Source: Turneriella parva DSM 21527 (GTDB lineage: Bacteria > Spirochaetota > Leptospiria > Turneriellales > Turneriellaceae). Taken from it: a stretch of DNA of 64,000 bases. The position numbers and the translations under genes were made by a program. The DNA lies in assembly GCF_000266885.1 (NCBI RefSeq), contig NC_018020.1, forward strand, positions 4,320,016 to 4,384,015. Direction: 5' to 3'. Shown piece after piece: positions 1-64,000 of the stretch. Within the stretch, counting starts at the first letter, position 1. Each line of letters begins with the position of its first letter. The notes beneath the pieces were generated by a model. The model was not told the DNA's origin. It saw only the letters and a list, made by a program, of their open reading frames with translations, and ran no database searches.

Positions 1-714
1 CTTGCCATATTGAATCAGCGTCGGGCATTTTACGCGATCGGCAACGAGCGTCGGGCGGTGCAGCGGCAGCTCGAGAGCGATGCGCGCAGGCAAACGATTT
101 TGCCATGACGAACCCGCGGGCACGCTGTCCAGAATTCCTGATTTCCACCCGGGAAAGGTGAGAAAAGCAAATTCACCCGGGTCGCCCGCGAGCTGCATTG
201 TCACGCTCTGGCCGAAAAGCGACGCTGCCCAATCGGCGATCGCCATGGCTGTCACGGGCAAAAGGCCCACGACCGGCATGCGCTGCATCACCGCCCAGGC
301 GTCAAAAAACGGTACAAGACAGCTGAGTGCCGCAATCTTTTCGTCATCGGCTGCGACCATGAGCGCGTTACCACCACTCAGAGATGCGCCCCAGAGACAA
401 ACGCGGTCGGGGTCGATCTCTGCGCGGCGGCGAGCGTACTCGATTGCGGCTTTGTAGTCTTCACGGTGGCGCGAGGGTGAGACCCACTGCCGCAGATCGC
501 CCGGGCTTTCGCCAAAGTTGCGGTAGTCAAAGAGCAGCACCGCGAGCCCGGCGGCGGCAAAGCGCGAGGCAAAGTCGGGCAGCTTCCACGTGCGTTCGGC
601 GCCGAAACCATGCGCCATGATAATCACAGGTAATTTCTTGTCCGACTCGGGAAGGTAAAGGTCTGCGGCGCACGCGCCGTCAGCGCTTGCAAAAGAAACT
701 TTGATTTTTTTCAT
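1..714 (-). CDS. alpha/beta hydrolase, 3' end beyond window
   Basis: Serine hydrolase of the alpha/beta fold, probably cytoplasmic because no signal peptide is visible. The ATG at 712-714 opens a frame that runs without a stop for 238 codons to the window edge, so the C-terminus, including the catalytic His, is missing. Residues about 30-40 carry the oxyanion-hole motif MAHGFG. The nucleophile motif is WGASLSGG near residue 108, a GxSxS variant of GxSxG seen in YcjY-like and dienelactone-hydrolase-like proteins. A DPDRV segment sits just before it, as is usual in the group. The substrate cannot be inferred. It lies 50 bp downstream of the IscU-like/pentapeptide gene on the same strand and could be cotranscribed with it. 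Confidence 0.8.
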   Translation of the reverse strand, partial: MKKIKVSFASADGACAADLYLPESDKKLPVIIMAHGFGAERTWKLPDFASRFAAAGLAVLLFDYRNFGESPGDLRQWVSPSRHREDYKAAIEYARRRAEIDPDRVCLWGASLSGGNALMVAADDEKIAALSCLVPFFDAWAVMQRMPVVGLLPVTAMAIADWAASLFGQSVTMQLAGDPGEFAFLTFPGWKSGILDSVPAGSSWQNRLPARIALELPLHRPTLVADRVKCPTLIQYGK

Positions 715-764
715 GCGAAAGCCTTGAACGTGTTTGTGACGCCGCCGTCAAGCCAGCGGGGATT

Positions 765-1571
765 TCACGCGTTCACGAGATTCGGCGCTGCGTCGGGCGA
801 ACTCTTCAAATAGATTTCTTTGCCTTTTTGCTGCATACTCTCGAAGATATGCATGTTCTTGGTGTCGACCCGTGTACCGATGTCGTAGAGGGCATTCAGA
901 AAGTTGCAGGTGCCGATCTTTGCGCCGAGAAGTTTTGCAAAGCGAAGGTCGGCGTTTTCGAAGTTTGTGCCCTCGAGCACGCAGTCGTTCAAGAAGGCGC
1001 CGCGCAGGTTTGCGCCCGAAAAGTTCGCGCCGGTAAGATCGCTGCCCCGCAGAAAGGCGTGCTGCAGATTCGCCCCTGAGAAATCTACACCCTTAAGGTC
1101 GAGTTTATCGAGCATAACGGAGTTGAGGTTCAGGCCCCGCAAATGGCCAGAGGCTTTCAGGTGCTCCAACGTCTTATCGCGGCTGATGACCTGCTCGCCT
1201 TTGAGACCTGTCTGCTCTTCGAAATCGCGCACGGCTTTTTGCAGCGCCTGCACGGCTGTCACCGCATAGTTCTTGCGCTTCTCAGGGTAGCCCTCGATCG
1301 CGGGCTCAAGCTCTTCGGGGCTAATGGCCCGCGCCTCTGCCAGAGTTTTACCCTTTGCCAGGTCGCAGATGATCGCAAGCGATGCCAGCGAGAAGCTGCA
1401 ACCCGTGGTTGTATAGCGCGCATCGCGTATCGTATCGCCCTCGATTTCGAGATAAAGCCGATAACCGTCACCGCAGCCAATGTTCTTGTACTCTGATACC
1501 ACCGAAGCGGTTTCGAGCTCGCCATAGTTGACCCGCCCTTCGACCAAAGCATTAAACTTCTCAAAGTTCAT
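765..1571 (-). CDS. IscU/NifU-N-like domain fused to pentapeptide repeats
   Basis: A 268-aa protein. Residues 1-125 resemble the Fe-S scaffold domain of IscU/SufU: a GCGDG motif holds the first conserved Cys and TTGCSFS the second. At the position of the third scaffold Cys (family pattern R-x-K-C-A) this protein reads RKNYAV, with Tyr in place of Cys. The C-terminal half is made of pentapeptide repeats of the A(D/N)LxX type (DFSGANL, NFSGANL, DLTGANF), which fold as a right-handed beta-helix. The start is ATG 1569-1571; the frame stays open upstream, but that stretch has no homology-like character and overlaps the preceding gene. If a scaffold Cys really is lost, the domain may bind metal or regulate rather than assemble clusters. 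Confidence 0.75.
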   Translation of the reverse strand: MNFEKFNALVEGRVNYGELETASVVSEYKNIGCGDGYRLYLEIEGDTIRDARYTTTGCSFSLASLAIICDLAKGKTLAEARAISPEELEPAIEGYPEKRKNYAVTAVQALQKAVRDFEEQTGLKGEQVISRDKTLEHLKASGHLRGLNLNSVMLDKLDLKGVDFSGANLQHAFLRGSDLTGANFSGANLRGAFLNDCVLEGTNFENADLRFAKLLGAKIGTCNFLNALYDIGTRVDTKNMHIFESMQQKGKEIYLKSSPDAAPNLVNA

Positions 1572-1618
1572 CGCTCTGAAGATAAGTAAAATTTTCCCTA
1601 TTGCCCAAAGTTTAGGGA

Positions 1619-1667
1619 GCTCAGCGGCAGGTCGTGAATTTTCAGATATGGCGACCTGCCGCAGAGC
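1619..1667. repeat. intergenic inverted repeat, 15-bp stem
   Basis: Between two - strand genes, GCGGCAGGTCG (1624-1634) is repeated inverted as CGACCTGCCGC (1652-1662). The stem extends by four more pairs after one A.A mismatch, with a 17-nt loop. A smaller hairpin, GCCC-TTTT-GGGC, lies beside it at about 1667-1678. There is no T-run on the - strand after the stem, so it is not a textbook terminator; it may stabilise or attenuate the transcript from 2697. Confidence 0.5.
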
Positions 1668-1689
1668 CCTTTTGGGCAAGGCCTGAATT

Positions 1690-2697
1690 TCAGAATTCGA
1701 CGTTTGGGCGCAGCAGCACCTGAAAATTCTCACCGCCGGGATAGCTGTCGAGCGGCCCTGAGTAGAGGCTGTCAGATTCCCAGGTGAAACCGAGCGCGAC
1801 GGCAAAGGCCGCGAGACGCTTAACGGGCCACTTCTTGTTAACTTCGAAGTATTGCCGCACGGGCTTCAGGTTGCCGATTTTGAAATCGATACGGTACTCA
1901 AAACCGCTGTTGGCAAGAAAATCCCACGCGTCGGCGGTGTAGTCGAGCCGGTTGCGTTTGAAGCCGATGAATGCGACGTCAGAAATAAAGGGGTTGTTAT
2001 GCAGCTTAACGCCAATGCGGTAGTTCCACTGCATTTTCTGCAGCGTGAATAGCTGGTCACCCTTCACTTTCCATTCGAGCTCAACCCAATGGTCGTCATA
2101 AAGTTCGTTGTCTTTGATGTGGTGCGAACCGTAGCTAACGAGGTAACCCGTGTAGCCGAGCGAACTTTGATAGCCTGATTTTTTATTTTTCTCTTTTTCT
2201 TCGGGCGTGCGTGCGAGAGGCTGGTAGCGTACAACTCTGCCGAGAAAAAGAGACACGGCGTAAGGCTCCTGAAAGCCGCGGGTCGCAGAACGTATCAGGT
2301 TAAAGCTTTCGCCACCGACCTGCGCCCGCTGGTAAAAGTCGAACGCATGTTCGCGCACGACGACGCCGGCAACCGGCATCGGGTTCACGCTCGCTTCGAG
2401 AATTGCATAGCGGGGTACGAGCGGCGACAGCAGCAGGTTCTTGTAGACATTGGTTTCGCTCGCTTCACCGACGTTTTCAATAGGCTTGTCGGTAAAGTTC
2501 ATGATCATGCCCACACTCGAGTAATAGGCATCGAGACCGTAATCCCACTCGATGAACTTATGCCTCTGGTCGAGTGAAATCAGGTTGTCGGGCACCTGGC
2601 GGTAGACACCGATCGGGTCGGGGGCTGCCCCCTTGGGCTGAGCGGCAAACACGGCGGCGGGCGCCAGGCAAACCAGCAGCGCCGCGAGCCTGAACAT
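1690..2697 (-). CDS. secreted protein, probable outer-membrane beta-barrel, function unknown
   Basis: A 335-aa protein I do not recognise. The N-terminus has a Sec signal peptide (hydrophobic residues 4-18, then AQP). The mature part is rich in aromatic residues and alternating strands such as WVELEWKVKG and FEYRIDFKIGNL. It ends in NVEF, a terminal Phe typical of BAM-folded barrels. This supports an outer-membrane location but not a function. It starts 3 bp after the stop of the upstream response regulator gene on the same strand, so the two are probably cotranscribed. The pairing could mean the regulator's target lies in the envelope, but that is inference. Confidence 0.65.
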   Translation of the reverse strand: MFRLAALLVCLAPAAVFAAQPKGAAPDPIGVYRQVPDNLISLDQRHKFIEWDYGLDAYYSSVGMIMNFTDKPIENVGEASETNVYKNLLLSPLVPRYAILEASVNPMPVAGVVVREHAFDFYQRAQVGGESFNLIRSATRGFQEPYAVSLFLGRVVRYQPLARTPEEKEKNKKSGYQSSLGYTGYLVSYGSHHIKDNELYDDHWVELEWKVKGDQLFTLQKMQWNYRIGVKLHNNPFISDVAFIGFKRNRLDYTADAWDFLANSGFEYRIDFKIGNLKPVRQYFEVNKKWPVKRLAAFAVALGFTWESDSLYSGPLDSYPGGENFQVLLRPNVEF

Positions 2698-2700
2698 AGA

Positions 2701-3108
2701 TCAATAGACCGCAGCGTGTTCGGTAATTTTGCGCAGCATGCCCTGCTGGTCGACCGGCTTGCCGACAATCTCGTGCGCGCCGGCACGCAATGCCTTTTGG
2801 CTGAGTTCGGCCGTATACCGCGACGAGGTGACCATAATGATGCTGCGATAATCGCTGTCGCGGTCTTCTTCGTAACGCCGAATACTCTGAATGAGTTCTA
2901 ACCAGCTTTTGGCGGGAAGGTTGGCATCGACGATCACGACACCCGGCTGAAAGTTGATAAAATGCTCCATCGCTTCATGTATGTCGGCCCCCCGGCGCAC
3001 GGTAAATCCGTTGAGTTCGAGAAACGAGGATAATTGCAGCGCATCGCCCTCGTCTACGTCTGCGAGCAGCACTTTATCGCCATTGGGAAACCGCGAGCCA
3101 CGAACCAT
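2701..3108 (-). CDS. single-domain response regulator
   Basis: A 135-aa CheY-like receiver with no output domain. The phospho-acceptor is D61 in VVIVDANLP, the acidic pocket lies in LLADVDEGD near residues 15-22, the switch Thr/Ser is in MVTSS near 94, and the conserved Lys is K117 in VGKPVD. Such proteins act by binding a partner when phosphorylated. No kinase gene is adjacent. It is first in a probable two-gene unit with the secreted protein at 1690-2697 and is divergent from the membrane protein gene that starts at about 3.2 kb. Family membership is certain; the role is unknown. Confidence 0.9.
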   Translation of the reverse strand: MVRGSRFPNGDKVLLADVDEGDALQLSSFLELNGFTVRRGADIHEAMEHFINFQPGVVIVDANLPAKSWLELIQSIRRYEEDRDSDYRSIIMVTSSRYTAELSQKALRAGAHEIVGKPVDQQGMLRKITEHAAVY

Positions 3109-3253
3109 TCGAGGGCAGATTTTGAATCGCGAATGGTGCGGTCGATAACATTCGAGATGGCTCAGCGGTGACGCGAGGCGGCGCTTTCATGCGGTGGGGC
3201 AAATTCAAGATTGGCTTGTCGAAAAGTCGATACTGAAACGGGTAAGCCAGCGA

Positions 3254-4837
3254 ATGCGACGTCATTTTTATCAGCGTTTTTTGCTCGTGGTTACCCTTCT
3301 CGGCGGTCTTAGGCTCGATTGCTCGGCCAGCATGCCGACCAGGGAGAGCGTGCAGGCCTGGTTTGAGAACCAGCCCGCAGCAGAGCTGGCAATCCGCGCT
3401 GTCGACACCGCACTCTTTGAGCCCGGTTACCGCCATGCCCGTGAACTTGTAAACCACTGGAAAGCGTACACCAGCACGTTTGTCAAAGACGAGAAGCGCG
3501 CTGCAGATCTCGAGGCGCTCGTCAACAGCCCCGCGGTCACCGCGTATCTGAAAGACCCCGAAAGTTCGCTCGCGCCGGTCTTCAGCGTCGAAGCGGCGCG
3601 GCTTTTCAGTGAATATAACAATGCAACCTTTAAAGCCTGGCGGGTGCGCACTCTCGCGGGCAAGGTCGTGCTGCAGAAAAATGGGGCCGCGCTCGCCGCA
3701 CTCGATATCTCTGAGACCCGACGCGAAATCACTGCGCGCTTCGTGACAGTGCCGATCAGCAACGCCGGCTTCAATTACAGCTTTGACGCCGAGTGGGATA
3801 TTACCCGTCTTCATGACTTTCCGCTGTCGCAGGCAAGCTCTGAATTCTTGTACGTGCAGACCGACGCGGAAAATAATCTGATCGCCGTACCCGAAGGCAC
3901 TCCGCTGCCCGATTCGGTTTTTCAGTTTGTCTCGGGCGCGAAATTTATTGCGCCCACTTACGGTGTGCATTCTGGCATGCGCGTGCTTTCTGCAAGCAGC
4001 GGTGGGCTCAAGCTGTTCGTTTGTTACCCTTTTGCCGGCTATCTCTTTTACGCTGTCAGAGGCACCGTCGTCGCGCTGATGCTTTTCGCTTTGATCTTCG
4101 CGCTCACCAAAATCAAGAGCGCGCGCACAGTGGCAGGCCACGTGCTTGAGAACCGCAGCGGGCGCTGGTTAGAGCAGCACTACAGCGAGAGCCTGACGCT
4201 GAACGAACGGGCGCTTGATCTCTCTGACAAGGCAGCGGGTCTCGTCTCGCAGATCAAAGAGCGCGACGCAGCAGTTATCGCCGAGTTGGGCGGTCACATT
4301 CAGCACCTGACGCGTGCAATCAGAACCGAAAGCGAGCGCGCGATGATCGGTTCAGAAACACCCGCGGGTAACAAAGGCGTGCCCCAGGTACCGGCAGTGA
4401 AGCGGCCGCTGCACAAGAAGGCGGTTTATAAAGATCCGATTCTGATTGAAGGTGACCACAAACCGGCAATCGAAGTGAGCGTCGAACTCGACCTGCCGCT
4501 GACCGATGAAAAAGAACTCAGCAAAGAGCAAAAGGTCGCGTACGTTTCGTCGCTCAAGCAGCGCGCGCGCGCGAAAACCTCGCAGAAAGAATTTGTACAC
4601 GATGAAGCACTCGACCAGTTCGACTATGTGCCGGCAGACCCGATGCCCATGCCCGTCACGCCGGTAAAGCCGCTGAAAGATGCACCAGACGATGCGGATT
4701 TAGAATACGTGCAGAAGTTTCGCTACACGGGCAAGACCCGGGTCTTACCCATGGCTGAAACGGTCAGCAAAGCACAGGCTTTTCATCTGCGAGAAGATCT
4801 GCATGCAAAAGACCTCGTCATCGGCGAAGAAGAATAA
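3254..4837 (+). CDS. membrane-anchored protein of unknown function
   Basis: About 527 aa, not recognised. The ATG at 3254 gives an Arg-rich N-terminus followed by a hydrophobic signal or anchor (FLLVVTLLGG); a GTG at 3194 in the same frame would add 20 residues. Residues about 20-260 look extracytoplasmic. A strong transmembrane helix follows (TVVALMLFALIFALTKI, near 4070-4115), then a cytoplasmic region with coiled-coil-like helices (KAAGLVSQIKERDAAVIAEL) and a charged, disordered tail. This sensor-like layout, an extracytoplasmic domain with one TM helix and a cytoplasmic coiled coil but no catalytic domain, might fit a scaffold. It is divergent from the response regulator at 2701-3108. Confidence 0.7.
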   Translation: MRRHFYQRFLLVVTLLGGLRLDCSASMPTRESVQAWFENQPAAELAIRAVDTALFEPGYRHARELVNHWKAYTSTFVKDEKRAADLEALVNSPAVTAYLKDPESSLAPVFSVEAARLFSEYNNATFKAWRVRTLAGKVVLQKNGAALAALDISETRREITARFVTVPISNAGFNYSFDAEWDITRLHDFPLSQASSEFLYVQTDAENNLIAVPEGTPLPDSVFQFVSGAKFIAPTYGVHSGMRVLSASSGGLKLFVCYPFAGYLFYAVRGTVVALMLFALIFALTKIKSARTVAGHVLENRSGRWLEQHYSESLTLNERALDLSDKAAGLVSQIKERDAAVIAELGGHIQHLTRAIRTESERAMIGSETPAGNKGVPQVPAVKRPLHKKAVYKDPILIEGDHKPAIEVSVELDLPLTDEKELSKEQKVAYVSSLKQRARAKTSQKEFVHDEALDQFDYVPADPMPMPVTPVKPLKDAPDDADLEYVQKFRYTGKTRVLPMAETVSKAQAFHLREDLHAKDLVIGEEE

Positions 4838-4892
4838 CGCCGAACGCATTTCGCCTTGACAAAGTGTGAGGCACCCCACCCGTCGGAGCACT

Positions 4893-5390
4893 ATGAAAAA
4901 ATTGATTATGATAAGCCATGCGCTTATTCTCACGCTTGTATTTGCAAGCTTCGGCGGCCTGGCTGCTAAATCACAGTGCCAGGGTCTGTCACAAAGCGAA
5001 TGCTCTTCTGACGATTCATGCACCTGGGTAGGCGGCTACGAACAAAAAGACGGCGACAAAGTTAAGGCCTATTGCCGCGCGAAACCAGGCCAGAGCAAAG
5101 ACGCTAAAGAAGGCAAAAAGACCAAAAAGAAAAAAGATAAAGAAGAAGTAGCGACTACAGACGACGACTCATCTGAAAAAGCAGAAAAGAAAGAGAAGAA
5201 GTCGAAAAAATCGAAGAAAAAAGATAAAGCTGAAAAAGCTGACGCAGACGACGAAAAGAAATCTGAAAAGAAATCAAAGAAAAAGGCTGACAAGAAAGAC
5301 GACGACAAAGAAGATAAAAAAGAGTCAAAGAAAAAGACCAAGAAAAAATCATCTAAAAAGAAGAAAAAAGGCGATAAAGACGAAGATTAA
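4893..5390 (+). CDS. secreted protein with Cys-rich motif and Lys/Asp/Glu-rich tail
   Basis: A 165-aa protein. The ATG at 4893 follows a GGAG ribosome-binding site (4886-4889) and opens a signal peptide ending near GGLAAKS. The mature N-terminus is a compact segment of about 35 residues with spaced Cys: CQGLSQSEC, then CTWVGGYEQKDGDKV, then YC. I recall similar 'C-x-GL...C-W-V-x-GY...KDG...YCR' segments in unrelated bacterial and phage proteins, probably a small disulfide fold. The remaining roughly 110 residues are almost only Lys, Asp, Glu and Ser in KKxKK blocks, making the gene strikingly A-rich against its surroundings. The tail could bind nucleic acid, polyphosphate or cell wall. It is a monocistronic unit with its own terminator. 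Confidence 0.8.
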   Translation: MKKLIMISHALILTLVFASFGGLAAKSQCQGLSQSECSSDDSCTWVGGYEQKDGDKVKAYCRAKPGQSKDAKEGKKTKKKKDKEEVATTDDDSSEKAEKKEKKSKKSKKKDKAEKADADDEKKSEKKSKKKADKKDDDKEDKKESKKKTKKKSSKKKKKGDKDED

Positions 5391-5413
5391 TCGTCTGAAC
5401 GATCGATCACAGG

Positions 5414-5436
5414 GCGGCGCTTCGGCGCCGCTTTTT
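5414..5436 (+). terminator. rho-independent terminator
   Basis: A perfect 7-bp stem, GCGGCGC / GCGCCGC, closed by a TTCG tetraloop and followed by TTTTT. It lies 24 nt after the stop of the Lys-rich protein gene and 25 nt before the start of the glycosyltransferase gene. Confidence 0.9.
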
Positions 5437-5460
5437 CTCATGCCATAATTCTAAAATAAC

Positions 5461-6351
5461 TTGAAAATTACCGGTTTCTCGTTCATTCGAAATGCGATAA
5501 AGTTCGACTACCCCATTCGTGAGGCGGTGCTGTCGGTTCTGCCGCTCGTCGATGAAATGGTCGTTGCCGTCGGCAAATCTGAAGACGCAACATTAGAACT
5601 GGTCGCAAACCTTGCACCACAGAAGATACGCATCGTTGAGACTGAATGGAACGACGCGCTGCGCGAAGGTGGCCGCGTGCTCGCCGAAGAGACGCAAAAG
5701 GCCTACAGTGCAATTCAGGGTGGCGACTGGGCAATATATATTCAGGGCGATGAAGTGCTGCACGAGGCCGATTATCCCGCGATTAGCGGCGCCATGGAAA
5801 AATATGCGAGCGACCCTCGGGTAGACGGACTCTTGTTCAACTACCGCCATTTTTACGGTTCGTACGACTATATTGGCGCGTCGAGGCGGTGGTACAGGCG
5901 CGAGGTTCGCATCGTGCGGCCACCCCATTTCGCGAAAAATCCGCAATTGAAGATTTATTCTTACCGCGACGCGCAGGGTTTTCGCAAGAATGAGAATGAA
6001 AAACTCTGCGTGAAAGGCATCGACGCGAGCGTCTACCACTACGGCTGGGTAAAGCCGCCCGCCGCGCAAATGCAGAAGCAACAGACTTTCAACAAATACT
6101 GGCACGACGACAGCTGGATGCAAAAGCACATACCGGCGGCCGCTGAATTTGACTATTCGAACATCGATTCGCTCTATCGGTTTGAAGGCACGCACCCGGC
6201 GGTAATGCAAGACCGCATTCAGCAGAAGAACTGGCAGTTTGACTTTGACATCAGCCGCTCGCGGTTCACCCTGAAAGAGAAACTATCTGCCGTTGTTGAA
6301 AAACTGACGGGCTACCGGCCCGGTGAATACAAGAACTACAAAAAGATTTAG
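5461..6351 (+). CDS. family 2-like glycosyltransferase
   Basis: A 296-aa protein from a TTG start. It opens with a GT-A-like pattern: ITGFSFIRNAIKFDYPIREA near the N-terminus, then DEMVVAVGKSED and the acidic motif YIQGDEVLHE (residues about 95-105), which corresponds to the DxD region for the nucleotide sugar and metal. No transmembrane segment is visible. It probably acts in the cytoplasm on lipopolysaccharide or another surface glycan; acceptor and donor are unknown. It stands alone after a terminator and is convergent with the HAD phosphatase gene. Confidence 0.75.
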   Translation: MKITGFSFIRNAIKFDYPIREAVLSVLPLVDEMVVAVGKSEDATLELVANLAPQKIRIVETEWNDALREGGRVLAEETQKAYSAIQGGDWAIYIQGDEVLHEADYPAISGAMEKYASDPRVDGLLFNYRHFYGSYDYIGASRRWYRREVRIVRPPHFAKNPQLKIYSYRDAQGFRKNENEKLCVKGIDASVYHYGWVKPPAAQMQKQQTFNKYWHDDSWMQKHIPAAAEFDYSNIDSLYRFEGTHPAVMQDRIQQKNWQFDFDISRSRFTLKEKLSAVVEKLTGYRPGEYKNYKKI

Positions 6352-6397
6352 CGCCAGTGCAACCAAGTGAGTTGCCCGCAATACCCCATTGGCCGGG

Positions 6398-7057
6398 TTA
6401 ACCGCAGAGCACGGCACGCAAAGCCTGAATATCATCGCAAACTGCGACAGGGCTCATGCCGCTGAGCTCGGCGTGCGAATGCGCGCCATGGGTAAGCGCC
6501 ACTGCAGGCACACCGGCATTTTTTGCCATCAGCAGGTCGTGCGTTGTATCACCGATCATTACGGCCCTGTCGGCCGAGACCCGGGCATCGCTCAGAATCT
6601 CGTGCAGCATCTGCGGGTCGGGTTTCGGCCGGCACTCTTCGGGTGTGCGCGAATGCGAGACGAACATTTTGAGACCGGTGGCATCTAAGCTACGGTCAAT
6701 ACCGGAGCGGCTTTTGGCGGTGGCGACTGCTACGACCTTGCCTTGCGCGTGCAGCTGGCCGATGAGTTCAGTGACCCCAGCATAGAGGCGAATTTCACCT
6801 TCCCCTGCTTCGTAATGCTGGCGGTACGCGCGATGGAACCGCGTAAGAAGATCGGTTTCAGCGCCCGTAAAATGGGGAAAAAGCTGTTTCTGCGCCGCCT
6901 TGAGCCCAAGCCCAATGATGCTGCGCGCGACCGCCACGGGAATGTTCTCACCCACTTCACGGCCGGCAGCGACGATGGAGTCTTGTATCAGGTCAATCGA
7001 CTGAAAGAGCGTGCCATCCCAATCAAAGATAATGAGTTCGGCCGCCGAAAGCTTCAT
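6398..7057 (-). CDS. HAD-family phosphatase, phosphoglycolate phosphatase-like
   Basis: A 219-aa haloacid dehalogenase-superfamily hydrolase. All four motifs are visible: I, FDWDGTLF (nucleophile and acid Asp) at residues about 10-17; II, VATAKS near 115; III, Lys in CRPKPDP near 140; and IV, MIGDTTHDLLMA near 165. A helical cap between motifs I and II places it with the Gph/PGMB-like subgroup. Likely substrates are small phosphoesters such as 2-phosphoglycolate; the sequence does not decide. It is complete in length and 28 bp downstream of the STAS-like gene on the same strand. Confidence 0.88.
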   Translation of the reverse strand: MKLSAAELIIFDWDGTLFQSIDLIQDSIVAAGREVGENIPVAVARSIIGLGLKAAQKQLFPHFTGAETDLLTRFHRAYRQHYEAGEGEIRLYAGVTELIGQLHAQGKVVAVATAKSRSGIDRSLDATGLKMFVSHSRTPEECRPKPDPQMLHEILSDARVSADRAVMIGDTTHDLLMAKNAGVPAVALTHGAHSHAELSGMSPVAVCDDIQALRAVLCG

Positions 7058-7084
7058 TTGAGCCCTGCAACAAAATTGCCGGCG

Positions 7085-7477
7085 CTATTCGTCGTCGCCA
7101 TCGTCTGGCAACTCGTAGTCGTCGTATGCATAACCGTCTTCACCCGGGTCTTCTTGACCGACGTATTGAATCGGAATGATTTTATCGAGCATGACAACAT
7201 CGAACGAACTTTTGAGTTCAGGGTTGGCGTTGATGACATTCAGGCGACCGTCGGTGCGCACGAGAATACTCTGTAACTCGACGAATTTTGCGATGAGCTC
7301 TGAGTTCGCTGAATTGAGTTTCGCCAGATCGATCTCAAGCAGCAAATTCGGAATTTTTGACATTTCGAGTTCGCTCACGACCTTGTCGAGATGGCGAATC
7401 ATGTTGATGAGCCCGAGCTTGTTATCCTGGTCTTCGATGACCACAAGCCATTTACTTTCGCTTTTGTTTACCTGCAT
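7085..7477 (-). CDS. STAS-like (anti-sigma factor antagonist-like) protein with acidic tail
   Basis: A 130-aa protein. Residues 1-105 fit a small alpha/beta STAS-type fold: WLVVIEDQD, then IPNLLLEIDLAKLNSANSEL at the site of the conserved loop, then RLNVINANPELKSSFDVV. The loop motif DLAKLNSAN resembles the D-x-S-x-x-S phosphorylation loop of SpoIIAA-like antagonists, with Ser at the second position. The last 25 residues are almost entirely Asp, Glu, Tyr and Gly. It may switch a partner protein by phosphorylation, but no cognate kinase is adjacent. The assignment is by pattern only. Confidence 0.6.
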   Translation of the reverse strand: MQVNKSESKWLVVIEDQDNKLGLINMIRHLDKVVSELEMSKIPNLLLEIDLAKLNSANSELIAKFVELQSILVRTDGRLNVINANPELKSSFDVVMLDKIIPIQYVGQEDPGEDGYAYDDYELPDDGDDE

Positions 7478-7531
7478 AATATTACGTAGCGGGGCATAAA
7501 TTTTTTTTTCTACCCCTCGTCTAACAGAAAT

Positions 7532-7564
7532 TGATCGGTTGAAGGCTTCGCCCTCAGCCGATCA
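7532..7564 (-). terminator. hairpin terminator after the DUF1304-like gene
   Basis: Read on the - strand, the DUF1304-like gene stops at 7568 and a 33-nt hairpin begins four bases later: TGATCGG, TGA and GGC on one arm pair with GCC, TCA and CCGATCA on the other, with one wobble, one mismatch and a 3-nt loop. It is followed by ATTTCT. The U-run is weak, so termination is likely rather than certain. Confidence 0.6.
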
Positions 7565-7567
7565 CGC

Positions 7568-7957
7568 CTAAAGTGGACGCCAGAGAAGCGCGAGCGCGAT
7601 TGCCGGGGCCAGCCCCTGCAGAATAACGCCGCGAATCATTTTTGCGCCTGCTGAGAACAAGAGAACGAGCGCTGCACCTACCATGCTGCCCAGGCTGACA
7701 GTGAGAACCGCCGAACCGACCGCCTGGCTCGTTGTGGTATAGAAGAGCAGCCAAATGCCTGCGATAGTCGCGATTGCCAGAAACAGGTTGTAATAGCCCT
7801 GATTCAGCGCCATGAGGCGTGTCGTTTTTGCATCCGCCTCGGTTTGCTGAAAAATTTTTCGCACTGCCGGTGTTGTCCAGAGAATGCTCTCAAACACAAA
7901 GAACACGATGTGCATAAAGGCACCGATGCCAGCCAGAATCTGTATTGTTATATCCAT
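7568..7957 (-). CDS. DUF1304-like integral membrane protein
   Basis: A 129-aa protein with four hydrophobic helices: residues about 5-25, 50-72, 80-100 and 105-125. The order AFMHIVFFVFES, ALNQGYYNLFLA and a Gly-rich third helix match my recollection of the DUF1304/YhgE-like family of four-helix inner-membrane proteins. The start is taken at ATG 7957 because GGGTGG lies just upstream; an ATG 15 bp earlier is possible. Function unknown. It is divergent from the sirtuin gene. Confidence 0.75.
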   Translation of the reverse strand: MDITIQILAGIGAFMHIVFFVFESILWTTPAVRKIFQQTEADAKTTRLMALNQGYYNLFLAIATIAGIWLLFYTTTSQAVGSAVLTVSLGSMVGAALVLLFSAGAKMIRGVILQGLAPAIALALLWRPL

Positions 7958-8048
7958 ACCACCCACAGGCATGACTCAACGCTTTGTCAACGAAAACTAT
8001 TGACCCGAGTGGCTTTACGACGCAGAAAACCCGCAGCGACTGGCAGAC

Positions 8049-8795
8049 ATGAAAAGTGAAAGCGAGCTCACAGAAAAGGTTGAGCGTGCGGCGCTGGCCT
8101 TGCGCTCGGCGCGCGCTCCCCTTTTTCTCAGTGGTGCCGGCATCTCGGCAGAAAGTGGTATACCGACGTTTAGGGGTGCAGATGGACTTTGGAATAATTA
8201 CAGATCAGAAGACCTCGCCACCCCCGTGGCGTTCGCACGCGACCCGGCTCTGGTCTGGAGTTGGTATAACTGGCGTAAACGCCTCATTGCAGAGAAGCAG
8301 CCGAACGCGGCGCACTATGCAGCCGCTGATATCTCACGCAAAATACCGACCCTTCTCGCCGCGACGCAGAACGTCGATGGCTTTCATGCCGTAGCGGGCA
8401 TCGAAAATATTCTCGAGATGCACGGCAATATTTACCGCACCCGCTGCACTGCCTGCGGCGACATTACAGAAAATCGCGGTGATATCTTGCCGACAACACC
8501 CTGCGCCACCTGCGCTGAACCCACCCTTCGGCCCGACATTGTTTGGTTTGGCGAAGCCTTACCGGCCAATGTGCTGCAGCCGATCTATGAACGCCTGCAG
8601 ATCTGCGATGCAATAGTGGTGGTCGGCACCTCGGGCAGCGTCTACCCCGCAGCCGGCTTTGCAGTCGAGGTGCGGCGGCGCGAAGGCCATGTGATCGAAA
8701 TCAATGTCGATGAAGGTCACGGGCATTATGCGAACGATATTTACCTGCGCGGCAGAGCCGGAGAGATTCTACCCCGCATCGCTGAGTTGCTCTGA
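8049..8795 (+). CDS. cobB: NAD-dependent protein deacylase, SIR2 family
   Basis: A 248-aa sirtuin that removes acyl groups from protein lysines using NAD. The NAD-binding motif GAGISAESGIPTFRG spans residues 29-43. QNVDGFH (107-113) corresponds to the usual QNIDxLH, and the catalytic His is H125 in EMHGNIY. The zinc site has two Cys pairs, C133/C136 and C152/C155. Y73 and R76 (WYNWRK) form the Y-x-x-R motif that in class III sirtuins such as SIRT5 and CobB recognises succinyl and malonyl groups, so desuccinylase activity is expected. It is convergent with the barrel-like gene at 8799, with only 3 bp between the stops. Confidence 0.93.
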   Translation: MKSESELTEKVERAALALRSARAPLFLSGAGISAESGIPTFRGADGLWNNYRSEDLATPVAFARDPALVWSWYNWRKRLIAEKQPNAAHYAAADISRKIPTLLAATQNVDGFHAVAGIENILEMHGNIYRTRCTACGDITENRGDILPTTPCATCAEPTLRPDIVWFGEALPANVLQPIYERLQICDAIVVVGTSGSVYPAAGFAVEVRRREGHVIEINVDEGHGHYANDIYLRGRAGEILPRIAELL

Positions 8796-8798
8796 TTA

Positions 8799-9368
8799 TC
8801 AGAAAGGAATAAACACTGTGGGCGACCAGCTCCAGTCGCTGCTTTTGTAGCCCTCAACCTGAAAGGTGTAATAACCGACTGATATGCCCCAATAGATGCG
8901 GCCGACGAGATTGGTCATTACGCCGATCGAGGGGCCGTAAGCCCAGCCTTCGGCGTTGATGCTGCCCCGCAGAAAATGTTTCGTGGCGCTGTAAGAAGGC
9001 GTGAACAGATAACCTCCGAATGGGCCGATAAAATAGGTCAGCGCGGGGCCGACGGAATAATCACGGTAAGAAGGAGCAAAGATCGCGCCCGCATTTACAC
9101 CGAGCGAGAGGCGATCGATGACAAAATAATTCAGACCTGCTGCCGCACCGTAAACGAGCCCTTTGCCGTCGCTCGAGATAACCGGCCCGAGACCAAAACC
9201 GAGACAACCCTGGCCGAAGGCAAATTCGCCGCAGGTAGGCCGCCTCGCTTCACGCCGTGGCCGCGCAGGCTTGACCTGTGCCTGCACCTCTTCTTCACTT
9301 TCAAAATCCTGCGCAATGAGTGGAGCTGCAGCGAGCAGTAATGTTACGAACGCAAAGGCCTTTGGCAT
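8799..9368 (-). CDS. secreted protein, probable small outer-membrane beta-barrel
   Basis: A 189-aa protein with a Sec signal peptide (residues 1-19, ending LIAQD). A charged, disordered linker (VQAQVKPARPRREARRP) leads to a Gly- and aromatic-rich region with alternating strands (LVYGAAAGLNYFVIDRLSLGVNAGA), ending in the terminal Phe of VFIPF. This matches a small OmpA/OmpW-like barrel. Two Cys (PTCGEFAFGQGC) near the start of the barrel may form a disulfide. Function unknown. It lies 25 bp downstream of the aminotransferase gene on the same strand. Confidence 0.7.
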   Translation of the reverse strand: MPKAFAFVTLLLAAAPLIAQDFESEEEVQAQVKPARPRREARRPTCGEFAFGQGCLGFGLGPVISSDGKGLVYGAAAGLNYFVIDRLSLGVNAGAIFAPSYRDYSVGPALTYFIGPFGGYLFTPSYSATKHFLRGSINAEGWAYGPSIGVMTNLVGRIYWGISVGYYTFQVEGYKSSDWSWSPTVFIPF

Positions 9369-9393
9369 AAAATCTCCTGTTTAAAGATGAGGA

Positions 9394-10527
9394 TTAACCC
9401 AGTTCACGTACCATGTCGCAGAAGATACCGGCTCCCTCTTCAAGAATGTCTTCACGCGTGGCGTAGCTGATACGAATTGAATTGCGGTTGGCGCTGAAGA
9501 TGTAACCTGGCACGAGCAGCAGACGGCGCTCGATCGCGCGGGTAACAAAATCGGCTGAGTCGATTGGCACGTCAGGGTAAACATAAAATGCCCCGTCGGG
9601 ATAAGGCAGCTTCGTGACTTTGCTGAGAATGCCATAAACCAGATCGCGGCGCTTGCGCATCACCGACAGCTCTGCATCGATGCCGGTCTTCAGCGCAGTG
9701 ATGGCGCCCCACTGCATCGCATGCGGCGAACAGACCATCGTGTATTGTTGCAGCGTGACCATTTTCTGCACAATACCCGCGTACGCAGGTGGCGCTGCGA
9801 GGTAACCGACCCTCAGCCCCGTCATCGCATGGCTTTTTGAAAACCCATTGAGCGTCAGCGTGCGGTGTGGGCTCAGCTTCGCCATGCTGACGTGGCGCTT
9901 CTCATAGTCGAATGCCTCGTAAATTTCATCAGAAGCGATCACTGCGTCGTGCTCGTCGGCGAGGTTTGAAAGCAGCCGCAGCTGCGTTTCGCTCAGAATT
10001 TTGCCCGTCGGGTTTGAAGGCGAAGCAAAGATGATGAGCTTCAGTTTTTTGCCGTCTTTTTTGAGCCGGTCATTGAGCGAATTGACATCGGCCTCGTCAA
10101 AACTCTCAGGAATAGTATACTGCTGCGCTTCGTGGTACTTCACCAGCGCCGGATAAATAAGAAAGTACGGATCAAGCAGCAGCACCGCGTCGTCTTTGGC
10201 AACCAATGTCTGGAATAACAAGAAGAGTATCGAAGCAACACCAGTTGAAACGATGACATTGTCAGGTTCGGTTTCAAATCCGATTTTGGGTTTCAGGTAT
10301 GTGCTGATGGCCTCGCGCAGCTGAACAAGCCCTGCAGTAGGCGTATACCCAGTCTTGTTATCGGTGAGCGCCTGAATCATTGCCTCTTTCACGGCGGCCG
10401 GCACGGGAAAATCGGGCTGGCCAATCGAAAGATTCAGCGGATTCTGAATTTTTGCGGCAAGGTCAAAAACCTTACGGATTTCACTCGTATCGATGCCGTG
10501 AATGCGCGGCGCGTAGATATCTCGCAT
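9394..10527 (-). CDS. PLP-dependent aminotransferase, class I (aspartate aminotransferase-like)
   Basis: A 377-aa fold-type I aminotransferase. The PLP Lys is K231 in NGFSKSHAMTG. Other conserved elements are SIGQPDFP (34-41), SPSNPTG (169-175, cofactor-ring Asn), SDEIYE (199-204) and a C-terminal NSIRISYA, whose Arg binds the substrate carboxylate. It probably transfers an amino group between an amino acid and 2-oxoglutarate; the exact amino acid cannot be read from sequence. It is complete in length. A small lipoprotein gene lies 9 bp upstream on the same strand. Confidence 0.9.
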   Translation of the reverse strand: MRDIYAPRIHGIDTSEIRKVFDLAAKIQNPLNLSIGQPDFPVPAAVKEAMIQALTDNKTGYTPTAGLVQLREAISTYLKPKIGFETEPDNVIVSTGVASILFLLFQTLVAKDDAVLLLDPYFLIYPALVKYHEAQQYTIPESFDEADVNSLNDRLKKDGKKLKLIIFASPSNPTGKILSETQLRLLSNLADEHDAVIASDEIYEAFDYEKRHVSMAKLSPHRTLTLNGFSKSHAMTGLRVGYLAAPPAYAGIVQKMVTLQQYTMVCSPHAMQWGAITALKTGIDAELSVMRKRRDLVYGILSKVTKLPYPDGAFYVYPDVPIDSADFVTRAIERRLLLVPGYIFSANRNSIRISYATREDILEEGAGIFCDMVRELG

Positions 10528-10536
10528 CGCGTTTTG

Positions 10537-10764
10537 CTACTTGAGTTCGTCTTCAAGCCGTTTAGACTGTTCGTCGATTTGCAGCTGGTTGAGCTCGATA
10601 CGGCACTGGTTAGAAGACAAGTCTTTGACCTTCTCAATTGCCGACGCGCACTGCGGCGAAGCGGCATCTTTGCAGAAATGTTCGGTGTATTTTTTGCATT
10701 CTGATTTGCCGCAGCCAGGCAGCAATGCGGCGAGCATGAGAAGTATTAAAGCACTTTTTCGCAT
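10537..10764 (-). CDS. small lipoprotein
   Basis: A 75-aa protein from the ATG at 10764 (another ATG 15 bp upstream is possible). A short signal peptide ends in LLPGC, a spirochaete-style lipobox. The mature part has three more Cys (ECKKY, HFCKD, PQCAS, NQC) and a charged helical C-terminus (DEQSKRLEDELK). The Cys spacing suggests one or two disulfides in the periplasm. No function is recognised. It is divergent from the gspC-like gene, with 40 bp between the starts. Confidence 0.65.
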   Translation of the reverse strand: MRKSALILLMLAALLPGCGKSECKKYTEHFCKDAASPQCASAIEKVKDLSSNQCRIELNQLQIDEQSKRLEDELK

Positions 10765-10803
10765 GACGGGGTTAAGCAAAAAGAAAGTGGTGCGTCAAGA
10801 AGA

Positions 10804-11370
10804 ATGCAGGCAACGCGACACAAACGCTACTTGAAGCCCCTCGCGATTACGGTGGCATTGCTGCTTGCAATCGCAGCAGCAGTGCTCGTGCGCGAATACC
10901 TCGTATTGCGCTCGCTGGCCGCGAGCTTTGCGGCGGCAAAGAATGACACACTTACCACGCCAGATTCCGGGCGAACAGAGAAGGCCCCGGCAGCCCAGGG
11001 CGAAAACGTGGCTCTCATCTCTCAGGTAAAAACCTCGGCGGGGGGTAATCGCGTCGATGCCCGGGTTTCGTTTAAGGCGTTCAAACGCCTCGTCGAGGCA
11101 AACCCGAAGTTGGCCCAGAGCTGGGGCCGCATCGGCTGGAAGGTGCTTGGCGATGTGCCTGCACTCTGCCTGCGCATCGTCGCGCCCGGCACTGCCTTCA
11201 CAAAACTGGGTGTACAGAGCGGCGACTGCATAACGCATTTCGACGGAGAAACGGTCAACCAGCCGCTGCGTAATCTGGGTATATGGCTCACGCTCGGCTC
11301 GCGCAAGGCCCTCAAAGTTGATACAGTTCGTGCAGGGCAGCGCATCAGTTACCACCTGACCGCCAACTGA
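10804..11370 (+). CDS. gspC: GspC-like type II secretion protein with PDZ-like domain
   Basis: A 188-aa bitopic inner-membrane protein: a TM helix at residues about 12-32, an Ala/Pro-rich linker, a homology-region-like domain (about 70-125, SFKAFKRLVEANPKLA) and a PDZ-like C-terminus with FTKLGVQSGDCITHFDGETV. In type II secretion, GspC links the inner-membrane platform to the secretin and may bind substrates. The call rests on architecture and on gspD, gspE and gspF downstream; the sequence itself is divergent. It begins the + strand cluster and is followed 3 bp later by a signal peptidase gene. Confidence 0.65.
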   Translation: MQATRHKRYLKPLAITVALLLAIAAAVLVREYLVLRSLAASFAAAKNDTLTTPDSGRTEKAPAAQGENVALISQVKTSAGGNRVDARVSFKAFKRLVEANPKLAQSWGRIGWKVLGDVPALCLRIVAPGTAFTKLGVQSGDCITHFDGETVNQPLRNLGIWLTLGSRKALKVDTVRAGQRISYHLTAN

Positions 11371-11373
11371 ATA

Positions 11374-11916
11374 ATGCTGAGCCGGCGCTTCTTGATTTTG
11401 GTATTGCTCTCGCTCGGCGCCGCCTGGCTGTTCGCTCACTTTATTAAAGAGACGATCGTTGATATCGCGCGCGTCAGCAATGAATCGATGCTGCCCTATC
11501 TGAAACCGGGGCAGCGCGTGGTATTCAGTCGCTTTGCACCCTGCCTGCACCTGCCCGGCGCCAAAGTCGGTTTTGCCTGCAGGCCGTGCGAAGCTGGCCG
11601 CGCCTATGTCTTTAGGCATCCTCATAAGAAGAATCTGCGTTTGGTAAAGTTTGCCGTGCCATTTGCAGAGGCGATGCCAAGCCTCAGAAGAGACATAATG
11701 TGGTTTACAGACGGTAAACCCAACCGGGTTGAAACAGACGTGCCTTTGCCCATGCCGATGGACGCACACAACGCCTGTTTCTTTGTCGGCAGCAACACCG
11801 ATGTTTCGGTCGACTCGCGGCAGTTTGGCCCGGTGCCGCTTGAACTGGTTGAAGGCGAGGTGCTGTGGCCGGCGCTGCAGCTGCAGGCCCACGCTATAAA
11901 ACATAACGCCAAATGA
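11374..11916 (+). CDS. lepB: signal peptidase I-like membrane protease (S26)
   Basis: A 180-aa protein with one N-terminal TM helix (residues 6-24). The catalytic Ser is S38 in SNESMLPYL, and the general-base Lys is probably K92 in LRLVKFA. GSNTDVSVDSRQFGPV is box E of S26 signal peptidases. It is shorter than E. coli LepB, lacking much of the second beta-domain. It would cut secreted precursors on the outer face of the inner membrane. Its place between gspC-like and ftsI-like genes is unusual and might indicate a dedicated substrate set. Its stop overlaps the next start by 4 bp (ATGA). Confidence 0.85.
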   Translation: MLSRRFLILVLLSLGAAWLFAHFIKETIVDIARVSNESMLPYLKPGQRVVFSRFAPCLHLPGAKVGFACRPCEAGRAYVFRHPHKKNLRLVKFAVPFAEAMPSLRRDIMWFTDGKPNRVETDVPLPMPMDAHNACFFVGSNTDVSVDSRQFGPVPLELVEGEVLWPALQLQAHAIKHNAK

Positions 11917-13793
11917 TTGACGGCAAACAACAACGCACACAGTCAGAGTTTGCGCTGCGCTACAAAGTAGCGCTGCTTGCTTTCTTGCTGCTTTTTGGCG
12001 TGCTCGCGTTTCGCGCGATAGAACTCGCGATCGCCTCACCTTTGCCGAAGTCAGTACTCGAACAGGCGCAGAAAGTCAGGCGCGGTGTTATCTTTGATGC
12101 GCGTGGCCACGAGCTTGCAATCTCGCGCGACACGGTTTCGGTTGGTATTAAACCTCTTGAAGCGCGGCTGCAGCTCGAAGGTCTTGATATTCTCGCGCGC
12201 GTCACGGGCACGCCTAAGGCTGAGCTCGTGCAAAAAATCAAGACGAGTGACAAGTTCTTTTACCTGAAACGCAAGATGCCGCTCGAAGAGGCGGCGCCGC
12301 TCAGAAAACTCGATCTCGCCGGGCTCGTGCTGCAAAACGAACCCGACCGCTATTACCCAAACCAGAAGCTCGCCTCGCAGATTATTGGCTTCACGGGACT
12401 CGACGGCGAAGGTTTGTCAGGTATCGAATTCAGCCAGAACCAGACTCTCAGCCACCTGCGCACCGACAGCCAGGATTTCATCGGCCAGAATGTGCACCTG
12501 ACGATCAACTCTTATGTGCAGCACCAGCTCGAAAAGACGCTCGCGGCCGGGCTCGAAGACAGTATGTCGAAGCACGCGATGGGTGTAATCATCGAATCGC
12601 AAACCGGAAAAATTCTGGCGATGTCTTCGCAGCCCGATTTTGACCCGAACCAATCGAATAAGTTTCCCGAAGAAAACTGGAAGAACCTGCCGATCAGTTT
12701 TCAGTATGAACCAGGTTCAACATTCAAAATTTTCACCATGGCTGCGCTGCTGCGCGAGAACCTGCTGAATGCGAACCAGAAATACAACTGTCCGGGGTAC
12801 TTCGATTACAAGGGCCGTCGTGTCAGCTGCACGCGAGAACACGGCATACAGGATTTCACCGACGTGATGAAGAACTCATGCAATTTCGGAGTGATCACCG
12901 CTTCGTGGCAGCTGCCGGTCTTGAAACTCTACGAGAATCTGAAGGCCTTCGGCATCGGCACGCTTTCTGAAATTCAACTTCCCGGCGAGGCGCGCGGCTA
13001 CCTCGCGAGCCCGAAAGACTGGGACTATTACCTCAAGATGTCGATACCCATCGGCCACGGTGTCAGCGTCACACCGTTGCAGCTCGCCCTTGCCGCCAAT
13101 GCGATCGCGAATGACGGAAAACTCATGCCGCCGATGATCATCGACAAGGTGAGCGACGCGCAGGGTCGCGTAATCGAACGATTTGTACCCCAGGAAAAAT
13201 ACCGTGTCGCGAGCGTCGATAACGCGCAACAGATTCGCCGAACGCTGCGCGAAGTTGTCAAAAGCGGAACCGGTGCCGGCGCCGATCTCGGCCTGAAAGA
13301 ATTCGACGTCTGTGGCAAAACCGGCACGTCGATCAAATCAACCCGCAAGGGTTACGACGCCAAAAAATACCAGGCATCGTTCGTGGGTTTTTTCCCGTGC
13401 GAAAAGCCTGAAATCACGATCATGCTCATGTTTGACGAACCGCGTGGCGAATACCACCAGGGTGCAACGGTCGCAGCCCCGGCATTTCGCCGTGTTCTGC
13501 GCGAAATTATACCCGCAATTCACGTGGGTGAAGTCAGCACAGTCAAACCCCTGCCGACACCGCAATACCAATCTGTGGCGTCGGCCCCCCGCCCTGCCCC
13601 CGGCGACAAGAACACGATGCCCGATTTCAGGGGGTTCAGCAAGAAAGAGCTGCTGTTTCAGGTGTTGTCGAAGTTTCCGGGCGACCACCAGGTGAACGGT
13701 GCCGGCTATGTCGTACAGCAATCGCCCGAGCCCGGCGCGAAGATAAATGCACCCTATAGCTTCAATTTCAAGCTCGGATTTCCCGATGAATAA
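11913..13793 (+). CDS. ftsI: FtsI/PBP2-type transpeptidase with C-terminal PASTA domain
   Basis: A 626-aa class B penicillin-binding protein that cross-links peptidoglycan stem peptides in the periplasm. There is one N-terminal TM helix (about 19-40), a dimerisation/pedestal domain (about 55-180) and a transpeptidase domain with S269 in GSTFK, SCN at 322-324 and KTGT at 469-472. Residues about 560-626 form a single PASTA-type domain (MPDFRGFSKKELLFQVLSKF), which in other bacteria senses muropeptides or stabilises the enzyme. Whether it serves division (FtsI) or elongation (PBP2) is not certain. It is not in a dcw cluster here but embedded among secretion genes. Confidence 0.9.
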   Translation: MIDGKQQRTQSEFALRYKVALLAFLLLFGVLAFRAIELAIASPLPKSVLEQAQKVRRGVIFDARGHELAISRDTVSVGIKPLEARLQLEGLDILARVTGTPKAELVQKIKTSDKFFYLKRKMPLEEAAPLRKLDLAGLVLQNEPDRYYPNQKLASQIIGFTGLDGEGLSGIEFSQNQTLSHLRTDSQDFIGQNVHLTINSYVQHQLEKTLAAGLEDSMSKHAMGVIIESQTGKILAMSSQPDFDPNQSNKFPEENWKNLPISFQYEPGSTFKIFTMAALLRENLLNANQKYNCPGYFDYKGRRVSCTREHGIQDFTDVMKNSCNFGVITASWQLPVLKLYENLKAFGIGTLSEIQLPGEARGYLASPKDWDYYLKMSIPIGHGVSVTPLQLALAANAIANDGKLMPPMIIDKVSDAQGRVIERFVPQEKYRVASVDNAQQIRRTLREVVKSGTGAGADLGLKEFDVCGKTGTSIKSTRKGYDAKKYQASFVGFFPCEKPEITIMLMFDEPRGEYHQGATVAAPAFRRVLREIIPAIHVGEVSTVKPLPTPQYQSVASAPRPAPGDKNTMPDFRGFSKKELLFQVLSKFPGDHQVNGAGYVVQQSPEPGAKINAPYSFNFKLGFPDE

Positions 13794-14018
13794 AGATACG
13801 GTGCGGTCTTTCGGCAGAGTGCGAAAAAGTTATGTCTGATTTTTGCCCTTTTCTTCGTCACCTCTCTGTAGACCCGCAGGCAGAATGAAACCAGTGCGCA
13901 ATAGCCAATTGATAACGCTTGTCGGTAAATCTCTGTCCCGGTCAGTGGCGAAAGCCAAGGCTTCGTCAGTGCCCATCTTCGCCATTTCAAAAAATTCCGT
14001 ACCAATGAGGATTTCCCC
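13794..14018. other. 225-bp spacer before gspD
   Basis: The longest plain spacer on the + strand side of the secretion cluster. I see no clear terminator after ftsI and no convincing promoter, though one is likely because gspD here begins after a long gap. On the - strand a short frame (13830-13985, 51 codons from an ATG) reads as a plausible peptide but has a weak ribosome-binding site. I do not call it a gene. Confidence 0.4.
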
Positions 14019-16073
14019 TTGAAACCGCTGTTCGCACACAGCCTCAAGGTCTTGCTGTTTGCCTTAATCGCAGCCGTGGCGCTGTCGGCGCAAGATTCAG
14101 ACCCATCGGTTTCGCCGGCGGCACCTGAGCCAAAACCGGCTGAAAAACCTGCCGCGCCGCCAGCAGAAGCCGCGCCAGCAAAGAAGGGGGGTAAATCCTC
14201 ACCTGCTAAAGCAGACAAAAGCAGCGAAGCCGGCCCGAGCGACGCGCAGCTGGAAAAGCTCGCGACCGAAAGCGAAAAAGAAGCGAAGGCCGATGACGAG
14301 GCCGAAGAACCTAAAGCCGAAACCAGAGCAGAAAAAGCTGCAAAAGCGAAAGCAGACGCAGAAAAGGCGAAGGCTGAGGCCAAAGCGGCAAAAGACGAAA
14401 AGAAGAGCGCGAAAAAAGACAAAGATAAAGAGGGTGGTTCATTCAGACCCGACTTTCGCGACCAAGAAATACAGGATATTTTAAAGATCTTCTCGAAGAT
14501 CATCGGCAAGAATATTATCGCCGACGAAAAAGTCAAAGGCAAGATTACGGTGATTTCACCGTACAAGATACCGCGATCGCTCGCCTACCCTTATCTCTAT
14601 TCAATGCTCGCCATCAAGGGCTTTGGCATTGTCGAAGAAAATGAGAACCTGATACGCGTGGTCGCCATTAAAGATGCTCTTGCTGGCAGCCCGCTCATAT
14701 ACCTCGGGCGCGAAGAGGTCAAAGACACGGCGATCAAGAGCGACCTGCCGGTCACTCAGATACTGCCGGTTTATGGCGGCAAACCCTCGCGGCTTTCGGC
14801 GATCTTGAAGCGCCTGACGAGCGCTAACACAGACCTTGTCGATTATGACGACATCAATATGCTGATTATAACAGGTAGCCTTTTTGAGGTCAACCGGCTG
14901 ATTCGCATTGCGAACCTCATCGACTACCAGGGCCCACCGCCTGAATGCGACGAGGTCAAAGACCCTGATTGCGGCAAGGTACGGGTCGAAGGCAGTGTGC
15001 ACGTCTACCGGCTCGAAAACATGCAGGCCGAGAACGTCGAGGCTACGCTCAAGAAAGTGCAGCTGCCAGTTGAACCGGTAGCCCCCCCTACCGCTGCACC
15101 GGGCAGCGCCCCTGCACCGGCGGTTACTCAGGCAAACACACAGAAGAAGCCAATCGACGTCATCGCCCACAAAGAAACCAACAGTATCATTTTTGTCGGC
15201 ACCAATGACGAGTTTGAACTCGTGAAGAGCCTGATAAAGCGGATTGACCTGCAGCGCCAGCAGGTGCTGCTCGAAGTTCTGATTGTCGAAGTGGGCCTGG
15301 ACAATACGAATGAATTCGGTATCGACTGGCTCGCCGGCAAACAGGGCGGCGCACAGTTCAACAGCACGCAGATCGCAACGCGTTCGGGTTATATCACAAC
15401 AACAGGGCAGATCGATACCTCAAGACCGACAACATTGCCCGGCCTGACACTGACTTTTGTAAACGATTCGATCACGAATATTCTCGGCATCTTGAATGCG
15501 CACATCGGGCGTTCGAACTTTCTTGTGGTGTCGGCGCCGCAGGTGCTGACGCTTGACAACCAAGAGGCAGAGATCAACGTCGGTGAAGACCGCCCTGTGC
15601 AGGTGAACGCCATCTCGACTGCCGTCGGTGCGATCAGCCAGTCGCGCAGTTTTGAATACCGTCCGGTGGGTGTGAAACTGAAATTCACGCCGCAGGTGAA
15701 CAAGAACCGCATGGTGATGCTGAACCTGTTTCAAGAAGTGAAAAGTATCACCTCGACTGACTCGAATTCGGGCAACCCGATTATCGGCAAAAAAGACATC
15801 AAAACCTTTGTGCGCGTGCAAGACGGCCAGACGATTGTCATCGGCGGCCTCGTCAGCAACGACCGCCGCACCGACATGAAAAAGGTGCCGATTCTCGGCG
15901 ATTTGCCGCTACTGGGTTATTTGTTTCGCCGCCAGGGCACAACCAATAAGCGCACGAACCTCATGGTCTTTATCACTCCTCACATTGTCACGAACCGCGC
16001 CATTGCTGACAAGGTAACCGAAGACCAGCGCCAGAACCAGATCAAAGAATACAAGCGCAGCACCATCGACTAA
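14019..16073 (+). CDS. gspD: type II secretion system secretin GspD
   Basis: A 684-aa outer-membrane secretin from a TTG start. A signal peptide (1-24) is followed by an unusually long Ala/Lys/Glu/Pro-rich linker to about residue 140. Then come the N0 domain (about 145-215, DFRDQEIQDILKIFSKIIGK), N1 (about 225-300), N2/N3 repeats (about 325-430) and the secretin C-domain with LEVLIVEVGLD and the signature VVSAPQVLTLDNQEAEINVG. The C-terminus carries VPILGDLPLLGYLFR, the standard end of secretin barrels. The long linker may be an envelope or cell-wall spacer. It forms the outer gate for folded proteins and is followed 4 bp later by gspE. Confidence 0.93.
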   Translation: MKPLFAHSLKVLLFALIAAVALSAQDSDPSVSPAAPEPKPAEKPAAPPAEAAPAKKGGKSSPAKADKSSEAGPSDAQLEKLATESEKEAKADDEAEEPKAETRAEKAAKAKADAEKAKAEAKAAKDEKKSAKKDKDKEGGSFRPDFRDQEIQDILKIFSKIIGKNIIADEKVKGKITVISPYKIPRSLAYPYLYSMLAIKGFGIVEENENLIRVVAIKDALAGSPLIYLGREEVKDTAIKSDLPVTQILPVYGGKPSRLSAILKRLTSANTDLVDYDDINMLIITGSLFEVNRLIRIANLIDYQGPPPECDEVKDPDCGKVRVEGSVHVYRLENMQAENVEATLKKVQLPVEPVAPPTAAPGSAPAPAVTQANTQKKPIDVIAHKETNSIIFVGTNDEFELVKSLIKRIDLQRQQVLLEVLIVEVGLDNTNEFGIDWLAGKQGGAQFNSTQIATRSGYITTTGQIDTSRPTTLPGLTLTFVNDSITNILGILNAHIGRSNFLVVSAPQVLTLDNQEAEINVGEDRPVQVNAISTAVGAISQSRSFEYRPVGVKLKFTPQVNKNRMVMLNLFQEVKSITSTDSNSGNPIIGKKDIKTFVRVQDGQTIVIGGLVSNDRRTDMKKVPILGDLPLLGYLFRRQGTTNKRTNLMVFITPHIVTNRAIADKVTEDQRQNQIKEYKRSTID

Positions 16074-16077
16074 GCCT

Positions 16078-17775
16078 ATGCGACGATTCGGCGACATTCT
16101 GGTCGAAGAGGGTTTGATCGAAGAAGATGAGCTGAAAAAAGCTCTGACGCTGCAGCGTAAATCTGCCTACAAACTCGGGCAGATTCTCATCAAAAAAGGC
16201 CTGATCTCTGAAGAAGACGCGCTCAAAGCGCTCTCGAAACAGTATGAAATGGAGTTCGCTGAAAAGCTTGAACCCAAAAATATCGAGCAACTGACCGACA
16301 AGGTGCCGCTGAAGTTCGTTCAGAAATACCGTGTGGTGCCCTATTTCATCGAAGATCGCGAGATTCGTATTGCGATGACCGACCCTTCGATTCTGCATCC
16401 GCTCGATGAATTCAGGCTGCTCTTTTTGGGTTACGACGTTAAACCCGTGCTGACGCGCGAAAGCGAAATTTTGCGTGTTATACATAACGTCTACGAAGCG
16501 AAGAGCCGCGCCGAAGACACCGACCTCGGCATGAGCGACGGACTCGAGCTGCTCGACGACATTCAAGACCTGCACGATTCTACAGAACTCGCCAACCAGG
16601 CGCCGATCATCAAGCTCGTGAATATGATTTTGTCGAATGCGGTCAACGAAAAGGCATCGGATATTCACTTCGAACCGCAGGAAAAAGACTTCATCATTCG
16701 TTTTCGTATCGACGGCATTCTGCATAAGATGATGGCACCGCCGAAGTCGGTACAGAACGGCGTGATTTCGCGCGTGAAGATCATGGCGAACCTCAACATC
16801 GCCGAGAACCGTCTGCCGCAAGATGGTCGCATTCGCCTGCGCTTCAGCGGCAACGACATCGACATACGCGTTTCGTCGCTGCCGACACAGCACGGCGAAC
16901 GCCTCGTATTGCGCCTTCTGAACCGTACTGCTTCGAAATACGAGCTCGCATCGATCGGCTTTGAAAAAGATACCTATGACCTCTTCGTCGAAACGATCAA
17001 CCAGCCGAACGGCATTGTACTGATTACCGGCCCCACGGGTTCGGGTAAAACGACAACCCTGTACGCTGCGCTGACCCGTCTCAACAGCAGCGAACGCAAC
17101 ATCATCACGGTCGAAGACCCGATCGAATACCAGATCGACGGTATTGGCCAGGTTCAGGCGCGCCCGAAGATTGGTTTTACATTCGCAGAAGGATTAAGAT
17201 CGATTCTGCGCCAAGACCCTGACGTGATCATGGTCGGCGAGATTCGTGACGAAGAGACCGCGCGTATTGCGATTCAGTCATCACTCACGGGTCACCTTGT
17301 GTTTTCAACGCTGCACACCAATGACGCTCCGTCTGCGGTCACTCGACTCATCGACATGGGTATCGAGCCATTTCTGGTTACTTCAACCTGCCGCGGCATT
17401 ATGGCGCAGCGCCTCGTGCGCCGGCTGTGCACGCACTGCAAAAAGCCCAAGACCGTCAATGTCAAAGACCTGACGTCGCTCGGCCTCAGTTATATCTCTA
17501 ACAAGAAAAAGGCCACTGCCCCGACAGGCAAGGTCAAGATTTTTGAACCCAATGGCTGCAAAGAGTGCATGAACACAGGGTACCGCGGCCGAATGGGCGT
17601 TTATGAATTTATGCCGCTGACGGCCAAATTGCGCGAACTCGTGCTCGCGCGCGTGTCTCTTGACGAGCTGAAAGACGAAGCTATACGCGAAGGTATGGTC
17701 ACGCTGCGCAATGCCGCCCTGCGCCAGGTAATTCTCGGTATCACGTCGCTCGATGAGGCGATGCGCATTACGTAA
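16078..17775 (+). CDS. gspE: type II secretion ATPase GspE
   Basis: A 565-aa cytoplasmic ATPase that powers the secretion platform. It has an N-terminal MshEN/T2SSE_N-type domain (residues 1-140, RRFGDILVEEGLI), an N2 domain, then Walker A GPTGSGKTTT (318-327), an Asp box around ITVEDPIEY, Walker B DPDVIMVGEIRDEETA and a His box GHLVFSTLHTNDA. A zinc-binding Cys tetrad (CTHC and CKEC) sits near residues 450-505, as in classical GspE/PilB. It is adjacent to gspF, with no intergenic bases. Confidence 0.95.
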   Translation: MRRFGDILVEEGLIEEDELKKALTLQRKSAYKLGQILIKKGLISEEDALKALSKQYEMEFAEKLEPKNIEQLTDKVPLKFVQKYRVVPYFIEDREIRIAMTDPSILHPLDEFRLLFLGYDVKPVLTRESEILRVIHNVYEAKSRAEDTDLGMSDGLELLDDIQDLHDSTELANQAPIIKLVNMILSNAVNEKASDIHFEPQEKDFIIRFRIDGILHKMMAPPKSVQNGVISRVKIMANLNIAENRLPQDGRIRLRFSGNDIDIRVSSLPTQHGERLVLRLLNRTASKYELASIGFEKDTYDLFVETINQPNGIVLITGPTGSGKTTTLYAALTRLNSSERNIITVEDPIEYQIDGIGQVQARPKIGFTFAEGLRSILRQDPDVIMVGEIRDEETARIAIQSSLTGHLVFSTLHTNDAPSAVTRLIDMGIEPFLVTSTCRGIMAQRLVRRLCTHCKKPKTVNVKDLTSLGLSYISNKKKATAPTGKVKIFEPNGCKECMNTGYRGRMGVYEFMPLTAKLRELVLARVSLDELKDEAIREGMVTLRNAALRQVILGITSLDEAMRIT

Positions 17776-18996
17776 ATGGCGCATTACCAATACACGGCAT
17801 TCAGCAACACCGGGCAAAAGGTCACGGGTGTCATCGAAGCGCTTTCGCCGCAGGCCGCGACGCAGAAACTCAAGACGCAGAATCTTTATGTGCGTGAAAT
17901 TCGCGAAGATTCGGCAAAGCGCGACCGCGAACTTTTTCCCTTTTTGAGCGCGTTTCTCTATCGAATCAAGCGCAAAGAGACCGGTATCTTCAGCCGACAG
18001 CTCGGTACGCTGCTCGGCGCGGGCATTCCCTTGAACGAGGCACTTTCTGACATCAGCGAGCAGACAGAGAACCCGCACCTGAGAAAAATCGTTCAGGAAA
18101 TGAAACAGCAGGTGATCGAGGGTAAGTCGCTCTCAGAAGCGATCAAGCAACATGCAAATGTGTTTCCGCCGGTTTATGAAAGCATGATACGGGTCGGCGA
18201 GGCGACCGGCAACTACGAGCCGACGCTGAAACGCCTCGCCGATTTAGAAGAGCGCAACGAAGAACTCAAGGCCAAGGCGATTACCGCGATGATCTACCCA
18301 GGCTTTATGCTGGTCATCTCGGTTGCGGTCGTTTTTTTTCTGATGACCTCGGTTGTGCCGCAGCTGAGCGATCTTTTCAGCGGCTTTAAGGCTGAACTGC
18401 CGCTCATTACCCGCGTGGTCATCGGGCTTTCAGGCTTTTTTTCTGCTTTTTGGTATGTGATGATTCTCGCAATTTTCGGCGGCATCTACGCCTTTGTGCG
18501 CTACCGCAAAACGAAAGAAGGCAAGATGAAAAGCGACCGCATGATCATGAAGATACCTTTTTTCGGCAGCCTGCTGAGGCGCATTCAGGTGGGCCTTTTC
18601 TGCCGCAATATGGGAATTCTCATTGAAAGTCAGGTACCGCTACTCGATGCACTGAAGATCGTTTCGGCGACCGTGACAAATTCGATATTCGTCGAAGAGC
18701 TGACGATTGCCTCGCAGCAGATTAAAGAAGGTTCATCGCTACGCGAGTCGCTCAAGAACTCGGTGATTCTGCCCCAAATGGCGCGCGGTATGATTGCGGC
18801 CGGTGAAAGTACCGATCGACTGGCAGAACTGATGATTAAAGCGGCCGAAATAATGGAATCTGAAGTCGACAGCGCGGTCAGGCGCATGACGCAATCGCTC
18901 GAACCGATTATGATTGTTTTTCTGGGTGGTATCGTTGCCGCGATCATGGCGGCGGTGATGCTGCCGATGTACAAGATGACCGAATATATTAAGTGA
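17776..18996 (+). CDS. gspF: type II secretion inner-membrane platform protein GspF
   Basis: A 406-aa polytopic membrane protein. It has two repeated GspF domains (about 70-195 and 270-395), each with the pattern FSRQLGTLLGAGIPL / FCRNMGILIESQVPL, plus three TM helices at about 170-195, 220-240 and 375-400. The N-terminal cytoplasmic part (YTAFSNTGQKVTGVIEA) is standard. It couples the ATPase to the pseudopilus. In many genomes gspG, the major pseudopilin, follows, but here the next gene is a glycosyltransferase, so the pseudopilins must lie elsewhere. Confidence 0.94.
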   Translation: MAHYQYTAFSNTGQKVTGVIEALSPQAATQKLKTQNLYVREIREDSAKRDRELFPFLSAFLYRIKRKETGIFSRQLGTLLGAGIPLNEALSDISEQTENPHLRKIVQEMKQQVIEGKSLSEAIKQHANVFPPVYESMIRVGEATGNYEPTLKRLADLEERNEELKAKAITAMIYPGFMLVISVAVVFFLMTSVVPQLSDLFSGFKAELPLITRVVIGLSGFFSAFWYVMILAIFGGIYAFVRYRKTKEGKMKSDRMIMKIPFFGSLLRRIQVGLFCRNMGILIESQVPLLDALKIVSATVTNSIFVEELTIASQQIKEGSSLRESLKNSVILPQMARGMIAAGESTDRLAELMIKAAEIMESEVDSAVRRMTQSLEPIMIVFLGGIVAAIMAAVMLPMYKMTEYIK

Positions 18997-20187
18997 ATGT
19001 GGCTAAAGCTTCTCGCGTATTTTTCAGGTGCGAGACGGCGTCTCGTGAGGCTGCGCCGCATCTTCTTGCGCAAGGTGATACCGCCCAAAATTCTGATCGT
19101 GCGCAACGACGGCATGGGCGACTTTATTCTGACCTTGCCGATAATTTCGGCGATTAAGGCGCAGTTACCGCATGCGCGTGTGTACGTGCTCGCATCACGG
19201 TCGCTGCACAGCATGGCGTCGTTCTTGCCCGAAATCGACGGCTGGATTCTCGACCCGGGATGCCTGCTCAAACGCCACCGCAAAAACAAATCGAAGCTGC
19301 AGCTCGAGACCGAATACACGAACCTGATGCGCGAAATTTCTGCGTATCGCTTCGATCTGGCGATTTTTTCGTACGCCGAAAAGGCCAGCGCCGAACTGAT
19401 TCAGGCAGCCGGAATACCGTATCGCCTCGGGCCGCTCAGGCGTTCGTTTTTCTTGAAGTTCAATCTGTGGTACTATATTCCCCGGCGCAAGTCGTCGCAG
19501 GCTGAATTTCAGCTCAACCTTAAGATTCTGCGCTCGCTGCGGCTTGTAAATATGTTTCGCTTTCCGCGCGTTGAATTGCCGCAGCTTGCCACCCCGCTCA
19601 GCAAGGGCCGTTATATCGTTATGCATCCTTATAAACGCTCTGGCACCGCTCTCGTATGGCCGCTCGAGAACTTTCAGGCGCTCGCGCGGCATTTTTCGGC
19701 GCAGAATCTGCGCACCGTCGTCATCGGGGATCGCGAAGACCACGAAACGCTGCACGCATATTTCGGCACTATACCGTCGGTCGAAATTCGTGCAGACCTG
19801 AATCTCGTGCAGACAGCAGTTCTGATCGCGGGCGCTCAGCACTTCTTTGGCAATTCGTCGGGGCCATTGCACCTGGCAGCGCTGGTTCAAACCCCGCATA
19901 CCGGATTTTACCCTCAGAACAAGACGGCCTCACCGCGCCGCTGGCGTACGCTGCCTTTCAACGAAAACGTGCGCCTGTCGCAGCACCTGCTCTCGACCTC
20001 GCTGCCCGTTGCCTGTGTCGCATGCCGCCTGAAGCGCTGCGCCTATTACCCCTGCACGGCGGGCATCACCGTCGAATCTGCGGCAAATTCGGTGACCTTC
20101 TGGAAGCCAAAACCCGCACCGCGCATGGCCAAGGCCGCCAAGAAGCCGGCGCGCAAGAAGTCAAAAAAGGCTCAGCGCCGCAAATAG
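18997..20187 (+). CDS. glycosyltransferase family 9, heptosyltransferase-like
   Basis: A 396-aa GT-B-fold enzyme, likely adding ADP-heptose or a similar sugar to the lipopolysaccharide core on the inner face of the membrane. N-terminal VRNDGMGDFILTLPII is the family 9 acceptor-site motif and FGNSSGPLHLAAL (near residue 285) the nucleotide-sugar motif. Four Cys (CVACRLKRCAYYPC) near residue 345 form a cluster seen in some heptosyltransferases. The last 25 residues are a disordered Lys/Arg/Ala tail (KKPARKKSKKAQRRK) that could bind the membrane surface. It starts immediately after gspF. Confidence 0.85.
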   Translation: MWLKLLAYFSGARRRLVRLRRIFLRKVIPPKILIVRNDGMGDFILTLPIISAIKAQLPHARVYVLASRSLHSMASFLPEIDGWILDPGCLLKRHRKNKSKLQLETEYTNLMREISAYRFDLAIFSYAEKASAELIQAAGIPYRLGPLRRSFFLKFNLWYYIPRRKSSQAEFQLNLKILRSLRLVNMFRFPRVELPQLATPLSKGRYIVMHPYKRSGTALVWPLENFQALARHFSAQNLRTVVIGDREDHETLHAYFGTIPSVEIRADLNLVQTAVLIAGAQHFFGNSSGPLHLAALVQTPHTGFYPQNKTASPRRWRTLPFNENVRLSQHLLSTSLPVACVACRLKRCAYYPCTAGITVESAANSVTFWKPKPAPRMAKAAKKPARKKSKKAQRRK

Positions 20188-20198
20188 GCGGGCGTTTT

Positions 20199-20214
20199 TG
20201 ACATGTTCGTGACA
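20199..20214 (+). promoter_or_regulatory. hem-box (HemR site) upstream of hemA
   Basis: TGACA at 20199-20203 is followed by 6 nt and a second TGACA at 20210-20214. From memory, published work on Leptospira HemR describes exactly this direct repeat, TGACA-N6-TGACA, as the binding site of the response regulator at haem genes. Here it lies 57 bp upstream of the hemA ATG, and the regulator gene is in the same operon (25695-26393). The first repeat overlaps a TTGACA hexamer that could serve as a -35 element. Confidence 0.75.
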
Positions 20215-20270
20215 CAAGCACGTCTCTGCGTTTAGCTCTCGTCTGCGCATTCGGGTATAGCCCATCGCCT

Positions 20271-21542
20271 ATGCCGCAGACCGCCATATTGGGTAATTTT
20301 CGGGCCTATTCGCTGAGCATCGCGACGCATGCACTGAGCGATCTGTCTGACTTTCCCGATTCGCGCGCATTTTACACCACCATGGCTGGCACGCCCCTGC
20401 CAGCCCCCCTCAGTTCTCTGCTCTATATGGCGACCTGTAATCGTATCGAAGTATATGCCGAGTTTGAAGAGTCGAGCGCTGACGCCCTACGCGATGCGGC
20501 GCTCAGCGCCTTGTCACCGGTATTTGCCAACATGCTCAGGCGCGAGCCGCGCCTGCTGGGTGGGCCGGCCGTGCTCGAGCACATGATTGCGGTTGCCAGC
20601 GGGCTCAAGAGCCTCGCACTCGGTGAGACGCAGATCGCCGGGCAGCTGAAGCGCGATATTGCGTACGCAGAAAAGGCCGGGTGGATTTCAGGCTCAATGG
20701 CGACGCTGACACGTAAGGCACTGGAAACGCAGAAAAAGATACGCACCACTACCGGTATTTCAGAAAACTGGTATTCTCTGATGAGCCTCGTCGAGGCGCA
20801 GATTGCAGATCGGGGCCTCAACCCAATCGGCGAAGCAGTCATTCTCGTTGGCGCCTCTGAAATGTCGGCAAAGGTTGCACGGTTTGCCATGCGCCGTGGT
20901 GCGTCGCGGTTCTTGCTCGTGCGCCGCGAACTCGGCCGCGCGATGAACGCCGAAATGCGCGCGCTCATCGAGGCAGAACCGCAAAAATTCAGAGAAATTA
21001 CACTCGCCGAGCTGCAGAAATCGCCGCCAGAGTTTGCAGCGGGCACGCTGGTTCTGGCGTCGAGCGCAGCAGAACCCGTTATTTTAGAGCAAGATATTGA
21101 ACGGCTAGAAGCCGCGAGAACGCTGCTCGCGGGCGCACCACTCGTTGACCTGTCACTGCCGGCAAACCTCGCCCCCGAGGCAGCCAGGCGTTATGCGGCG
21201 CGGTCAATTTCACTGAAGACGCTGCAAGAGATTTCTGAGGTTGCACGTGGCGAGCGGGCCGCATCGGCACGCGCGGCCGAGCCGATTATCAGGCGCGCCG
21301 TTTACCAGCTGTGGCTCGATCTGCTCTACCGCGAAAACGCCGATGTCGTGCAGTCTTACCTCGAAAGTAAAACGACACAGACGCAGACTGAATGGCACAA
21401 GCTCGCGAATGAAGCGGCGCTGAACGAAAAGCAAAAACGTATCATGTACGACTTCTTAAAAAAAGAGCAACGCCGCGCTCTCGCATCGCACCGTGAAATG
21501 ATTCTTGATCTGATAGCCGGCGGCGCCGAGCGCCCTGCCTGA
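20271..21542 (+). CDS. hemA: glutamyl-tRNA reductase
   Basis: A 423-aa enzyme that reduces glutamyl-tRNA to glutamate-1-semialdehyde with NADPH, the first committed step of C5-pathway haem synthesis. The catalytic Cys is C56 in MATCNRIEVY. SLALGETQIAGQLK (near residue 118) is the family signature, and VILVGASEMSAKVARF (about 190-205) is the NADPH-binding Rossmann motif. The helical C-terminal dimerisation domain is present. It is the first gene of the haem operon, just downstream of a hem-box, and two bases separate it from hemCD. Confidence 0.95.
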   Translation: MPQTAILGNFRAYSLSIATHALSDLSDFPDSRAFYTTMAGTPLPAPLSSLLYMATCNRIEVYAEFEESSADALRDAALSALSPVFANMLRREPRLLGGPAVLEHMIAVASGLKSLALGETQIAGQLKRDIAYAEKAGWISGSMATLTRKALETQKKIRTTTGISENWYSLMSLVEAQIADRGLNPIGEAVILVGASEMSAKVARFAMRRGASRFLLVRRELGRAMNAEMRALIEAEPQKFREITLAELQKSPPEFAAGTLVLASSAAEPVILEQDIERLEAARTLLAGAPLVDLSLPANLAPEAARRYAARSISLKTLQEISEVARGERAASARAAEPIIRRAVYQLWLDLLYRENADVVQSYLESKTTQTQTEWHKLANEAALNEKQKRIMYDFLKKEQRRALASHREMILDLIAGGAERPA

Positions 21543-21544
21543 CC

Positions 21545-23284
21545 GTGGCCCTGCTCGCCGGCGAAACATTCACCCTGGCATCGCGCGATTCTTTGCTCGC
21601 GCTGGCGCAGAGCATCGAAGCGGCGCTGCTCTTGCAGTCGCATGGCGCAGAAGTCAAAATTCTCACACTCAAGACATCGGGTGATATCAAACTCGATGCG
21701 CCTCTCTACGACGTGGCAGCAGCTGCGGCGCCCAAAGAAGGTCGGGCATTTTTCACGCGCGAACTCGACGATGCACTGCAGAATGGCAAGGCCGATATCG
21801 CCGTGCACTCTTTCAAAGATCTGCCGACGGAGCCGGTCGCGGGGGTCAGTGATCCGATATTTTTTTCAGAACAGACTGGTGCCGACATTCTGGTGACATT
21901 AAAACACGCGGCGCAGGCGCGGCAGATTATCGGAACCTCTTCGCTGCGCCGAATTCACCAGCTGCAACACGCCCTGCCCGAAGCAACTACCGTAACGCTT
22001 CGCGGCAATATCGTCACCCGCCTGCGCAAGCTGAGGCAGGGCGAGGCCGGCATGAACGCGATTTTAATTGCAGGCGCAGGCATTTTTCGCGTTCGCAATT
22101 TCGCAAAGCTGGCACCCGAAGCCTATGCGAACCTGCTCGAATCGTCGATCGCTGAAAAAGTCGCGCGCGAACTCGGCGAATTCACCGAGTACCTCGACGA
22201 CGGCGTGACGATACAAGAACTTGATGAGGCGGTGTTTCCCACGGCGCCGGGCCAGGGTGTGCTCGCGCTGCAAATGAGTGCGGCGTGTGAGCAGACGCTC
22301 GGCCAAAAACTGCGCGCGCTGTTCGAAAGCCATGCACACATCGCCAAACGCGTCGGCCTCGAACGCCAGCTGATGACGGCCTTGGGCACAGGCTGCCATG
22401 CCCCTCTCGGTGTGTCGGCGCTGAGGGCCGGCAACGGATTGCAGGTAACCGTCTGTTACAGCAGAAAATCGCAGACGAGCCCGCCGGCATTTTTTGATTC
22501 CGTATTTTTGCGGCGAAACACGCGCGAAGATGCCGGGCCACTTGTCGCCGAGGCCAAGCACGGTTTCGAGCGTTTTTTTTGGTGGGGACTCAGCGAGCCA
22601 CCGGCAGCACATTCTGAGAAATGGACTTTCGTACGGGCGCTGAAGCAGAACCTGCTGCATCCTCATTTTGATGAGACTGCCCAGTATGGCCATATTTTCG
22701 TGAGTTCAAAAACTGCCGCTGACTGGTTAAAGGCAAGCCCAATTCGCGGCAAGGTTAACCTCTGGGCGGCGGGCGAAGAGACCGCGAAATACGTGGCTCT
22801 GGCATTCGCCGGTTCGCGCGTCGAAAGCTGTGCTGAAAAGGGTTTCGGCGCAGCATATTCCCGAATGCGCGGCGAAAACAAAGAGCGCGTCTTATGGCTT
22901 GGGTCAGCTTCAGGTCTTGGGCGTGCGCAGGCGATCGCAGCCATAGACAGCGAAATCGATTTCCTTTGCGTTTATGAGAATCTGCCGGCAGAGCCAGAGA
23001 CACTCGCGGCAGATTATACGGCGCTCGGCCAAGCCGTCGCGCAAAATACCGCGCTGCACTGCCTCACGAGCCGTGCCTCTGCTGAGGCATTCATCCGCTT
23101 CGCGAAGCTGGCATCTGCCCCTACAGCGAACATCTCGTGCTTCGGTAAGTCAGCTGCGGAATGCGTTGAGACGGCTGGATACCGCATCTACCACAAGAGC
23201 AATGCAGCTTCATTTACTGAATACCTCAGGGAAATTGAGGGCGACACGGCGTTAATGCGCATCGAAGAGGAAAACACCAAGTGA
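21545..23284 (+). CDS. hemCD: porphobilinogen deaminase / uroporphyrinogen-III synthase fusion
   Basis: A 579-aa bifunctional protein from a GTG start. Residues 1 to about 310 are HemC: HSFKDLPTE with the catalytic Asp D92, GTSSLRR, RGNIVTRLRKL, TAPGQGVLAL and C284 in GTGCHAPLG, which carries the dipyrromethane cofactor. Residues about 355-575 are HemD: YGHIFVSSKTAADWL and, near the end, SCFGKSAAECVETAGY. The protein polymerises four porphobilinogens and cyclises the product. The same fusion is known in Leptospira. It overlaps hemL by 4 bp (GTGA), implying coupled translation. Confidence 0.94.
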   Translation: MALLAGETFTLASRDSLLALAQSIEAALLLQSHGAEVKILTLKTSGDIKLDAPLYDVAAAAAPKEGRAFFTRELDDALQNGKADIAVHSFKDLPTEPVAGVSDPIFFSEQTGADILVTLKHAAQARQIIGTSSLRRIHQLQHALPEATTVTLRGNIVTRLRKLRQGEAGMNAILIAGAGIFRVRNFAKLAPEAYANLLESSIAEKVARELGEFTEYLDDGVTIQELDEAVFPTAPGQGVLALQMSAACEQTLGQKLRALFESHAHIAKRVGLERQLMTALGTGCHAPLGVSALRAGNGLQVTVCYSRKSQTSPPAFFDSVFLRRNTREDAGPLVAEAKHGFERFFWWGLSEPPAAHSEKWTFVRALKQNLLHPHFDETAQYGHIFVSSKTAADWLKASPIRGKVNLWAAGEETAKYVALAFAGSRVESCAEKGFGAAYSRMRGENKERVLWLGSASGLGRAQAIAAIDSEIDFLCVYENLPAEPETLAADYTALGQAVAQNTALHCLTSRASAEAFIRFAKLASAPTANISCFGKSAAECVETAGYRIYHKSNAASFTEYLREIEGDTALMRIEEENTK

Positions 23285-24627
23285 AAAGAAAACGATCAGA
23301 AAAACTCTGGAAACGCGCGCTGCGGGTATTTCCCGGTGGTGTCAATTCGCCGGTAAGGGCATTTAAATCTGTGGGTGGCGACCCCGTGTTCATCAACCGC
23401 GGCAAAGGCACGCATATCGTCGATGCAGATGGAAACAAGTATCTCGATTTTCTCAGCAGCTGGGGTCCGCTGATTCTCGGGCATGCACCCCGAAAAGTTG
23501 TAAAGGCAACCCGCCGCGCTGCTCTAAAAGGTTCAACCTTCGGCGCCGTTACCGAAGCAGAGGTTAAGCTTGGCGAATTTATCACGGAAAGTCTTCCCTT
23601 TGTTGAAAAGGTGCGGTTCGTCAGCTCGGGTACAGAGGCCGTGATGACTGCGCTGCGCCTCGCGCGCGGCATCACGCAGCGCCCGATGGTGATCAAGTTT
23701 GAGGGATGCTACCACGGGCATAACGATGCACTTCTCGCACGTGCAGGTTCTGGGTTATTGACACTGTCGGGCAACATCGCCGAATCGAGTTCTCCCGGTG
23801 TGCCCGATGACATCGTACGCAATACGCTCGTTCTGCCGCTCGACGATTCTGCAGCGCTCGACGCAGCGATCAAAAACTTTGGCAAGCAGATTGCGTGCGC
23901 CATCATCGAACCTTTACCCGCCAACGCGGGCCTCTTGCCACAGCGTAAGGCATACATTGAATACCTCGTGACGCTCTGCCGCAGCCATAACATTCTCGTT
24001 ATATTCGACGAGGTCATCAGTGGTTTTCGTCTCGGGTTCGGCGGCTACACCGGGCGCGAACAGATTTTTCCCGACATCATTACATACGGCAAAATCATTG
24101 GCGGTGGCCTGCCCGTCGGCGCTATCGCTGGCTCGCAGAAAGTCATGGATCATCTGGCACCCCAAGGGCCTGTCTACCAGGCGGGAACACTTTCGGGCAA
24201 CCCGCTGGCGATGACCGCGGGTCTTGCAGCGCTTGAACAACTCGCCGGCCGCCGCGGTGCGACCTATCGCTACCTCGAATCACTCGGCGTGCAGCTCGAG
24301 ACCGCGTTTCAGAACGGGATATCTCCCCTCTTTGCGGGCCGCGACTGGCAGATCAGACTCGTGCGCGATGCCTCTCTCTTCTGGCTGTCATTTCACAATG
24401 CCGGCGAGACCGCGCCGGTGCGGCAGGTGACGCAGATTGTACCGTTTGCCGCCACTATCTATGCGCGCATCTTTCATGCGATGCTCGACCGGGGTTTTTA
24501 CCTGGCGCCGTCAGCTTACGAAGTAGGATTTCTGAACGCGGCGATGAAACCAAGGCATATCGAAGCTTTTGTCGCAGCGCTCAAGAAGGTTATTGCCGAA
24601 TTGCCTGATAAAATCGCGGCGTTCTGA
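23281..24627 (+). CDS. hemL: glutamate-1-semialdehyde 2,1-aminomutase
   Basis: A 448-aa PLP enzyme, from a GTG start, that converts glutamate-1-semialdehyde to 5-aminolevulinate. Key elements are FPGGVNSPVRAF near residue 17, SSGTEAVMTALRLAR (115-129), IFDEVISGFR (241-250) and the PLP Lys K271 in ITYGKIIGGGLPVGA. The length is normal. In Leptospira, hemB (5-aminolevulinate dehydratase) lies near this position; here hemCD passes directly into hemL, so hemB must be elsewhere. The kinase gene follows after 3 bp. Confidence 0.95.
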   Translation: MKRKRSEKLWKRALRVFPGGVNSPVRAFKSVGGDPVFINRGKGTHIVDADGNKYLDFLSSWGPLILGHAPRKVVKATRRAALKGSTFGAVTEAEVKLGEFITESLPFVEKVRFVSSGTEAVMTALRLARGITQRPMVIKFEGCYHGHNDALLARAGSGLLTLSGNIAESSSPGVPDDIVRNTLVLPLDDSAALDAAIKNFGKQIACAIIEPLPANAGLLPQRKAYIEYLVTLCRSHNILVIFDEVISGFRLGFGGYTGREQIFPDIITYGKIIGGGLPVGAIAGSQKVMDHLAPQGPVYQAGTLSGNPLAMTAGLAALEQLAGRRGATYRYLESLGVQLETAFQNGISPLFAGRDWQIRLVRDASLFWLSFHNAGETAPVRQVTQIVPFAATIYARIFHAMLDRGFYLAPSAYEVGFLNAAMKPRHIEAFVAALKKVIAELPDKIAAF

Positions 24628-24630
24628 CCC

Positions 24631-25698
24631 ATGCCCCGCACAGCGAAGAATACCATAACCCGAATTTCACTGTTCTCAGGCTGGACTCTGCTGATGGCGC
24701 TGTCGCTAATGGCGGTTGTGGTATTGCTGGTCTGGTGGCAGCGCCTGCTCTCGCACAACCTTGAAGTGCAATACGGCTACATTGAATCTCAGCTCAAGAA
24801 TAACAAGACGGCCACTGCTGAATTCTACGAGTTGGTGCTGGCACAGGATGAAAAACTCGCAAGCCGCTATTTCATACCAGGCAAACCCATTCGCGTAAAG
24901 CCAGGCGCAGCGGATTTTGCCGCAGAAAGGCTGAAAAACCGACAGCGTATGGTTTTGTACGAACAGCTGTTCTTTATCGTTCTGCTGCTTTCAGGCCAGC
25001 TTTTCTTTTTATATATTTTTGCCCGCGAGCGCCTGCAGCGAAAACAAGTTGAAGAGACGATTCTTCTCGCGACACATGAATTGCGGCAACCGCTGCAATC
25101 GCTGTCGCTGGCTCTCGAAACTCTAAAGCCGCGTGCGAAAGCCAAGACGCTCGCGGCGATCGAAACGGGCCTTTCTGAAATATCAAAGCTGGCACAGCAC
25201 ATTCGATTTCTCGCCGAAACCTTCTCGACCGGTGCCGGCGCCAGGAAAACTCAGGTCGACGACCTCGATGACTACATAACAAGAGTCTGTACCGCCGATT
25301 TCGCGCCAGAGCAGATTACGCGCATTCGCCGCGACGTTGCAACCGCCCAAAATTTTACCATTGGCATGAGCGACCCACTGTTTCATTTTGTTGTTCGCAA
25401 TCTGCTCGAAAATGCCCTCAAATATGGCAGCGGCCCCATTGAAATTACGGCAGCCGTCGCCGCGAAACGGCTGGTCATCAATGTTCGGAGTAAAGGCGCG
25501 CCCATACCCGCACAAGAGTTCGAAAAGCTGGGGCGAATCTTTCAGCGCTCGGGTTCGACTCTCGTGCAAAACACACCTGGTTTTGGCCTGGGTCTGTATT
25601 TGTGTGGACGCATTGTGCGCAGGGCCTCGGGTAAACTGCAGCTTTCGCAATCCGCAGAGGGTATAGTGACCGCCCGGCTTGAGCTCAAAATTATATGA
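24631..25698 (+). CDS. hemK: sensor histidine kinase of the HemKR pair
   Basis: A 355-aa membrane kinase. Two TM helices (about 12-37 and 111-130) bracket a short periplasmic loop of roughly 70 residues. The phospho-accepting His is H149 in LATHELRQPLQSL, followed by an N-box with RNLLENALKYG (near 255) and a Gly-rich FGLGLYLC. In Leptospira the equivalent kinase/regulator pair controls haem synthesis and degradation genes in response to haem or iron status. The location between hemL and hemE and the 4-bp overlap with the regulator support orthology. The symbol follows Leptospira usage and is not the PrmC methyltransferase also once called HemK. Confidence 0.88.
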   Translation: MPRTAKNTITRISLFSGWTLLMALSLMAVVVLLVWWQRLLSHNLEVQYGYIESQLKNNKTATAEFYELVLAQDEKLASRYFIPGKPIRVKPGAADFAAERLKNRQRMVLYEQLFFIVLLLSGQLFFLYIFARERLQRKQVEETILLATHELRQPLQSLSLALETLKPRAKAKTLAAIETGLSEISKLAQHIRFLAETFSTGAGARKTQVDDLDDYITRVCTADFAPEQITRIRRDVATAQNFTIGMSDPLFHFVVRNLLENALKYGSGPIEITAAVAAKRLVINVRSKGAPIPAQEFEKLGRIFQRSGSTLVQNTPGFGLGLYLCGRIVRRASGKLQLSQSAEGIVTARLELKII

Positions 25699-26393
25699 AC
25701 CGGCAGAGAAAACATATCGCGATCGTCGAAGACGATGACTCGATTCGCGAACTACTCGCAGAAAATCTCAAACGCGCAGGCTATCAGGTTTCGGCGTTCT
25801 TTACCGCCGAGCAGTTTGAACGTAAGGCTGATGCCGGTTATAATCTGTTGCTGCTCGATATCATGCTACCGGGAAAAAACGGCCTCGCGCTGCTGAAAGA
25901 CTTGCGTGCCTCGAACCATATGTTGCCGGTAATTCTGTTGACCGCTTCGGAGCAAGAAGCCCATACCGATCAGGCTTTTGCGTCGGGAGCTATCGACTAC
26001 ATTATCAAACCCTTTAATCTGAACCACCTGTTACTCAAAATTGAAAATCTGTTTGAACAGCTGCGCCAGGCTGACAGCGGCAATACTCAATCAGATTTTC
26101 AGATCGGCGCCGGGCGTTTCGACCCACAGCTGAATATGGTCGTGCGCGACAAGAAGGAGCACAAGCTGACTCCTTCTGAAACAGCAACTTTGCTCTATTT
26201 CGTGGAAAATCCCAACCGGATTGTTTCACGTGAAGAATTGCAGGCCGCGATATCGGCGACCACAAAGAATCTGACGTCGCGCAATCTGGATAACTACGTG
26301 TTGAAGTTTCGTAAGCTATTTGAGCCCGAGCCAAAAGAACCTGTCTTCTTTATTACTATACCACGCAAAGGATACGCGCTGAAGCGCGGATAG
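25695..26393 (+). CDS. hemR: OmpR/PhoB-type response regulator HemR
   Basis: A 232-aa regulator. Its receiver domain (1-120) has acidic residues in IVEDDDSIREL, phospho-acceptor D55 in LLLLDIMLPGKNG and K105 in DYIIKPFNLN. The winged-helix DNA-binding domain (about 130-230) has the recognition region SREELQAAISATTKNLTSRNLDNYVLKFRK shape typical of OmpR proteins and ends in TIPRKGYAL. It should bind the TGACA-N6-TGACA repeat upstream of hemA, giving feedback control of its own operon. Its start overlaps the kinase stop; hemE follows after 2 bp. Confidence 0.9.
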   Translation: MNRQRKHIAIVEDDDSIRELLAENLKRAGYQVSAFFTAEQFERKADAGYNLLLLDIMLPGKNGLALLKDLRASNHMLPVILLTASEQEAHTDQAFASGAIDYIIKPFNLNHLLLKIENLFEQLRQADSGNTQSDFQIGAGRFDPQLNMVVRDKKEHKLTPSETATLLYFVENPNRIVSREELQAAISATTKNLTSRNLDNYVLKFRKLFEPEPKEPVFFITIPRKGYALKRG

Positions 26394-26395
26394 CT

Positions 26396-27427
26396 ATGGA
26401 AAAACACAGCAACAGATTCGATGCCGCGCTGCGCGGCGAAAAAACTGATCGTACGCCGATTTGGTTCATGCGCCAGGCGGGGAGGTACCTGCCAGAATAC
26501 CGGGAAGTGCGTAAAAAATTGAGCTTCGACGAGATGTTGGCGGACGCCGATGTCGCAACGGAAATCACACTGCAACCGATCAGGCGGTTTGATCTTGATG
26601 CGGCAGTGATTTTTGCCGACATCATGACGATTTTGAACGGACTTGAAATTCCGTTCAACTTCGCGTCCGGCGGGCCAGCGCTGGAATTCCATAGCAGCGA
26701 CGAGCCCGACAGATCGAAGCTGGACGCGAAGCGGCTTCTGGCAAACCGAAACAAATTTGAGCCCTTTCTCAAGGCAATTCGTCAGGTGCGCTCAGCTTTA
26801 CCTCAGGAGAAATCAGTCATTGGGTTTGCGGCATCGCCTTTCACCCTGCTCAGCTACCTGCTCGAAGGTACAACGTCAAAAACGCACAACAAGACCAGAG
26901 CCTATATGCTCACCCATGCTGCGGAATTCCATAGCATGATGAGTGCAGTGGCCGATTGTACGATCGAGTACCTCAAGCTACAGGTGGATTCAGGTGCCTC
27001 GGCAGTGCAACTCTTTGAATCATGGGGAGACGTTCTCTCGCCTGAGACCTATGAGATGAAGATTCTTCCGCATGTCGAAAGAATCGTAAACGCAATATCT
27101 CCTCATGCTCCGGTTATTCTCTACGACAAAGGGGCCTCTCTGCATATCGACGTGCTCAGACCATTTGCACGGCGAACCAATGCAATGCTATCTGTCGACT
27201 GGCGAATCAATATCGCAAGCCTTTCTGACATCCGCGTTCAGGGTAATCTAGACCCGGCGGCACTCGAGGGGTCAGCGGAATCGGTGCGCCTGGAAACGAG
27301 CAGAATTTTGCACGCGCGGTCGGGAATTGCAGGTCACGTCTTCAATCTGGGCCACGGAATCACTCCGCAGGCCAATCTTGCTTGCGTTGAGGCGATGGTC
27401 GAAACAGTTCAGAATTTCAGAACGTAG
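26396..27427 (+). CDS. hemE: uroporphyrinogen decarboxylase
   Basis: A 343-aa cytoplasmic enzyme that removes four carboxyl groups from uroporphyrinogen III to give coproporphyrinogen III. The N-terminal signature TPIWFMRQAGRYLPEYR (residues about 21-37) holds the substrate-binding Arg residues. AAVIFADIMTI (near 65) holds the catalytic Asp, and GFAASPFTLLSYLLEG and the C-terminal FNLGHGI are also present. It is the last recognisable haem gene of this operon; the later steps (hemN, hemG or hemF) that follow in Leptospira are absent from the window. A short hairpin, GCTACG-N6-CGTAGC (27438-27455), lies just after the stop. Confidence 0.94.
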   Translation: MEKHSNRFDAALRGEKTDRTPIWFMRQAGRYLPEYREVRKKLSFDEMLADADVATEITLQPIRRFDLDAAVIFADIMTILNGLEIPFNFASGGPALEFHSSDEPDRSKLDAKRLLANRNKFEPFLKAIRQVRSALPQEKSVIGFAASPFTLLSYLLEGTTSKTHNKTRAYMLTHAAEFHSMMSAVADCTIEYLKLQVDSGASAVQLFESWGDVLSPETYEMKILPHVERIVNAISPHAPVILYDKGASLHIDVLRPFARRTNAMLSVDWRINIASLSDIRVQGNLDPAALEGSAESVRLETSRILHARSGIAGHVFNLGHGITPQANLACVEAMVETVQNFRT

Positions 27428-27537
27428 TTGAATGCTGGCTACGAAAATCCGTAGCTAACTTCTATTCGAATTGCTGACTTTTTTCAGTTGGGGTGAGAAA
27501 AATCCGAAGTTTTCTGGTATTTAATAGTTAGAAGACT

Positions 27538-28074
27538 ATGAAATGCCAAAGACAGCCTGATTTCTTGAAAAACAAGCCCACCCCCATAAACGACATATGG
27601 GAAGTTCACCTCAGTCCCAGAATCTGGCGACGCCTGGTTCACTTGGCTACGGCCCGCGGCTGCACCTATTCGACGATCAGCCGCTTCTGTGTCTTTCGTC
27701 TGGCCGAACCGGAGCGCCTTCGGAACACGGCTTTATTTCGCAGGCTAATGCCTCAAATACGCGGGGATATGGCAGTTTCTAAGAGTCGCCACCGGCATAT
27801 GATCTGTCTTTATGGTGAGGATGTAGTCCTATTACGCTTGGCTGCGATGCGCTTAAACATGACGGTATCAGCCTTTATTCGGCTGGCCCTTTGGTTATAC
27901 CTGCCAAGATTAGCTATGGAAAACCGCAGCAAACGATTTATCGGCCCACTGATACTTTTCCAACTTGGCACCAAGCGCTGGATGTCTGTCCCCTACGCTG
28001 CACTGAACCATGAGCACAATCCGGCACTCAGGCGTTTTGCCTTCGCTTCGTTTCCTCCCTGGTTCTGGTGGTAG
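27538..28074 (+). CDS. orphan protein with two possible ribbon-helix-helix segments
   Basis: A 178-aa protein I cannot assign firmly. It contains two similar pieces with helix-turn-helix or ribbon-helix-helix-like character: VHLSPRIWRRLVHLATARG-CTYSTISRF (about 23-51) and MICLYGEDVVLLRLAAMRLNMTVSAFIRLAL (about 87-117). Both are followed by Leu/Trp-rich stretches. The pattern reminds me of a Leptospira paralogous family (DUF1564-like), but I cannot check this. Its 110-bp leader is AT-rich compared with the haem operon, and TATTTAATA upstream could be a -10. Position 27911 onward (TAGCTATGGAAAA) repeats the start region of hemE. It may be an acquired gene inserted between hemE and rlmD. Confidence 0.55.
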   Translation: MKCQRQPDFLKNKPTPINDIWEVHLSPRIWRRLVHLATARGCTYSTISRFCVFRLAEPERLRNTALFRRLMPQIRGDMAVSKSRHRHMICLYGEDVVLLRLAAMRLNMTVSAFIRLALWLYLPRLAMENRSKRFIGPLILFQLGTKRWMSVPYAALNHEHNPALRRFAFASFPPWFWW

Positions 28075-28076
28075 GT

Positions 28077-29411
28077 CTAGCCCTGCTTCTCCAGGTACGT
28101 AACCGTTTCATAATGGTGCGTCCACGGAAAGAAATCGAAAGCCTGCATTTCGCGAATCGAATAGCCAGCCGAGGCAAAGATTGCAAGATCGCGAGCCATC
28201 GTTGCCGCGTCGCATGATGAATAGATGATCGGGCCACTAAAATTTTGTAAGGCTTTCGCACGCAATTTCTCCCACATTTCAGGGTGAAGTCCCGCACGAG
28301 GCGGATTGATGAGCAGAATCTGCGGATTAAAAATTAGAATTTCTTCCTGAATAGCTTCAGAAACTCGTTGCGGCAGAAACAAATCAACTGTTCTATAGTG
28401 GTTGATGAATGCAGATTCGATATCTGTACCTTTTTCTGAAAACCTGACCTTCTCGACCTGGTCTTTGGTCAGAATATCGAGGGCGAGAACCTGCATCGGC
28501 CGCACCAGCGACTGCATTCGCGAAATGAATCCGAAACCAGAGAATAATTCCAGTACACGAGGTGAGTTGATCGCTGCCTTCTCGAAAAACGCGCTGATCG
28601 TCGACAGCCAGAATGGTATGGCCCGCAGATTGGCCTGAAAAAAATTCGTCACAGGAAAATCGATATCGATCTTTCGTGTTTCTGGCCATTGAATTGAATA
28701 TCGGGCAGAGACACGTTGCTCTTCTTTCGAATTCAGCACCGTAAAAACGGCATTTCCGTCCGTATTCTGGCGAATGCGGGCAGCCCGCACCTCAACAGGA
28801 AACGCGGGAAAACTCTGCCTCAGGGGTTTTTCATCGAAAATAAGGCAACCATGCTCGGGAAACGCCCGTGTTCTGTACGACATCGGCTCGTAGAAACCGT
28901 AGGTGCCGAATTTGTTGATATGTACCTGCACATGATTCCGGTAGTGCACCCTCGCCTCTTTAGGCAGGCTACGGAAATCCATAGCTGGTACCTCTACCTT
29001 ATTGCGCGCAAGCTGCGCCCTCAGCCATTCTTGCTTGTAAACAAGCGTCTGTTGATAACTCATATGCTGCATACGACAGCCACCACAGCGCAGATAGTTG
29101 TCACATTCTGGCTTCGCGCGATCGGCGGCAAGATTTCGTAGAGCCCAGGTCTCATGTGCAAAATCGCCCGATATATCAACAGGCAGCTCATCGCGCCAGG
29201 CCAGAATGCCGTGCGCTACCTTTGATTTTACCTTGGCTATGCGCGCGATAAACCGTTCGCCCGGCAAGACACCCCAAATGAAGAACACATGGGGCTTGAA
29301 TTTTTCTTTTTCGCTGTCATCAGCGAAATAGGATAAGCCGAGCCCCTCTGCTACAAAGTGCCGGCATTCGAGTTCGACGAAAGCACCCGGCTTTAATTTA
29401 CGAATATTCAT
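28077..29411 (-). CDS. rlmD: 23S rRNA (uracil-5-)-methyltransferase, RlmD/RumA type
   Basis: A 444-aa SAM-dependent RNA methyltransferase of the TrmA/RlmC/RlmD family. It has an N-terminal TRAM-like domain (1-75) and a 4Fe-4S site with C103, C109 and C112 in CDNYLRCGGC plus C188. The methyltransferase core carries FFQANL (near 265), LELFSGFGF (SAM motif I) and INPPRAGL. The catalytic Cys is in IYSSCDAATMARDL near 405. It makes 5-methyluridine in rRNA; which position cannot be read from sequence alone. It is downstream of purH with a 26-bp palindrome between them and is convergent with the orphan gene. Confidence 0.87.
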   Translation of the reverse strand: MNIRKLKPGAFVELECRHFVAEGLGLSYFADDSEKEKFKPHVFFIWGVLPGERFIARIAKVKSKVAHGILAWRDELPVDISGDFAHETWALRNLAADRAKPECDNYLRCGGCRMQHMSYQQTLVYKQEWLRAQLARNKVEVPAMDFRSLPKEARVHYRNHVQVHINKFGTYGFYEPMSYRTRAFPEHGCLIFDEKPLRQSFPAFPVEVRAARIRQNTDGNAVFTVLNSKEEQRVSARYSIQWPETRKIDIDFPVTNFFQANLRAIPFWLSTISAFFEKAAINSPRVLELFSGFGFISRMQSLVRPMQVLALDILTKDQVEKVRFSEKGTDIESAFINHYRTVDLFLPQRVSEAIQEEILIFNPQILLINPPRAGLHPEMWEKLRAKALQNFSGPIIYSSCDAATMARDLAIFASAGYSIREMQAFDFFPWTHHYETVTYLEKQG

Positions 29412-29424
29412 TGAATTCTACAGC

Positions 29425-29450
29425 GGTAGCTATGGAATTCCATAGCTACC
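29425..29450. repeat. perfect 26-bp palindrome between purH and rlmD
   Basis: The half-site GGTAGCTATGGAA (29425-29437) is followed directly by its exact reverse complement to 29450, centred on an EcoRI site. As RNA it can form an 11-bp stem with a 4-nt loop. It begins 7 nt after the purH stop on the - strand and is 14 nt from the rlmD start. No T-run follows on either strand, so it is not a standard terminator. It could be an operator, a translation-blocking hairpin or a transcript stabiliser. Confidence 0.85.
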
Positions 29451-29456
29451 CAAGGC

Positions 29457-31007
29457 TCAGTGCCTGAAATGCCGCATACCCGAAAACAGCAGAACCATGC
29501 CATGCTCATCGGCCGCCGCGATACTTTCTGCGTCTTTTATCGAGCCGCCCGGCTGTACAATGGCACGCACGCCCATTTTCGCACAGGTATCGACACTATC
29601 ACGAAATGGAAAGAACGCCTCAGACGCCATCACCGAGCCTTTCAGCGACAGCTTCGCATCGGCCGCCTTGATTTCTGCAATGCGTATGCTGTCGATGCGG
29701 CTCATCTGCCCGGCGCCAATCGCGAGGCTGCGACCGCCTGAAGCAAACACGACCGAATTCGATTTAACAAATTTTGCAACGCGCGACGCGAACGCCAGAT
29801 CTTTCATCGTCTGCGCGTCTGCCGGTGCTTTCGAGACGAGTTTGATGTCCGATTCATTCCAGAGCGGCAGGTCCTGGTCCTGAAGCAGATAGCCGCCGGC
29901 CCCTGGCACCGAGCGCAGGTCTTTGGTTTTGGCAGCTTCGAGCCGCGCAAAATCCACCGTGATGAGCCGCAGATTCTTCTTCGCGGCGAGAATTTCGAAA
30001 GAGCCTTCGGCAAATTCAGGAGCAATAATCAGCTCAAAGAAATGCGGAGCTAATTTTTCCGCGGCAGCTTTTTCCAGAGGTCGGTTAAACACCACAATAC
30101 CACCAAAAAAACTTACCGGGTCTGCATCCATCGCGTACTGCAGAATCTGCGCCTGGTCATCACCTGTCGCGACACCGCATGGGTTCGTGTGCTTAAATAT
30201 CGCACAGACCGGCTCTGCGAAATCGGCGGCGAGCCTGATTGCAATATCAAGATCGAGAATGTTATTGAATGACAGTTCTTTGCCGGCCAGCTGTTTCCAC
30301 GGTACGTCTTTGCCCACTTCGACAAGATACGACGCCTTTTGGTGAGGATTTTCCCCGTATCGAAGGCCTTGTTTCTCGACAAGACTCAGGCGCATTGCCT
30401 GTGAGCCATTTTTCTCTTCGAGGTATGCCGCAATTGCTGAGTCATAGGCGGCAGTTCGGCGGTACGCTGCGAGGCGCAGCTTCTCGCGCAGCGCGAGGGT
30501 TGTTGCGCCCTGATGCTGATCGAGCTCAGCCGTGACTTCGGCGTACTGGTCTGCCGACACGACAATCGCGACAGACGCAGCATTTTTTGCAGCCGATCTC
30601 ACCATCGCCGGGCCGCCGATGTCGATGTTCTCGACGGCCTCTTCGAAGCTGGTATCGGCTTTGGCGGTCACCGCCTCAAAAGGATACAGGTTAATGACCA
30701 CCAGGTCAAAAAGTTTAATGTCGTGTTGGCGTGCCGCCTCGAGATGCGATTGCAGATCGCGGCGCGCGAGAAATCCCCCATGGACTTTCGGGTGCAGCGT
30801 CTTAACCCGGCCATCCATCATTTCGGGAAAGCCGGTGTAATCTTCGACGGCAACCGCCTTGATACCCTGGTCGCGAAGAAACTTGAGGGTACCGCCTGTC
30901 GAATAGATCTCGACGCCGAGCGCATCGAGTTTTGCGGCAAATTCTTTGAGGCTGGTTTTGTCTGAAACAGAAACCAGCGCTCGCCGCAGGGGGACTAAAT
31001 TATTCAT
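29457..31007 (-). CDS. purH: bifunctional AICAR transformylase / IMP cyclohydrolase
   Basis: A 516-aa cytoplasmic enzyme for the last two steps of purine synthesis (AICAR to FAICAR to IMP). The N-terminal cyclohydrolase domain (1 to about 195) has SVSDKTSL, STGGTLKFL and DGRVKTLHPKVHGG. The C-terminal transformylase domain has FKHTNPCG (near 270), which holds the catalytic Lys-His, and FFPFRDSVD and QPGGSIKD near the end. The length is normal. It lies between dapF upstream and rlmD downstream on the - strand, separated from each by hairpin-forming sequence. Confidence 0.96.
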   Translation of the reverse strand: MNNLVPLRRALVSVSDKTSLKEFAAKLDALGVEIYSTGGTLKFLRDQGIKAVAVEDYTGFPEMMDGRVKTLHPKVHGGFLARRDLQSHLEAARQHDIKLFDLVVINLYPFEAVTAKADTSFEEAVENIDIGGPAMVRSAAKNAASVAIVVSADQYAEVTAELDQHQGATTLALREKLRLAAYRRTAAYDSAIAAYLEEKNGSQAMRLSLVEKQGLRYGENPHQKASYLVEVGKDVPWKQLAGKELSFNNILDLDIAIRLAADFAEPVCAIFKHTNPCGVATGDDQAQILQYAMDADPVSFFGGIVVFNRPLEKAAAEKLAPHFFELIIAPEFAEGSFEILAAKKNLRLITVDFARLEAAKTKDLRSVPGAGGYLLQDQDLPLWNESDIKLVSKAPADAQTMKDLAFASRVAKFVKSNSVVFASGGRSLAIGAGQMSRIDSIRIAEIKAADAKLSLKGSVMASEAFFPFRDSVDTCAKMGVRAIVQPGGSIKDAESIAAADEHGMVLLFSGMRHFRH

Positions 31008-31015
31008 AGTGCGAA

Positions 31016-31049
31016 ATTTTTACCCATGGGGTTGCCCATGGATAAAAAT
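31016..31049. repeat. intercistronic hairpin between dapF and purH
   Basis: ATTTTTA and CCATGGG on one side pair with CCCATGG and TAAAAAT on the other, with one C.A mismatch and a GTTG loop. The 34-nt hairpin begins in the dapF stop codon and ends 9 nt before the purH start. On the - strand the T-run comes before the stem and the A-run after it, the reverse of a terminator, so control of purH translation or transcript stability is more likely. Confidence 0.7.
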
Positions 31050-31918
31050 CAAATGAGCAGCGTCTGGCCTTCAAAGACGTCTTTGCAAGGGCCAGTCATA
31101 TAAACATGGTTGTCTTTCTCTGACCAGTAGATCTCGAGAATGCCACCGCGCAGTTCGACTTTTGCCTTGCGCTTAATCTTACCAGAGAGTACACCCGCAA
31201 CGACAGCGGCGCACGCACCGGTACCCGAAGCAAGCGTCTCACCGACACCACGCTCCCAGACGCGCTGCTTGATATGGTCTTCATCGACCATTTGAATGAA
31301 ATGCACGTTCGTACGGTTGGGAAAAAGCGAATAGTTTTCAATCATCGGGCCGTACTTGCCGACCGGAAAATTATCCACATCTTCAACCCAGATCACGACG
31401 TGGGGGTTACCCATCGAAAGCGCCATGAACTCGAACGTGTTGTGGTCTTCGAGATAGATTTTTTCTTTCAGTACTTTTTTCTCTTCTTCGCCTGCAGCGC
31501 ACACCATGGGTATTTTCGCGCGCTCGAGAATCGGCTCGCCCATGTCGGCTTTGACACGGTAAACGCGGCCATCGCGCACCATCAATATGCACGGGATAAT
31601 GCCACGCATTGTCTGCACGTTGATCTCTTGCTTCTTCGTATTGCCACGATCGTAAAGGTATTTGCCGAGGCAGCGAATGGCATTACCGCACATCTCTGCT
31701 TCAGAACCATCGGGATTAAAAATGCGGATTTGAAAATCAGCTTCGTTCTTGTTGTCGGGCGCCATGATGAGCACCAGACCGTCTGCGCCTACACCATAAT
31801 GACGGTCGCAGAGCAAACGCGCTGCCCGCTGAGGATTCTTAGGGGAATCTTCTGTAAAAAGGTAATCGTTGCCAAGACCTTCAAGTTTAGCGAAACGTAA
31901 TGCTTTAGAACCACTCAT
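31049..31918 (-). CDS. dapF: diaminopimelate epimerase
   Basis: A 289-aa enzyme that converts LL- to meso-diaminopimelate for lysine and peptidoglycan. The family fold and motifs are clear: KLEGLGNDYLF at the start, FNPDGSEAEMCGNAIRC with catalytic C77, SMGNPHVVIW, and GVGETLASGTGACAA near 225-239. At the position of the second catalytic Cys (usual motif ACGTGAC) this protein has Ser (ASGTGAC), encoded TCG. A nearby C236 remains. Either the family tolerates Ser here or the mechanism differs. No frameshift is visible and the rest is intact. It is divergent from the sigma-like gene. Confidence 0.9.
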   Translation of the reverse strand: MSGSKALRFAKLEGLGNDYLFTEDSPKNPQRAARLLCDRHYGVGADGLVLIMAPDNKNEADFQIRIFNPDGSEAEMCGNAIRCLGKYLYDRGNTKKQEINVQTMRGIIPCILMVRDGRVYRVKADMGEPILERAKIPMVCAAGEEEKKVLKEKIYLEDHNTFEFMALSMGNPHVVIWVEDVDNFPVGKYGPMIENYSLFPNRTNVHFIQMVDEDHIKQRVWERGVGETLASGTGACAAVVAGVLSGKIKRKAKVELRGGILEIYWSEKDNHVYMTGPCKDVFEGQTLLI

Positions 31919-32007
31919 TCAAGCCCCTCGCGGCGTAAAATCTGATAAAAATTCTTGCAAATGCTTCAAACTTTCGCAGAATGCCGGTTATTCTATGACC
32001 AATTTTT

Positions 32008-32850
32008 ATGAACGAGACAGAGTTTCAAGCGCTATTTGACTCGTATCAGCAGGCGCTGCGCGCGAGTGCTGAAAATCCTATTCCGCCGAAACTGCATTTG
32101 ATGATCTACAACTATGCCCGTCTGCGCCACCAGCAAACCAGCGACGTTTCAGCCGATTTCTATCTATTCGTCTCGGGCAAACTGCATGGCATACTCGAGC
32201 GTTATGACCATCGCCGCCTGCCGTTCTACCAATATTTGGCCGCTGCGCTGAACTTCGAATTCAGCCACTTTTTGCGGCGCCGCAAGCTACCCCGCTCTCA
32301 ATCCGAATTATTGTCGGTTGAAGAACTCGCCAACCGCCGTGTCGAACTGCACCAGAGTGACACTCCCGTCGACGACGGCGTGGGTCATCTTTTTCGCAGC
32401 ATGCAGACGATGCCGCGCATCTATGCGAAACTCGCGCTGGCATACCCGCTATCCTATGCCGACCTCAAGCATCTGGTCAACCAGCGGCGCTCGAAAGACC
32501 CGGCTGAACGCTGGGGTTGTCTCAGGGCATACCGCAGCTTTTTGCGCTTTGCCGAAGAAAAGCGGCAGAGTTTTCTCGCCGAGCGCGAACGGCTGCTCAA
32601 GGTCATCATGAGGATAGATAAAGAAGCTTCGACCAGCTCGCCGGCTGAAACGGCACGCATTTTGAAGCGCAGGGCGAGTGCGCAGAAAAAGTTTTTTTCC
32701 ATGGACACCCGCATTCCTATACGCATCGTGGCGGAGGTCACCGGCGACTCGATTGCGACTGTTCAGCGGCAGCTGAAAAGTGCGGTACAGGCGCTGAAAA
32801 CGGCCTATTTCCGATGGGAAAAACAAAACTTGGTGAAAAGAGAGAGATAA
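32008..32850 (+). CDS. divergent sigma-70-like protein
   Basis: A 280-aa protein with no family I can name with certainty. Residues about 45-95 (DFYLFVSGKLHGILERYDHRRLPFYQYLAAAL) resemble region 2 of sigma-70 factors, including the aromatic/Arg core and following basic RRRK. Residues about 225-265 (RIPIRIVAEVTGDSIATVQRQLKSAVQALK) resemble a region 4 helix-turn-helix. A long helical middle replaces region 3. It may be an extracytoplasmic-function-type sigma factor or a protein derived from one. It is followed by a Lys-rich protein gene and slyD on the same strand, with gaps of 15 bp and less. Confidence 0.5.
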   Translation: MNETEFQALFDSYQQALRASAENPIPPKLHLMIYNYARLRHQQTSDVSADFYLFVSGKLHGILERYDHRRLPFYQYLAAALNFEFSHFLRRRKLPRSQSELLSVEELANRRVELHQSDTPVDDGVGHLFRSMQTMPRIYAKLALAYPLSYADLKHLVNQRRSKDPAERWGCLRAYRSFLRFAEEKRQSFLAERERLLKVIMRIDKEASTSSPAETARILKRRASAQKKFFSMDTRIPIRIVAEVTGDSIATVQRQLKSAVQALKTAYFRWEKQNLVKRER

Positions 32851-32865
32851 AACCAGCGAGGCATA

Positions 32866-33591
32866 TTGAAAGCTAAGCGCACCAGTAAAACAAAAACGCC
32901 TGCCCGCAGGTCAAAAACCCGCCTGTTACGCCCTAAGAAAGGGGCTTTGGCGGTAACGAAGGCCAAAAAGGCCGCACCGAAGAAGAAACTGAAGCCGGTT
33001 CAGGGTTCTGCGGCGGCGATGCTTGCCGCAAACCCGTCGGCGGCAGACATTCTACCCCCTCTGTCACCCTTCGCCGCGCTCGCCGACGAGCACAGTCTCG
33101 CTACTGCATGGGACATCATCGGCGACGAAGAATACCTGCTCGACGACGAAGTCTGGAACACTCTGTATAATCGCATAAAGCTTCAATTGCTGCAGGCTAG
33201 TTATTCGTTTCGCATCGAGACCGATGGCGATGCGATCAGCGCCTACGCCGTTACGCCGATGCCGGCATTTCGCGCCGACAATGAGCCCGGTTTCATGAAG
33301 ACCGGCAGCTTTACCCTGCTGCGCCCCGAACTGCCGGGTGTTGTATTCGACCTCAAGATCAGTGCCAATGACCAGGGCCTGATGCTCGACTGGCTGCTCA
33401 AACGAAACGAGCCGAGCTTCAACACCGGGCATATCGCACTCTACTGCGAAGGTGAACTCATAGAAGCCGTGAATCTGCAACAGGGCAGATGCCAGCTGAA
33501 TCTCACACGCGATGATTTGGGCGATGTGGTTTTTTATTTTCTCGATGCCGAAAGCGGCAAACAGGTCAAAATTCTCGAACTAAACGTGTGA
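32866..33591 (+). CDS. protein of unknown function with Lys-rich N-terminus
   Basis: A 241-aa protein from a TTG start (AGCGAGG lies upstream at 32853-32859). Residues 1-45 are basic and disordered (KRTSKTKTPARRSKTR and similar). Residues about 75-241 form a folded domain with many strands: ATAWDIIGDEEYLLDDEVW, YSFRIETDGDAISAYAVTP, GVVFDLKISANDQGLMLDWL, GEVIEAVNL-like and VVFYFLDAESGKQVKILELNV at the end. No motif is recognised. Basic tail plus beta domain could suggest nucleic-acid or membrane contact. It overlaps the GTG that precedes slyD by 4 bp, so it is cotranscribed with slyD. Confidence 0.65.
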   Translation: MKAKRTSKTKTPARRSKTRLLRPKKGALAVTKAKKAAPKKKLKPVQGSAAAMLAANPSAADILPPLSPFAALADEHSLATAWDIIGDEEYLLDDEVWNTLYNRIKLQLLQASYSFRIETDGDAISAYAVTPMPAFRADNEPGFMKTGSFTLLRPELPGVVFDLKISANDQGLMLDWLLKRNEPSFNTGHIALYCEGELIEAVNLQQGRCQLNLTRDDLGDVVFYFLDAESGKQVKILELNV

Positions 33592-33599
33592 GTGGGCAA

Positions 33600-34070
33600 A
33601 TGCAAGTAGCAAGAAACAAAGTTGTGACGATAAACTATACCCTGAGCGAAACCGGCAAAGCCAAGCTCGAAGACGGCACACTCGACTATCTGCACGGGTT
33701 CAAAAATCTGATGCCTGCGCTCGAAAAATTTCTAACCGATAAGAAAGAGGGCTTTTCGGGCAAAGTCGAAATGGGCCCGCGCGATGCATTCGGCGAACGG
33801 CAAAACGAAATGGTCATGAAGATTCCGAAAGACCAGCTTGAAAACCCTGCAGAGATAACGGTCGGTACGCAGATTGAACTCGAAAGTGAAGAAGGTGTTA
33901 TTCCAGGCCTCGTCACGGCGGTGCACGATACCGAAATCGAAGTCGATGGCAACCATCCATATGCGGGCAAGAGCATCACATTCGACATAAAAGTATTGAA
34001 GATACGCGATGCATCAGCAGAAGAGCTCTCGCACGGCCACGCACACGGTGCCCACGGGCATCATCATTAA
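33600..34070 (+). CDS. slyD: SlyD-type FKBP peptidyl-prolyl isomerase
   Basis: A 156-aa cytoplasmic isomerase/chaperone. The FKBP core begins VVTINYTLSETG and contains the IF (insert-in-flap) chaperone domain after GPRDAFGERQNEMV (about 60-130). The C-terminus is His-rich (SHGHAHGAHGHHH), as in metal-binding SlyD proteins that deliver nickel. The usual first-strand LDG pattern is replaced by KLEDGTLDYLHGFKNLMPALEKFL, which matches the SlyD ligand loop. The ATG at 33600 is preferred; a GTG at 33588 overlapping the previous stop would add four residues. A large inverted-repeat element begins right after its stop. Confidence 0.92.
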   Translation: MQVARNKVVTINYTLSETGKAKLEDGTLDYLHGFKNLMPALEKFLTDKKEGFSGKVEMGPRDAFGERQNEMVMKIPKDQLENPAEITVGTQIELESEEGVIPGLVTAVHDTEIEVDGNHPYAGKSITFDIKVLKIRDASAEELSHGHAHGAHGHHH

Positions 34071-34209
34071 GGCGCAAAGATGCGCATCGCTGAAAACCGA
34101 AAGCAGGCAAGGCGATTTGTCGCCAAATTGCCTGCCGCTTTAGCAGCAACTTGACCGATTTTTTCGGGCAAGTTGCGAGGCTTTCGGTTTTCTGCGCACC
34201 TTTGGCGCC
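34071..34209. repeat. 139-nt multibranched inverted-repeat element
   Basis: Starting on the base after the slyD stop, the outer arms 34071-34086 and 34092-34104 pair with 34180-34209. The inner 13 bp, GAAAACCGAAAGC / GCTTTCGGTTTTC, are perfect. The outer 16 pairs (GGCGC-AAAG-TGCGCA) have one mismatch and one bulge. Inside sit two hairpins: 34103-34135 (AGGCAA and GGCGA arms, TTTG loop) and 34146-34176 (GCAACTTG and CCGA arms, T-rich loop). Together they form a three-way junction. It ends 14 nt before the DUF1289 start. Structured RNA, mobile repeat or a long attenuator are all possible. Confidence 0.8.
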
Positions 34210-34223
34210 GCCGCAGAGCGAGC

Positions 34224-34433
34224 ATGGTAGCTAGAATTAAAGCGTTCTTCAGTCGGGCCCGTGATCACCTTATTGAATCCCCCTGCATCGCCGTCTGCAA
34301 ACTCGATGACGCCGGCCGCATCTGTATTGGCTGTTACCGCACCGTTGATGAAATCACTACATGGCCGCAGCTCGACCGTCAGGGTAAATATGCGGTAATT
34401 GAAAATGCGCGCCGACGGCGCAGCTCCCCCTAA
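34224..34433 (+). CDS. DUF1289-family small Cys protein
   Basis: A 69-aa protein. SPCIAVCKLDDAGRICIGCYR carries four Cys in the DUF1289 order (PC-x3-C-x7-C-x2-C), followed by TVDEITTWPQLD, the family's usual continuation. A metal or Fe-S site is probable from the Cys pattern; the function is unknown. The ATG at 34224 follows an AGCGAG sequence; the same frame is open 51 bp further upstream into the inverted-repeat element. Its stop codon lies in a hairpin shared with the convergent TerC gene. Confidence 0.8.
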   Translation: MVARIKAFFSRARDHLIESPCIAVCKLDDAGRICIGCYRTVDEITTWPQLDRQGKYAVIENARRRRSSP

Positions 34434-34464
34434 CAGGTTACTGAAAAAGCAACCTGTTAGTTTT
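34430..34464. terminator. bidirectional terminator spanning both stop codons
   Basis: CTAACAGGTT (34430-34439) pairs perfectly with AACCTGTTAG (34451-34460), with an 11-nt loop containing AAAAA and a following TTTT. The TAA of the + strand gene (34431-34433) lies in the left arm and the TAA of the - strand gene (34457-34459) in the right arm, so one hairpin ends both convergent transcripts. Confidence 0.85.
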
Positions 34465-35461
34465 CGGGGTGAATGAGGGGTGTCTTACCCCTGAAAAAGA
34501 ACGCGCCAACAAAAATCAGAAGAATCACGAGGCTCGTCTGCCAGTTTTCAATATGCCATAGCCGAATTTTCAAAGTGTCCTGTGCGGCTTCAAATGCCAT
34601 TTTTACCCCAACTATGAGCACCGCCAGCATCGCTGCAGCCTCGAGCTGCGGATGCTTTTCGAGCAGGCGAATAAACGATTTGGCAAAGAGGCGCAGGCAG
34701 GTAACGCCGAAAAACGCGCCCCAGAACAGCACCCAGAAATCGCGCGTCATTGCAACACCCGCACCGATCGAATCGAAAGAGAAAAGAATATCAGTCCACT
34801 CAACGGCGATGACGGCTGCAAGCACCGGGTGCCCTTTAAGAGTAAAGCCTGTAATTTCAATACCCTCTTCGGGTTCATTTTGGTGCGCGGTGTCGTGCTT
34901 CTGCCGTGCGCGAAAATAGCGCCACAGCGAAAAAATCATTAAGGGCACAAAAAACAGCCACACAGAAACGTGCAAACCCTGCATATTCAGGTATTCACCC
35001 GAAGTATAGAAGGTTGCGAGCAACACGCCGAGCACAAGCAGATCGGCGATCAGATGCAGCGAGTATTTCAGAAAGAATTCGGCGGCCATGTTGATCAGAT
35101 AAAAACCACCGATCGCCATAATCCATTTCTGCTCGAGAATAAAACCAGCAGCGATCAGAAACACGAAGCGAAAGATGAAGGCTCCCCAGATACCCCAGGT
35201 GAGTGCCTTGTGTGCGTCTGCGGGTTTCAGGTGTCTGACCTGAATGGCGAGCACGGTCGCATTATCAATGCCGAGAATACCTTCTAGAAATGCCAGAGTG
35301 ATGACGGTTAGAAATCCGGCTGAAACAAAAAGATCTGATCTGCTGCCCGAAGAGAGCGAGGTCACGTTCGTCATGAACCCCCACTGGTAGTCTGCGAGCA
35401 TCACTGCCCCGAAAACGAGCGCAGAGGTCAAAAGCGGCCATTCTTTGCGTAAGAGACTCAT
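34457..35461 (-). CDS. TerC-family integral membrane protein
   Basis: A 334-aa polytopic inner-membrane protein with about eight or nine helices. The TerC signature appears twice: LEGILGIDNATVLAI (about 60-74) and WTDILFSFDSIGAGVAMT (about 222-239), each with an acidic residue plus DN or DS in a helix. TerC proteins are linked to tellurite resistance and to manganese efflux or metalation of exported proteins. The subgroup (DUF475-like or classical) is not certain. Its ATG shares a base with the stop of the upstream lipoprotein gene (TAATG), so the two are translationally coupled. Confidence 0.88.
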   Translation of the reverse strand: MSLLRKEWPLLTSALVFGAVMLADYQWGFMTNVTSLSSGSRSDLFVSAGFLTVITLAFLEGILGIDNATVLAIQVRHLKPADAHKALTWGIWGAFIFRFVFLIAAGFILEQKWIMAIGGFYLINMAAEFFLKYSLHLIADLLVLGVLLATFYTSGEYLNMQGLHVSVWLFFVPLMIFSLWRYFRARQKHDTAHQNEPEEGIEITGFTLKGHPVLAAVIAVEWTDILFSFDSIGAGVAMTRDFWVLFWGAFFGVTCLRLFAKSFIRLLEKHPQLEAAAMLAVLIVGVKMAFEAAQDTLKIRLWHIENWQTSLVILLIFVGAFFFRGKTPLIHPEN

Positions 35462-36549
35462 TATCTGAAACGGTGCACTTCGAACTGGTCGGCAAAAATT
35501 CTAATGCCGTAAATTTCGCCCGAGAGCGTCTGCCAAATCTGCCGCCATTCGGTTGGCCTTCCCGAGATTTCAATGACAAGAGAATTTCGCAGATCGCCGT
35601 CGAGCGAATAGCGGCCAATGCGCACCTTGCCCGCATCAAGGTTCTGCCAGATTCCGACGCTGTCTTTGCCCTGCGGCAGGTACGGGTGATCTTCGGCATT
35701 CGTAAGTCGCGCGAAGACCGTCTCGGGCGCGGCATCGGCAATATTCTTGATTTTCACGATGCGGTAGGCGAGCGTCAGCTGTTTCTTGTCTGACTCAGGG
35801 TCGACACGGTCGATGCGCGACGAAAGCATCACACGCTCCCCCGAGTAAAAAGGATAAATATATTCGCAGTGTACGATCGAGTTCTTGTCTTTGAGCATCT
35901 CCATTTGCTTTTTGTCGAGCGTCATGGCCTCGCAATCGTTCTGCCTGAACTCAAAGGCTAGTCGCCCGCCTTCGTAGCGATCGAGGTGCAGCTCGTCGAG
36001 GTAGCGGTAAAGCACCCAAAGGTTGCCGCGCGAATCGGTATCAAACCAAAGTATGTTTTCAAACACGAGCTCAGAGAGACCCTTGCGACCGATGGCGCGC
36101 AGCAGCTTGCCCTTAAAATCAAACTGCAGAATTTTATATCCTCCGCGCACCGACGCGTCTTTATTTTCGCCTTCGGGGGGCAGATAGTTCTCAACGAAAA
36201 AATCGTCATTGCCGCCCATCGCGATGCGGCCTGGCACACGCAGCGCCTCTACCGTCTTTGCGTCGCTCTTGCTTTTGTCTTTTTCCTGGGCGCGCACGGC
36301 AAAAACCAGTTTGCCGCTGCGGTAGAGTTTCACGGTTTTTTCCGAGGGTTCTGAAAAAGCGACCCAGTCTTTGAGCACGCCGACACGGCCCGGTATTTCA
36401 TGGTAGACGCCGCCCTGCCGCGGAAACCGCGCCTTGTCTTCGGCGATCGCGAGCGAAAAAACCTTTTCTGGCGTCAGTGTGCTCGAACGAAAGCGCGCAC
36501 ACGAAACGAGCAAAATCGCTGGTAATAGGGCTAAAACAAGGGCGCGCAC
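35461..36549 (-). CDS. lipoprotein of unknown function, possible beta-propeller
   Basis: A 362-aa protein with a lipoprotein signal (hydrophobic residues 4-15, lipobox LVSC). The mature part alternates short strands with repeated 'G-x-I/L-x-x-x-D/G' spacing (GRIAMGGNDDFFVENY, KGKLLRAIGRKG, DSRGNLWVLYRY, DGDLRNSLVIEISG), which suggests an NHL- or propeller-like fold. The C-terminus (GEIYGIRIFADQFEVHRF) fits another blade. The ligand is unknown. It probably faces the periplasm or surface. Coupled to terC downstream. Confidence 0.7.
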   Translation of the reverse strand: MRALVLALLPAILLVSCARFRSSTLTPEKVFSLAIAEDKARFPRQGGVYHEIPGRVGVLKDWVAFSEPSEKTVKLYRSGKLVFAVRAQEKDKSKSDAKTVEALRVPGRIAMGGNDDFFVENYLPPEGENKDASVRGGYKILQFDFKGKLLRAIGRKGLSELVFENILWFDTDSRGNLWVLYRYLDELHLDRYEGGRLAFEFRQNDCEAMTLDKKQMEMLKDKNSIVHCEYIYPFYSGERVMLSSRIDRVDPESDKKQLTLAYRIVKIKNIADAAPETVFARLTNAEDHPYLPQGKDSVGIWQNLDAGKVRIGRYSLDGDLRNSLVIEISGRPTEWRQIWQTLSGEIYGIRIFADQFEVHRFR

Positions 36550-36664
36550 GCGAACCGTTGTCTATCCATGAGTTCAGCCGTGAACACAAAATGAAAAGGG
36601 GGATGCAGAACCCACATGGACCATTTAGTTCATGAAGGCCTGTCTCGCCTTCCGTTTTCGACCT

Positions 36665-37768
36665 ATGCCACTGCAATGCGGAATCGTGGGACTACCCAAT
36701 GTCGGTAAGTCGACTATTTTTAACGCGCTGACCAAATCACACAGCGCCGAGGCGCAGAACTACCCGTTTTGCACCATAGACCCGAATGTCGGCGTCGTGG
36801 CAGTACCAGACCCTCGCTTTGACTATCTGGTCAAAATCGTTGAGCCAAAAAGCAGCGTGCCGGTCGCGGTCGAGTTCGTCGACATCGCCGGTCTTGTTAA
36901 GGGCGCTTCGCAGGGTGAAGGGCTCGGCAACAAGTTTCTCGACCACATACGCAAAGTGAATGCAATTTTGCACGTCGTTCGCTGTTTTCAAGACGAAAAC
37001 GTCACGCATGTTTCGGGAGCCGTATCGCCGAAAAGCGACGTCGAGATTATAGAACTCGAACTTATTTTGTCAGATCTCGACCAGGTCGACAAGCGCCTGC
37101 AGAACCTGCTAAAGAAGAAAAAAAGCGGAGACAAAGAGGCGGTTGAACAATCCGCTGTGCTCGAACGCGTCGCCGAAACCCTGAAAGCTGGCAAACCTGC
37201 GAGCGCAGCCGGTCTCAGCGCCGACGACCGTGAAGCCATAAAAGATCTGGCATTACTTTCGCTGAAACCTGTGCTCTTTATCGGCAACATTGACGAAAAA
37301 CTGCTTGCGCACCCCGAAGAATCACCGGAATTTCGCGAACTGCAGCAGGTGGCCAAAGAGCGCGGCGCCGAAGCAATACCACTCTCGGGCAAAATCGAAG
37401 CAGAGATAGGCCAGCTTAGCCCCGAAGAAGAAAAGGAATTTCTGAGTGACCTCGGCCTCAGCGAGCCTGGGCTCAACCGTGTTATTCGCGAGGCCTACGG
37501 CCTCCTGGGCTATATTACATTCTTTACCGCCGGCGAAGTTGAAGTGCGCGCCTGGAACATCGTGAAAGGCGAAACGGCCCCGCAGGCTGCAGGCACGATT
37601 CACAGCGACATCGAGCGCGGTTTTATTCGCGCCGAAGTCACGCCGTTTTCTGCTGTTGAAGAGTATGGCACGCAGAAGAAAGCACAAGAGGCAGGCAAAA
37701 TGCGCCTCGAAGGTAAAGAATACGTCATGCAAGACGGCGACGTCGTCTACTTTCGCTTTAACGTTTAG
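36665..37768 (+). CDS. ychF: redox-regulated ATPase/GTPase YchF (Obg-like)
   Basis: A 367-aa cytoplasmic P-loop protein of the OLA1/YchF family, which binds ATP and ribosomes. G1 GLPNVGKST lies at residues 8-16, with G3 [17 protein letters not shown] near 70. Coiled-coil arms ([17 protein letters not shown]) sit at about 130-200, and a C-terminal TGS-type domain with [12 protein letters not shown] begins near 280. The start is ATG 36665 because residue 1 then matches the family ([12 protein letters not shown]); an upstream in-frame ATG at 36632 would add 11 unlike residues. The length matches the family. Confidence 0.95.
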
Positions 37769-37797
37769 CCCCCCTGCCGCGTTGCCGATAATCGGGT

Positions 37798-38451
37798 ATG
37801 GTACGGTCGGCGGCCTTCGCGGGCATTATTTTCGGCCTCAGCGCTGCCTTGTCGATTACCACGGCCAACGGCACAGACGAGACAGCGTTACCTGCGCTCG
37901 GGATAGATCCCCACCTGAACCCGTTGCCAGCCGAAGTTCTGGCTTTCCCCTCTTTTACAGAGAACTATCGCACGCGCATTCTTTCGGGTGACTATGAAAT
38001 CTGGTCAGAAGAGAAACTGCAACGCTGGTCGTCTGCCCAGGGCCTTTCGGTAACGACCGACGACCAAGGCGCAGGTCTGCAATACCACCGCGCGGCAATC
38101 ATCAGCCCACCGGGCATCACTTTCACGCTGAAGCGACCAGTGACCGAAAAGGGCAGTGAATTTGCCAATGGCTGGGTCTTGAATCTCGACTTCGCCGCGA
38201 TAAGGGCGCGCAACGGCGAGTCTCTGCAAAAGGCCCGTTCTCTCTACAGCAACCTGTTACAATGTGATGTTATCGTCGACGGCGAGCTCTACACGACCGT
38301 CAGACAGGGCGCGAAAAAATCGATTCAGACACCGCTGCGGCTGCCTATACCCCATATCCGCAGCAACGAGGGAATCGTACGGGTAGAGCTGCGGCTTGCC
38401 AACCACCCGCGCAATTTTCTGTTTCTCTACGACGCTTATTTAACTCGGTAA
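37798..38451 (+). CDS. secreted protein of unknown function
   Basis: A 217-aa protein with a signal peptide (1-24, FGLSAALSITTANG). The mature part starts with a polar stretch, then a beta-rich domain: ISPPGITFTLKRPV, GWVLNLDFAAI, CDVIVDGELYTTVRQG and IVRVELRLANHPRNFLFLYDAYL. The jelly-roll-like pattern could bind carbohydrate, but no signature is present. It is the only + strand gene between ychF and the seven-gene - strand operon, with which it is convergent (10 bp between stops). Confidence 0.65.
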   Translation: MVRSAAFAGIIFGLSAALSITTANGTDETALPALGIDPHLNPLPAEVLAFPSFTENYRTRILSGDYEIWSEEKLQRWSSAQGLSVTTDDQGAGLQYHRAAIISPPGITFTLKRPVTEKGSEFANGWVLNLDFAAIRARNGESLQKARSLYSNLLQCDVIVDGELYTTVRQGAKKSIQTPLRLPIPHIRSNEGIVRVELRLANHPRNFLFLYDAYLTR

Positions 38452-38461
38452 CATTCGTCGG

Positions 38462-39733
38462 CTATTTATCGCCGCTGAAGTGTATCTCGATACCAAGAGT
38501 TGCGAATGCTTCCCATGACGTTCGGGTACTGTGCTCAAAGCCAGCGTATTGTTGGTTCGTGAAACCGTTGTCAGCAAGAAACCCGGTGCGCACAAAACGA
38601 TCGCTGCTGTAAGGGTTAGCTTTCCACCAGTGGCCCTCGTAGCCCACGCCGACAATGATGCCGAAATCGCCGAAGCGCTTCACGTAGAATTCAAGCGCCG
38701 TGTTGAGAATAAATTCGCTCTCGTTAAAGCGCGGCGACCTGGCAAGCTCGGCGAAATAGCTGAGCGCAGGAAAATAAAAGTGGGTACGCAGCCGCACCAT
38801 CGGGTGAAACTGAACATACTGCCGATAAACCACCATCAGCGTTGCGCGCGTCCAGTCGTCATTGCGTGTCGTCAGCCTTACCGGGTCTGAATAATCCTGA
38901 TAATACCAGGCACGAAAGCTGGGCCCGATAGAAGCATCAAACCAGCGAAAGCCACTGCCAAAATTCATGAGATAGTTGAGCGGCGTGAAATGGTAATAGG
39001 TGTTGGCATAGAACATCGTGACTTCAGTCGCCTTGTTGCCAACCGCACCACGCAATTCGGGCGAAATGCCTGCCTTACGCAGATTCTGCGCGCCGGGCGT
39101 GCTGTTCGCCAGAAACAATGCAGATGTATAATCATAGCCCAGGTCGACAGGCACCTCGCTCACACCGGCAGCTGAGGTCTCTTTGTACGTAAAGCGCGAC
39201 GGCTTGTCTTCGTAGCGCTGCGTCTTGAGGCCGATTTCAAAGTCAGTGAAGATACCCTTGTTCGACCGGTAGTAATGAAAGCCTGTTTTGCCATCGTGGT
39301 CGTCTTCTTTGTCTTTGCCCAGGCGAAACGCGAGTTCATAACCCACCATGGTTGTGTAGTCGAATGGCAGTGAATACTCGCGGCTGGTATTAGTCTGCGG
39401 GTTTGTGGTCTTATTGTTGAAGTTGTAGATACCGCCCGACATCGTGAACGTGAACGTGCCCCGCGTCGGGTTCTTGCTCATGTCTTCGTTCTCATATTTG
39501 ACTTCAGGTAGTTTCGCCGAAGTCGGCTTAGGCGCGCTGATTTCTTGCTCTTCTTTGCCCTGAGCGCCAGCCGCATTCTTGAGGGCACCCTGCCCGGGTC
39601 GTGCCTTCGCCGTGGGTTTTGCCGCTGCGGGTTTGGCCGCAGCCGGCTTAGCCTTTTTCTGTGCAAACAGCGCCGACGAGCCAGCGGCGAAAACCAGCAG
39701 AAACGTCGTCGTGATGAATCGGGTCATTTTCAT
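38462..39733 (-). CDS. outer-membrane beta-barrel, last gene of the envelope operon
   Basis: A 423-aa protein with a signal peptide (1-24, ending LFAQ). An Ala/Lys/Pro-rich linker (about 25-75) leads into a barrel-like region with amphipathic strands (FTFTMSGGIYNFN, MVGYELAFRLGK, IFTDFEIGLKTQRYE, WTRATLMVVYRQYVQF, FGIIVGVGYEGHWW). It ends in EIHFSGDK. About 14-16 strands can be counted roughly. It is the distal gene of a seven-gene unit with a 4-bp overlap to the lipoprotein gene upstream, so it is likely part of the same assembly. Confidence 0.7.
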   Translation of the reverse strand: MKMTRFITTTFLLVFAAGSSALFAQKKAKPAAAKPAAAKPTAKARPGQGALKNAAGAQGKEEQEISAPKPTSAKLPEVKYENEDMSKNPTRGTFTFTMSGGIYNFNNKTTNPQTNTSREYSLPFDYTTMVGYELAFRLGKDKEDDHDGKTGFHYYRSNKGIFTDFEIGLKTQRYEDKPSRFTYKETSAAGVSEVPVDLGYDYTSALFLANSTPGAQNLRKAGISPELRGAVGNKATEVTMFYANTYYHFTPLNYLMNFGSGFRWFDASIGPSFRAWYYQDYSDPVRLTTRNDDWTRATLMVVYRQYVQFHPMVRLRTHFYFPALSYFAELARSPRFNESEFILNTALEFYVKRFGDFGIIVGVGYEGHWWKANPYSSDRFVRTGFLADNGFTNQQYAGFEHSTRTSWEAFATLGIEIHFSGDK

Positions 39734-40236
39734 TGTATTACCACAAAGTTAGAGTAGATCGTTCCGGTTGTCGTCAGGTCAGACTTATCGGTAAACCGGT
39801 AATTGAACTGCACGATGAAAGCACCCTTGTTCGACGGATTTACCGCATCGCAAGTGCCCGCAAAACTATCACCCGCTGCTGCAATTGTACAGGTGCCGAC
39901 CGCCGCAAAACTACCGCTGAGCCCTGAGCCATTTTTTACCGCGTTGATATCTGTCGCGCCGGGGCTCGCTGCGCTGCGAAAAATCTGCGCCGAACCATTG
40001 ATCTTCAGTTTCTCGGTGCTGAGCTCGCCTTGCGTTGAGTGAAACACATTCGACCAGGTTAGTGCCGTGTTGCCGTTCGCCTTCTCTTCGGCGGTCAGAA
40101 CGACGCGAAAGTTGCCGCTGTCGAAAATGCGGTCGAGAGGGTTTTCATGGCGCATCTTGACCTCGGTGTTATCGCAGGCAAATAGAGACACGACCATTGC
40201 CGCAACCAACAGGCGGCGCATTGAGCACATCACCAT
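39730..40236 (-). CDS. lipoprotein of the envelope operon
   Basis: A 168-aa lipoprotein. The ATG at 40236 follows a GAGG ribosome-binding site; ATGs at 40230 and 40221 are alternatives. The lipobox is LFAC. The mature domain has strand-rich segments (NFRVVLTAEEKANGNTALTW, LKINGSAQIFRSA, GAFIVQFNYRFTDK) and one Cys pair (GTCTIAAAGDSFAGTCD) that could form a disulfide. Function unknown. It overlaps both neighbours (7 bp upstream, 4 bp downstream), so translation is coupled within the operon. Confidence 0.65.
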   Translation of the reverse strand: MVMCSMRRLLVAAMVVSLFACDNTEVKMRHENPLDRIFDSGNFRVVLTAEEKANGNTALTWSNVFHSTQGELSTEKLKINGSAQIFRSAASPGATDINAVKNGSGLSGSFAAVGTCTIAAAGDSFAGTCDAVNPSNKGAFIVQFNYRFTDKSDLTTTGTIYSNFVVIQ

Positions 40237-41087
40237 TTTGGCCTCGTATTCTGCATCATGAAGCGCTGAAAGAAGGATATATCGGGTTCATAGTTCAATT
40301 TACCCTTAAAGTATTTCTGGTGAACCTGATACAAAACGTCATCGGCCCTTTCGCGGTCTTCAAAAGCCTCCCAGACAGAATATGCCCAGGTTAATGCACC
40401 GATCACATACATCGTACGCGCCACCTCTTGGTGATCGCGCATCTCTTTGTACTTGCGCTCGGCTTCGGCAGAATTGGTAGCGCTCTTGTACTCATCGCGG
40501 GCGCCGGCTACTTTGGTTTCGCGTGAATAGCCATAACCGATTGAACCGTAAGTAATCAACGCCATGGCCGTACCGGTGACGTAATTCTTGTTATAGATCT
40601 GCCCCCAGCCCGAGAGCACGATCGAACGAATGCAGGCGCCTTCGGCCGTTTTCATGATCTCTGTTGTGAAAAAATCGAGGTCAAAGTAACTCACCGTCAC
40701 AGTGCAATCCATGACGGCGACATGAAACGGGTTGAAGTCGAAGCCGTGGTCCCATTTGGGCTCATTGCAGCGCGCCTCGTCGATGACCTTGGCATTCACA
40801 TCGGCGATCAGCTGTTCGTTCGTCAGTACGAAATCTTTGGTTTCGGTAATCATGTGGCGAAAGCTCGACACTGACCTTTCGAGCGCCTTGCGGTGCGCAT
40901 CGATCTTTGCATTCTGAATTGCAATCTCTTTAGACCGGCCCTTACCAATTGCGTCGCGCACGCGCACGTTCTTCTGCGTCGAAAAATATTCTTTGTCGAG
41001 GCCCAGATCGACATTCTTTTTCGGCGCCGCCGCGAGCGTACCCGCAACAGTGAGCGTCAGCGCTGCAAAACGGATTACATGCCGCAT
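40230..41087 (-). CDS. FlgT-N/LPP20-like domain protein with GWGQIYN membrane segment (paralog 2)
   Basis: A 285-aa exported protein. After a signal peptide (1-20), residues about 40-140 match the FlgT-N/LPP20 pattern: GRSKEIAIQNAKIDAHRKAL, then ETKDFVLTNEQLIADVNAKV and DCTVTVSYFDLD. Then comes a hydrophobic stretch beginning SGWGQIYNKNYVTGTAMALI and a second one (TMYVIGALTWAYSVW). The GWGQIYN segment resembles DUF5683-like proteins found in envelope clusters. It is paralogous to its upstream neighbour, which has the same order of parts. In other bacteria FlgT-like domains build rings around secretion or flagellar channels at the outer membrane; here no flagellar genes are near. Confidence 0.65.
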   Translation of the reverse strand: MRHVIRFAALTLTVAGTLAAAPKKNVDLGLDKEYFSTQKNVRVRDAIGKGRSKEIAIQNAKIDAHRKALERSVSSFRHMITETKDFVLTNEQLIADVNAKVIDEARCNEPKWDHGFDFNPFHVAVMDCTVTVSYFDLDFFTTEIMKTAEGACIRSIVLSGWGQIYNKNYVTGTAMALITYGSIGYGYSRETKVAGARDEYKSATNSAEAERKYKEMRDHQEVARTMYVIGALTWAYSVWEAFEDRERADDVLYQVHQKYFKGKLNYEPDISFFQRFMMQNTRPKW

Positions 41088-41878
41088 GAGAAACCTCCGC
41101 CGAAGCTGCAGGTAAACAGAACAAAGTCAAATTTGATACCGCGTTCAGTCAATGGCACATATTCGTGCTGCACGTCCATGCGGTATGCCTGCCGCAGATT
41201 CTCAAGACCACGGCGGCCCATGATGCGCGAAGTTGCAGCTTCTGAGACGTTGAAGCTCCACAAAATGAGCGCCGGTATCTGAAAGTTCAGAGCCGCATTG
41301 GTCAGGTCGTCGGGGCTGTTGGCGTTTTTCGCTGCCTGAATAAACATGACATAGAAAGTCCAAAATGCTGTGCCGTAAAGAATGCTGGTGGTGTACTGAC
41401 GGTTATAAATCTGTCCCCAGCCTGGCACAGCCATCGAGCGGTAGGTCGCTCCAGTAATGGTCTTTTCGTAGTCTTCGGTGAACTTCGGCACGTCGATGTA
41501 GTCAACCTGCATGTCAACATTCATGCTGACACGAATCGGCTCACCGGGTGGGCGCCAAAAACGGTACTTCTTGACCTGCAGATCGGTGACCTGCAGGTGC
41601 GCTTCTTTTTTCACCCAACTGTCTTGCAGTACAAAATCTTTCGTGCGGCTGGCGCCGATAAGTTCTGATTCGCCGAGACTTTGCCCGGTTTTCATTGCCG
41701 CCTCAACGGCATTGTTGAAGGCTTCGACCGGGTCTTCTTTGAGACTTTCGCCGACTGCATCTTCTTCGGTGATTTTGATGCGAAAGCTGTTCGTGTATTC
41801 ACCGGCATACACGGTGCCGCCCGCAATGAGCAGCAGCGCGAAAGCGGCAAAAAGAATTGGGGATATATAGTGTTTCAT
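41075..41878 (-). CDS. FlgT-N/LPP20-like domain protein with GWGQIYN membrane segment (paralog 1)
   Basis: A 267-aa exported protein; the start is ATG 41878 because a signal peptide follows (ISPILFAAFALLLIAGG). The frame is open further upstream but overlaps the previous gene. Residues about 30-130 again show an FlgT-N-like layout (EAFNNAVEAAMKTGQSLGE, SRTKDFVLQDSWVKKEAHLQVTDLQV, VSMNVDMQVDYIDV). Then come MAVPGWGQIYNRQYTTSILYG, a hydrophobic segment, and a second one (QIPALILWSFNVSEAA). The C-terminus is Cys- and Gly-containing (CSFGGGFSCGM). It overlaps paralog 2 by 13 bp. The tandem suggests a hetero-oligomer or a recent duplication with divergence. Confidence 0.65.
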   Translation of the reverse strand: MKHYISPILFAAFALLLIAGGTVYAGEYTNSFRIKITEEDAVGESLKEDPVEAFNNAVEAAMKTGQSLGESELIGASRTKDFVLQDSWVKKEAHLQVTDLQVKKYRFWRPPGEPIRVSMNVDMQVDYIDVPKFTEDYEKTITGATYRSMAVPGWGQIYNRQYTTSILYGTAFWTFYVMFIQAAKNANSPDDLTNAALNFQIPALILWSFNVSEAATSRIMGRRGLENLRQAYRMDVQHEYVPLTERGIKFDFVLFTCSFGGGFSCGM

Positions 41879-41879
41879 G

Positions 41880-42479
41880 CTATTTCCACTCCACGGGTGC
41901 CCACATGTAGCCGGCACGGTATTCGGTTTCCCAGTTGAGTTGGCCCGGGTGACCGATAAACAAGACTGTCGAGGTAAAGCCCCAAAGTTCTGCGCCGATC
42001 TGGCCATAGACACCCCATCGGTCATAGACTGCCTGGTTATAGCGCAGGTTCATACCAAAGCCGAAGTGCATCTTGAGATAGAACGGCGTATACGTACGAA
42101 AGAGTATACCGGGGTAACTCGAGTATACCCACTGCCGGTCACCGGGGTATGTCTTGCCCGGGTTGTACTGCGGCGATGCATCGAAGTCGATGTAATAATA
42201 GAAGAATTTGTGACCATTCCACTGTGAATCGAGACCTGAATTGATGAGCAGACCGCCGCCGCCGCCCACCTGATTGAAGAAGCTGGCATCGCTCTGGCGA
42301 TCGAGCCCGCGCGATGTCTTGTTAAAAAACACCCAGGGTATCACCTTCGCCGGCTCATGGTGAAACTCGGTCGCTGGCAGATTTTCGCGCGGCTGCTTGA
42401 TCTGCGGGCCGCGCGAGCGGCAATTCGCCGCGACCACGAGCACCAGCGCGGGAATCAAATAACGAAGTTGCTGCCTCAT
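41880..42479 (-). CDS. lipidated barrel-like protein of the envelope operon
   Basis: A 199-aa protein whose signal peptide ends in the lipobox-like VAANC (C20). The rest is Tyr/Trp/Gly-rich with strand alternation (GHKFFYYYIDFD, FYLKMHFGFGMNLRYN, GVYGQIGAELWGFTSTVLFIG, NWETEYRAGYMW), suggesting a small barrel or outer-membrane-associated beta domain. It overlaps the upstream gene by 4 bp (ATGA) and has one base before the next start. No family is recognised. Confidence 0.6.
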   Translation of the reverse strand: MRQQLRYLIPALVLVVAANCRSRGPQIKQPRENLPATEFHHEPAKVIPWVFFNKTSRGLDRQSDASFFNQVGGGGGLLINSGLDSQWNGHKFFYYYIDFDASPQYNPGKTYPGDRQWVYSSYPGILFRTYTPFYLKMHFGFGMNLRYNQAVYDRWGVYGQIGAELWGFTSTVLFIGHPGQLNWETEYRAGYMWAPVEWK

Positions 42480-42979
42480 ATGTTTAACAACCGGAATGCG
42501 TATTTGAAACCTACTGCGACCGACGTGCCCGTCGGATAGCGATAGTTTTCGGCATTGTTATCCATGTATCTGAACTGGTAAAAGATGCGCCAGTTTTCTG
42601 AGAAGAAAAAGTCCATACCAGCGGCGAAGTGGTAGGCATAGGTTTTGGGCAACCACGGCATTATACCGCCGCCGACAAAAAGACTCATTTTGTCGGTACG
42701 GATAAAGTGAAAGTAGCCAGAGAATGCCACGAAAAACAGGCGGTAGTTGTCACCGAGATAGCCTGCAGATGAAGTGCTGCCTGAGAAATATTCAGGGGCA
42801 ACAAAACCCTCGATTTCGGCGTCAAAGCGCTTGTTTGACGTAAAGAGACCGAACCCCATAAAGCTCGTCTCTTTAGAGTTCATATATTCAAACTTGCCGC
42901 CACCGAACTCGACAGCCGACAGCGCGCCGGCCCCGGTGATGAACAGCAGCAGAATCAACAGCTGGCTAAACTTTCGCAT
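42476..42979 (-). CDS. small outer-membrane barrel-like protein of the envelope operon
   Basis: A 167-aa protein with a signal peptide (1-22, ending LSAVE). The mature part has about eight amphipathic strands (KRFDAEIEGFVAPEYF, YRLFFVAFSGYFHFI, MSLFVGGGIMPWLP, WRIFYQFRYMDN, TSVAVGFKYAFRL), consistent with an eight-stranded OmpA/OmpW-sized barrel. Its start codon abuts the stop of the PorV-like gene upstream. Function unknown; by context it belongs to the same envelope assembly. Confidence 0.65.
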   Translation of the reverse strand: MRKFSQLLILLLFITGAGALSAVEFGGGKFEYMNSKETSFMGFGLFTSNKRFDAEIEGFVAPEYFSGSTSSAGYLGDNYRLFFVAFSGYFHFIRTDKMSLFVGGGIMPWLPKTYAYHFAAGMDFFFSENWRIFYQFRYMDNNAENYRYPTGTSVAVGFKYAFRLLNI

Positions 42980-44746
42980 TTATTTGAGCTCCTCAAGCAG
43001 CGCCTTGTGTTCTTTTTCAAACTGTGCGGTCGCGCGCTGAATAAACTGCAGCTCTTGCGCGTCACTGCCGACAACATCGCTCTGGGCAGAGATTCCCGTA
43101 CCACCGCGGCGGTAATACAGCGTCACGAGTTTCAGTTCGCCGTCGTTACCATCGATATAGAGTTTGTTGAAAACGATCAGATCGGCACCGAGCGCCTGCT
43201 GCATACGTTTCAGGTAAACACTCTCGAGTTCGCCATCGTTACGCTTGGGCGCAGCGAGCATTTTGTTCGCGTTGATGAGCCGCCCTGCTCCGCCTTTGTT
43301 GACTTCGATGAGAAAGTTACCCCGCAGCTTTTCTTTCAGCGACGGATTCTTCACACGACCACTGACGACTTCGATGTCGACCGGGAATATGGCTACAATG
43401 TATTTGCCGACAATATTCTCAGGCTTTGGCCGCGGGGGAACTTTCGTGGGTTTTCCCGGAGTTGGTGCGGGCTCAGCAGGCTGATCGCTCGGCGCAACAT
43501 CGAGTGACGCGGTCTGTGTGCCCGTTGTCGCGGCGGCGAGCGATGCATCATAGCCGACCGTTTCGTTCGTGAGGCTCGTGACGCTGTCGGCGATAATTTC
43601 ACGCGGAGCCAGTTCGCGCGCAAAACGGTAGCGGTGTGTATAACGCTCTGTGAATTTGATCGGCGTCGCGCGGCCGTGTTCGTCGGTTTCGACGCTTTCG
43701 AATGAGTGGTGAAAGGCAAAACGATGGTACGTCGAATTTGGTTTGTTGAAGTTGACCCCGAACCCGTCGGGATACTCTTTTGCAGCGGCGTACTCGAAAG
43801 AGAGCTTCGAGCTCTGCACGGTTTCGCCGAAGCCAATACCCCAGTGAATTGATTTGAACGCCTCGCCGCTACCCGATTGGGTCACCCCACCACGCAGCGC
43901 CAGAAAATGCACCGGCCAGTATTCAAACCCATAACGCATGCGCGTCGGCGCGCTCATCGAATTTACGGCATCGACGTTCAGCATGAATTTGTAAGGGAAA
44001 TGCATGCTGACACCTGCATTGTATTCTTCGCGGTTTTCGCTGCGCGAGACTTCGTTATCGAGCTTTAACAACGGGTGCAGGTTACGCGCCGTAAAACCAC
44101 CCGAAAGGCGCGGCATCCAACGGAGTGATTCGCTGTAATGGGCCGGGTCAAACGTACCGAGCAGCGAGGCGTCGAAAAAGAGGCCTTTTTGCTGGCGGGC
44201 GTATGTCGCGCCTTGCGCAGCATCATTAAAATCAGCGCCGAACCATTTCATGGTGATACCGCCGTGCAGGCGGCGCTTTAATATCGGCGCGCCATAAGAG
44301 AGTGCGGTGATGTAAGAATACTTGTTGCGATCGGGCAGCACGTTCACGCCCTTTTCAACGTATTGATTATCTTGCGCGCGGTTGAAAACCCCGGTGACGC
44401 CTATCGTGCCATAGGGTAGCGGTAAAGCCGCCATGAATGAGTGGCCTGCAACGTCATTGGTCGCGCCGTGGTATGAGAGTGAGTACTCCGCATAGTGAAG
44501 CGTACTGAGCGCCGCAGGGTTGTAATAAAGAGCAGAAAGATCGTTCGCATTACCCGTCTGCGCCATGCCCATGCCGTATGAACGCACGCCCAAAGGCGTA
44601 TTCAGCGCCGATTCTGCCGAAAGCGTCGGCACCGAGGCACCATCAAATTTCGTCGCCAATGCCGGTGTTGTGGCCAGGACAGCAAGAAGCGCGGCAGCGA
44701 GCGCGCGAACCAGGGTGGCTGTTTTCAGCAATCTCTTCTGTATCAA
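42980..44746 (-). CDS. PorV/UPF0164-like barrel with C-terminal FlgO/CsgG-like domain
   Basis: A 588-aa protein, first of the seven-gene operon, from a TTG start with a GGAG site 6 nt upstream. The signal peptide covers 1-31. Residues 53-80 (VRSYGMGMAQTGNANDLSAL, YYNPAAL) are the FadL/PorV/UPF0164 signature. The barrel runs to about 370 and is followed by a Pro-rich linker (about 420-446). Residues 447-588 (KYIVAIFPVDIEV, RLINANKMLAA, ALGADLIVFNKLYIDG) resemble the nucleotide-less anticodon-binding-like fold of FlgO, CsgG and TolB-N. In family terms this would place a secretion- or ring-related domain in the periplasm, tethered to an outer-membrane barrel. The combination is new to me. Confidence 0.7.
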   Translation of the reverse strand: MIQKRLLKTATLVRALAAALLAVLATTPALATKFDGASVPTLSAESALNTPLGVRSYGMGMAQTGNANDLSALYYNPAALSTLHYAEYSLSYHGATNDVAGHSFMAALPLPYGTIGVTGVFNRAQDNQYVEKGVNVLPDRNKYSYITALSYGAPILKRRLHGGITMKWFGADFNDAAQGATYARQQKGLFFDASLLGTFDPAHYSESLRWMPRLSGGFTARNLHPLLKLDNEVSRSENREEYNAGVSMHFPYKFMLNVDAVNSMSAPTRMRYGFEYWPVHFLALRGGVTQSGSGEAFKSIHWGIGFGETVQSSKLSFEYAAAKEYPDGFGVNFNKPNSTYHRFAFHHSFESVETDEHGRATPIKFTERYTHRYRFARELAPREIIADSVTSLTNETVGYDASLAAATTGTQTASLDVAPSDQPAEPAPTPGKPTKVPPRPKPENIVGKYIVAIFPVDIEVVSGRVKNPSLKEKLRGNFLIEVNKGGAGRLINANKMLAAPKRNDGELESVYLKRMQQALGADLIVFNKLYIDGNDGELKLVTLYYRRGGTGISAQSDVVGSDAQELQFIQRATAQFEKEHKALLEELK

Positions 44747-44759
44747 AAATAGCTCCGGT

Positions 44760-44899
44760 GGGGTTGTCTAAAAAATCACGAACCGCGCTACACAAGCGCG
44801 GCGCTCAGGCGAAAACCGGCCTGAATAGGCCGATTCACGTGTATTTGTCGCAGACAAATGCAGCGTTTTCGACTGAGCGGTGGCATTTTAGACAACCCC
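44760..44899. repeat. 140-nt multibranched inverted-repeat element
   Basis: The outer 14-bp stem GGGGTTGTCTAAAA (44760-44773) / TTTTAGACAACCCC (44886-44899) is perfect. Inside are hairpin CCGCGC-N7-GCGCGG (44783-44801) and a second long stem, CGCTCAG-CGAAAAC (44802-44816) with GTTTTCG-CTGAG CG (44865-44879), with one mismatch. That stem encloses two perfect hairpins: CGGCCT-GAAT-AGGCCG (44817-44832) and ATTTGTC-GCA-GACAAAT (44843-44859). It lies in the divergent gap between the envelope operon (start 44746) and the barrel gene at 44989, ending 4 nt short of the operon's ribosome-binding site. It could be a structured 5' leader of the operon. Confidence 0.8.
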
Positions 44900-44988
44900 G
44901 AAACCGACGGTTTCATACCTAACGACGTTGCCGTCAATCAAAAAGACGTGCGCGCGCGTAGCAACGGACTTTTTTTTGGCCTTGAGGC

Positions 44989-46161
44989 ATGGCGAAAGAC
45001 TTTACCCCCTGCCCGACAGGCCGTCGCTGCCTGCAAGTGCTCCTGCTGAATCGTACCCTGCGCGTGCTGCTCGTCGCTTTTGCCTGCTCGGCACCTTTAG
45101 GCGCGCTCTATCAGGAATACCAGCTTGCGGGCAGCATCGCCGCAGCGCCCGGCTACAGCTTTGCAACAGCGCAATACCGACTTTATGCGAATGAAGTGCT
45201 CTACCGAAAAGATTTTCTCGCGTTTGAATATGACCTCGACTCGCTTTACGGTGACTATGCGTATGCCGTTTTTCGCAACCTGCGTCTGGGCGGCTTTGCG
45301 AAGGCTCACGTTTTCGATTACCAGAACCTGAACCATATCGTCGACGCCTCAACCGGCGCCGAAACAAAATCCGTTTCTTTGAACGCTCCCTTTTACCGCG
45401 GCGCAGTTTATGCCGAAGCGCGGTACCATGAGCTTTCGCTGCGTTATTCAGTCGGCGCGCAGCGCTACGAACTATCGCGCCGCGAGACAACGAACGCAGC
45501 ATTGCAGGTCGCTTCACCCGGCGCGTACCTTGTGCACCAGGTGAGTCTCGGGTATTTTCATCTCTCGGCGCCAAAACCTTACGCGATTCAGGGAGTTGCT
45601 GCATTTGCCAACATCGAGGCGCAGAAGCTGATTCAGGGTGATGTCTATGTCTGGCGCGTGAACGGCGCCGACCTCGGCAACGCCCGGCAAGAGGTCGTGG
45701 TCAACGAATTGATCGTTCGTGGCGGCGCGGCGCCCTGGGGCAACGCGGTTCGGCTCATGGCGATGGCGCGGGCAGGTGCGACCAATTTCGCGCTGCCGGG
45801 ACATGCTCAGGACATTATACAATCCTTCTCTGTCGGCGGGCCCGAAGCGCGCTACCGCCGCGTCGCGGGTTATTCGTTTTCTGAATTCAGGGCACCGGCT
45901 TTTTCACTGATCAACCTCGATGCAATCGTGCATGCAGCCGGCCCGCTCAACTTGTGGTTTGTCGCCGACGCTGCCGCGTTCGACCGCGAATACAACAGCA
46001 GCCGCTTTCACGCCGGCGCGGGCGTTGGCTTCATTATCGATCTGCCCGACGGCGTCGCGGGCAGCCGCAGCGCGGTTTTTTCCCGCATCGAAGCACCGTT
46101 CTTTGCGGCGGGTGGCAATCGTTTTCAGATTTTTCTCGGCATGAACGGGCAGGTATTCTGA
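44989..46161 (+). CDS. outer-membrane beta-barrel-like protein
   Basis: A 390-aa protein with an N-terminal export signal ([18 protein letters not shown], residues about 22-40). The mature sequence is aromatic- and Ala-rich with alternating strands ([79 protein letters not shown]). It ends in GMNGQVF with a terminal Phe. The start has no well-spaced ribosome-binding site, so a later start is possible. It is divergent from the envelope operon and separated from it by the 140-nt element. Its stop shares a base with the mqnC start (TGATG). Confidence 0.65.
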
Positions 46162-47246
46162 TGAGCGTAGAAACTGAGTCGCATACAATTCTCGATCGCG
46201 CGCTGTCGGGTGAGCGCCTGACAGAAGCAGATGCGCTGCATCTGTGGCGCCACGGTAATTTTCGCGACCTCGGCAGCGCCGCTGTCGAAATTCGCAACCG
46301 GCACAACCAAATCGACGAAGTTTCATATACTGCGTTTCGCGTCGTCAACTACACTAATTATTGCAATGTCGAATGCAGTTTCTGCTCGTTCATGGACGAA
46401 GTCGGTTCGGGCAAGGGATATAATCTTTCAGCCGACGAAATATTGCGCAAGGTCGATGAAGCGCTGCGGCTCGACTCACCGCAGCTTTTTCTTCAGGGGG
46501 GAGTTAACCCCGATCTGCCCATGAGCTATTACACAGACACGCTCGCTGCAGTGAAAGAGAAATTTCCCGAAGTGCATATTCGCGCCTTTTCACCTGTCGA
46601 AGTGCTCTATATGGAAAAGCTGACGGGCAAAAGCCTCGCTGAAGTTTTTGAAATTCTCAAATCTGCCGGCATGCACAGCTTTCCGGGGGCGGGTGCGGAA
46701 ATTCTGACCGACCGCATGCGCGACATTCTGTCGCCGAAAAAGGCTTCGACAGAAGAATGGCTGCGGGCGATGCGCACCGCGCAGCAAAACGGCCTCAAGA
46801 GTTCGACGAATATTGTCTGGGGCAGCGAAGAAACCGACGAAGAAATTATCGCGCACCTGGCGGCGCTGCGCCACCTGCAAGACACGACGCAGGGTGTGCT
46901 GTCATTTGTACCGTGGACTTTTCAGGCGCAGACCAAAAAGTTCAAATTACGCAAAGTTGCACCGCATGAATATCTCAAAATGGTGGCACTGAGCAGGCTG
47001 TTTCTCGACAACATTCAGCACATCGAAGTTTCGATCATGGTGGCGGGCAAACAGCTCGGCGAACTCGCACTGCATTTTGGCGCCGACGATATCAATTCAC
47101 CTGTGATCGAAGAAAATGTGCTGCGGTCGTTTGGTCTGAAGTCGGTCGAAGAATCGGTGCGCTTCATCGAAGAAGCCGGCTTCACTCCCGTCAGGCGCAG
47201 CTTTAACTATGTGCGTGGCGCCAAAACCGATCAGGGTCTGACGTAA
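46161..47246 (+). CDS. mqnC: cyclic dehypoxanthinyl futalosine synthase-like radical SAM enzyme
   Basis: A 361-aa radical SAM enzyme of the MqnC/MqnE/CofH group. The [4Fe-4S] cluster motif [10 protein letters not shown] lies near residue 70. The family motifs [15 protein letters not shown] and [12 protein letters not shown] match MqnC better than MqnE, and [12 protein letters not shown] follows. MqnC closes the ring of dehypoxanthine futalosine in menaquinone synthesis by the futalosine route used by Leptospira. The start is ATG 46161, which overlaps the upstream stop; the frame is open further upstream inside the barrel gene, but that is not coding. Other mqn genes are not in the window. Confidence 0.82.
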
Positions 47247-47294
47247 TAAGCCCGTTTGCATTGACAGCGCGTCTCTTTTACCCGGCTTCACGCC

Positions 47295-48086
47295 ATGCCA
47301 TATCAATACCTGAGCACAGAGAAAAAAACAGCAACGCTGAAGTCTGGCCAGACAGCGGAATATACGCTGGTGACTCTGAACTCCCCCCCGATGAACGCTC
47401 TGGCATCAGGTGTTTTTCATGACCTCGACAAACTGATCACTGAGCTCGAATCGGCCCGCACGCGACTGGCGATTATCACAGGCGCAGGCAAAGCTTTTGT
47501 CGCAGGCGCTGACATCAGCGAAATGCGCGGCATGAGCGTCGCGGCAGCAAAAGTTTACTCAGAACTCGGCCACCGCATCTTTTCACGTATGGAGGCATCA
47601 CCCGTTATTTTTATCGCTGCGGTAAACGGGTTTGCATTCGGCGGCGGGCTCGAACTCGCGATGGCGGCTGATATTCGTATCTTCGCAGACAGCGCGCAGG
47701 TTGGTCTGCCCGAGCCGACGCTCGGCCTTATACCCGGCTTTGGCGGCACGCAGCGCCTGCAGCGTCTGGTCGGATTAAGCAACGCTGCATACCTGTCGCT
47801 GACGTCAGAGCGAATCGGCGCAGACGACGCGCTGCGCATCGGTCTCGCGGCCAAGGTCAGCCCGCTCGCCAATTTGATCGCCGATGCCGAGGCCGTCGCG
47901 CTCAAGGTATTGACCTCTGGCCCGCAGGCTATCCGTATATTGAAGCACACGATCTTGAACGGCGGCGATAAGCCGATGCCACAGGCGCTCGAATTTGAAG
48001 CCGAGCAATTCTCACAGCTTTTCAGCGGCGCCGAGGCGCACGAAGGGCTGGCGGCGTTTCTTGAGAAGCGCCCGGCGAAGTTCTGA
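47295..48086 (+). CDS. enoyl-CoA hydratase/isomerase family protein
   Basis: A 263-aa crotonase-fold enzyme. AGKAFVAGADISEM (about 58-71) and NGFAFGGGLELAMAADIRI (about 112-130) form the CoA-binding and oxyanion site. Both catalytic Glu of hydratases are present: one in GGLELAMAA, the other in GLPEPTLGLIPGFGGTQRL (about 135-153). So hydration of 2-enoyl-CoA in fatty acid oxidation is likely, although related reactions cannot be excluded. The next gene starts 8 bp downstream. Confidence 0.88.
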   Translation: MPYQYLSTEKKTATLKSGQTAEYTLVTLNSPPMNALASGVFHDLDKLITELESARTRLAIITGAGKAFVAGADISEMRGMSVAAAKVYSELGHRIFSRMEASPVIFIAAVNGFAFGGGLELAMAADIRIFADSAQVGLPEPTLGLIPGFGGTQRLQRLVGLSNAAYLSLTSERIGADDALRIGLAAKVSPLANLIADAEAVALKVLTSGPQAIRILKHTILNGGDKPMPQALEFEAEQFSQLFSGAEAHEGLAAFLEKRPAKF

Positions 48087-48094
48087 GCAAAGCC

Positions 48095-48766
48095 ATGGCC
48101 TTCGGCAGAAAGAAAAAAGACAAGACCGAAGAGCCGGCCTCAGCGCTCGACGGGGCCACCTCTGACGAACTCTTTATCGTCGACCAGGTGCGTAAGGTTC
48201 AGGTCGACCGCCTCAGGCAGACTTACGACGATTACTTTAAAAACCCTGAATACACAAAAATTTCCAAATATTTTTTCGAGCAGATCTATGGTGCGGGCGA
48301 TAAAGCCAGCCGCGACGCAGCTTTCAACAAAATCTATGAAAAGCTCTCGGCAGCCGTGAACCCGAAACGCATCACCCGGGTCACGCAGCTCAAGCAGCTG
48401 AACGAACTTACCGACGAACTCGACCTCAGGGTGGCTCGCGAGTTCATTAAGTCTCATAAACGCCACGCGCTGACTCTCGAAGACTTTGAAGCCTGCTATC
48501 GCGCACTAAATAATAAAGAAGAAAGGGAATTGCAGCTGCAACTTCTGATGGAAACCACGCGCTTCTTTCACCGGCTGGCGCATGTGCCGCTTTTGGGTTT
48601 TGTCATCAAACCGACGCAATTCGCTGCACGCGCGCTCGGCGTCGAATACATCATGGAATTTTTTATGGAAGGTTACCGTTCTTTTAAGTCGGTGAAAAAT
48701 GCCGAGCCGTTCATGCAGGCGATCGAAGACCGCGAACGCGCTTACTTGAACCGCCTTCTGCCCTGA
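48095..48766 (+). CDS. conserved protein of unknown function
   Basis: A 223-aa, mostly helical cytoplasmic protein. The pattern YFFEQIYGAGDKASRDAAF (near residue 62) resembles a 'FF-x-x-x-IYG-x-x-D-x-x-x-RD' motif found in hypothetical proteins of several proteobacteria and spirochaetes. The C-terminal part (GFVIKPTQFAARALGVEYIMEFFMEGYRSF) is amphipathic and could bind a membrane or a partner. Basic N-terminus (GRKKKDKTEE). It is in an operon with the crotonase. No function can be inferred. Confidence 0.65.
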   Translation: MAFGRKKKDKTEEPASALDGATSDELFIVDQVRKVQVDRLRQTYDDYFKNPEYTKISKYFFEQIYGAGDKASRDAAFNKIYEKLSAAVNPKRITRVTQLKQLNELTDELDLRVAREFIKSHKRHALTLEDFEACYRALNNKEERELQLQLLMETTRFFHRLAHVPLLGFVIKPTQFAARALGVEYIMEFFMEGYRSFKSVKNAEPFMQAIEDRERAYLNRLLP

Positions 48767-48786
48767 TAAAAACAGCTTTTTGCCGC

Positions 48787-49641
48787 TCAGATATCTGAGA
48801 GAATCTTCAGAATCAGCGCACGATCGTTCTGTCGGGCTGAATTGCCTGAAAAGCCCGCGTGGCGCATCGATCTGTCGCCGAGCTGAAAGAGAGAATAATC
48901 GTCGCCGCCCTCTTCGGCTGCAATGAAATTCGCCTCGTGGTCGAGCACAAAGCCTGAGCCATCGAACAAAACACCGTCTTCGGTGCCACCGCGGTTGCAG
49001 TAGACGTATATCTGGCCATACGATTCTGAAAATGTCTGCAGCCTGCCCCGCCAGCGCTGCGTCGACGCAAAGGCATTCGAACCGCTTTCACCCCGGGCCG
49101 GCGATGCAGAAATGACAATGACAGCATCGGCTTCAGCGATCGATGCCGCGTAGGCGAGTTCGGCGTGCCACGCATCTTCGCAGATCAGCACGGCTGTTTT
49201 TCCCAGTTGGCCTTCGTATGTCGCGAAGGTCTTGCCCCGGTTGAAATAGCGGGCTTCATCGAACATGCCGTAGGTCGGTAAGAAAAGCTTGCGGTGAATG
49301 TGCTGAATCGCCCCGCCAGAGAGCACGACGGCAGCGTTGAAAATTTCACCGCGTTCGGCGAGGGGCAGTCCGATTACAAATTCTGTTTCTGCGGCAAGCC
49401 CGGTCGTCGCGAGCTCTGCGGCAAAAGCCGTAATTTCGCTCTCAGTCATTGCGCACTCAGCGACGAGGCTTTCGAGCAGATAGCCGCTGAGCGCAAGTTC
49501 GGGAAAGACAACCACATCGGGTGCCGCGTTCGCGTCGGCGAGCCGCGCTGCCCATTCAAGAATACGCCTGCGGTTTGCCGCCCCCTTGGCGATGAGCGGC
49601 GCAAAGTTACAACAAATGACGCGTTTATGTGCTGCGGGCAT
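48787..49641 (-). CDS. carbon-nitrogen hydrolase (nitrilase superfamily amidase)
   Basis: A 284-aa enzyme with the Glu-Lys-Cys triad: E in VVFPELALSGY (about 44-54), K in HRKLFLPTYG (near 113) and C in AVLICEDAWHA (near 150). YGMFDEARYF after the Lys resembles the glutaminase domain of NAD synthetase and related ammonia-releasing amidases. A stand-alone version may deaminate a small amide. The ATG at 49641 is chosen; a TTG at 49656 overlaps the stop of the gene upstream. Its stop region contains a 14-nt palindrome, CTCAGATATCTGAG. Confidence 0.85.
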   Translation of the reverse strand: MPAAHKRVICCNFAPLIAKGAANRRRILEWAARLADANAAPDVVVFPELALSGYLLESLVAECAMTESEITAFAAELATTGLAAETEFVIGLPLAERGEIFNAAVVLSGGAIQHIHRKLFLPTYGMFDEARYFNRGKTFATYEGQLGKTAVLICEDAWHAELAYAASIAEADAVIVISASPARGESGSNAFASTQRWRGRLQTFSESYGQIYVYCNRGGTEDGVLFDGSGFVLDHEANFIAAEEGGDDYSLFQLGDRSMRHAGFSGNSARQNDRALILKILSDI

Positions 49642-49642
49642 T

Positions 49643-52141
49643 TCAGCGGATCTCAATTTCGTACGGCATCAAAAACAGCATCTTTTCATCTTTGATACTT
49701 TCGGTTTTACCGACGAGACGCGCCGCTTCGCGAATGAGTCCAGGCAGCATCAGCTTGCGCGGATCGCCGAGAGACAAGAGGTTCTGCGCTTCGCTCGGGT
49801 AAACCTGCAGGTTGTAATAGCTATCGTCGATATCGGCTTTTTCACGCACGATTTGCAACGCGAGCAGAAGCCCGCCCTGCTTATCGACGAGCTTTTTGGC
49901 TATCGCATCTTTGCCGCTGTAGACCCGGCCGCCGGCCAGCGGCTTGATTGCCTCGGCAGACTGCCCGCGGTTATCGCCCACACGCTTGAGAAAGAGGTCA
50001 TAAAATTCAGTTAAATGCTCGCGTATGAGCAATCGCTCCTCATCGCTGAAACTATCTGATTCGGTATAGAGCGCTGCGTTCTTATGGGTCTTAAAGGTAT
50101 ACTTACGCACGCCAAGCCAGTCATAGAGTCCCTTGATGTTAAACTTGCCGGTGAAAATGCCAATCGAGCCCGTGATGCTGTTGTTGCTCGCGAGAATTTC
50201 ATCGCCGCCGACAGCGAGGTAATACCCGCCCGACGCGGCCACGTTGCCAATCGAAACCACGATCGGGAAATCATTGCCGCGTATTTTTTTCACTTCGCGA
50301 ATTTTGTTCCACATGATGTCTGACGCAAGGCTCGAGCCACCGGGCGAATCGATACGCAGCACCATTCCCTTAATGTTGTGGTCGTCTTTGATATGGTCCA
50401 TCAGCTCGAGAATCGTGTCTGAGCCAACGGTGCCGCCATTAAAGAGGCCTTCAGAGCGCGATGTGCCCGACATGATCTCACCCGAAAGCACGACGACGGC
50501 GATCGCTGGTTTGGTGCCCCAGGTATCGTCGTAAAAGCGCGTCTTCGCGTATTCTGCGGCCGGTATGCGCCAGGGCATCGCCGAAATACCCTGCGCTGTG
50601 AGTTGGTTCTCAACATCGGTCATGTAAGCTGTCTCGTCGATGAGCCCGACTTCTTGTGCGCGCGTCGCCGAGTAGAAACCTTTATCCATAATGCCGTCAA
50701 GATTGACGTCTTTGACGCGCAGCCGGCCCGCGAGAATTGCAGCCTTCATTTCGCCGACACCCGATTTCAGAATACCTTCGAGCTGCTCGCGGTCGAATTT
50801 CGTGGGCTCAGAACGCGTCATGCGATCGGGCGCCGACTTGTAATCACCGAGCGCGATAAAGTCGGCTTTGACGCCTACCTTATTCAGCAGGTCTTTGACA
50901 AAATATGCTTCGGCCTTGAGGCCCGAAACATCGAGCATCGCCGATTGTGGCATGAAGATGCGGTCGGCCATGCTTGCGATGTAATACTCTTTGTTGCCCG
51001 CATTTTCGAGGTATGCATACACGGGCTTCTTCTGCTGAAAGCTCACGAGTGCCGCGCGCAGCTCTTCAGCCTGACCCCAACCGCCGTGAAAATCGCGGCC
51101 AGTAATCAGAATGCCGCGAATCTGCGCATCTTTCTTCGCGGCTTCAACCGTACGAATCAGCTCGAGAAAAGTGAAGTTCTCAGATAAGAAGAAAAACCCT
51201 TCTTGCTTGCGCTCAGGTACCGGGTCATCGAGACGAATTTCGAGGTAGCGGCCGAGCGCCGTGATGCCCGTCGCGTAGCGTTCGCGCCCAATGAGAATGC
51301 CACCCCCCAGAAAGGCGCCGGCGTCGCTGGGCGTACTTGCCTGCAGGGAGAGCTGGCTGATATACTGTGCAAATCGCAGACCGAAGAACGCGCCGGTGTT
51401 CTCGGCGTAGCCGGCGTACAGAGTGTTACCCGGCCAGAGCGATGCTTCTGCGATAAATTTCGGCCGCACGGTCGACCAGGTCGATGACGGCGTCACGTTA
51501 AAGTCTGCCGAAAGCGTCAGGTTTTCAACATACTTACCGGGAAGCGGCCTGATGCCGACGCCGAGATCCCAGTTGGTTTCGAAGATCTGCCCCTGAAAGA
51601 GCGGTTTATTCAGCGCGCGACCGACGGCGCCAATGGAAAGCCGCCGCCAGGGCCTGAAGATCGCACCGATATCCCACTGGTTGTAGCGGTCGAGATAACC
51701 GAAAGATGAACTGTACCAACTGTACGACGTGCCGAGCGAAAACGACGCCGTGTTGATAATGCCCATACCCAGCGTATAGCGCCGCGCGTAATCGTTCGTA
51801 TCGCCGAGGCGCCACTGCGTCGAAAAGGCAATGCCGAGAAGGTTAAGAAACAGCATGTGATCGTCGAGACGATTCTGCTGGTTGCGCCCGTAAAAATAGC
51901 CGAGCTGCAGCGCATGGTAACCGAGACCTGCGGGGTTGAAATAAAGGCTCGTGGTGTCGTCAGAAGTCGCAACCGATTTCTGCGGCAGATTCGGCGTGTC
52001 GATCATGCGGTTCGTCTGCAGCGCGTCGCTCTGCACGGGTGCAGTCTGCGCAAAGGCCGATTGAGAGATGAACAGGCAGGCAATCGCCAACAGCGCACGC
52101 GAAGTAAACGTATTGAATAGCAGCGAAAGCCAGCGCGTCAT
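49643..52141 (-). CDS. sppA: signal peptide peptidase SppA fused to an N-terminal barrel-like domain
   Basis: About 832 aa from the ATG at 52141 (a GTG at 52168 would add 9 residues). A signal peptide is followed by about 280 residues of barrel-like sequence with the PorV-type phrase DDTTSLYFNPAGLGYHAL and Trp/Tyr-rich strands. Then come two SppA (S49) domains: the first with FIALGDYKSAPDRMTR, whose Lys matches the general base of 67-kDa SppA, and the second with IDSPGGSSLASD and VSIGNVAASGGYYLAV, whose Ser is the nucleophile. So the active site is formed across the repeats as in E. coli SppA, but the protease should be held by an outer-membrane-type domain instead of an inner-membrane helix. 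Overlaps the nitrilase gene. Confidence 0.85.
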   Translation of the reverse strand: MTRWLSLLFNTFTSRALLAIACLFISQSAFAQTAPVQSDALQTNRMIDTPNLPQKSVATSDDTTSLYFNPAGLGYHALQLGYFYGRNQQNRLDDHMLFLNLLGIAFSTQWRLGDTNDYARRYTLGMGIINTASFSLGTSYSWYSSSFGYLDRYNQWDIGAIFRPWRRLSIGAVGRALNKPLFQGQIFETNWDLGVGIRPLPGKYVENLTLSADFNVTPSSTWSTVRPKFIAEASLWPGNTLYAGYAENTGAFFGLRFAQYISQLSLQASTPSDAGAFLGGGILIGRERYATGITALGRYLEIRLDDPVPERKQEGFFFLSENFTFLELIRTVEAAKKDAQIRGILITGRDFHGGWGQAEELRAALVSFQQKKPVYAYLENAGNKEYYIASMADRIFMPQSAMLDVSGLKAEAYFVKDLLNKVGVKADFIALGDYKSAPDRMTRSEPTKFDREQLEGILKSGVGEMKAAILAGRLRVKDVNLDGIMDKGFYSATRAQEVGLIDETAYMTDVENQLTAQGISAMPWRIPAAEYAKTRFYDDTWGTKPAIAVVVLSGEIMSGTSRSEGLFNGGTVGSDTILELMDHIKDDHNIKGMVLRIDSPGGSSLASDIMWNKIREVKKIRGNDFPIVVSIGNVAASGGYYLAVGGDEILASNNSITGSIGIFTGKFNIKGLYDWLGVRKYTFKTHKNAALYTESDSFSDEERLLIREHLTEFYDLFLKRVGDNRGQSAEAIKPLAGGRVYSGKDAIAKKLVDKQGGLLLALQIVREKADIDDSYYNLQVYPSEAQNLLSLGDPRKLMLPGLIREAARLVGKTESIKDEKMLFLMPYEIEIR

Positions 52142-52225
52142 ACGCGGAAAGACCTGAGGCAAAGACACGCTGTCGAGAAATTGTGCTTGGCGGGCAGGTT
52201 AAGGCGAAATTCGCGCAGCCACTGG

Positions 52226-52744
52226 TCAGTTCGTCTTGAAAGAACGGGCCAGATCGCTCAGCGTCGCACCGAACCTGGCATGGTCTGCCAGCAGCAGTTT
52301 TTGCTCGACGATGAATACCTGCCCGCGTTTGACATAAACGCCTACACCCTGAATAACTTCTTTGCCGCCGGCTTCGAGCTGGTATGCAGCAAGGCAACCA
52401 TCATCGACGGCCATGAACTTTCGTTCAGCAGCGGTGATCGCGCGCTTATCTTCGGGTAAGAGATTGGCTGGCTTTGCCTCAGAAGCGGCGGCGCGCTCTG
52501 CCAAATATTCGCACGCATCGCGGCCGCGTTTGATTTCAGCAACGGTGACGCTGAAACTTGCCGCAGAATCGGCCGACGTGACCGTCACGAATTTGCCGCC
52601 CTCGAGCTCTTGCAGGTTCCAGTCAGCAGGATAGCTAAAGGAAAAGCGGTTTTTGGCGCTCTTGAAACTCAGCGGCTTTTTCTCCGGTTCGGCCGCGCCG
52701 AGAGCAAGAATCAGCACTAAAGAAAGTAGTATATGTATACGCAT
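52226..52744 (-). CDS. secreted PsbP-like or lipoprotein-like small protein
   Basis: A 172-aa protein from the ATG at 52744, chosen because a signal peptide follows at once (HILLSLVLILALGAAEP). The mature part begins SFKSAKNRFSFSYPADWNLQEL, a pattern seen in PsbP-like/DUF1795-type domains, followed by GGKFVTVTSADSAASFSVTVAEI and KKEV-like strands up to KQLLLADHARFGATL. Function unknown. It is divergent from the citrate synthase gene. Confidence 0.7.
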   Translation of the reverse strand: MRIHILLSLVLILALGAAEPEKKPLSFKSAKNRFSFSYPADWNLQELEGGKFVTVTSADSAASFSVTVAEIKRGRDACEYLAERAAASEAKPANLLPEDKRAITAAERKFMAVDDGCLAAYQLEAGGKEVIQGVGVYVKRGQVFIVEQKLLLADHARFGATLSDLARSFKTN

Positions 52745-52833
52745 AGTGACAAAAAGATTTGAAGCAGAGACGAAAGAGCACGCGGCAAGGCTTTTTCCAC
52801 TTGCCATGGTACGTGAGTACCGCAAAGGGCAGC

Positions 52834-53952
52834 ATGTCTACAGACCATCACGCGGGACTCGAAGACATCGAGGTACTCGAATCGGCGATCTGCGATATCA
52901 ACCAGAAAGGCCTAACATTTCGCGGCTATGATATTACCGAACTTGCGGCGCATTCAACCTTTGAAGAAACCGCCTACCTGCTGCTCAATGACCAGCTGCC
53001 ATCGCAAAAAGAGCTGAACGACTTTCGCCGTGAACTTGCCGCCGAATACATATTACCGCGCGAGATTACCGAGCACATCAACCATGTACCCCGCGAGGCG
53101 CATCCGATGGCGGTGCTGCGTACTCTCATTTCATCTCTGGGGCTCTACGATGCCGATGCAGCGGATAACTCGGGCCCTGCGTTGCACAGAAAATCGGTTC
53201 GCATTCTAGCGAAAATACCGGCGATTGTTGCCGCGATCGCCCGGCACCGCAACGCCAAAAGCCACGTCGAATCGAACGTCGACCTCAGTATCGCCGGCAA
53301 TTTTCTCTATTGCCTCACGGGAAAATTGCCTGACGCCGAAACCGAACGTCTGCTCGAAACCACGATGATACTCTATGCCGAGCACGAACTCAACGCATCC
53401 ACATTTGCCGCCCGAATTACCGCAGCGACGCAGGCAGATACGTATTCATGCATGGTCGCAGCAGTGAGCGCGCTGCAGGGCAATCTGCACGGCGGCGCAA
53501 ACCAGCGGGCAACCGAAATGCTGCTGACGATTGGGTCGCCGGCCAACGTGCCCGAATACCTCGCCGCAAAACTCAAGAAAAAAGAAATCATTATGGGTTT
53601 CGGGCACCGCGTTTACAAAAGCGGCGACCCCCGGGTGCCGGTTTTGCGGTCGCTGTGCAAGGCGCTCAGCGAGAAGAAGAATGAAAAACAGATTTTCGAC
53701 ACCGCCGCGGCAGTCGAAGCAGAAATGCTTAAGCAGAAGAAACTGCACGCGAATGTCGACTATTACTCGGGTTTAGCCTATTACCTGCTCGGGTTCAGCG
53801 CCGAAATTTACACGTGCATCTTTGCCATGGCGCGCGCGGCAGGGTATCTGGCACACATCAGCGAACAGCTCGATGAAAATAAACTGATCAGACCCCGCGG
53901 CGTCTACACCGGAAAAAAGGGCCTCAAGTACCAACCGCTGGGTTCACGCTAA
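52834..53952 (+). CDS. gltA: citrate synthase
   Basis: A 372-aa enzyme condensing acetyl-CoA and oxaloacetate (or propionyl-CoA as 2-methylcitrate synthase). The ATG at 52834 has an AAAGGG site upstream and gives a family-like N-terminus (GLEDIEVLESAICDI); an in-frame ATG at 52759 would add 25 unlike residues. Catalytic residues are in LYAEHELNASTF (His), GNLHGGANQ (His), GFGHRVYKSGDPR and NVDYYSGL (Asp). The short type I length is typical of bacterial citrate/methylcitrate synthases. Its stop overlaps the convergent UPF0102 gene by 4 bp. Confidence 0.9.
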   Translation: MSTDHHAGLEDIEVLESAICDINQKGLTFRGYDITELAAHSTFEETAYLLLNDQLPSQKELNDFRRELAAEYILPREITEHINHVPREAHPMAVLRTLISSLGLYDADAADNSGPALHRKSVRILAKIPAIVAAIARHRNAKSHVESNVDLSIAGNFLYCLTGKLPDAETERLLETTMILYAEHELNASTFAARITAATQADTYSCMVAAVSALQGNLHGGANQRATEMLLTIGSPANVPEYLAAKLKKKEIIMGFGHRVYKSGDPRVPVLRSLCKALSEKKNEKQIFDTAAAVEAEMLKQKKLHANVDYYSGLAYYLLGFSAEIYTCIFAMARAAGYLAHISEQLDENKLIRPRGVYTGKKGLKYQPLGSR

Positions 53953-54314
53953 GCCAAAGAAATATCGCCGATGATTTCTGCGCTTTCGCGCTCTGCGTCG
54001 ACGACCATGAGCAAAAGGCGCACGTTCGTATAGACGCCGATCTCTTGCATGATAGCGCCCGCCGCCGAAACGAGCCGTTCGCGCTGCGTTTCAGAAATCA
54101 GGGGATAACCTGCGTGCTGCCGGCGGCGCTTGATTTCGACGATGCAGAGCTCTGAGCCATCGGTCGAGCGCACAAGCAGATCAATTTCGGCCGCGAAACG
54201 TCTGTCATTGCGTGAAAGCACCTGATAACCGGCAAGCCGCAGAAACCGGGCAGCAATGTTTTCTTCGGCGTTCACTGCCCCCAATTTGGCGGCCTGCCAC
54301 GCGCCTGAAACCAT
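53949..54314 (-). CDS. UPF0102 (YraN-like) nuclease-fold protein
   Basis: A 121-aa protein from the ATG at 54314 (a GTG at 54347 is also possible; the open frame continues further into the divergent lipoprotein gene). AKLGAVNAEENIAARFL, AGYQVLSRNDRRFAAEIDLLVRS and CIVEIKRRRQ reproduce the family order, including the D and E-x-K of a PD-(D/E)XK nuclease fold. YraN proteins have been linked to DNA uptake or repair, without a firm role. The GE of the usual GEIDL is AE here. Confidence 0.82.
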   Translation of the reverse strand: MVSGAWQAAKLGAVNAEENIAARFLRLAGYQVLSRNDRRFAAEIDLLVRSTDGSELCIVEIKRRRQHAGYPLISETQRERLVSAAGAIMQEIGVYTNVRLLLMVVDAERESAEIIGDISLA

Positions 54315-54382
54315 TTTTGCAGCGACCTGCGTGACTGTAACCGTTTTCACTTGAAACGAGGTCGGGCAGCATATTTTGGGCA

Positions 54383-55417
54383 ATGCGCCGGTTTGCCCTG
54401 GTTGTTTTTTGCATGTACTGCATTGCGTGCCGGTCTGTGCAGAGTAAAGAGGTACAGCAGAACTATAAATCCCCCCGGCGTGGGCCGACGCTGAACGCGC
54501 AGGCAGCACCGGCAGAAAAGTCTGCCCCAATACCGGCCAGGCCACCCGAAAAAATCAGCGCAGAGAAGAGCGTTGCCGCTGAACCCGCGAAGGTGCTGCC
54601 GGTTGCCAGCACCCGCCCGATTCAGAATCCATATGAATTTCGCGACTTCATGCGCAATGTCGAAGAAGAGCACAAGAAGTTTGGCACGGCAGAACGGGCA
54701 AAGCGCTACAAGAAGCGCAAATATGGCAACAGCGTCGTCGAGCAGCGTTCGGGCAGAAAGCGCCTCTATGATCACAATATTTTTCTGCGCACGCTCTTCG
54801 AAGGGCGTCTGGCATCACCCCAGTACGGCGACCTCGGTGAGCTCTTTAAAGATGGCATTTTTCTCGATATCGGCAGCGCCATCTTGTATGGTGAGGGAGC
54901 AGACACAGTACGCGACCTGCATGAAGACAAAAAAATCAATCCACATTTGACGATTATCGCGAGCGACGTCAACGACCCAGCGCAGAAGAAGACGATGTAT
55001 GTCGACATTTACCGGGCGAAGGGTAAGGCCTTGCCTTTTCCGGTTGTGGAGGTGCCGCTGCTGATCGAAAAGCCTTCGCATTTCACCTCACCCTTGAAGC
55101 TTTTTCTCAAGAACAGCGATGCGGGCATTATTCTGCGCAGCGCCAATGCGGGGCCCGATCTCTATTACACGCCGAAACAGGTGCAGAAGCACTTAAGAGC
55201 AGCAGTGCTCGCATTTTATGAACGGGACCTCATTTACTTCTTTAACAAATACATTCTCTTCAAGCCGAAAAAAAGACCGGACTTTCTGATTATCGGCGAA
55301 ATCGACGATAGCGTCGGCACTAACCACCGCGAGACGACTTGGGAAGAAATCGACTGGAAAACCCGTACTTTTGATGAAGCGGTCAAGCTGAACACGCAGC
55401 ACGTCGCTTACGAGTGA
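54383..55417 (+). CDS. lipoprotein with methyltransferase-like Rossmann motif
   Basis: A 344-aa protein. A lipoprotein signal with lipobox CIAC (C16) is followed by an Ala/Pro-rich linker to about residue 80 and a basic helical segment (RAKRYKKRKYG). Then FLDIGSAILYGEGADTVRDL (160-179) and LTIIASDVNDP (189-199) resemble SAM-methyltransferase motifs I and II. The rest (YTPKQVQKHLRAAVLAF, FLIIGEIDDSVG) could complete an alpha/beta fold. A SAM-dependent enzyme outside the cytoplasm would be odd, since SAM is not expected there, so the fold may serve another ligand. The C-terminus is VAYE. Confidence 0.65.
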   Translation: MRRFALVVFCMYCIACRSVQSKEVQQNYKSPRRGPTLNAQAAPAEKSAPIPARPPEKISAEKSVAAEPAKVLPVASTRPIQNPYEFRDFMRNVEEEHKKFGTAERAKRYKKRKYGNSVVEQRSGRKRLYDHNIFLRTLFEGRLASPQYGDLGELFKDGIFLDIGSAILYGEGADTVRDLHEDKKINPHLTIIASDVNDPAQKKTMYVDIYRAKGKALPFPVVEVPLLIEKPSHFTSPLKLFLKNSDAGIILRSANAGPDLYYTPKQVQKHLRAAVLAFYERDLIYFFNKYILFKPKKRPDFLIIGEIDDSVGTNHRETTWEEIDWKTRTFDEAVKLNTQHVAYE

Positions 55418-55505
55418 TAACAGTGGCGACAGTGCCGGGGGCATCACCGAAGTGCCGGCAAAAATAATTATCCCAAGAGCCCGAAATTGATTATATTCAA
55501 GCAAA

Positions 55506-57029
55506 ATGCCAGCGCCGGTTGCCGAAGACTTTAAGAGCGAATATAAATATGGCTTCGTAACCGACATCGAGGCAGAAGAATTGCCGCCGGGGCTCACCGA
55601 AGAGACCGTACGCCGCATTTCAGCAATCAAAGGCGAGCCCGAATTCATGCTCGATTGGCGCCTCAAAGCCTTTGCTGCCTGGCAGACGATGACTGAACCC
55701 CAATGGGCAGAGGTAAACTATCCGCCGATCGACTACCAGAAGATCAGCTACTTTTCGCGCCCGAAGAAGAAGCTGCAGTCGATTGAAGAGGCTGACCCGA
55801 AACTGCTCGAAACCTTTAACCGTCTGGGCATTCCGCTGAGCGAACAGAAGTTTCTGGCCAATGTCGAGGGTAGCATGGTTAATGGACGCCCGGCCGTGCC
55901 CGGGAGTGCGATGAGCGGCGCGGCCAGCGATGGCGAGAATTCGCCCCGCATGCCGGTCGCAGTCGATGCGGTTTTTGACAGTGTGTCTGTCGTCACAACA
56001 TACCGCGAGACTCTGGCAAAACTCGGCATTATTTTTTGCTCCTTTTCAGAAGCTGTGCGGCAGCACCCCGAACTCGTGCAAAAATATCTGGGTTCTGTAG
56101 TGCCTGTCAAAGACAACTATTTCAGCGCGCTCAACAGCGCGGTTTTCAGCGATGGGTCGTTTGTTTATATTCCTCCCGGGGTGCGCTGCCCGATGGAGCT
56201 TTCGACCTATTTTCGCATTAACTCCGCAAATACCGGACAGTTCGAGCGCACGCTGATTATCGCCGATAACGACAGTTACGTCAGCTACCTCGAAGGCTGC
56301 ACCGCGCCGCAGCGCGACGAAAACCAACTGCATGCGGCGGTCGTCGAACTCGTCGCGCTCGACCGGGCACAGATCAAATATTCCACCGTGCAGAACTGGT
56401 ATCCCGGCGATGAAAACGGCCGCGGCGGTATCTATAACTTCGTCACGAAGCGGGGGCTGTGCAAAGGTGACTCGTCGCACATTTCGTGGACTCAGGTCGA
56501 AACCGGGTCGGCGATTACCTGGAAATACCCGAGCTGTGTTCTTAAGGGAGATAATTCGAAAGGCGAATTCTATTCCGTAGCCTTTACCGGTAACTACCAA
56601 CAGGCAGATACCGGCACCAAGATGATCCATCTCGGTCGCAACACTTCAAGCACCATCATTTCAAAAGGGATCTCTGCCGGGCATGGCAAGAACACCTACC
56701 GCGGACTCGTGCGCATCGGCGGCGCGGCGACCAAGGCGCGAAACTACACACGCTGCGACTCTTTGATTCTGGGCCCCACTGCTGAGGCCCACACCTACCC
56801 GTATATCGAAGTCAAAAACCAATCTTCGCAACTCGAGCACGAAGCGACAACCTCAAAGGTCAGCGACGCACAGCTCTATTTTCTCAGGCAACGCGGTCTC
56901 ACAGAAGAGAATGCCGTGCACATGGTCGTGAACGGCTTCTGCAAAGAAGTGTTTCGCGAGCTGCCTATGGAGTTTGCAGTCGAAGCACAGAAACTTCTCG
57001 AGATCAGCCTCGAAGACGCGAACGGATAA
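55506..57029 (+). CDS. sufB: Fe-S cluster assembly protein SufB
   Basis: A 507-aa scaffold of the SufBCD complex that builds Fe-S clusters in the cytoplasm. [41 protein letters not shown] and the C-terminal [11 protein letters not shown] and [19 protein letters not shown] are the family's conserved blocks. The Cys of RCDSL corresponds to the functional Cys of E. coli SufB and the Glu of QLEHEA is also kept. It is the first gene of a long + strand unit (to 63894). The upstream spacer (55418-55505) is AT-rich near the start and may hold the promoter; I saw no IscR-like box. Confidence 0.95.
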
Positions 57030-57032
57030 AAG

Positions 57033-57779
57033 ATGAAAGAACCATTACTCGAAATTCGTGGCCTGAAGGTCAACACAGGCGATAAAGAAATTCTGAAAGG
57101 TGTCGATCTCACGCTGCACGAAGGCGAGATTCATGCGATTATGGGGCCGAATGGTTCGGGAAAGAGCACGCTCTCGCACGTTCTCGCCGGCAGCCCTGAC
57201 TTCACGGTGACCGGCGGCAGCGTTAAGTTCAAGGGACAAGACCTGCTCGCGATGCCCATCGAAGAGCGCGCGCGTGCCGGCGTGTTTATTGCATTTCAAT
57301 ACCCCCCCGAGGTGCCTGGCGTCAACAACATGCAGTTCTTGCGTACGGTCGTGAATACCGTACGCAAATCACGCGGCGAAAATGAAATTGCCGCGGGTGA
57401 ATTTCTGAACAAGGCGAAGGCCGCGATGAATCGCCTCAAGATGGCGCCTGAAATGATCAAACGGTCTCTGAACGAGGGTTTTTCAGGTGGCGAGAAGAAG
57501 AAGAATGAAATTCTGCAGATGACGATGCTCGAACCTTCTCTCATGGTGCTCGATGAAATCGATTCGGGCCTCGATGTCGACGCTCTCGAACTAGTTGCCC
57601 GTGAGGCAGTCAGTCTCATCAAACCCGACACGGCGCGCGCGATGGTTGTGATTACTCACTATTCGCGCATTCTTAAGTACATCGCGCCGCACCATGTGCA
57701 TGTGCTTTCGGGCGGTAAGATTATCGAATCGGGTGGCATTGAAATCGTGCACCGCATCGAAAGTAAAGGTTATGACTGA
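57033..57779 (+). CDS. sufC: SufC ATPase of the SUF system
   Basis: A 248-aa ABC-type ATPase that drives SufBD. Walker A is GPNGSGKST (about 32-40), the Q-loop region FIAFQYPPEVPGV, the signature SGGEKKKNEI (about 148-157) and Walker B LMVLDEIDSGLD (about 170-181). The EKKK variant in the signature is the SufC hallmark. No TM domain is present, as expected. The stop overlaps the sufD start (ATGA). Confidence 0.96.
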   Translation: MKEPLLEIRGLKVNTGDKEILKGVDLTLHEGEIHAIMGPNGSGKSTLSHVLAGSPDFTVTGGSVKFKGQDLLAMPIEERARAGVFIAFQYPPEVPGVNNMQFLRTVVNTVRKSRGENEIAAGEFLNKAKAAMNRLKMAPEMIKRSLNEGFSGGEKKKNEILQMTMLEPSLMVLDEIDSGLDVDALELVAREAVSLIKPDTARAMVVITHYSRILKYIAPHHVHVLSGGKIIESGGIEIVHRIESKGYD

Positions 57780-58579
57780 TGCCAGCCATAGCTGCAGCTC
57801 CCGTTTCAATTAAAGGTGAGGAAATCTCACTCAATCTGGATACCGACTATATTTTGGCGTCAGGCCGGCTTGACTATGACTGCTCTGCCCGCGGCGCAAT
57901 GGTGTTTGCTGATTTCAGCGGCAGGTCATTGCCGCAAAACAGTGAGGTCAATGTCACCCTGCAGCCCCATAGCCGCGCACAGATCTTTCTGAAGTTTAAC
58001 GCAGCATCGGGCCCGCTGCGCTGCCACCTGAACCTTCGCGAAGGCAGCGAAGCCGACGTGTTTGCGCACACCGCCGGTTCGCAGCTGCAACTTGTGTTTT
58101 CGGCAGAACTCATGCGCAATGCAACGGCGCGTTTTTTCGGGCTGACGCAGACGGCCGCTACCGAGCATACCGAAATCACAGTCGATGTGCGGCACAAACA
58201 AGGCCAGAATTTGTCTGAACAGAAATTCTATTCTTTTGCTGCCGACACTTCGACGATCAGCTTCACGGGTAAGATCACAGTCGATAGCGGTGCGGGCGGC
58301 GCCGTGGCGCACCAGCTTCATCGCGGCACTGCACTTTCACCCAGCGCGCGCATCGACGCCAAACCCTTTCTGAATATACGGCACGACGATGTCAAATGCA
58401 CACACGGTTCGACGGTGGGCTTCATCGACGAAACGGCCCGCCACTACCTGATGGCCCGCGGCATGGCACAGATCGACGCTGAAACAATGCTGATCCGCTC
58501 GTCTGAGCAGCAATTTTATGCAGCGGTGCCCGAAGGCCCGGCGCAGATATTTTTTAGGGGTGAGGCCACTGAAGCATGA
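57779..58579 (+). CDS. sufD: SufD-like Fe-S assembly protein
   Basis: A 266-aa protein of the SufB/SufD family, shorter than E. coli SufD (about 420) because the N-terminal region is reduced. The beta-helix core is visible in LNLREGSEADVFAHT, AEHTEITVDVRH and, near the C-terminus, VKCTHGSTVGFIDETARHYLMARGM, which matches the block with the conserved His-Gly. It partners SufB and SufC in cluster assembly. Overlaps sufT by 4 bp. Confidence 0.85.
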   Translation: MPAIAAAPVSIKGEEISLNLDTDYILASGRLDYDCSARGAMVFADFSGRSLPQNSEVNVTLQPHSRAQIFLKFNAASGPLRCHLNLREGSEADVFAHTAGSQLQLVFSAELMRNATARFFGLTQTAATEHTEITVDVRHKQGQNLSEQKFYSFAADTSTISFTGKITVDSGAGGAVAHQLHRGTALSPSARIDAKPFLNIRHDDVKCTHGSTVGFIDETARHYLMARGMAQIDAETMLIRSSEQQFYAAVPEGPAQIFFRGEATEA

Positions 58580-58902
58580 GCGGTGAAATTCAAACGAGCG
58601 ACGACCTGCGCGAGAATATTATCGCCGCCATAAGAACGTGTTTCGACCCTGAAATTCCGGTCAATGTGTACGATCTCGGTCTCATCTATGGCATCGATAT
58701 CGACGCCGAAAAGAACGTGCGCATCGACATGACCCTCACATCACCGAACTGCCCGTCGATTGAATCTCTGCCGATGGAAATTCAGCAAAAAGCAGAAAGC
58801 GTTGACGGCGTAAAATCGGTGAAGATTGAACTCATATGGGATCCCCCTTTTCATACCGGCCTTATGTCAGACGAGGCGAAATTGCAGCTAGGGCTGATGT
58901 AG
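58576..58902 (+). CDS. sufT: SufT-like MIP18 family protein
   Basis: A 108-aa DUF59/MIP18-type protein that helps Fe-S cluster maturation or carriage. FDPEIPVNVYDLGLIYGI (about 21-38) and MTLTSPNCPSIESLPMEI (with the conserved Cys) are the family blocks, and the C-terminus ends with LIWDPPF. Its place at the end of sufBCD is common. The stop TAG shares a base with the following GTG start. Confidence 0.92.
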   Translation: MSGEIQTSDDLRENIIAAIRTCFDPEIPVNVYDLGLIYGIDIDAEKNVRIDMTLTSPNCPSIESLPMEIQQKAESVDGVKSVKIELIWDPPFHTGLMSDEAKLQLGLM

Positions 58903-59741
58903 TGCTGCGGCGAAGTCTGGCCCCGGCGCTGATCGCCGTGGCGATAGCGGGCAGCCTGCAGTGCGCTTCGCTCGTCAAAACGATTTTTAATCCCCCCCAG
59001 GTTGGTGTTGACCGCGTCGAATTCAGAAACGTGGCGCTTACCGGTACCGATCTGGTGGTTCACATCAAGATTCATAACCCCAACTCTGTCGGCGCCACCC
59101 TCAACCACATCGAATATGCGCTCGATGTCGACGGTGACCGATTGTTGAACGGCAAGAAAGAAGACAAAACGGAAATTAAGTCGAACGACACGAGCATCAT
59201 TGCTTTGCCGGTGACGATCAACTACACCGGTCTTAAATCAGGTATCGCGGGTGCGTTATCGAAGAAAACGCTGCCCTACGGCTTTAAGGGTAAAGTCATT
59301 CTCGATACGCCCGTCGGCGCGATGAATTTTGACATCAACGAAGCCGGCGAAATTCCCGTGCCTGACCGGCCGCGCTTCGACATCGAAAAAATCGCTCTTG
59401 CAGAGTTCGGTGTTACATCGGCGACTTTGATGATTCACATTAAGGTCTCGAACAATCACGATTTTGAACTCGATATTCGCAAGTTTCGCTACGAGTTCTC
59501 GCTTCAAGATAACCTGATCTCTGCGGCGAATATCAACGTCGACAGATCTGTTGCGCACGACAAGTCGATGTCGATCGCGTTACCCGTAACGCTGAAGGTT
59601 CTCGGTGTCAAGCGGAGCGTAATCGACATGATCAAATCGGGAAAAATCAAATATGCGATGAAATTCGACCTCGATATTCAAACCCGCTTTGGGCCCATGA
59701 CGATACCCTATGAACGCGACGGGCTAACTTCCCTTTACTGA
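58902..59741 (+). CDS. LEA14-like (WHy domain) lipoprotein
   Basis: A 279-aa protein from a GTG start overlapping the sufT stop. A short signal ends in the lipobox SLQC. Two WHy-type domains of about 110 residues each follow: GTDLVVHIKIHNPNSVGATLNHIEYALDVDG in the first, and ATLMIHIKVSNNHDFELDIRKFRYEFSLQD in the second. WHy proteins protect against desiccation or misfolding in other organisms; here it would act at the inner or outer membrane in the periplasm. Its linkage to suf genes may just be transcriptional. Confidence 0.8.
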   Translation: MLRRSLAPALIAVAIAGSLQCASLVKTIFNPPQVGVDRVEFRNVALTGTDLVVHIKIHNPNSVGATLNHIEYALDVDGDRLLNGKKEDKTEIKSNDTSIIALPVTINYTGLKSGIAGALSKKTLPYGFKGKVILDTPVGAMNFDINEAGEIPVPDRPRFDIEKIALAEFGVTSATLMIHIKVSNNHDFELDIRKFRYEFSLQDNLISAANINVDRSVAHDKSMSIALPVTLKVLGVKRSVIDMIKSGKIKYAMKFDLDIQTRFGPMTIPYERDGLTSLY

Positions 59742-59766
59742 CTATTCGCGGTTTTTATTCACGCCC

Positions 59767-59982
59767 ATGGCAGACTTGAAGGTCGGTGACAAGGTCACCT
59801 TGCAGAAACCACCCCACATATTTGAGGGGGTGATTATCATGCCCGGTGCGCCCGCAGAAGTGAGCAAACTCAACGACGACGGCACTGTCGATCTGTTGTA
59901 TTACGATCGTGAAATGATGCCGCATACAATGCCCCAAATCAAGATAACCGACATCAGCCCCGCAATCAGGACATCAACATGA
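59767..59982 (+). CDS. small SH3-like protein of unknown function
   Basis: A 71-aa cytoplasmic protein. DLKVGDKVTLQKPPHIFEGVIIMPG and DDGTVDLLYYDREM look like a five-stranded SH3/KOW-type barrel, and such short proteins often bind nucleic acid or act as modules. No partner is evident. Its stop overlaps the ATG of the inositol-phosphatase-like gene by 4 bp, which supports it being a real gene in the operon. Confidence 0.65.
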   Translation: MADLKVGDKVTLQKPPHIFEGVIIMPGAPAEVSKLNDDGTVDLLYYDREMMPHTMPQIKITDISPAIRTST

Positions 59983-60758
59983 ACCACGCGCAGAAATTTT
60001 TCGAAGACTTTTTGCCCGAAGCGACGGCGATCAGCCGCGAGGTTTCGCGGCGTTTTTTCAAAAAGCCACTGGGTGAAATCGGCATGATCAGCAAAGCCGA
60101 CGCCTCGCCCGTCACGGCCGCCGATCTGGAAATCGAAACGCGCCTGCGTGAGTTGATAGCCAATAAATTTCCCGGGCATGGCATTATCGGCGAAGAACAC
60201 GGAAGCGAGAACACCGAAGCAGAATTCGTCTGGGTGCTCGACCCGATTGACGGCACTAAAAGTTTTATTACCGGTGTGCCGCTCTTCACGACGCTCATCG
60301 CTCTGCAGCAAAACGGAGAACCGCAATGCGGGGCAATTTACCAGCCGATTCTCGACGAACTCGTCTGGGGAAACAACCGCGAGTGTTTTTTCAACGGACA
60401 GCCGGTGCGAATGCGCACGACAGAAAATCTCACCGACGCCACGCTGCTGATTACCGATGCGCGGCACGCCGCCGAACACCACCCGAAGACCAACTTTAAC
60501 GCGCTGGCGGCTGAATCAAAATTCTGGCGCACATGGGCCGATGGTTACGGCTACACGCTTCTGGCGACAGGCTACGCCGACATTATGCTCGACCCGGTGA
60601 TGAACCCCTGGGACATCATGGCCGCTGTGCCGGTGATTCGCGGTGCCGGTGGCACGATTACCGATTTTGCGGGTAACGATGCGGTTAAAGGCAAGTCGAT
60701 AATCGCCGCTTGCCCTGCCCTTCATCAAAAGGTGCTCAAGAAATTGAGCGATGCTTAA
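59979..60758 (+). CDS. hisN: inositol monophosphatase-family phosphatase, HisN-like
   Basis: A 259-aa Mg-dependent phosphatase. HGIIGEEHGSE (about 67-77) and WVLDPIDGTKSFITG (about 85-99) are metal-binding motifs, with NPWDIMAAVPVIRGAGG near the end. The segment TWADGYGYTLLATGYADIMLD (about 187-207) resembles the histidinol-phosphatase subgroup (HisN), so histidine synthesis is a reasonable guess; inositol phosphatase activity is an alternative. It overlaps the kinase gene by 8 bp. Confidence 0.82.
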   Translation: MNHAQKFFEDFLPEATAISREVSRRFFKKPLGEIGMISKADASPVTAADLEIETRLRELIANKFPGHGIIGEEHGSENTEAEFVWVLDPIDGTKSFITGVPLFTTLIALQQNGEPQCGAIYQPILDELVWGNNRECFFNGQPVRMRTTENLTDATLLITDARHAAEHHPKTNFNALAAESKFWRTWADGYGYTLLATGYADIMLDPVMNPWDIMAAVPVIRGAGGTITDFAGNDAVKGKSIIAACPALHQKVLKKLSDA

Positions 60759-63087
60759 AAGCCTTTTTAATTTTCGCTTTCGTCTTACCGCCGCGATTTT
60801 TTTGGTCGCTCTCGGCGCGACCGTCACGGGGCTCGTCTATTATTACATAGACGCCAAGCGCCAGATCTGGTCGCAAATGACCAACCGCGTCAAAGATTTC
60901 GGAAAAATCGGCATCACCCTGTTCAATGCCGAAGACCTGAAATTTCTCGAAAAACTCGACCAGAACCTCAATGACCCGAGCCGGCAAAGGGCGCCGGTAC
61001 CCGTATCGGGGGTGACACTGAGCGCGCTTGCCGATGAAGAAAAGACAAAAATAATTCGCACGACCCCTTTTCAGATACTGGTGCAAAAGCTGCGCCGCCT
61101 TCGCTACGCCTCGGGCAAGATTGCGGTATATGAATCTATCTTACACGCAGGCCTGCAATCGACTGCCGAACCGCAGATTCACCGCGTCTGGGTCGCAGGC
61201 GTCAAGATGCACGCTTTTGCCCCGAACTACCTCAGGGTGCTGTGCGCCGATGAGTTTGAAGAAATCGACCGCAACAACAACCAGCGCATCGACGCAGAAG
61301 AGAGCATCTACCATATCGGGGATGTATTTAACGGGCGCGGGCTTACCGGGCTCGGGGCGGCCATCGGCGGTGAACTGAGTGTCGGCAGCGGCTACCGAAC
61401 CGAAGATTCGGGTGTTTACATCTCTGGCTACACGCCGCTGAAAAACGCGAAGGGAAATATCATCGCGTTGCTCGTGATCGACTTTTCGGCCGCGACTGAA
61501 TTCGATGCGCTCTTTCGGCTCAAGGTGACCGGATATTACATTATCATCGCGGCGCTTCTGTTCTCGATCATGGCAGCTGCAACCACGAGTCGGTTTCTGT
61601 TGAAGCCGCTCGATATTATGCAGAAAGCGGCCGTGCGTATCGGACAGAGGGATTTTTCGGTACGGGTTTCGACACAGAGCCGCGACGAACTTGCCGACCT
61701 GGCCTATGCACTCAACCTGATGGCGCAGGAACTCGGCGAGTATTCAACGCAGATGGAGCGCCGCATTGCGGCGCGCACCAGCGAGATTTCGGGAATTCTC
61801 GAGGCTCTCGAGCAGGGTATTCTCACGATCGACAACCGCGGTTTGATTCAAAGCGAATTTTCTGCCGCGACGCTGCGCATCTTCGCCGCAGACGACCTGA
61901 CGAACCGCAAATTCAGCTCGTTATTTGAAAACGAAAAGGTGAGCGAATCGGTCGAAAGGTTTGTTGCGCTCTTCTTCTCGCGCAATGACATCAGCGCACA
62001 AATGCTCGAAAAGGCGAATCCCCTGCGTGAAATTGAGTACGTCAATGCTGCGGGGCAGACCAAGCACCTGAGGTTCTCGTTCAGACCGCTTTATGCCGAA
62101 GATGCAACGACAGTCACCAGGTTGCTCGTCAGTATCGTCGATGATACCGATGAAGCAAAACTCAGAGAACGTATATCGCTGGCAGAAACGCAGCAACGCT
62201 CAGAGCTCGATACGTTGATCAACCTGATTCGCATACCTGCCCCGATTCTTGAGGCGTTTATCGAGCAGCAGCAGGCATACCTGACTGCCGGCAAAAGCCT
62301 GATCATGCGCTTTGACGCTCTCGACAACTCTGAAGTCAAGGCCTTCGCACAGCGGGTACACGCGCTGAAAGGCAACGCAATGCAGCTGGGCTTCAGCGAA
62401 CTCGCTGATCTGTTGCACCGCATCGAAGACCATCTCGAAGTCATGCTGGGGCCCGCAGCATACGACAAACGCTTTACCCGCCACGACATCTCGCAGCTGC
62501 TCAATAGGTCAGAACAGTTGATAGTCAGCCGCGAAACTCTCTTTTCGCGAATACGCCAGCTGATCAGCTCTGCCGACAATCAGGGCACTGAGGGGCAGCT
62601 TGCCAGATTACGCGCCTTTTGGCTCTCAAAAATTCAGGAACGCGCCTCACTCGCGGGCATTGGAGTTGCACCCGAAGTTTCTTTCGTCGCCGGCAGCGAA
62701 CGCGTTATCGGGCAGTTGCACAATGTGATCGTGCAACTCTTGCGCAACACGTTCGCCCATGGTATCGAAAGCGCGGCCGAACGCCAAAGCCGTGGCAAAC
62801 CAAAAGAGCTGACGATCCGCCTGATTATTGCCCGTGCCATGTCGGGATTCACCTGTACCTACTATGAAGATGGCCGCGGCTTTGCGCAAATACCCCAGGG
62901 CAGCACAATGACCCTTGCTGAGCTGCTTCAAAAGGGATTGACGGGTACTCAGAAGTCTGCAACCCTTGAAGCCGGTCGTGGTATCGGCATGGACTATATC
63001 GCATCAAGCATTCACAATCTGCGCGGCGATATGCGTATTACGAGCCAGAACAACAGCACCATTATTCACATAACCCTGCCGGATTAA
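60751..63087 (+). CDS. CheA-like sensor kinase with EF-hand-containing sensor, HAMP, PAS and HPt
   Basis: A 778-aa membrane kinase. TM helices lie at about 11-31 and 259-280, with a periplasmic sensor between them. In the sensor, residues 173-184 read DRNNNQRIDAEE, a canonical EF-hand calcium loop (D1, N3, N5, I8, E12). A HAMP domain follows (about 283-335), then a PAS-like domain (345-460), an HPt with H537 in RVHALKGNAMQLGF, and a HATPase with QLLRNTFAHGIES (N-box) and GRGIGMDYI. The phosphorylatable His lies in an HPt rather than a dimerisation domain, as in CheA. Adjacent CheY-like and CheX-like genes complete a phosphorelay. A calcium-linked input is inference. Confidence 0.87.
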   Translation: MLKSLFNFRFRLTAAIFLVALGATVTGLVYYYIDAKRQIWSQMTNRVKDFGKIGITLFNAEDLKFLEKLDQNLNDPSRQRAPVPVSGVTLSALADEEKTKIIRTTPFQILVQKLRRLRYASGKIAVYESILHAGLQSTAEPQIHRVWVAGVKMHAFAPNYLRVLCADEFEEIDRNNNQRIDAEESIYHIGDVFNGRGLTGLGAAIGGELSVGSGYRTEDSGVYISGYTPLKNAKGNIIALLVIDFSAATEFDALFRLKVTGYYIIIAALLFSIMAAATTSRFLLKPLDIMQKAAVRIGQRDFSVRVSTQSRDELADLAYALNLMAQELGEYSTQMERRIAARTSEISGILEALEQGILTIDNRGLIQSEFSAATLRIFAADDLTNRKFSSLFENEKVSESVERFVALFFSRNDISAQMLEKANPLREIEYVNAAGQTKHLRFSFRPLYAEDATTVTRLLVSIVDDTDEAKLRERISLAETQQRSELDTLINLIRIPAPILEAFIEQQQAYLTAGKSLIMRFDALDNSEVKAFAQRVHALKGNAMQLGFSELADLLHRIEDHLEVMLGPAAYDKRFTRHDISQLLNRSEQLIVSRETLFSRIRQLISSADNQGTEGQLARLRAFWLSKIQERASLAGIGVAPEVSFVAGSERVIGQLHNVIVQLLRNTFAHGIESAAERQSRGKPKELTIRLIIARAMSGFTCTYYEDGRGFAQIPQGSTMTLAELLQKGLTGTQKSATLEAGRGIGMDYIASSIHNLRGDMRITSQNNSTIIHITLPD

Positions 63088-63089
63088 CC

Positions 63090-63473
63090 ATGCAAATACT
63101 TATCGTTGATGATTCAGAACTCATGCGCACAATTGTGGAGCAGGTTATTCGTGAGAATCTGCGCGAGGCCGCTGAAGCGATCAAATTTCACCATGCGGCG
63201 AACGGCAAAGACGCGATGGATATTTTTCAGGGTTCACCGGTTTCATTGATTTTTCTCGACTGGAACATGCCCGTTCTCGACGGCGTTGAATTTGTACGCG
63301 AGATTCGCGGCTCAGGCAACAAGGTACCGATCGTCATGATTACGTCGGTGACCGACAGCGAAAAAATTCTGCAGGCAGCCGCGGCGGGCGTCAACAGCTA
63401 CGTGGAAAAACCCATTCGCGGGCCGCAGCTTTGGGACCAGATTGCGATGTTTTTCAAACATGCTGGATTTTGA
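63090..63473 (+). CDS. CheY-like response regulator
   Basis: A 127-aa receiver-only regulator. The acidic residues are D7 and D8 (IVDDSELMR), the phospho-acceptor is D57 in IFLDWNMPVLDG, the switch Thr/Ser is in MITSVT (near 85) and K107 lies in YVEKPIR. It should be phosphorylated by the kinase encoded 3 bp upstream. Output must be through protein contact, as in CheY. It overlaps the CheX-like gene by 14 bp. Confidence 0.92.
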   Translation: MQILIVDDSELMRTIVEQVIRENLREAAEAIKFHHAANGKDAMDIFQGSPVSLIFLDWNMPVLDGVEFVREIRGSGNKVPIVMITSVTDSEKILQAAAAGVNSYVEKPIRGPQLWDQIAMFFKHAGF

Positions 63474-63894
63474 GATTTTCAACTCTGCCCTGCGCCACTG
63501 TTTCAGACAGTTTATTGGCCTCGAAGAACTGACAAGCGACCGGTTGGGCGTTTTACCCGATAAATTTCACAGCATTACGTCCCGAATCGATATCACGGGC
63601 GATTCACCGGGTGTGCTCTGGCTGAATATTGCGCACCCGGGCGTAAGAATCGCCATGGAAAAACTCAATATTGCGAATTCAGACGAAGACCGCATGATGA
63701 TGGATGCCGCGGGCGAAGTTCTCAATATTATCGTCGGCTCGGCGCAGCGCAACTCGCGTGTACGCTATGACTTTTCGCTGCCTTCAGCCTTCAAGGGAGA
63801 TGGTTACCCGCTGCGCTTTCGCGACGGGGCAACGCTGGCTGCGCGCCGGTTTATCTTTGAAGACTTTGAAGTTATACTCATTCTGGAGCAATAG
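63460..63894 (+). CDS. CheX-like phosphatase
   Basis: A 144-aa protein from the ATG at 63460, inside the end of the regulator gene. MDAAGEVLNIIVGSAQ (about 82-97) matches the CheX/CheC helix E-x-x-N-x-x-x-G, whose Glu and Asn attack the regulator phosphate. The surrounding beta-alpha pattern (DITGDSPGVLWLNIAHPGVRIAM) agrees. CheX dephosphorylates CheY-P in spirochaete chemotaxis; here it would reset the regulator encoded next to it. A 26-bp palindrome follows 10 nt after the stop. Confidence 0.8.
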   Translation: MLDFEIFNSALRHCFRQFIGLEELTSDRLGVLPDKFHSITSRIDITGDSPGVLWLNIAHPGVRIAMEKLNIANSDEDRMMMDAAGEVLNIIVGSAQRNSRVRYDFSLPSAFKGDGYPLRFRDGATLAARRFIFEDFEVILILEQ

Positions 63895-63904
63895 TATTTC
63901 TGCA

Positions 63905-63930
63905 GGCAAACCTAATGCATTAGGTTTGCC
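63905..63930. repeat. perfect 26-bp palindrome after the CheX-like gene
   Basis: GGCAAACCTAATG (63905-63917) is followed by its exact reverse complement to 63930, centred on ATGCAT. As RNA it gives an 11-bp stem with a 4-nt loop. It is the same size and geometry as the palindrome at 29425-29450, and again sits about 10 nt after a stop codon. No T-run follows. The last 70 bases of the window hold no gene start I can support. Confidence 0.85.
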
Positions 63931-64000
63931 AAATGACCCAAAAGATGTGACATAATACCTGTTACGCTTCTATACAGCCTGCGCCTGATTTTTGGGGCAA

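Follow-up and report, generated by a model that had tools for sequence, protein, structure and literature searches.

In Turneriella parva DSM 21527, seven genes (g1 to g7) aligned on the minus strand encode exported proteins that are likely to form one complex across the cell envelope. As a tentative explanation, we consider them subunits of an envelope-spanning complex that has a PorV/FadL-type core and handles outer-membrane or surface proteins. The genes occupy positions 38462 to 44746 of the window, i.e. of the whole 64,000-nucleotide stretch analysed here (contig NC_018020.1, positions 4,320,016 to 4,384,015). From g1 to g7 they are spaced by 0, −4, +1, −13, −7 and −4 bp, which bears out the tight coupling described in a sequence-only reading of this DNA. 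Export signals are present in all seven products, and their family matches include neither enzymes nor ATPases. We set the start of g4 at position 41878 instead of 42025, from where the open reading frame had been listed, because the alignment of its relatives begins only there. An Rfam scan gave no RNA match, promoter-like matches were fewer than in shuffled sequence and terminator-like matches were uninformative.

Table 1. Genes and domains of the T. parva operon (positions refer to the window)
Feature	Position	Strand	Description
g1	42980..44746	-	588 aa, TTG start, signal peptide, predicted 14-strand PorV/FadL-type barrel, N-terminal hatch (YNPA), disordered linker, C-terminal FlgO-like domain
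g1 barrel, residues 84-353, 14 strands	43688..44497	-	DSSP of model; fold-match range 41-365
g1 C-terminal periplasmic FlgO-like domain, residues 449-588	42983..43402	-	hhalign
g2	42476..42979	-	167 aa, signal peptide, probable small outer-membrane barrel
g3	41880..42479	-	199 aa, lipidation Cys20, barrel-like C-terminal part
g4	41075..41878	-	267 aa, signal peptide, SHS2/FlgT-N-like periplasmic domain and DUF5683 membrane hairpin
g4 FlgT-N-like domain, about residues 26-135	41474..41803	-	hhalign
g5	40230..41087	-	285 aa, g4 paralogue, best-conserved member
g5 SHS2-type domain, about residues 37-136	40680..40979	-	hhalign
g5 DUF5683 hairpin, residues 148-245, GWGQxYN motif	40353..40646	-	Pfam
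g6	39730..40236	-	168 aa lipoprotein, Cys21, HxNPxDxxxDxG motif after lipobox
g7	38462..39733	-	423 aa, signal peptide, probable outer-membrane barrel

Wherever a Turneriellaceae genome offers enough sequence, g1 to g7 keep their order and strand; the intergenic spacings of the relatives range from −37 to +13 bp, and the paralogues g4 and g5 stand in tandem at every locus. A neighbouring family carries g2 to g7 in order, with g1 on another contig. In the sole sampled genome of another class (G049), g1 to g5 are homologous and in order, and counterparts of g6 and g7 are in place, recognized mainly by position. The flanking genes differ outside the genus Turneriella, and therefore this conservation is not general synteny. 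Around the T. parva operon the annotated neighbours are housekeeping genes; the ten that were scanned encode TerC, YchF, a MqnC/CofH-like protein, an enoyl-CoA hydratase, an S49 peptidase, citrate synthase and four proteins without a family. None of the remaining spirochaetes sampled, among them further families of Turneriella's own class, yielded the operon. UPF0164/PorV genes of other spirochaetes (L153-L159) were discarded as operon copies on account of their unrelated neighbours, and two further DUF5683 loci of T. parva (L112 and L113) are not copies either.

Since all products are exported and the same order recurs in distant spirochaetes, the genes probably specify one machine. The proposal of a trans-envelope complex thus agrees with an order and overlaps kept over class distance; the physical complex is what we infer from them. 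That g1 to g7 are co-regulated outer-membrane proteins without a common complex strikes us as rather improbable. Their association is deduced from gene order, g2, g3 and g7 look like ordinary small barrels, and g6 is poorly conserved (20-46% identity), all of which would suit mere co-regulation. However, strict order and overlaps survive class-level divergence while the flanks change, and g4 and g5 are invariably tandem.

The individual envelope components differ in how clearly they can be assigned. Counts of amphipathic strands clearly support a barrel for g1. Two further barrels and a lipidated barrel-like protein had been read from the sequence; for g2, g3 and g7 this assignment stands by composition and pattern, and for g2 and g3 it is weak, as their pattern is not significant in the strand count. 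The amphipathic-strand excess of g7 (48 of 500 shuffles) is weak support for a barrel, and this protein gave no family match. g2 is conserved in all loci and shows a weak match to DUF481 (0.017). Cys20 of g3 is invariant in Turneriellales and missing from the G049 relative. The motif of g6 is kept in the G049 counterpart, with a profile-profile value of 23%.

The PorV-like barrel suspected in g1 is confirmed by family matches and by a predicted structure. All ten Turneriellaceae members match the PorV family model NF033709 (best E 5.4e-16); T. parva g1 does so with E 1.2e-13 and 51.4 bits, under the cut-off of 90, and G049 g1 exceeds this cut-off of the PorV/PorQ model with 97.7 bits. The match of g1 to FadL (PF03349; 13.5 bits) is under the Pfam gathering score of 29.7. 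The AlphaFold2 model (pLDDT 72) forms a barrel of 14 strands. In a fold search it matched PorV with Z 30 (for PorV of the type IX secretion system, VIA, an rmsd of 3.8 over 292 residues), FadL, TodX and TbuX with Z 25-28 and BamG with Z 24-25. PorV leads FadL by about 1.6 to 4 Z units, a margin that does not establish the function. As modelled, g1 is a 14-strand barrel with a hatch, structurally closest to PorV, followed by FadL and BamG.

T. parva obtains carbon and energy from long-chain fatty acids and alcohols (PMC3746428). Possibly, then, g1 is a FadL-type channel for long-chain fatty acids and its partners ferry the substrate through the periplasm, an explanation we hold to be unlikely. 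It would fit the Z scores of FadL, TodX and TbuX, the conserved NPA hatch motif of the g1 members, and a search of the T. parva genome with the g1 profile in which g1 was the sole match at E <= 1e-8. On the other hand, the operon went undetected in the other families sampled within the class, it contains no fatty-acid gene, and the enoyl-CoA hydratase gene lies 2.5 kb away on the opposite strand. To our knowledge, canonical FadL works without such a set of partners. On our analysis, handling of outer-membrane or surface proteins appears more likely than fatty-acid uptake. PorV shuttles cargo, and BamG, a barrel of the FadL family, is required for the insertion of outer-membrane proteins (PMC12578637, PMC12611786).

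A FlgO-like domain at the C-terminus of g1 and an FlgT-N-like domain in the two tandem paralogues had likewise been proposed, and both emerged as remote homologies in profile-profile comparisons (hhalign). The g1 C-terminus matched spirochaete FlgO domains with 92% (E 5.9e-7, 94 columns), the N-terminal part of g5 matched FlgT-N with 69% (E 4.5e-5) and G049 g4 with 83%. The N-terminal part of g4 reached 19% against FlgT-N and 79.5% against its g5 equivalent; unrelated domain pairs remained at or below 2.3%. With the curated models, no g1 member reached the gathering score of FlgO (PF17680) and g1 was not among the matches listed. The FlgT_N cut-off (PF16548; 28.8) was not reached, one of 12 g5 members scoring E 0.12, and g4 and g5 were not among the listed matches. 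Judging from the profiles, both resemblances are real but remote. A profile search of solved structures yielded no credible match, only a weak one of g4 to 4bwr (E 0.0037). The predicted model of g5, for which a search of genome contigs retrieved 11 relatives, is of low confidence; its fold matches, helical hairpins and dodecin at Z about 6, are weak taken alone.

Beyond this N-terminal domain, g4 and g5 consist of a DUF5683 hairpin and not of an FlgT-M or FlgT-C domain. The conserved GWGQIYN motif and hydrophobic segments reported earlier belong to this hairpin, GWGQxYN being the DUF5683 motif. g4 passes the PF18935 cut-off of 26.7 with about 31 bits (30.7), and g5 scores 26.0 bits as a protein, just below it, and 26.7 in the genome scan. 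Elsewhere in T. parva an FlgO-like domain is joined to DUF5683 (L112:7674-8735). DUF5683 may be seen as a module that anchors FlgT-N-like domains in a membrane and, at that other locus, an FlgO-like domain.

Remote homology to FlgO and FlgT-N, together with the SHS2 fold that forms rings in FlgP and FlgT (PMC12222027), could be taken as signs of a flagellar outer-membrane or periplasmic ring that resembles the H/T ring of Vibrio and has been modified to serve spirochaete flagella. Because the curated cut-offs are not reached, no flagellar genes are annotated among the ten scanned neighbours and G049 g1 lacks the FlgO domain, this reading is not supported. Moreover, FlgO and FlgT-N domains are widespread in spirochaetes outside the operon, where they occur separately, and a separate FlgT-like gene resides elsewhere in the T. 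parva genome (L197). We rejected the flagellar ring for want of curated-model support and flagellar context, and regard it as extremely improbable.

Outside the genus Turneriella the locus is longer. There, g7 is followed by an exported YidD-like gene (Pfam E 1e-19 to 1e-22), and the locus also carries g8, a TPR-hairpin gene that accompanies g1 to g5 in G049 as well. Neither was found at the locus within the genus; the outside-locus search covered about 39% of the T. parva genome. In five relatives a convergent OmpA gene of PD40-CRD-OmpA architecture adjoins the locus, outside the operon. Its NCBIfam matches include PorE (1e-50) and, equally good, the CHU_0125 outer-membrane integrity family. 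PorE itself has TPR, propeller, CRD and OmpA parts (PMC7192894). In T. parva the PorE-like gene is isolated, at about 235 kb of the chromosome. The YidD-like gene, g8 and the PorE-like gene of the relatives point to PorV/PorE-type outer-membrane complexes rather than flagella.

A true type IX secretion system (T9SS) would explain the PorV-type barrel, the PorE-like neighbour and a protein encoded just before g1 in G049, which ends in a FlgD_ig/T9SS-sorting-like domain (TIGR04183, 22.4 bits against a cut-off of 23); among the loci examined, only that of G049 has such a cargo-like protein. However, SprA (PF14349) was unmatched in 13 genomes of the family, where the control was equally silent, so that neither presence nor absence of the pore is proven, and the other operon members match no T9SS family. 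We did not accept this assignment, which we judge very improbable.

For the envelope-spanning complex we favour, g1 would be the outer-membrane core, surrounded by g2, g3, g7 and the lipoprotein g6. The SHS2 domains of g4 and g5, of the FlgT/FlgP/dodecin kind, would build a periplasmic scaffold, probably oligomeric, held in a membrane by the DUF5683 hairpins. In Turneriellales, g1 might extend toward this scaffold with its FlgO-like tail. In a fuller ancestral locus, g8, the exported YidD-like protein and the PorE-like peptidoglycan-binding protein would join the same machine. By analogy with PorV and BamG, its most likely task would be assembly, holding or export of outer-membrane or surface proteins. 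A bolder version, which we consider doubtful, is an unrecognised spirochaete outer-membrane assembly or export machine that combines a SprA-free PorV/FadL barrel with the SHS2 scaffold of g4 and g5, the TPR-hairpin protein, exported YidD and a PorE-like anchor, that predates Turneriellales and was cut to seven genes in Turneriella. How spirochaetes assemble and fill their outer membrane is poorly known; eight or nine exported proteins whose fixed gene order persists across class distance, around a barrel of the family that the T9SS employs as PorV and the Bacteroidota BAM as BamG, provide a concrete, testable candidate.

Compared with known systems, the set shares with PorV and PorE of the T9SS the 14-strand barrel with hatch and, beside the locus in the five relatives, the propeller-CRD-OmpA gene. 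It differs in the sub-threshold family score of T. parva g1 and its extra FlgO-like tail, in partners g2 to g8 that are unknown in T9SS, and in SprA, which was not found here (control silent). FadL/TodX channels have the same fold and NPA hatch motif, whereas g1 falls short of their family cut-off and sits within a set of several genes for exported proteins. In Bacteroidota, BamG is a FadL-family barrel similar to g1 that works with lipoproteins in the BAM complex, which also has BamD, plus BamP in Flavobacterium (PMC12578637, PMC12611786); in contrast, no BamA gene lies beside the g1-g7 locus. FlgO, FlgT and FlgP ring proteins are linked to the operon by remote domain homology, the SHS2 fold being common to FlgP, FlgT, Lpp20 and dodecin (PMC12222027), but the operon pairs these domains with a barrel or a DUF5683 hairpin and lacks a flagellar context. 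Finally, DUF5683 proteins including the LIC11435 family, whose match to g4 and g5 is limited to the hairpin, have the same PGWGQxYN hairpin, whereas g4 and g5 carry an SHS2 domain ahead of it and belong to a fixed eight-gene neighbourhood.

The genes g1 to g7 succeed one another on the minus strand in the terminal 64 kb of the 4.384-Mb Turneriella parva chromosome (the assembly also has a second small contig). Their intergenic spacings of 0, −4, +1, −13, −7 and −4 bp bear out the tightly coupled seven-gene series described in the sequence-only reading. The start of g4 was placed at 41878 instead of 42025 because its relatives align only from there. All seven products begin with a hydrophobic signal sequence; a lipidation cysteine is kept in g6 and, within Turneriellales, in g3. 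Family profile searches gave no enzyme or ATPase match among them. That the seven genes are merely co-regulated is an unlikely reading. An exported LIC10729-like protein (E 4e-7) is encoded 10 bp from g7 in convergent orientation, an adjacency conserved only within genus Turneriella.

Relatives were sampled at the levels of family, order, class and phylum. The order of g1 to g7, whose conservation in Leptospiraceae the earlier reading had proposed as a check, is identical, as is the strand, in Turneriellaceae of five genera; the Turneriellaceae genomes devoid of the operon are incomplete drafts. The neighbouring family f2 has the same arrangement, divided between two contigs, and the operon was not found in the sampled rest of the class. 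As the flanking genes are common only to genus Turneriella, what maintains the gene order is the operon itself and not general synteny. G049, the single sampled genome of another spirochaete class, carries relatives of g1 to g5 in the same order (profile-profile 98-99.8%), followed by a lipoprotein that carries HxNPxD, the motif of g6 (23%), an exported protein that is a candidate g7 counterpart by position (only 3%) and a relative of the TPR gene g8 (98%). This distribution may reflect vertical descent accompanied by numerous losses, or else lateral transfer; the data fit either.

In relatives the locus is longer than first read. Both in the four other Turneriellaceae genera and in f2, the gene after g7 encodes an exported YidD-like protein (Pfam PF01809, E 1e-19 to 1e-22), and next comes g8, an exported TPR protein with the C-terminal hairpin motif FPGxGHxYLGQ. 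In genome G004 the YidD-like part continues the end of g7 in a single frame of 489 aa, possibly a fusion or an assembly error removing a stop. Wherever the flank is long enough, in five genomes, a convergent gene beside the locus encodes g9, a PD40-CRD-OmpA protein. Its top NCBIfam hits are PorE of the T9SS and the outer-membrane integrity family CHU_0125. Since Porphyromonas PorE combines TPR, propeller, CRD and OmpA_C domains (PMC7192894), g8 and g9 together cover the domains of PorE. The T. parva g9 stands alone, near 235 kb of the chromosome, and neither g8 nor an exported YidD was seen within the approximately 39% of the genome examined. The gene immediately before g1 in G049 joins fn3 to a FlgD_ig/T9SS-sorting-like domain scoring slightly under the T9SS cut-off. 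A true T9SS is very improbable.

Coordinates of the features discussed
Feature	Location	Remark
g1 to g7	window 44746 to 38462	minus strand
LIC10729-like gene	window 37798-38451	convergent with g7
g7-YidD frame, G004	L061:11358-12827	489 aa
FlgO-like-DUF5683 gene, T. parva	L112:7674-8735	
Very large lipoprotein cluster	L112:8866-14784	
Very large lipoprotein cluster	L112:14917-17001	
Very large lipoprotein cluster	L232:916-7257	
Very large lipoprotein cluster	L232:11521-17910	
PorV-family and repeat protein pair, G016	L048:5733-7358 and 7377-11063	

In the predicted g1 model (pLDDT 72) a hatch and 14 strands (residues 84-353) are connected through a disordered linker to a C-terminal domain (residues 449-588, pLDDT mostly 65-89). 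In VIA-align it matched PorV best (Z 30.0 and 29.5), followed by FadL/TodX/TbuX (25-28), BamG (24-25) and OmpG (about 18), in keeping with the PorV-like barrel first suggested. NF033709 was matched by 10/10 family g1 members, the T. parva protein lying under the cut-off and the G049 orthologue exceeding it. The C-terminal domain matched FlgO domains collected from spirochaetes at 92% (E 5.9e-7, 94 columns), against a background of twelve profiles in which unrelated pairs reached at most 2.3%. It is absent from G049 g1 and is therefore an addition to g1, not its core.

The paralogues g4 and g5 resemble each other across both halves (79.5% and 96.6%). FlgT-N likeness of the first half was 69% for g5, 19% for g4 and 83% for G049 g4; the g5 model was of poor quality. 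Both the FlgO and the FlgT-N assignments hold as fold leads, but not as pointers to function. A flagellar ring is highly unlikely, as neither curated family (FlgO, FlgT_N) was reached, FlgO domains are spread throughout spirochaetes, a separate FlgT-like gene is present and the operon neighbours are housekeeping genes. The SHS2 fold is common to FlgT, FlgP, Lpp20 and dodecin, some of which form rings (PMC12222027), and it is thus reasonable to infer that g4 and g5 might assemble as a ring or oligomer. The second halves of g4 and g5 consist of a DUF5683 hairpin, which is frequent in spirochaetes; the one paper found on DUF5683 deals with nematode receptors. In a T. parva protein related to the Leptospira LIC11435 family the hairpin comes after a domain with weak FlgO likeness (E 0.011), which suggests that DUF5683 generally serves to anchor periplasmic domains of this type. 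Separately, paralogous lipoproteins of about 2000 aa with the common start CSFLKLDxxTNCLN cluster 2.23-2.26 Mb into the chromosome.

PorV-type genes also occur in other settings. At five loci of other spirochaetes (L153, L154, L155, L157 and L158) a 400-aa PorV/UPF0164-type gene recurs beside an RNase PH-like gene, a MDASVNRI protein, a SecA-like gene and a short exported protein; this different neighbourhood is unrelated to the operon. Genome G016 encodes a very large repeat protein and, immediately downstream of it, a PorV-family protein of 541 aa (88.6 bits against a cut-off of 90); with no g2 to g7, the two are possibly another PorV-type pair.

No description of the g1 to g7 set was found in the literature searched, most subscription literature lying outside the search. 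The parts are of known kinds and the assembly, which belongs with the PorV/FadL-barrel envelope complexes, appears undescribed; that it is a new machine is rather doubtful. Three uses of FadL-family barrels are known: FadL takes up hydrophobic compounds, PorV shuttles cargo in the T9SS, and BamG acts in the insertion of outer-membrane proteins (PMC12611786, PMC12578637). Uptake through g1 is somewhat unlikely; in its favor, T. parva lives on long-chain fatty acids (PMC3746428) and the g1 profile matches g1 alone in the genome. We tentatively favor a protein-handling complex, given the large and fixed partner set, the scaffold domains, the exported YidD, the TPR protein and the PorE-like anchor nearby. 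With such partners, g1 fits the PorV and BamG uses better than that of FadL.
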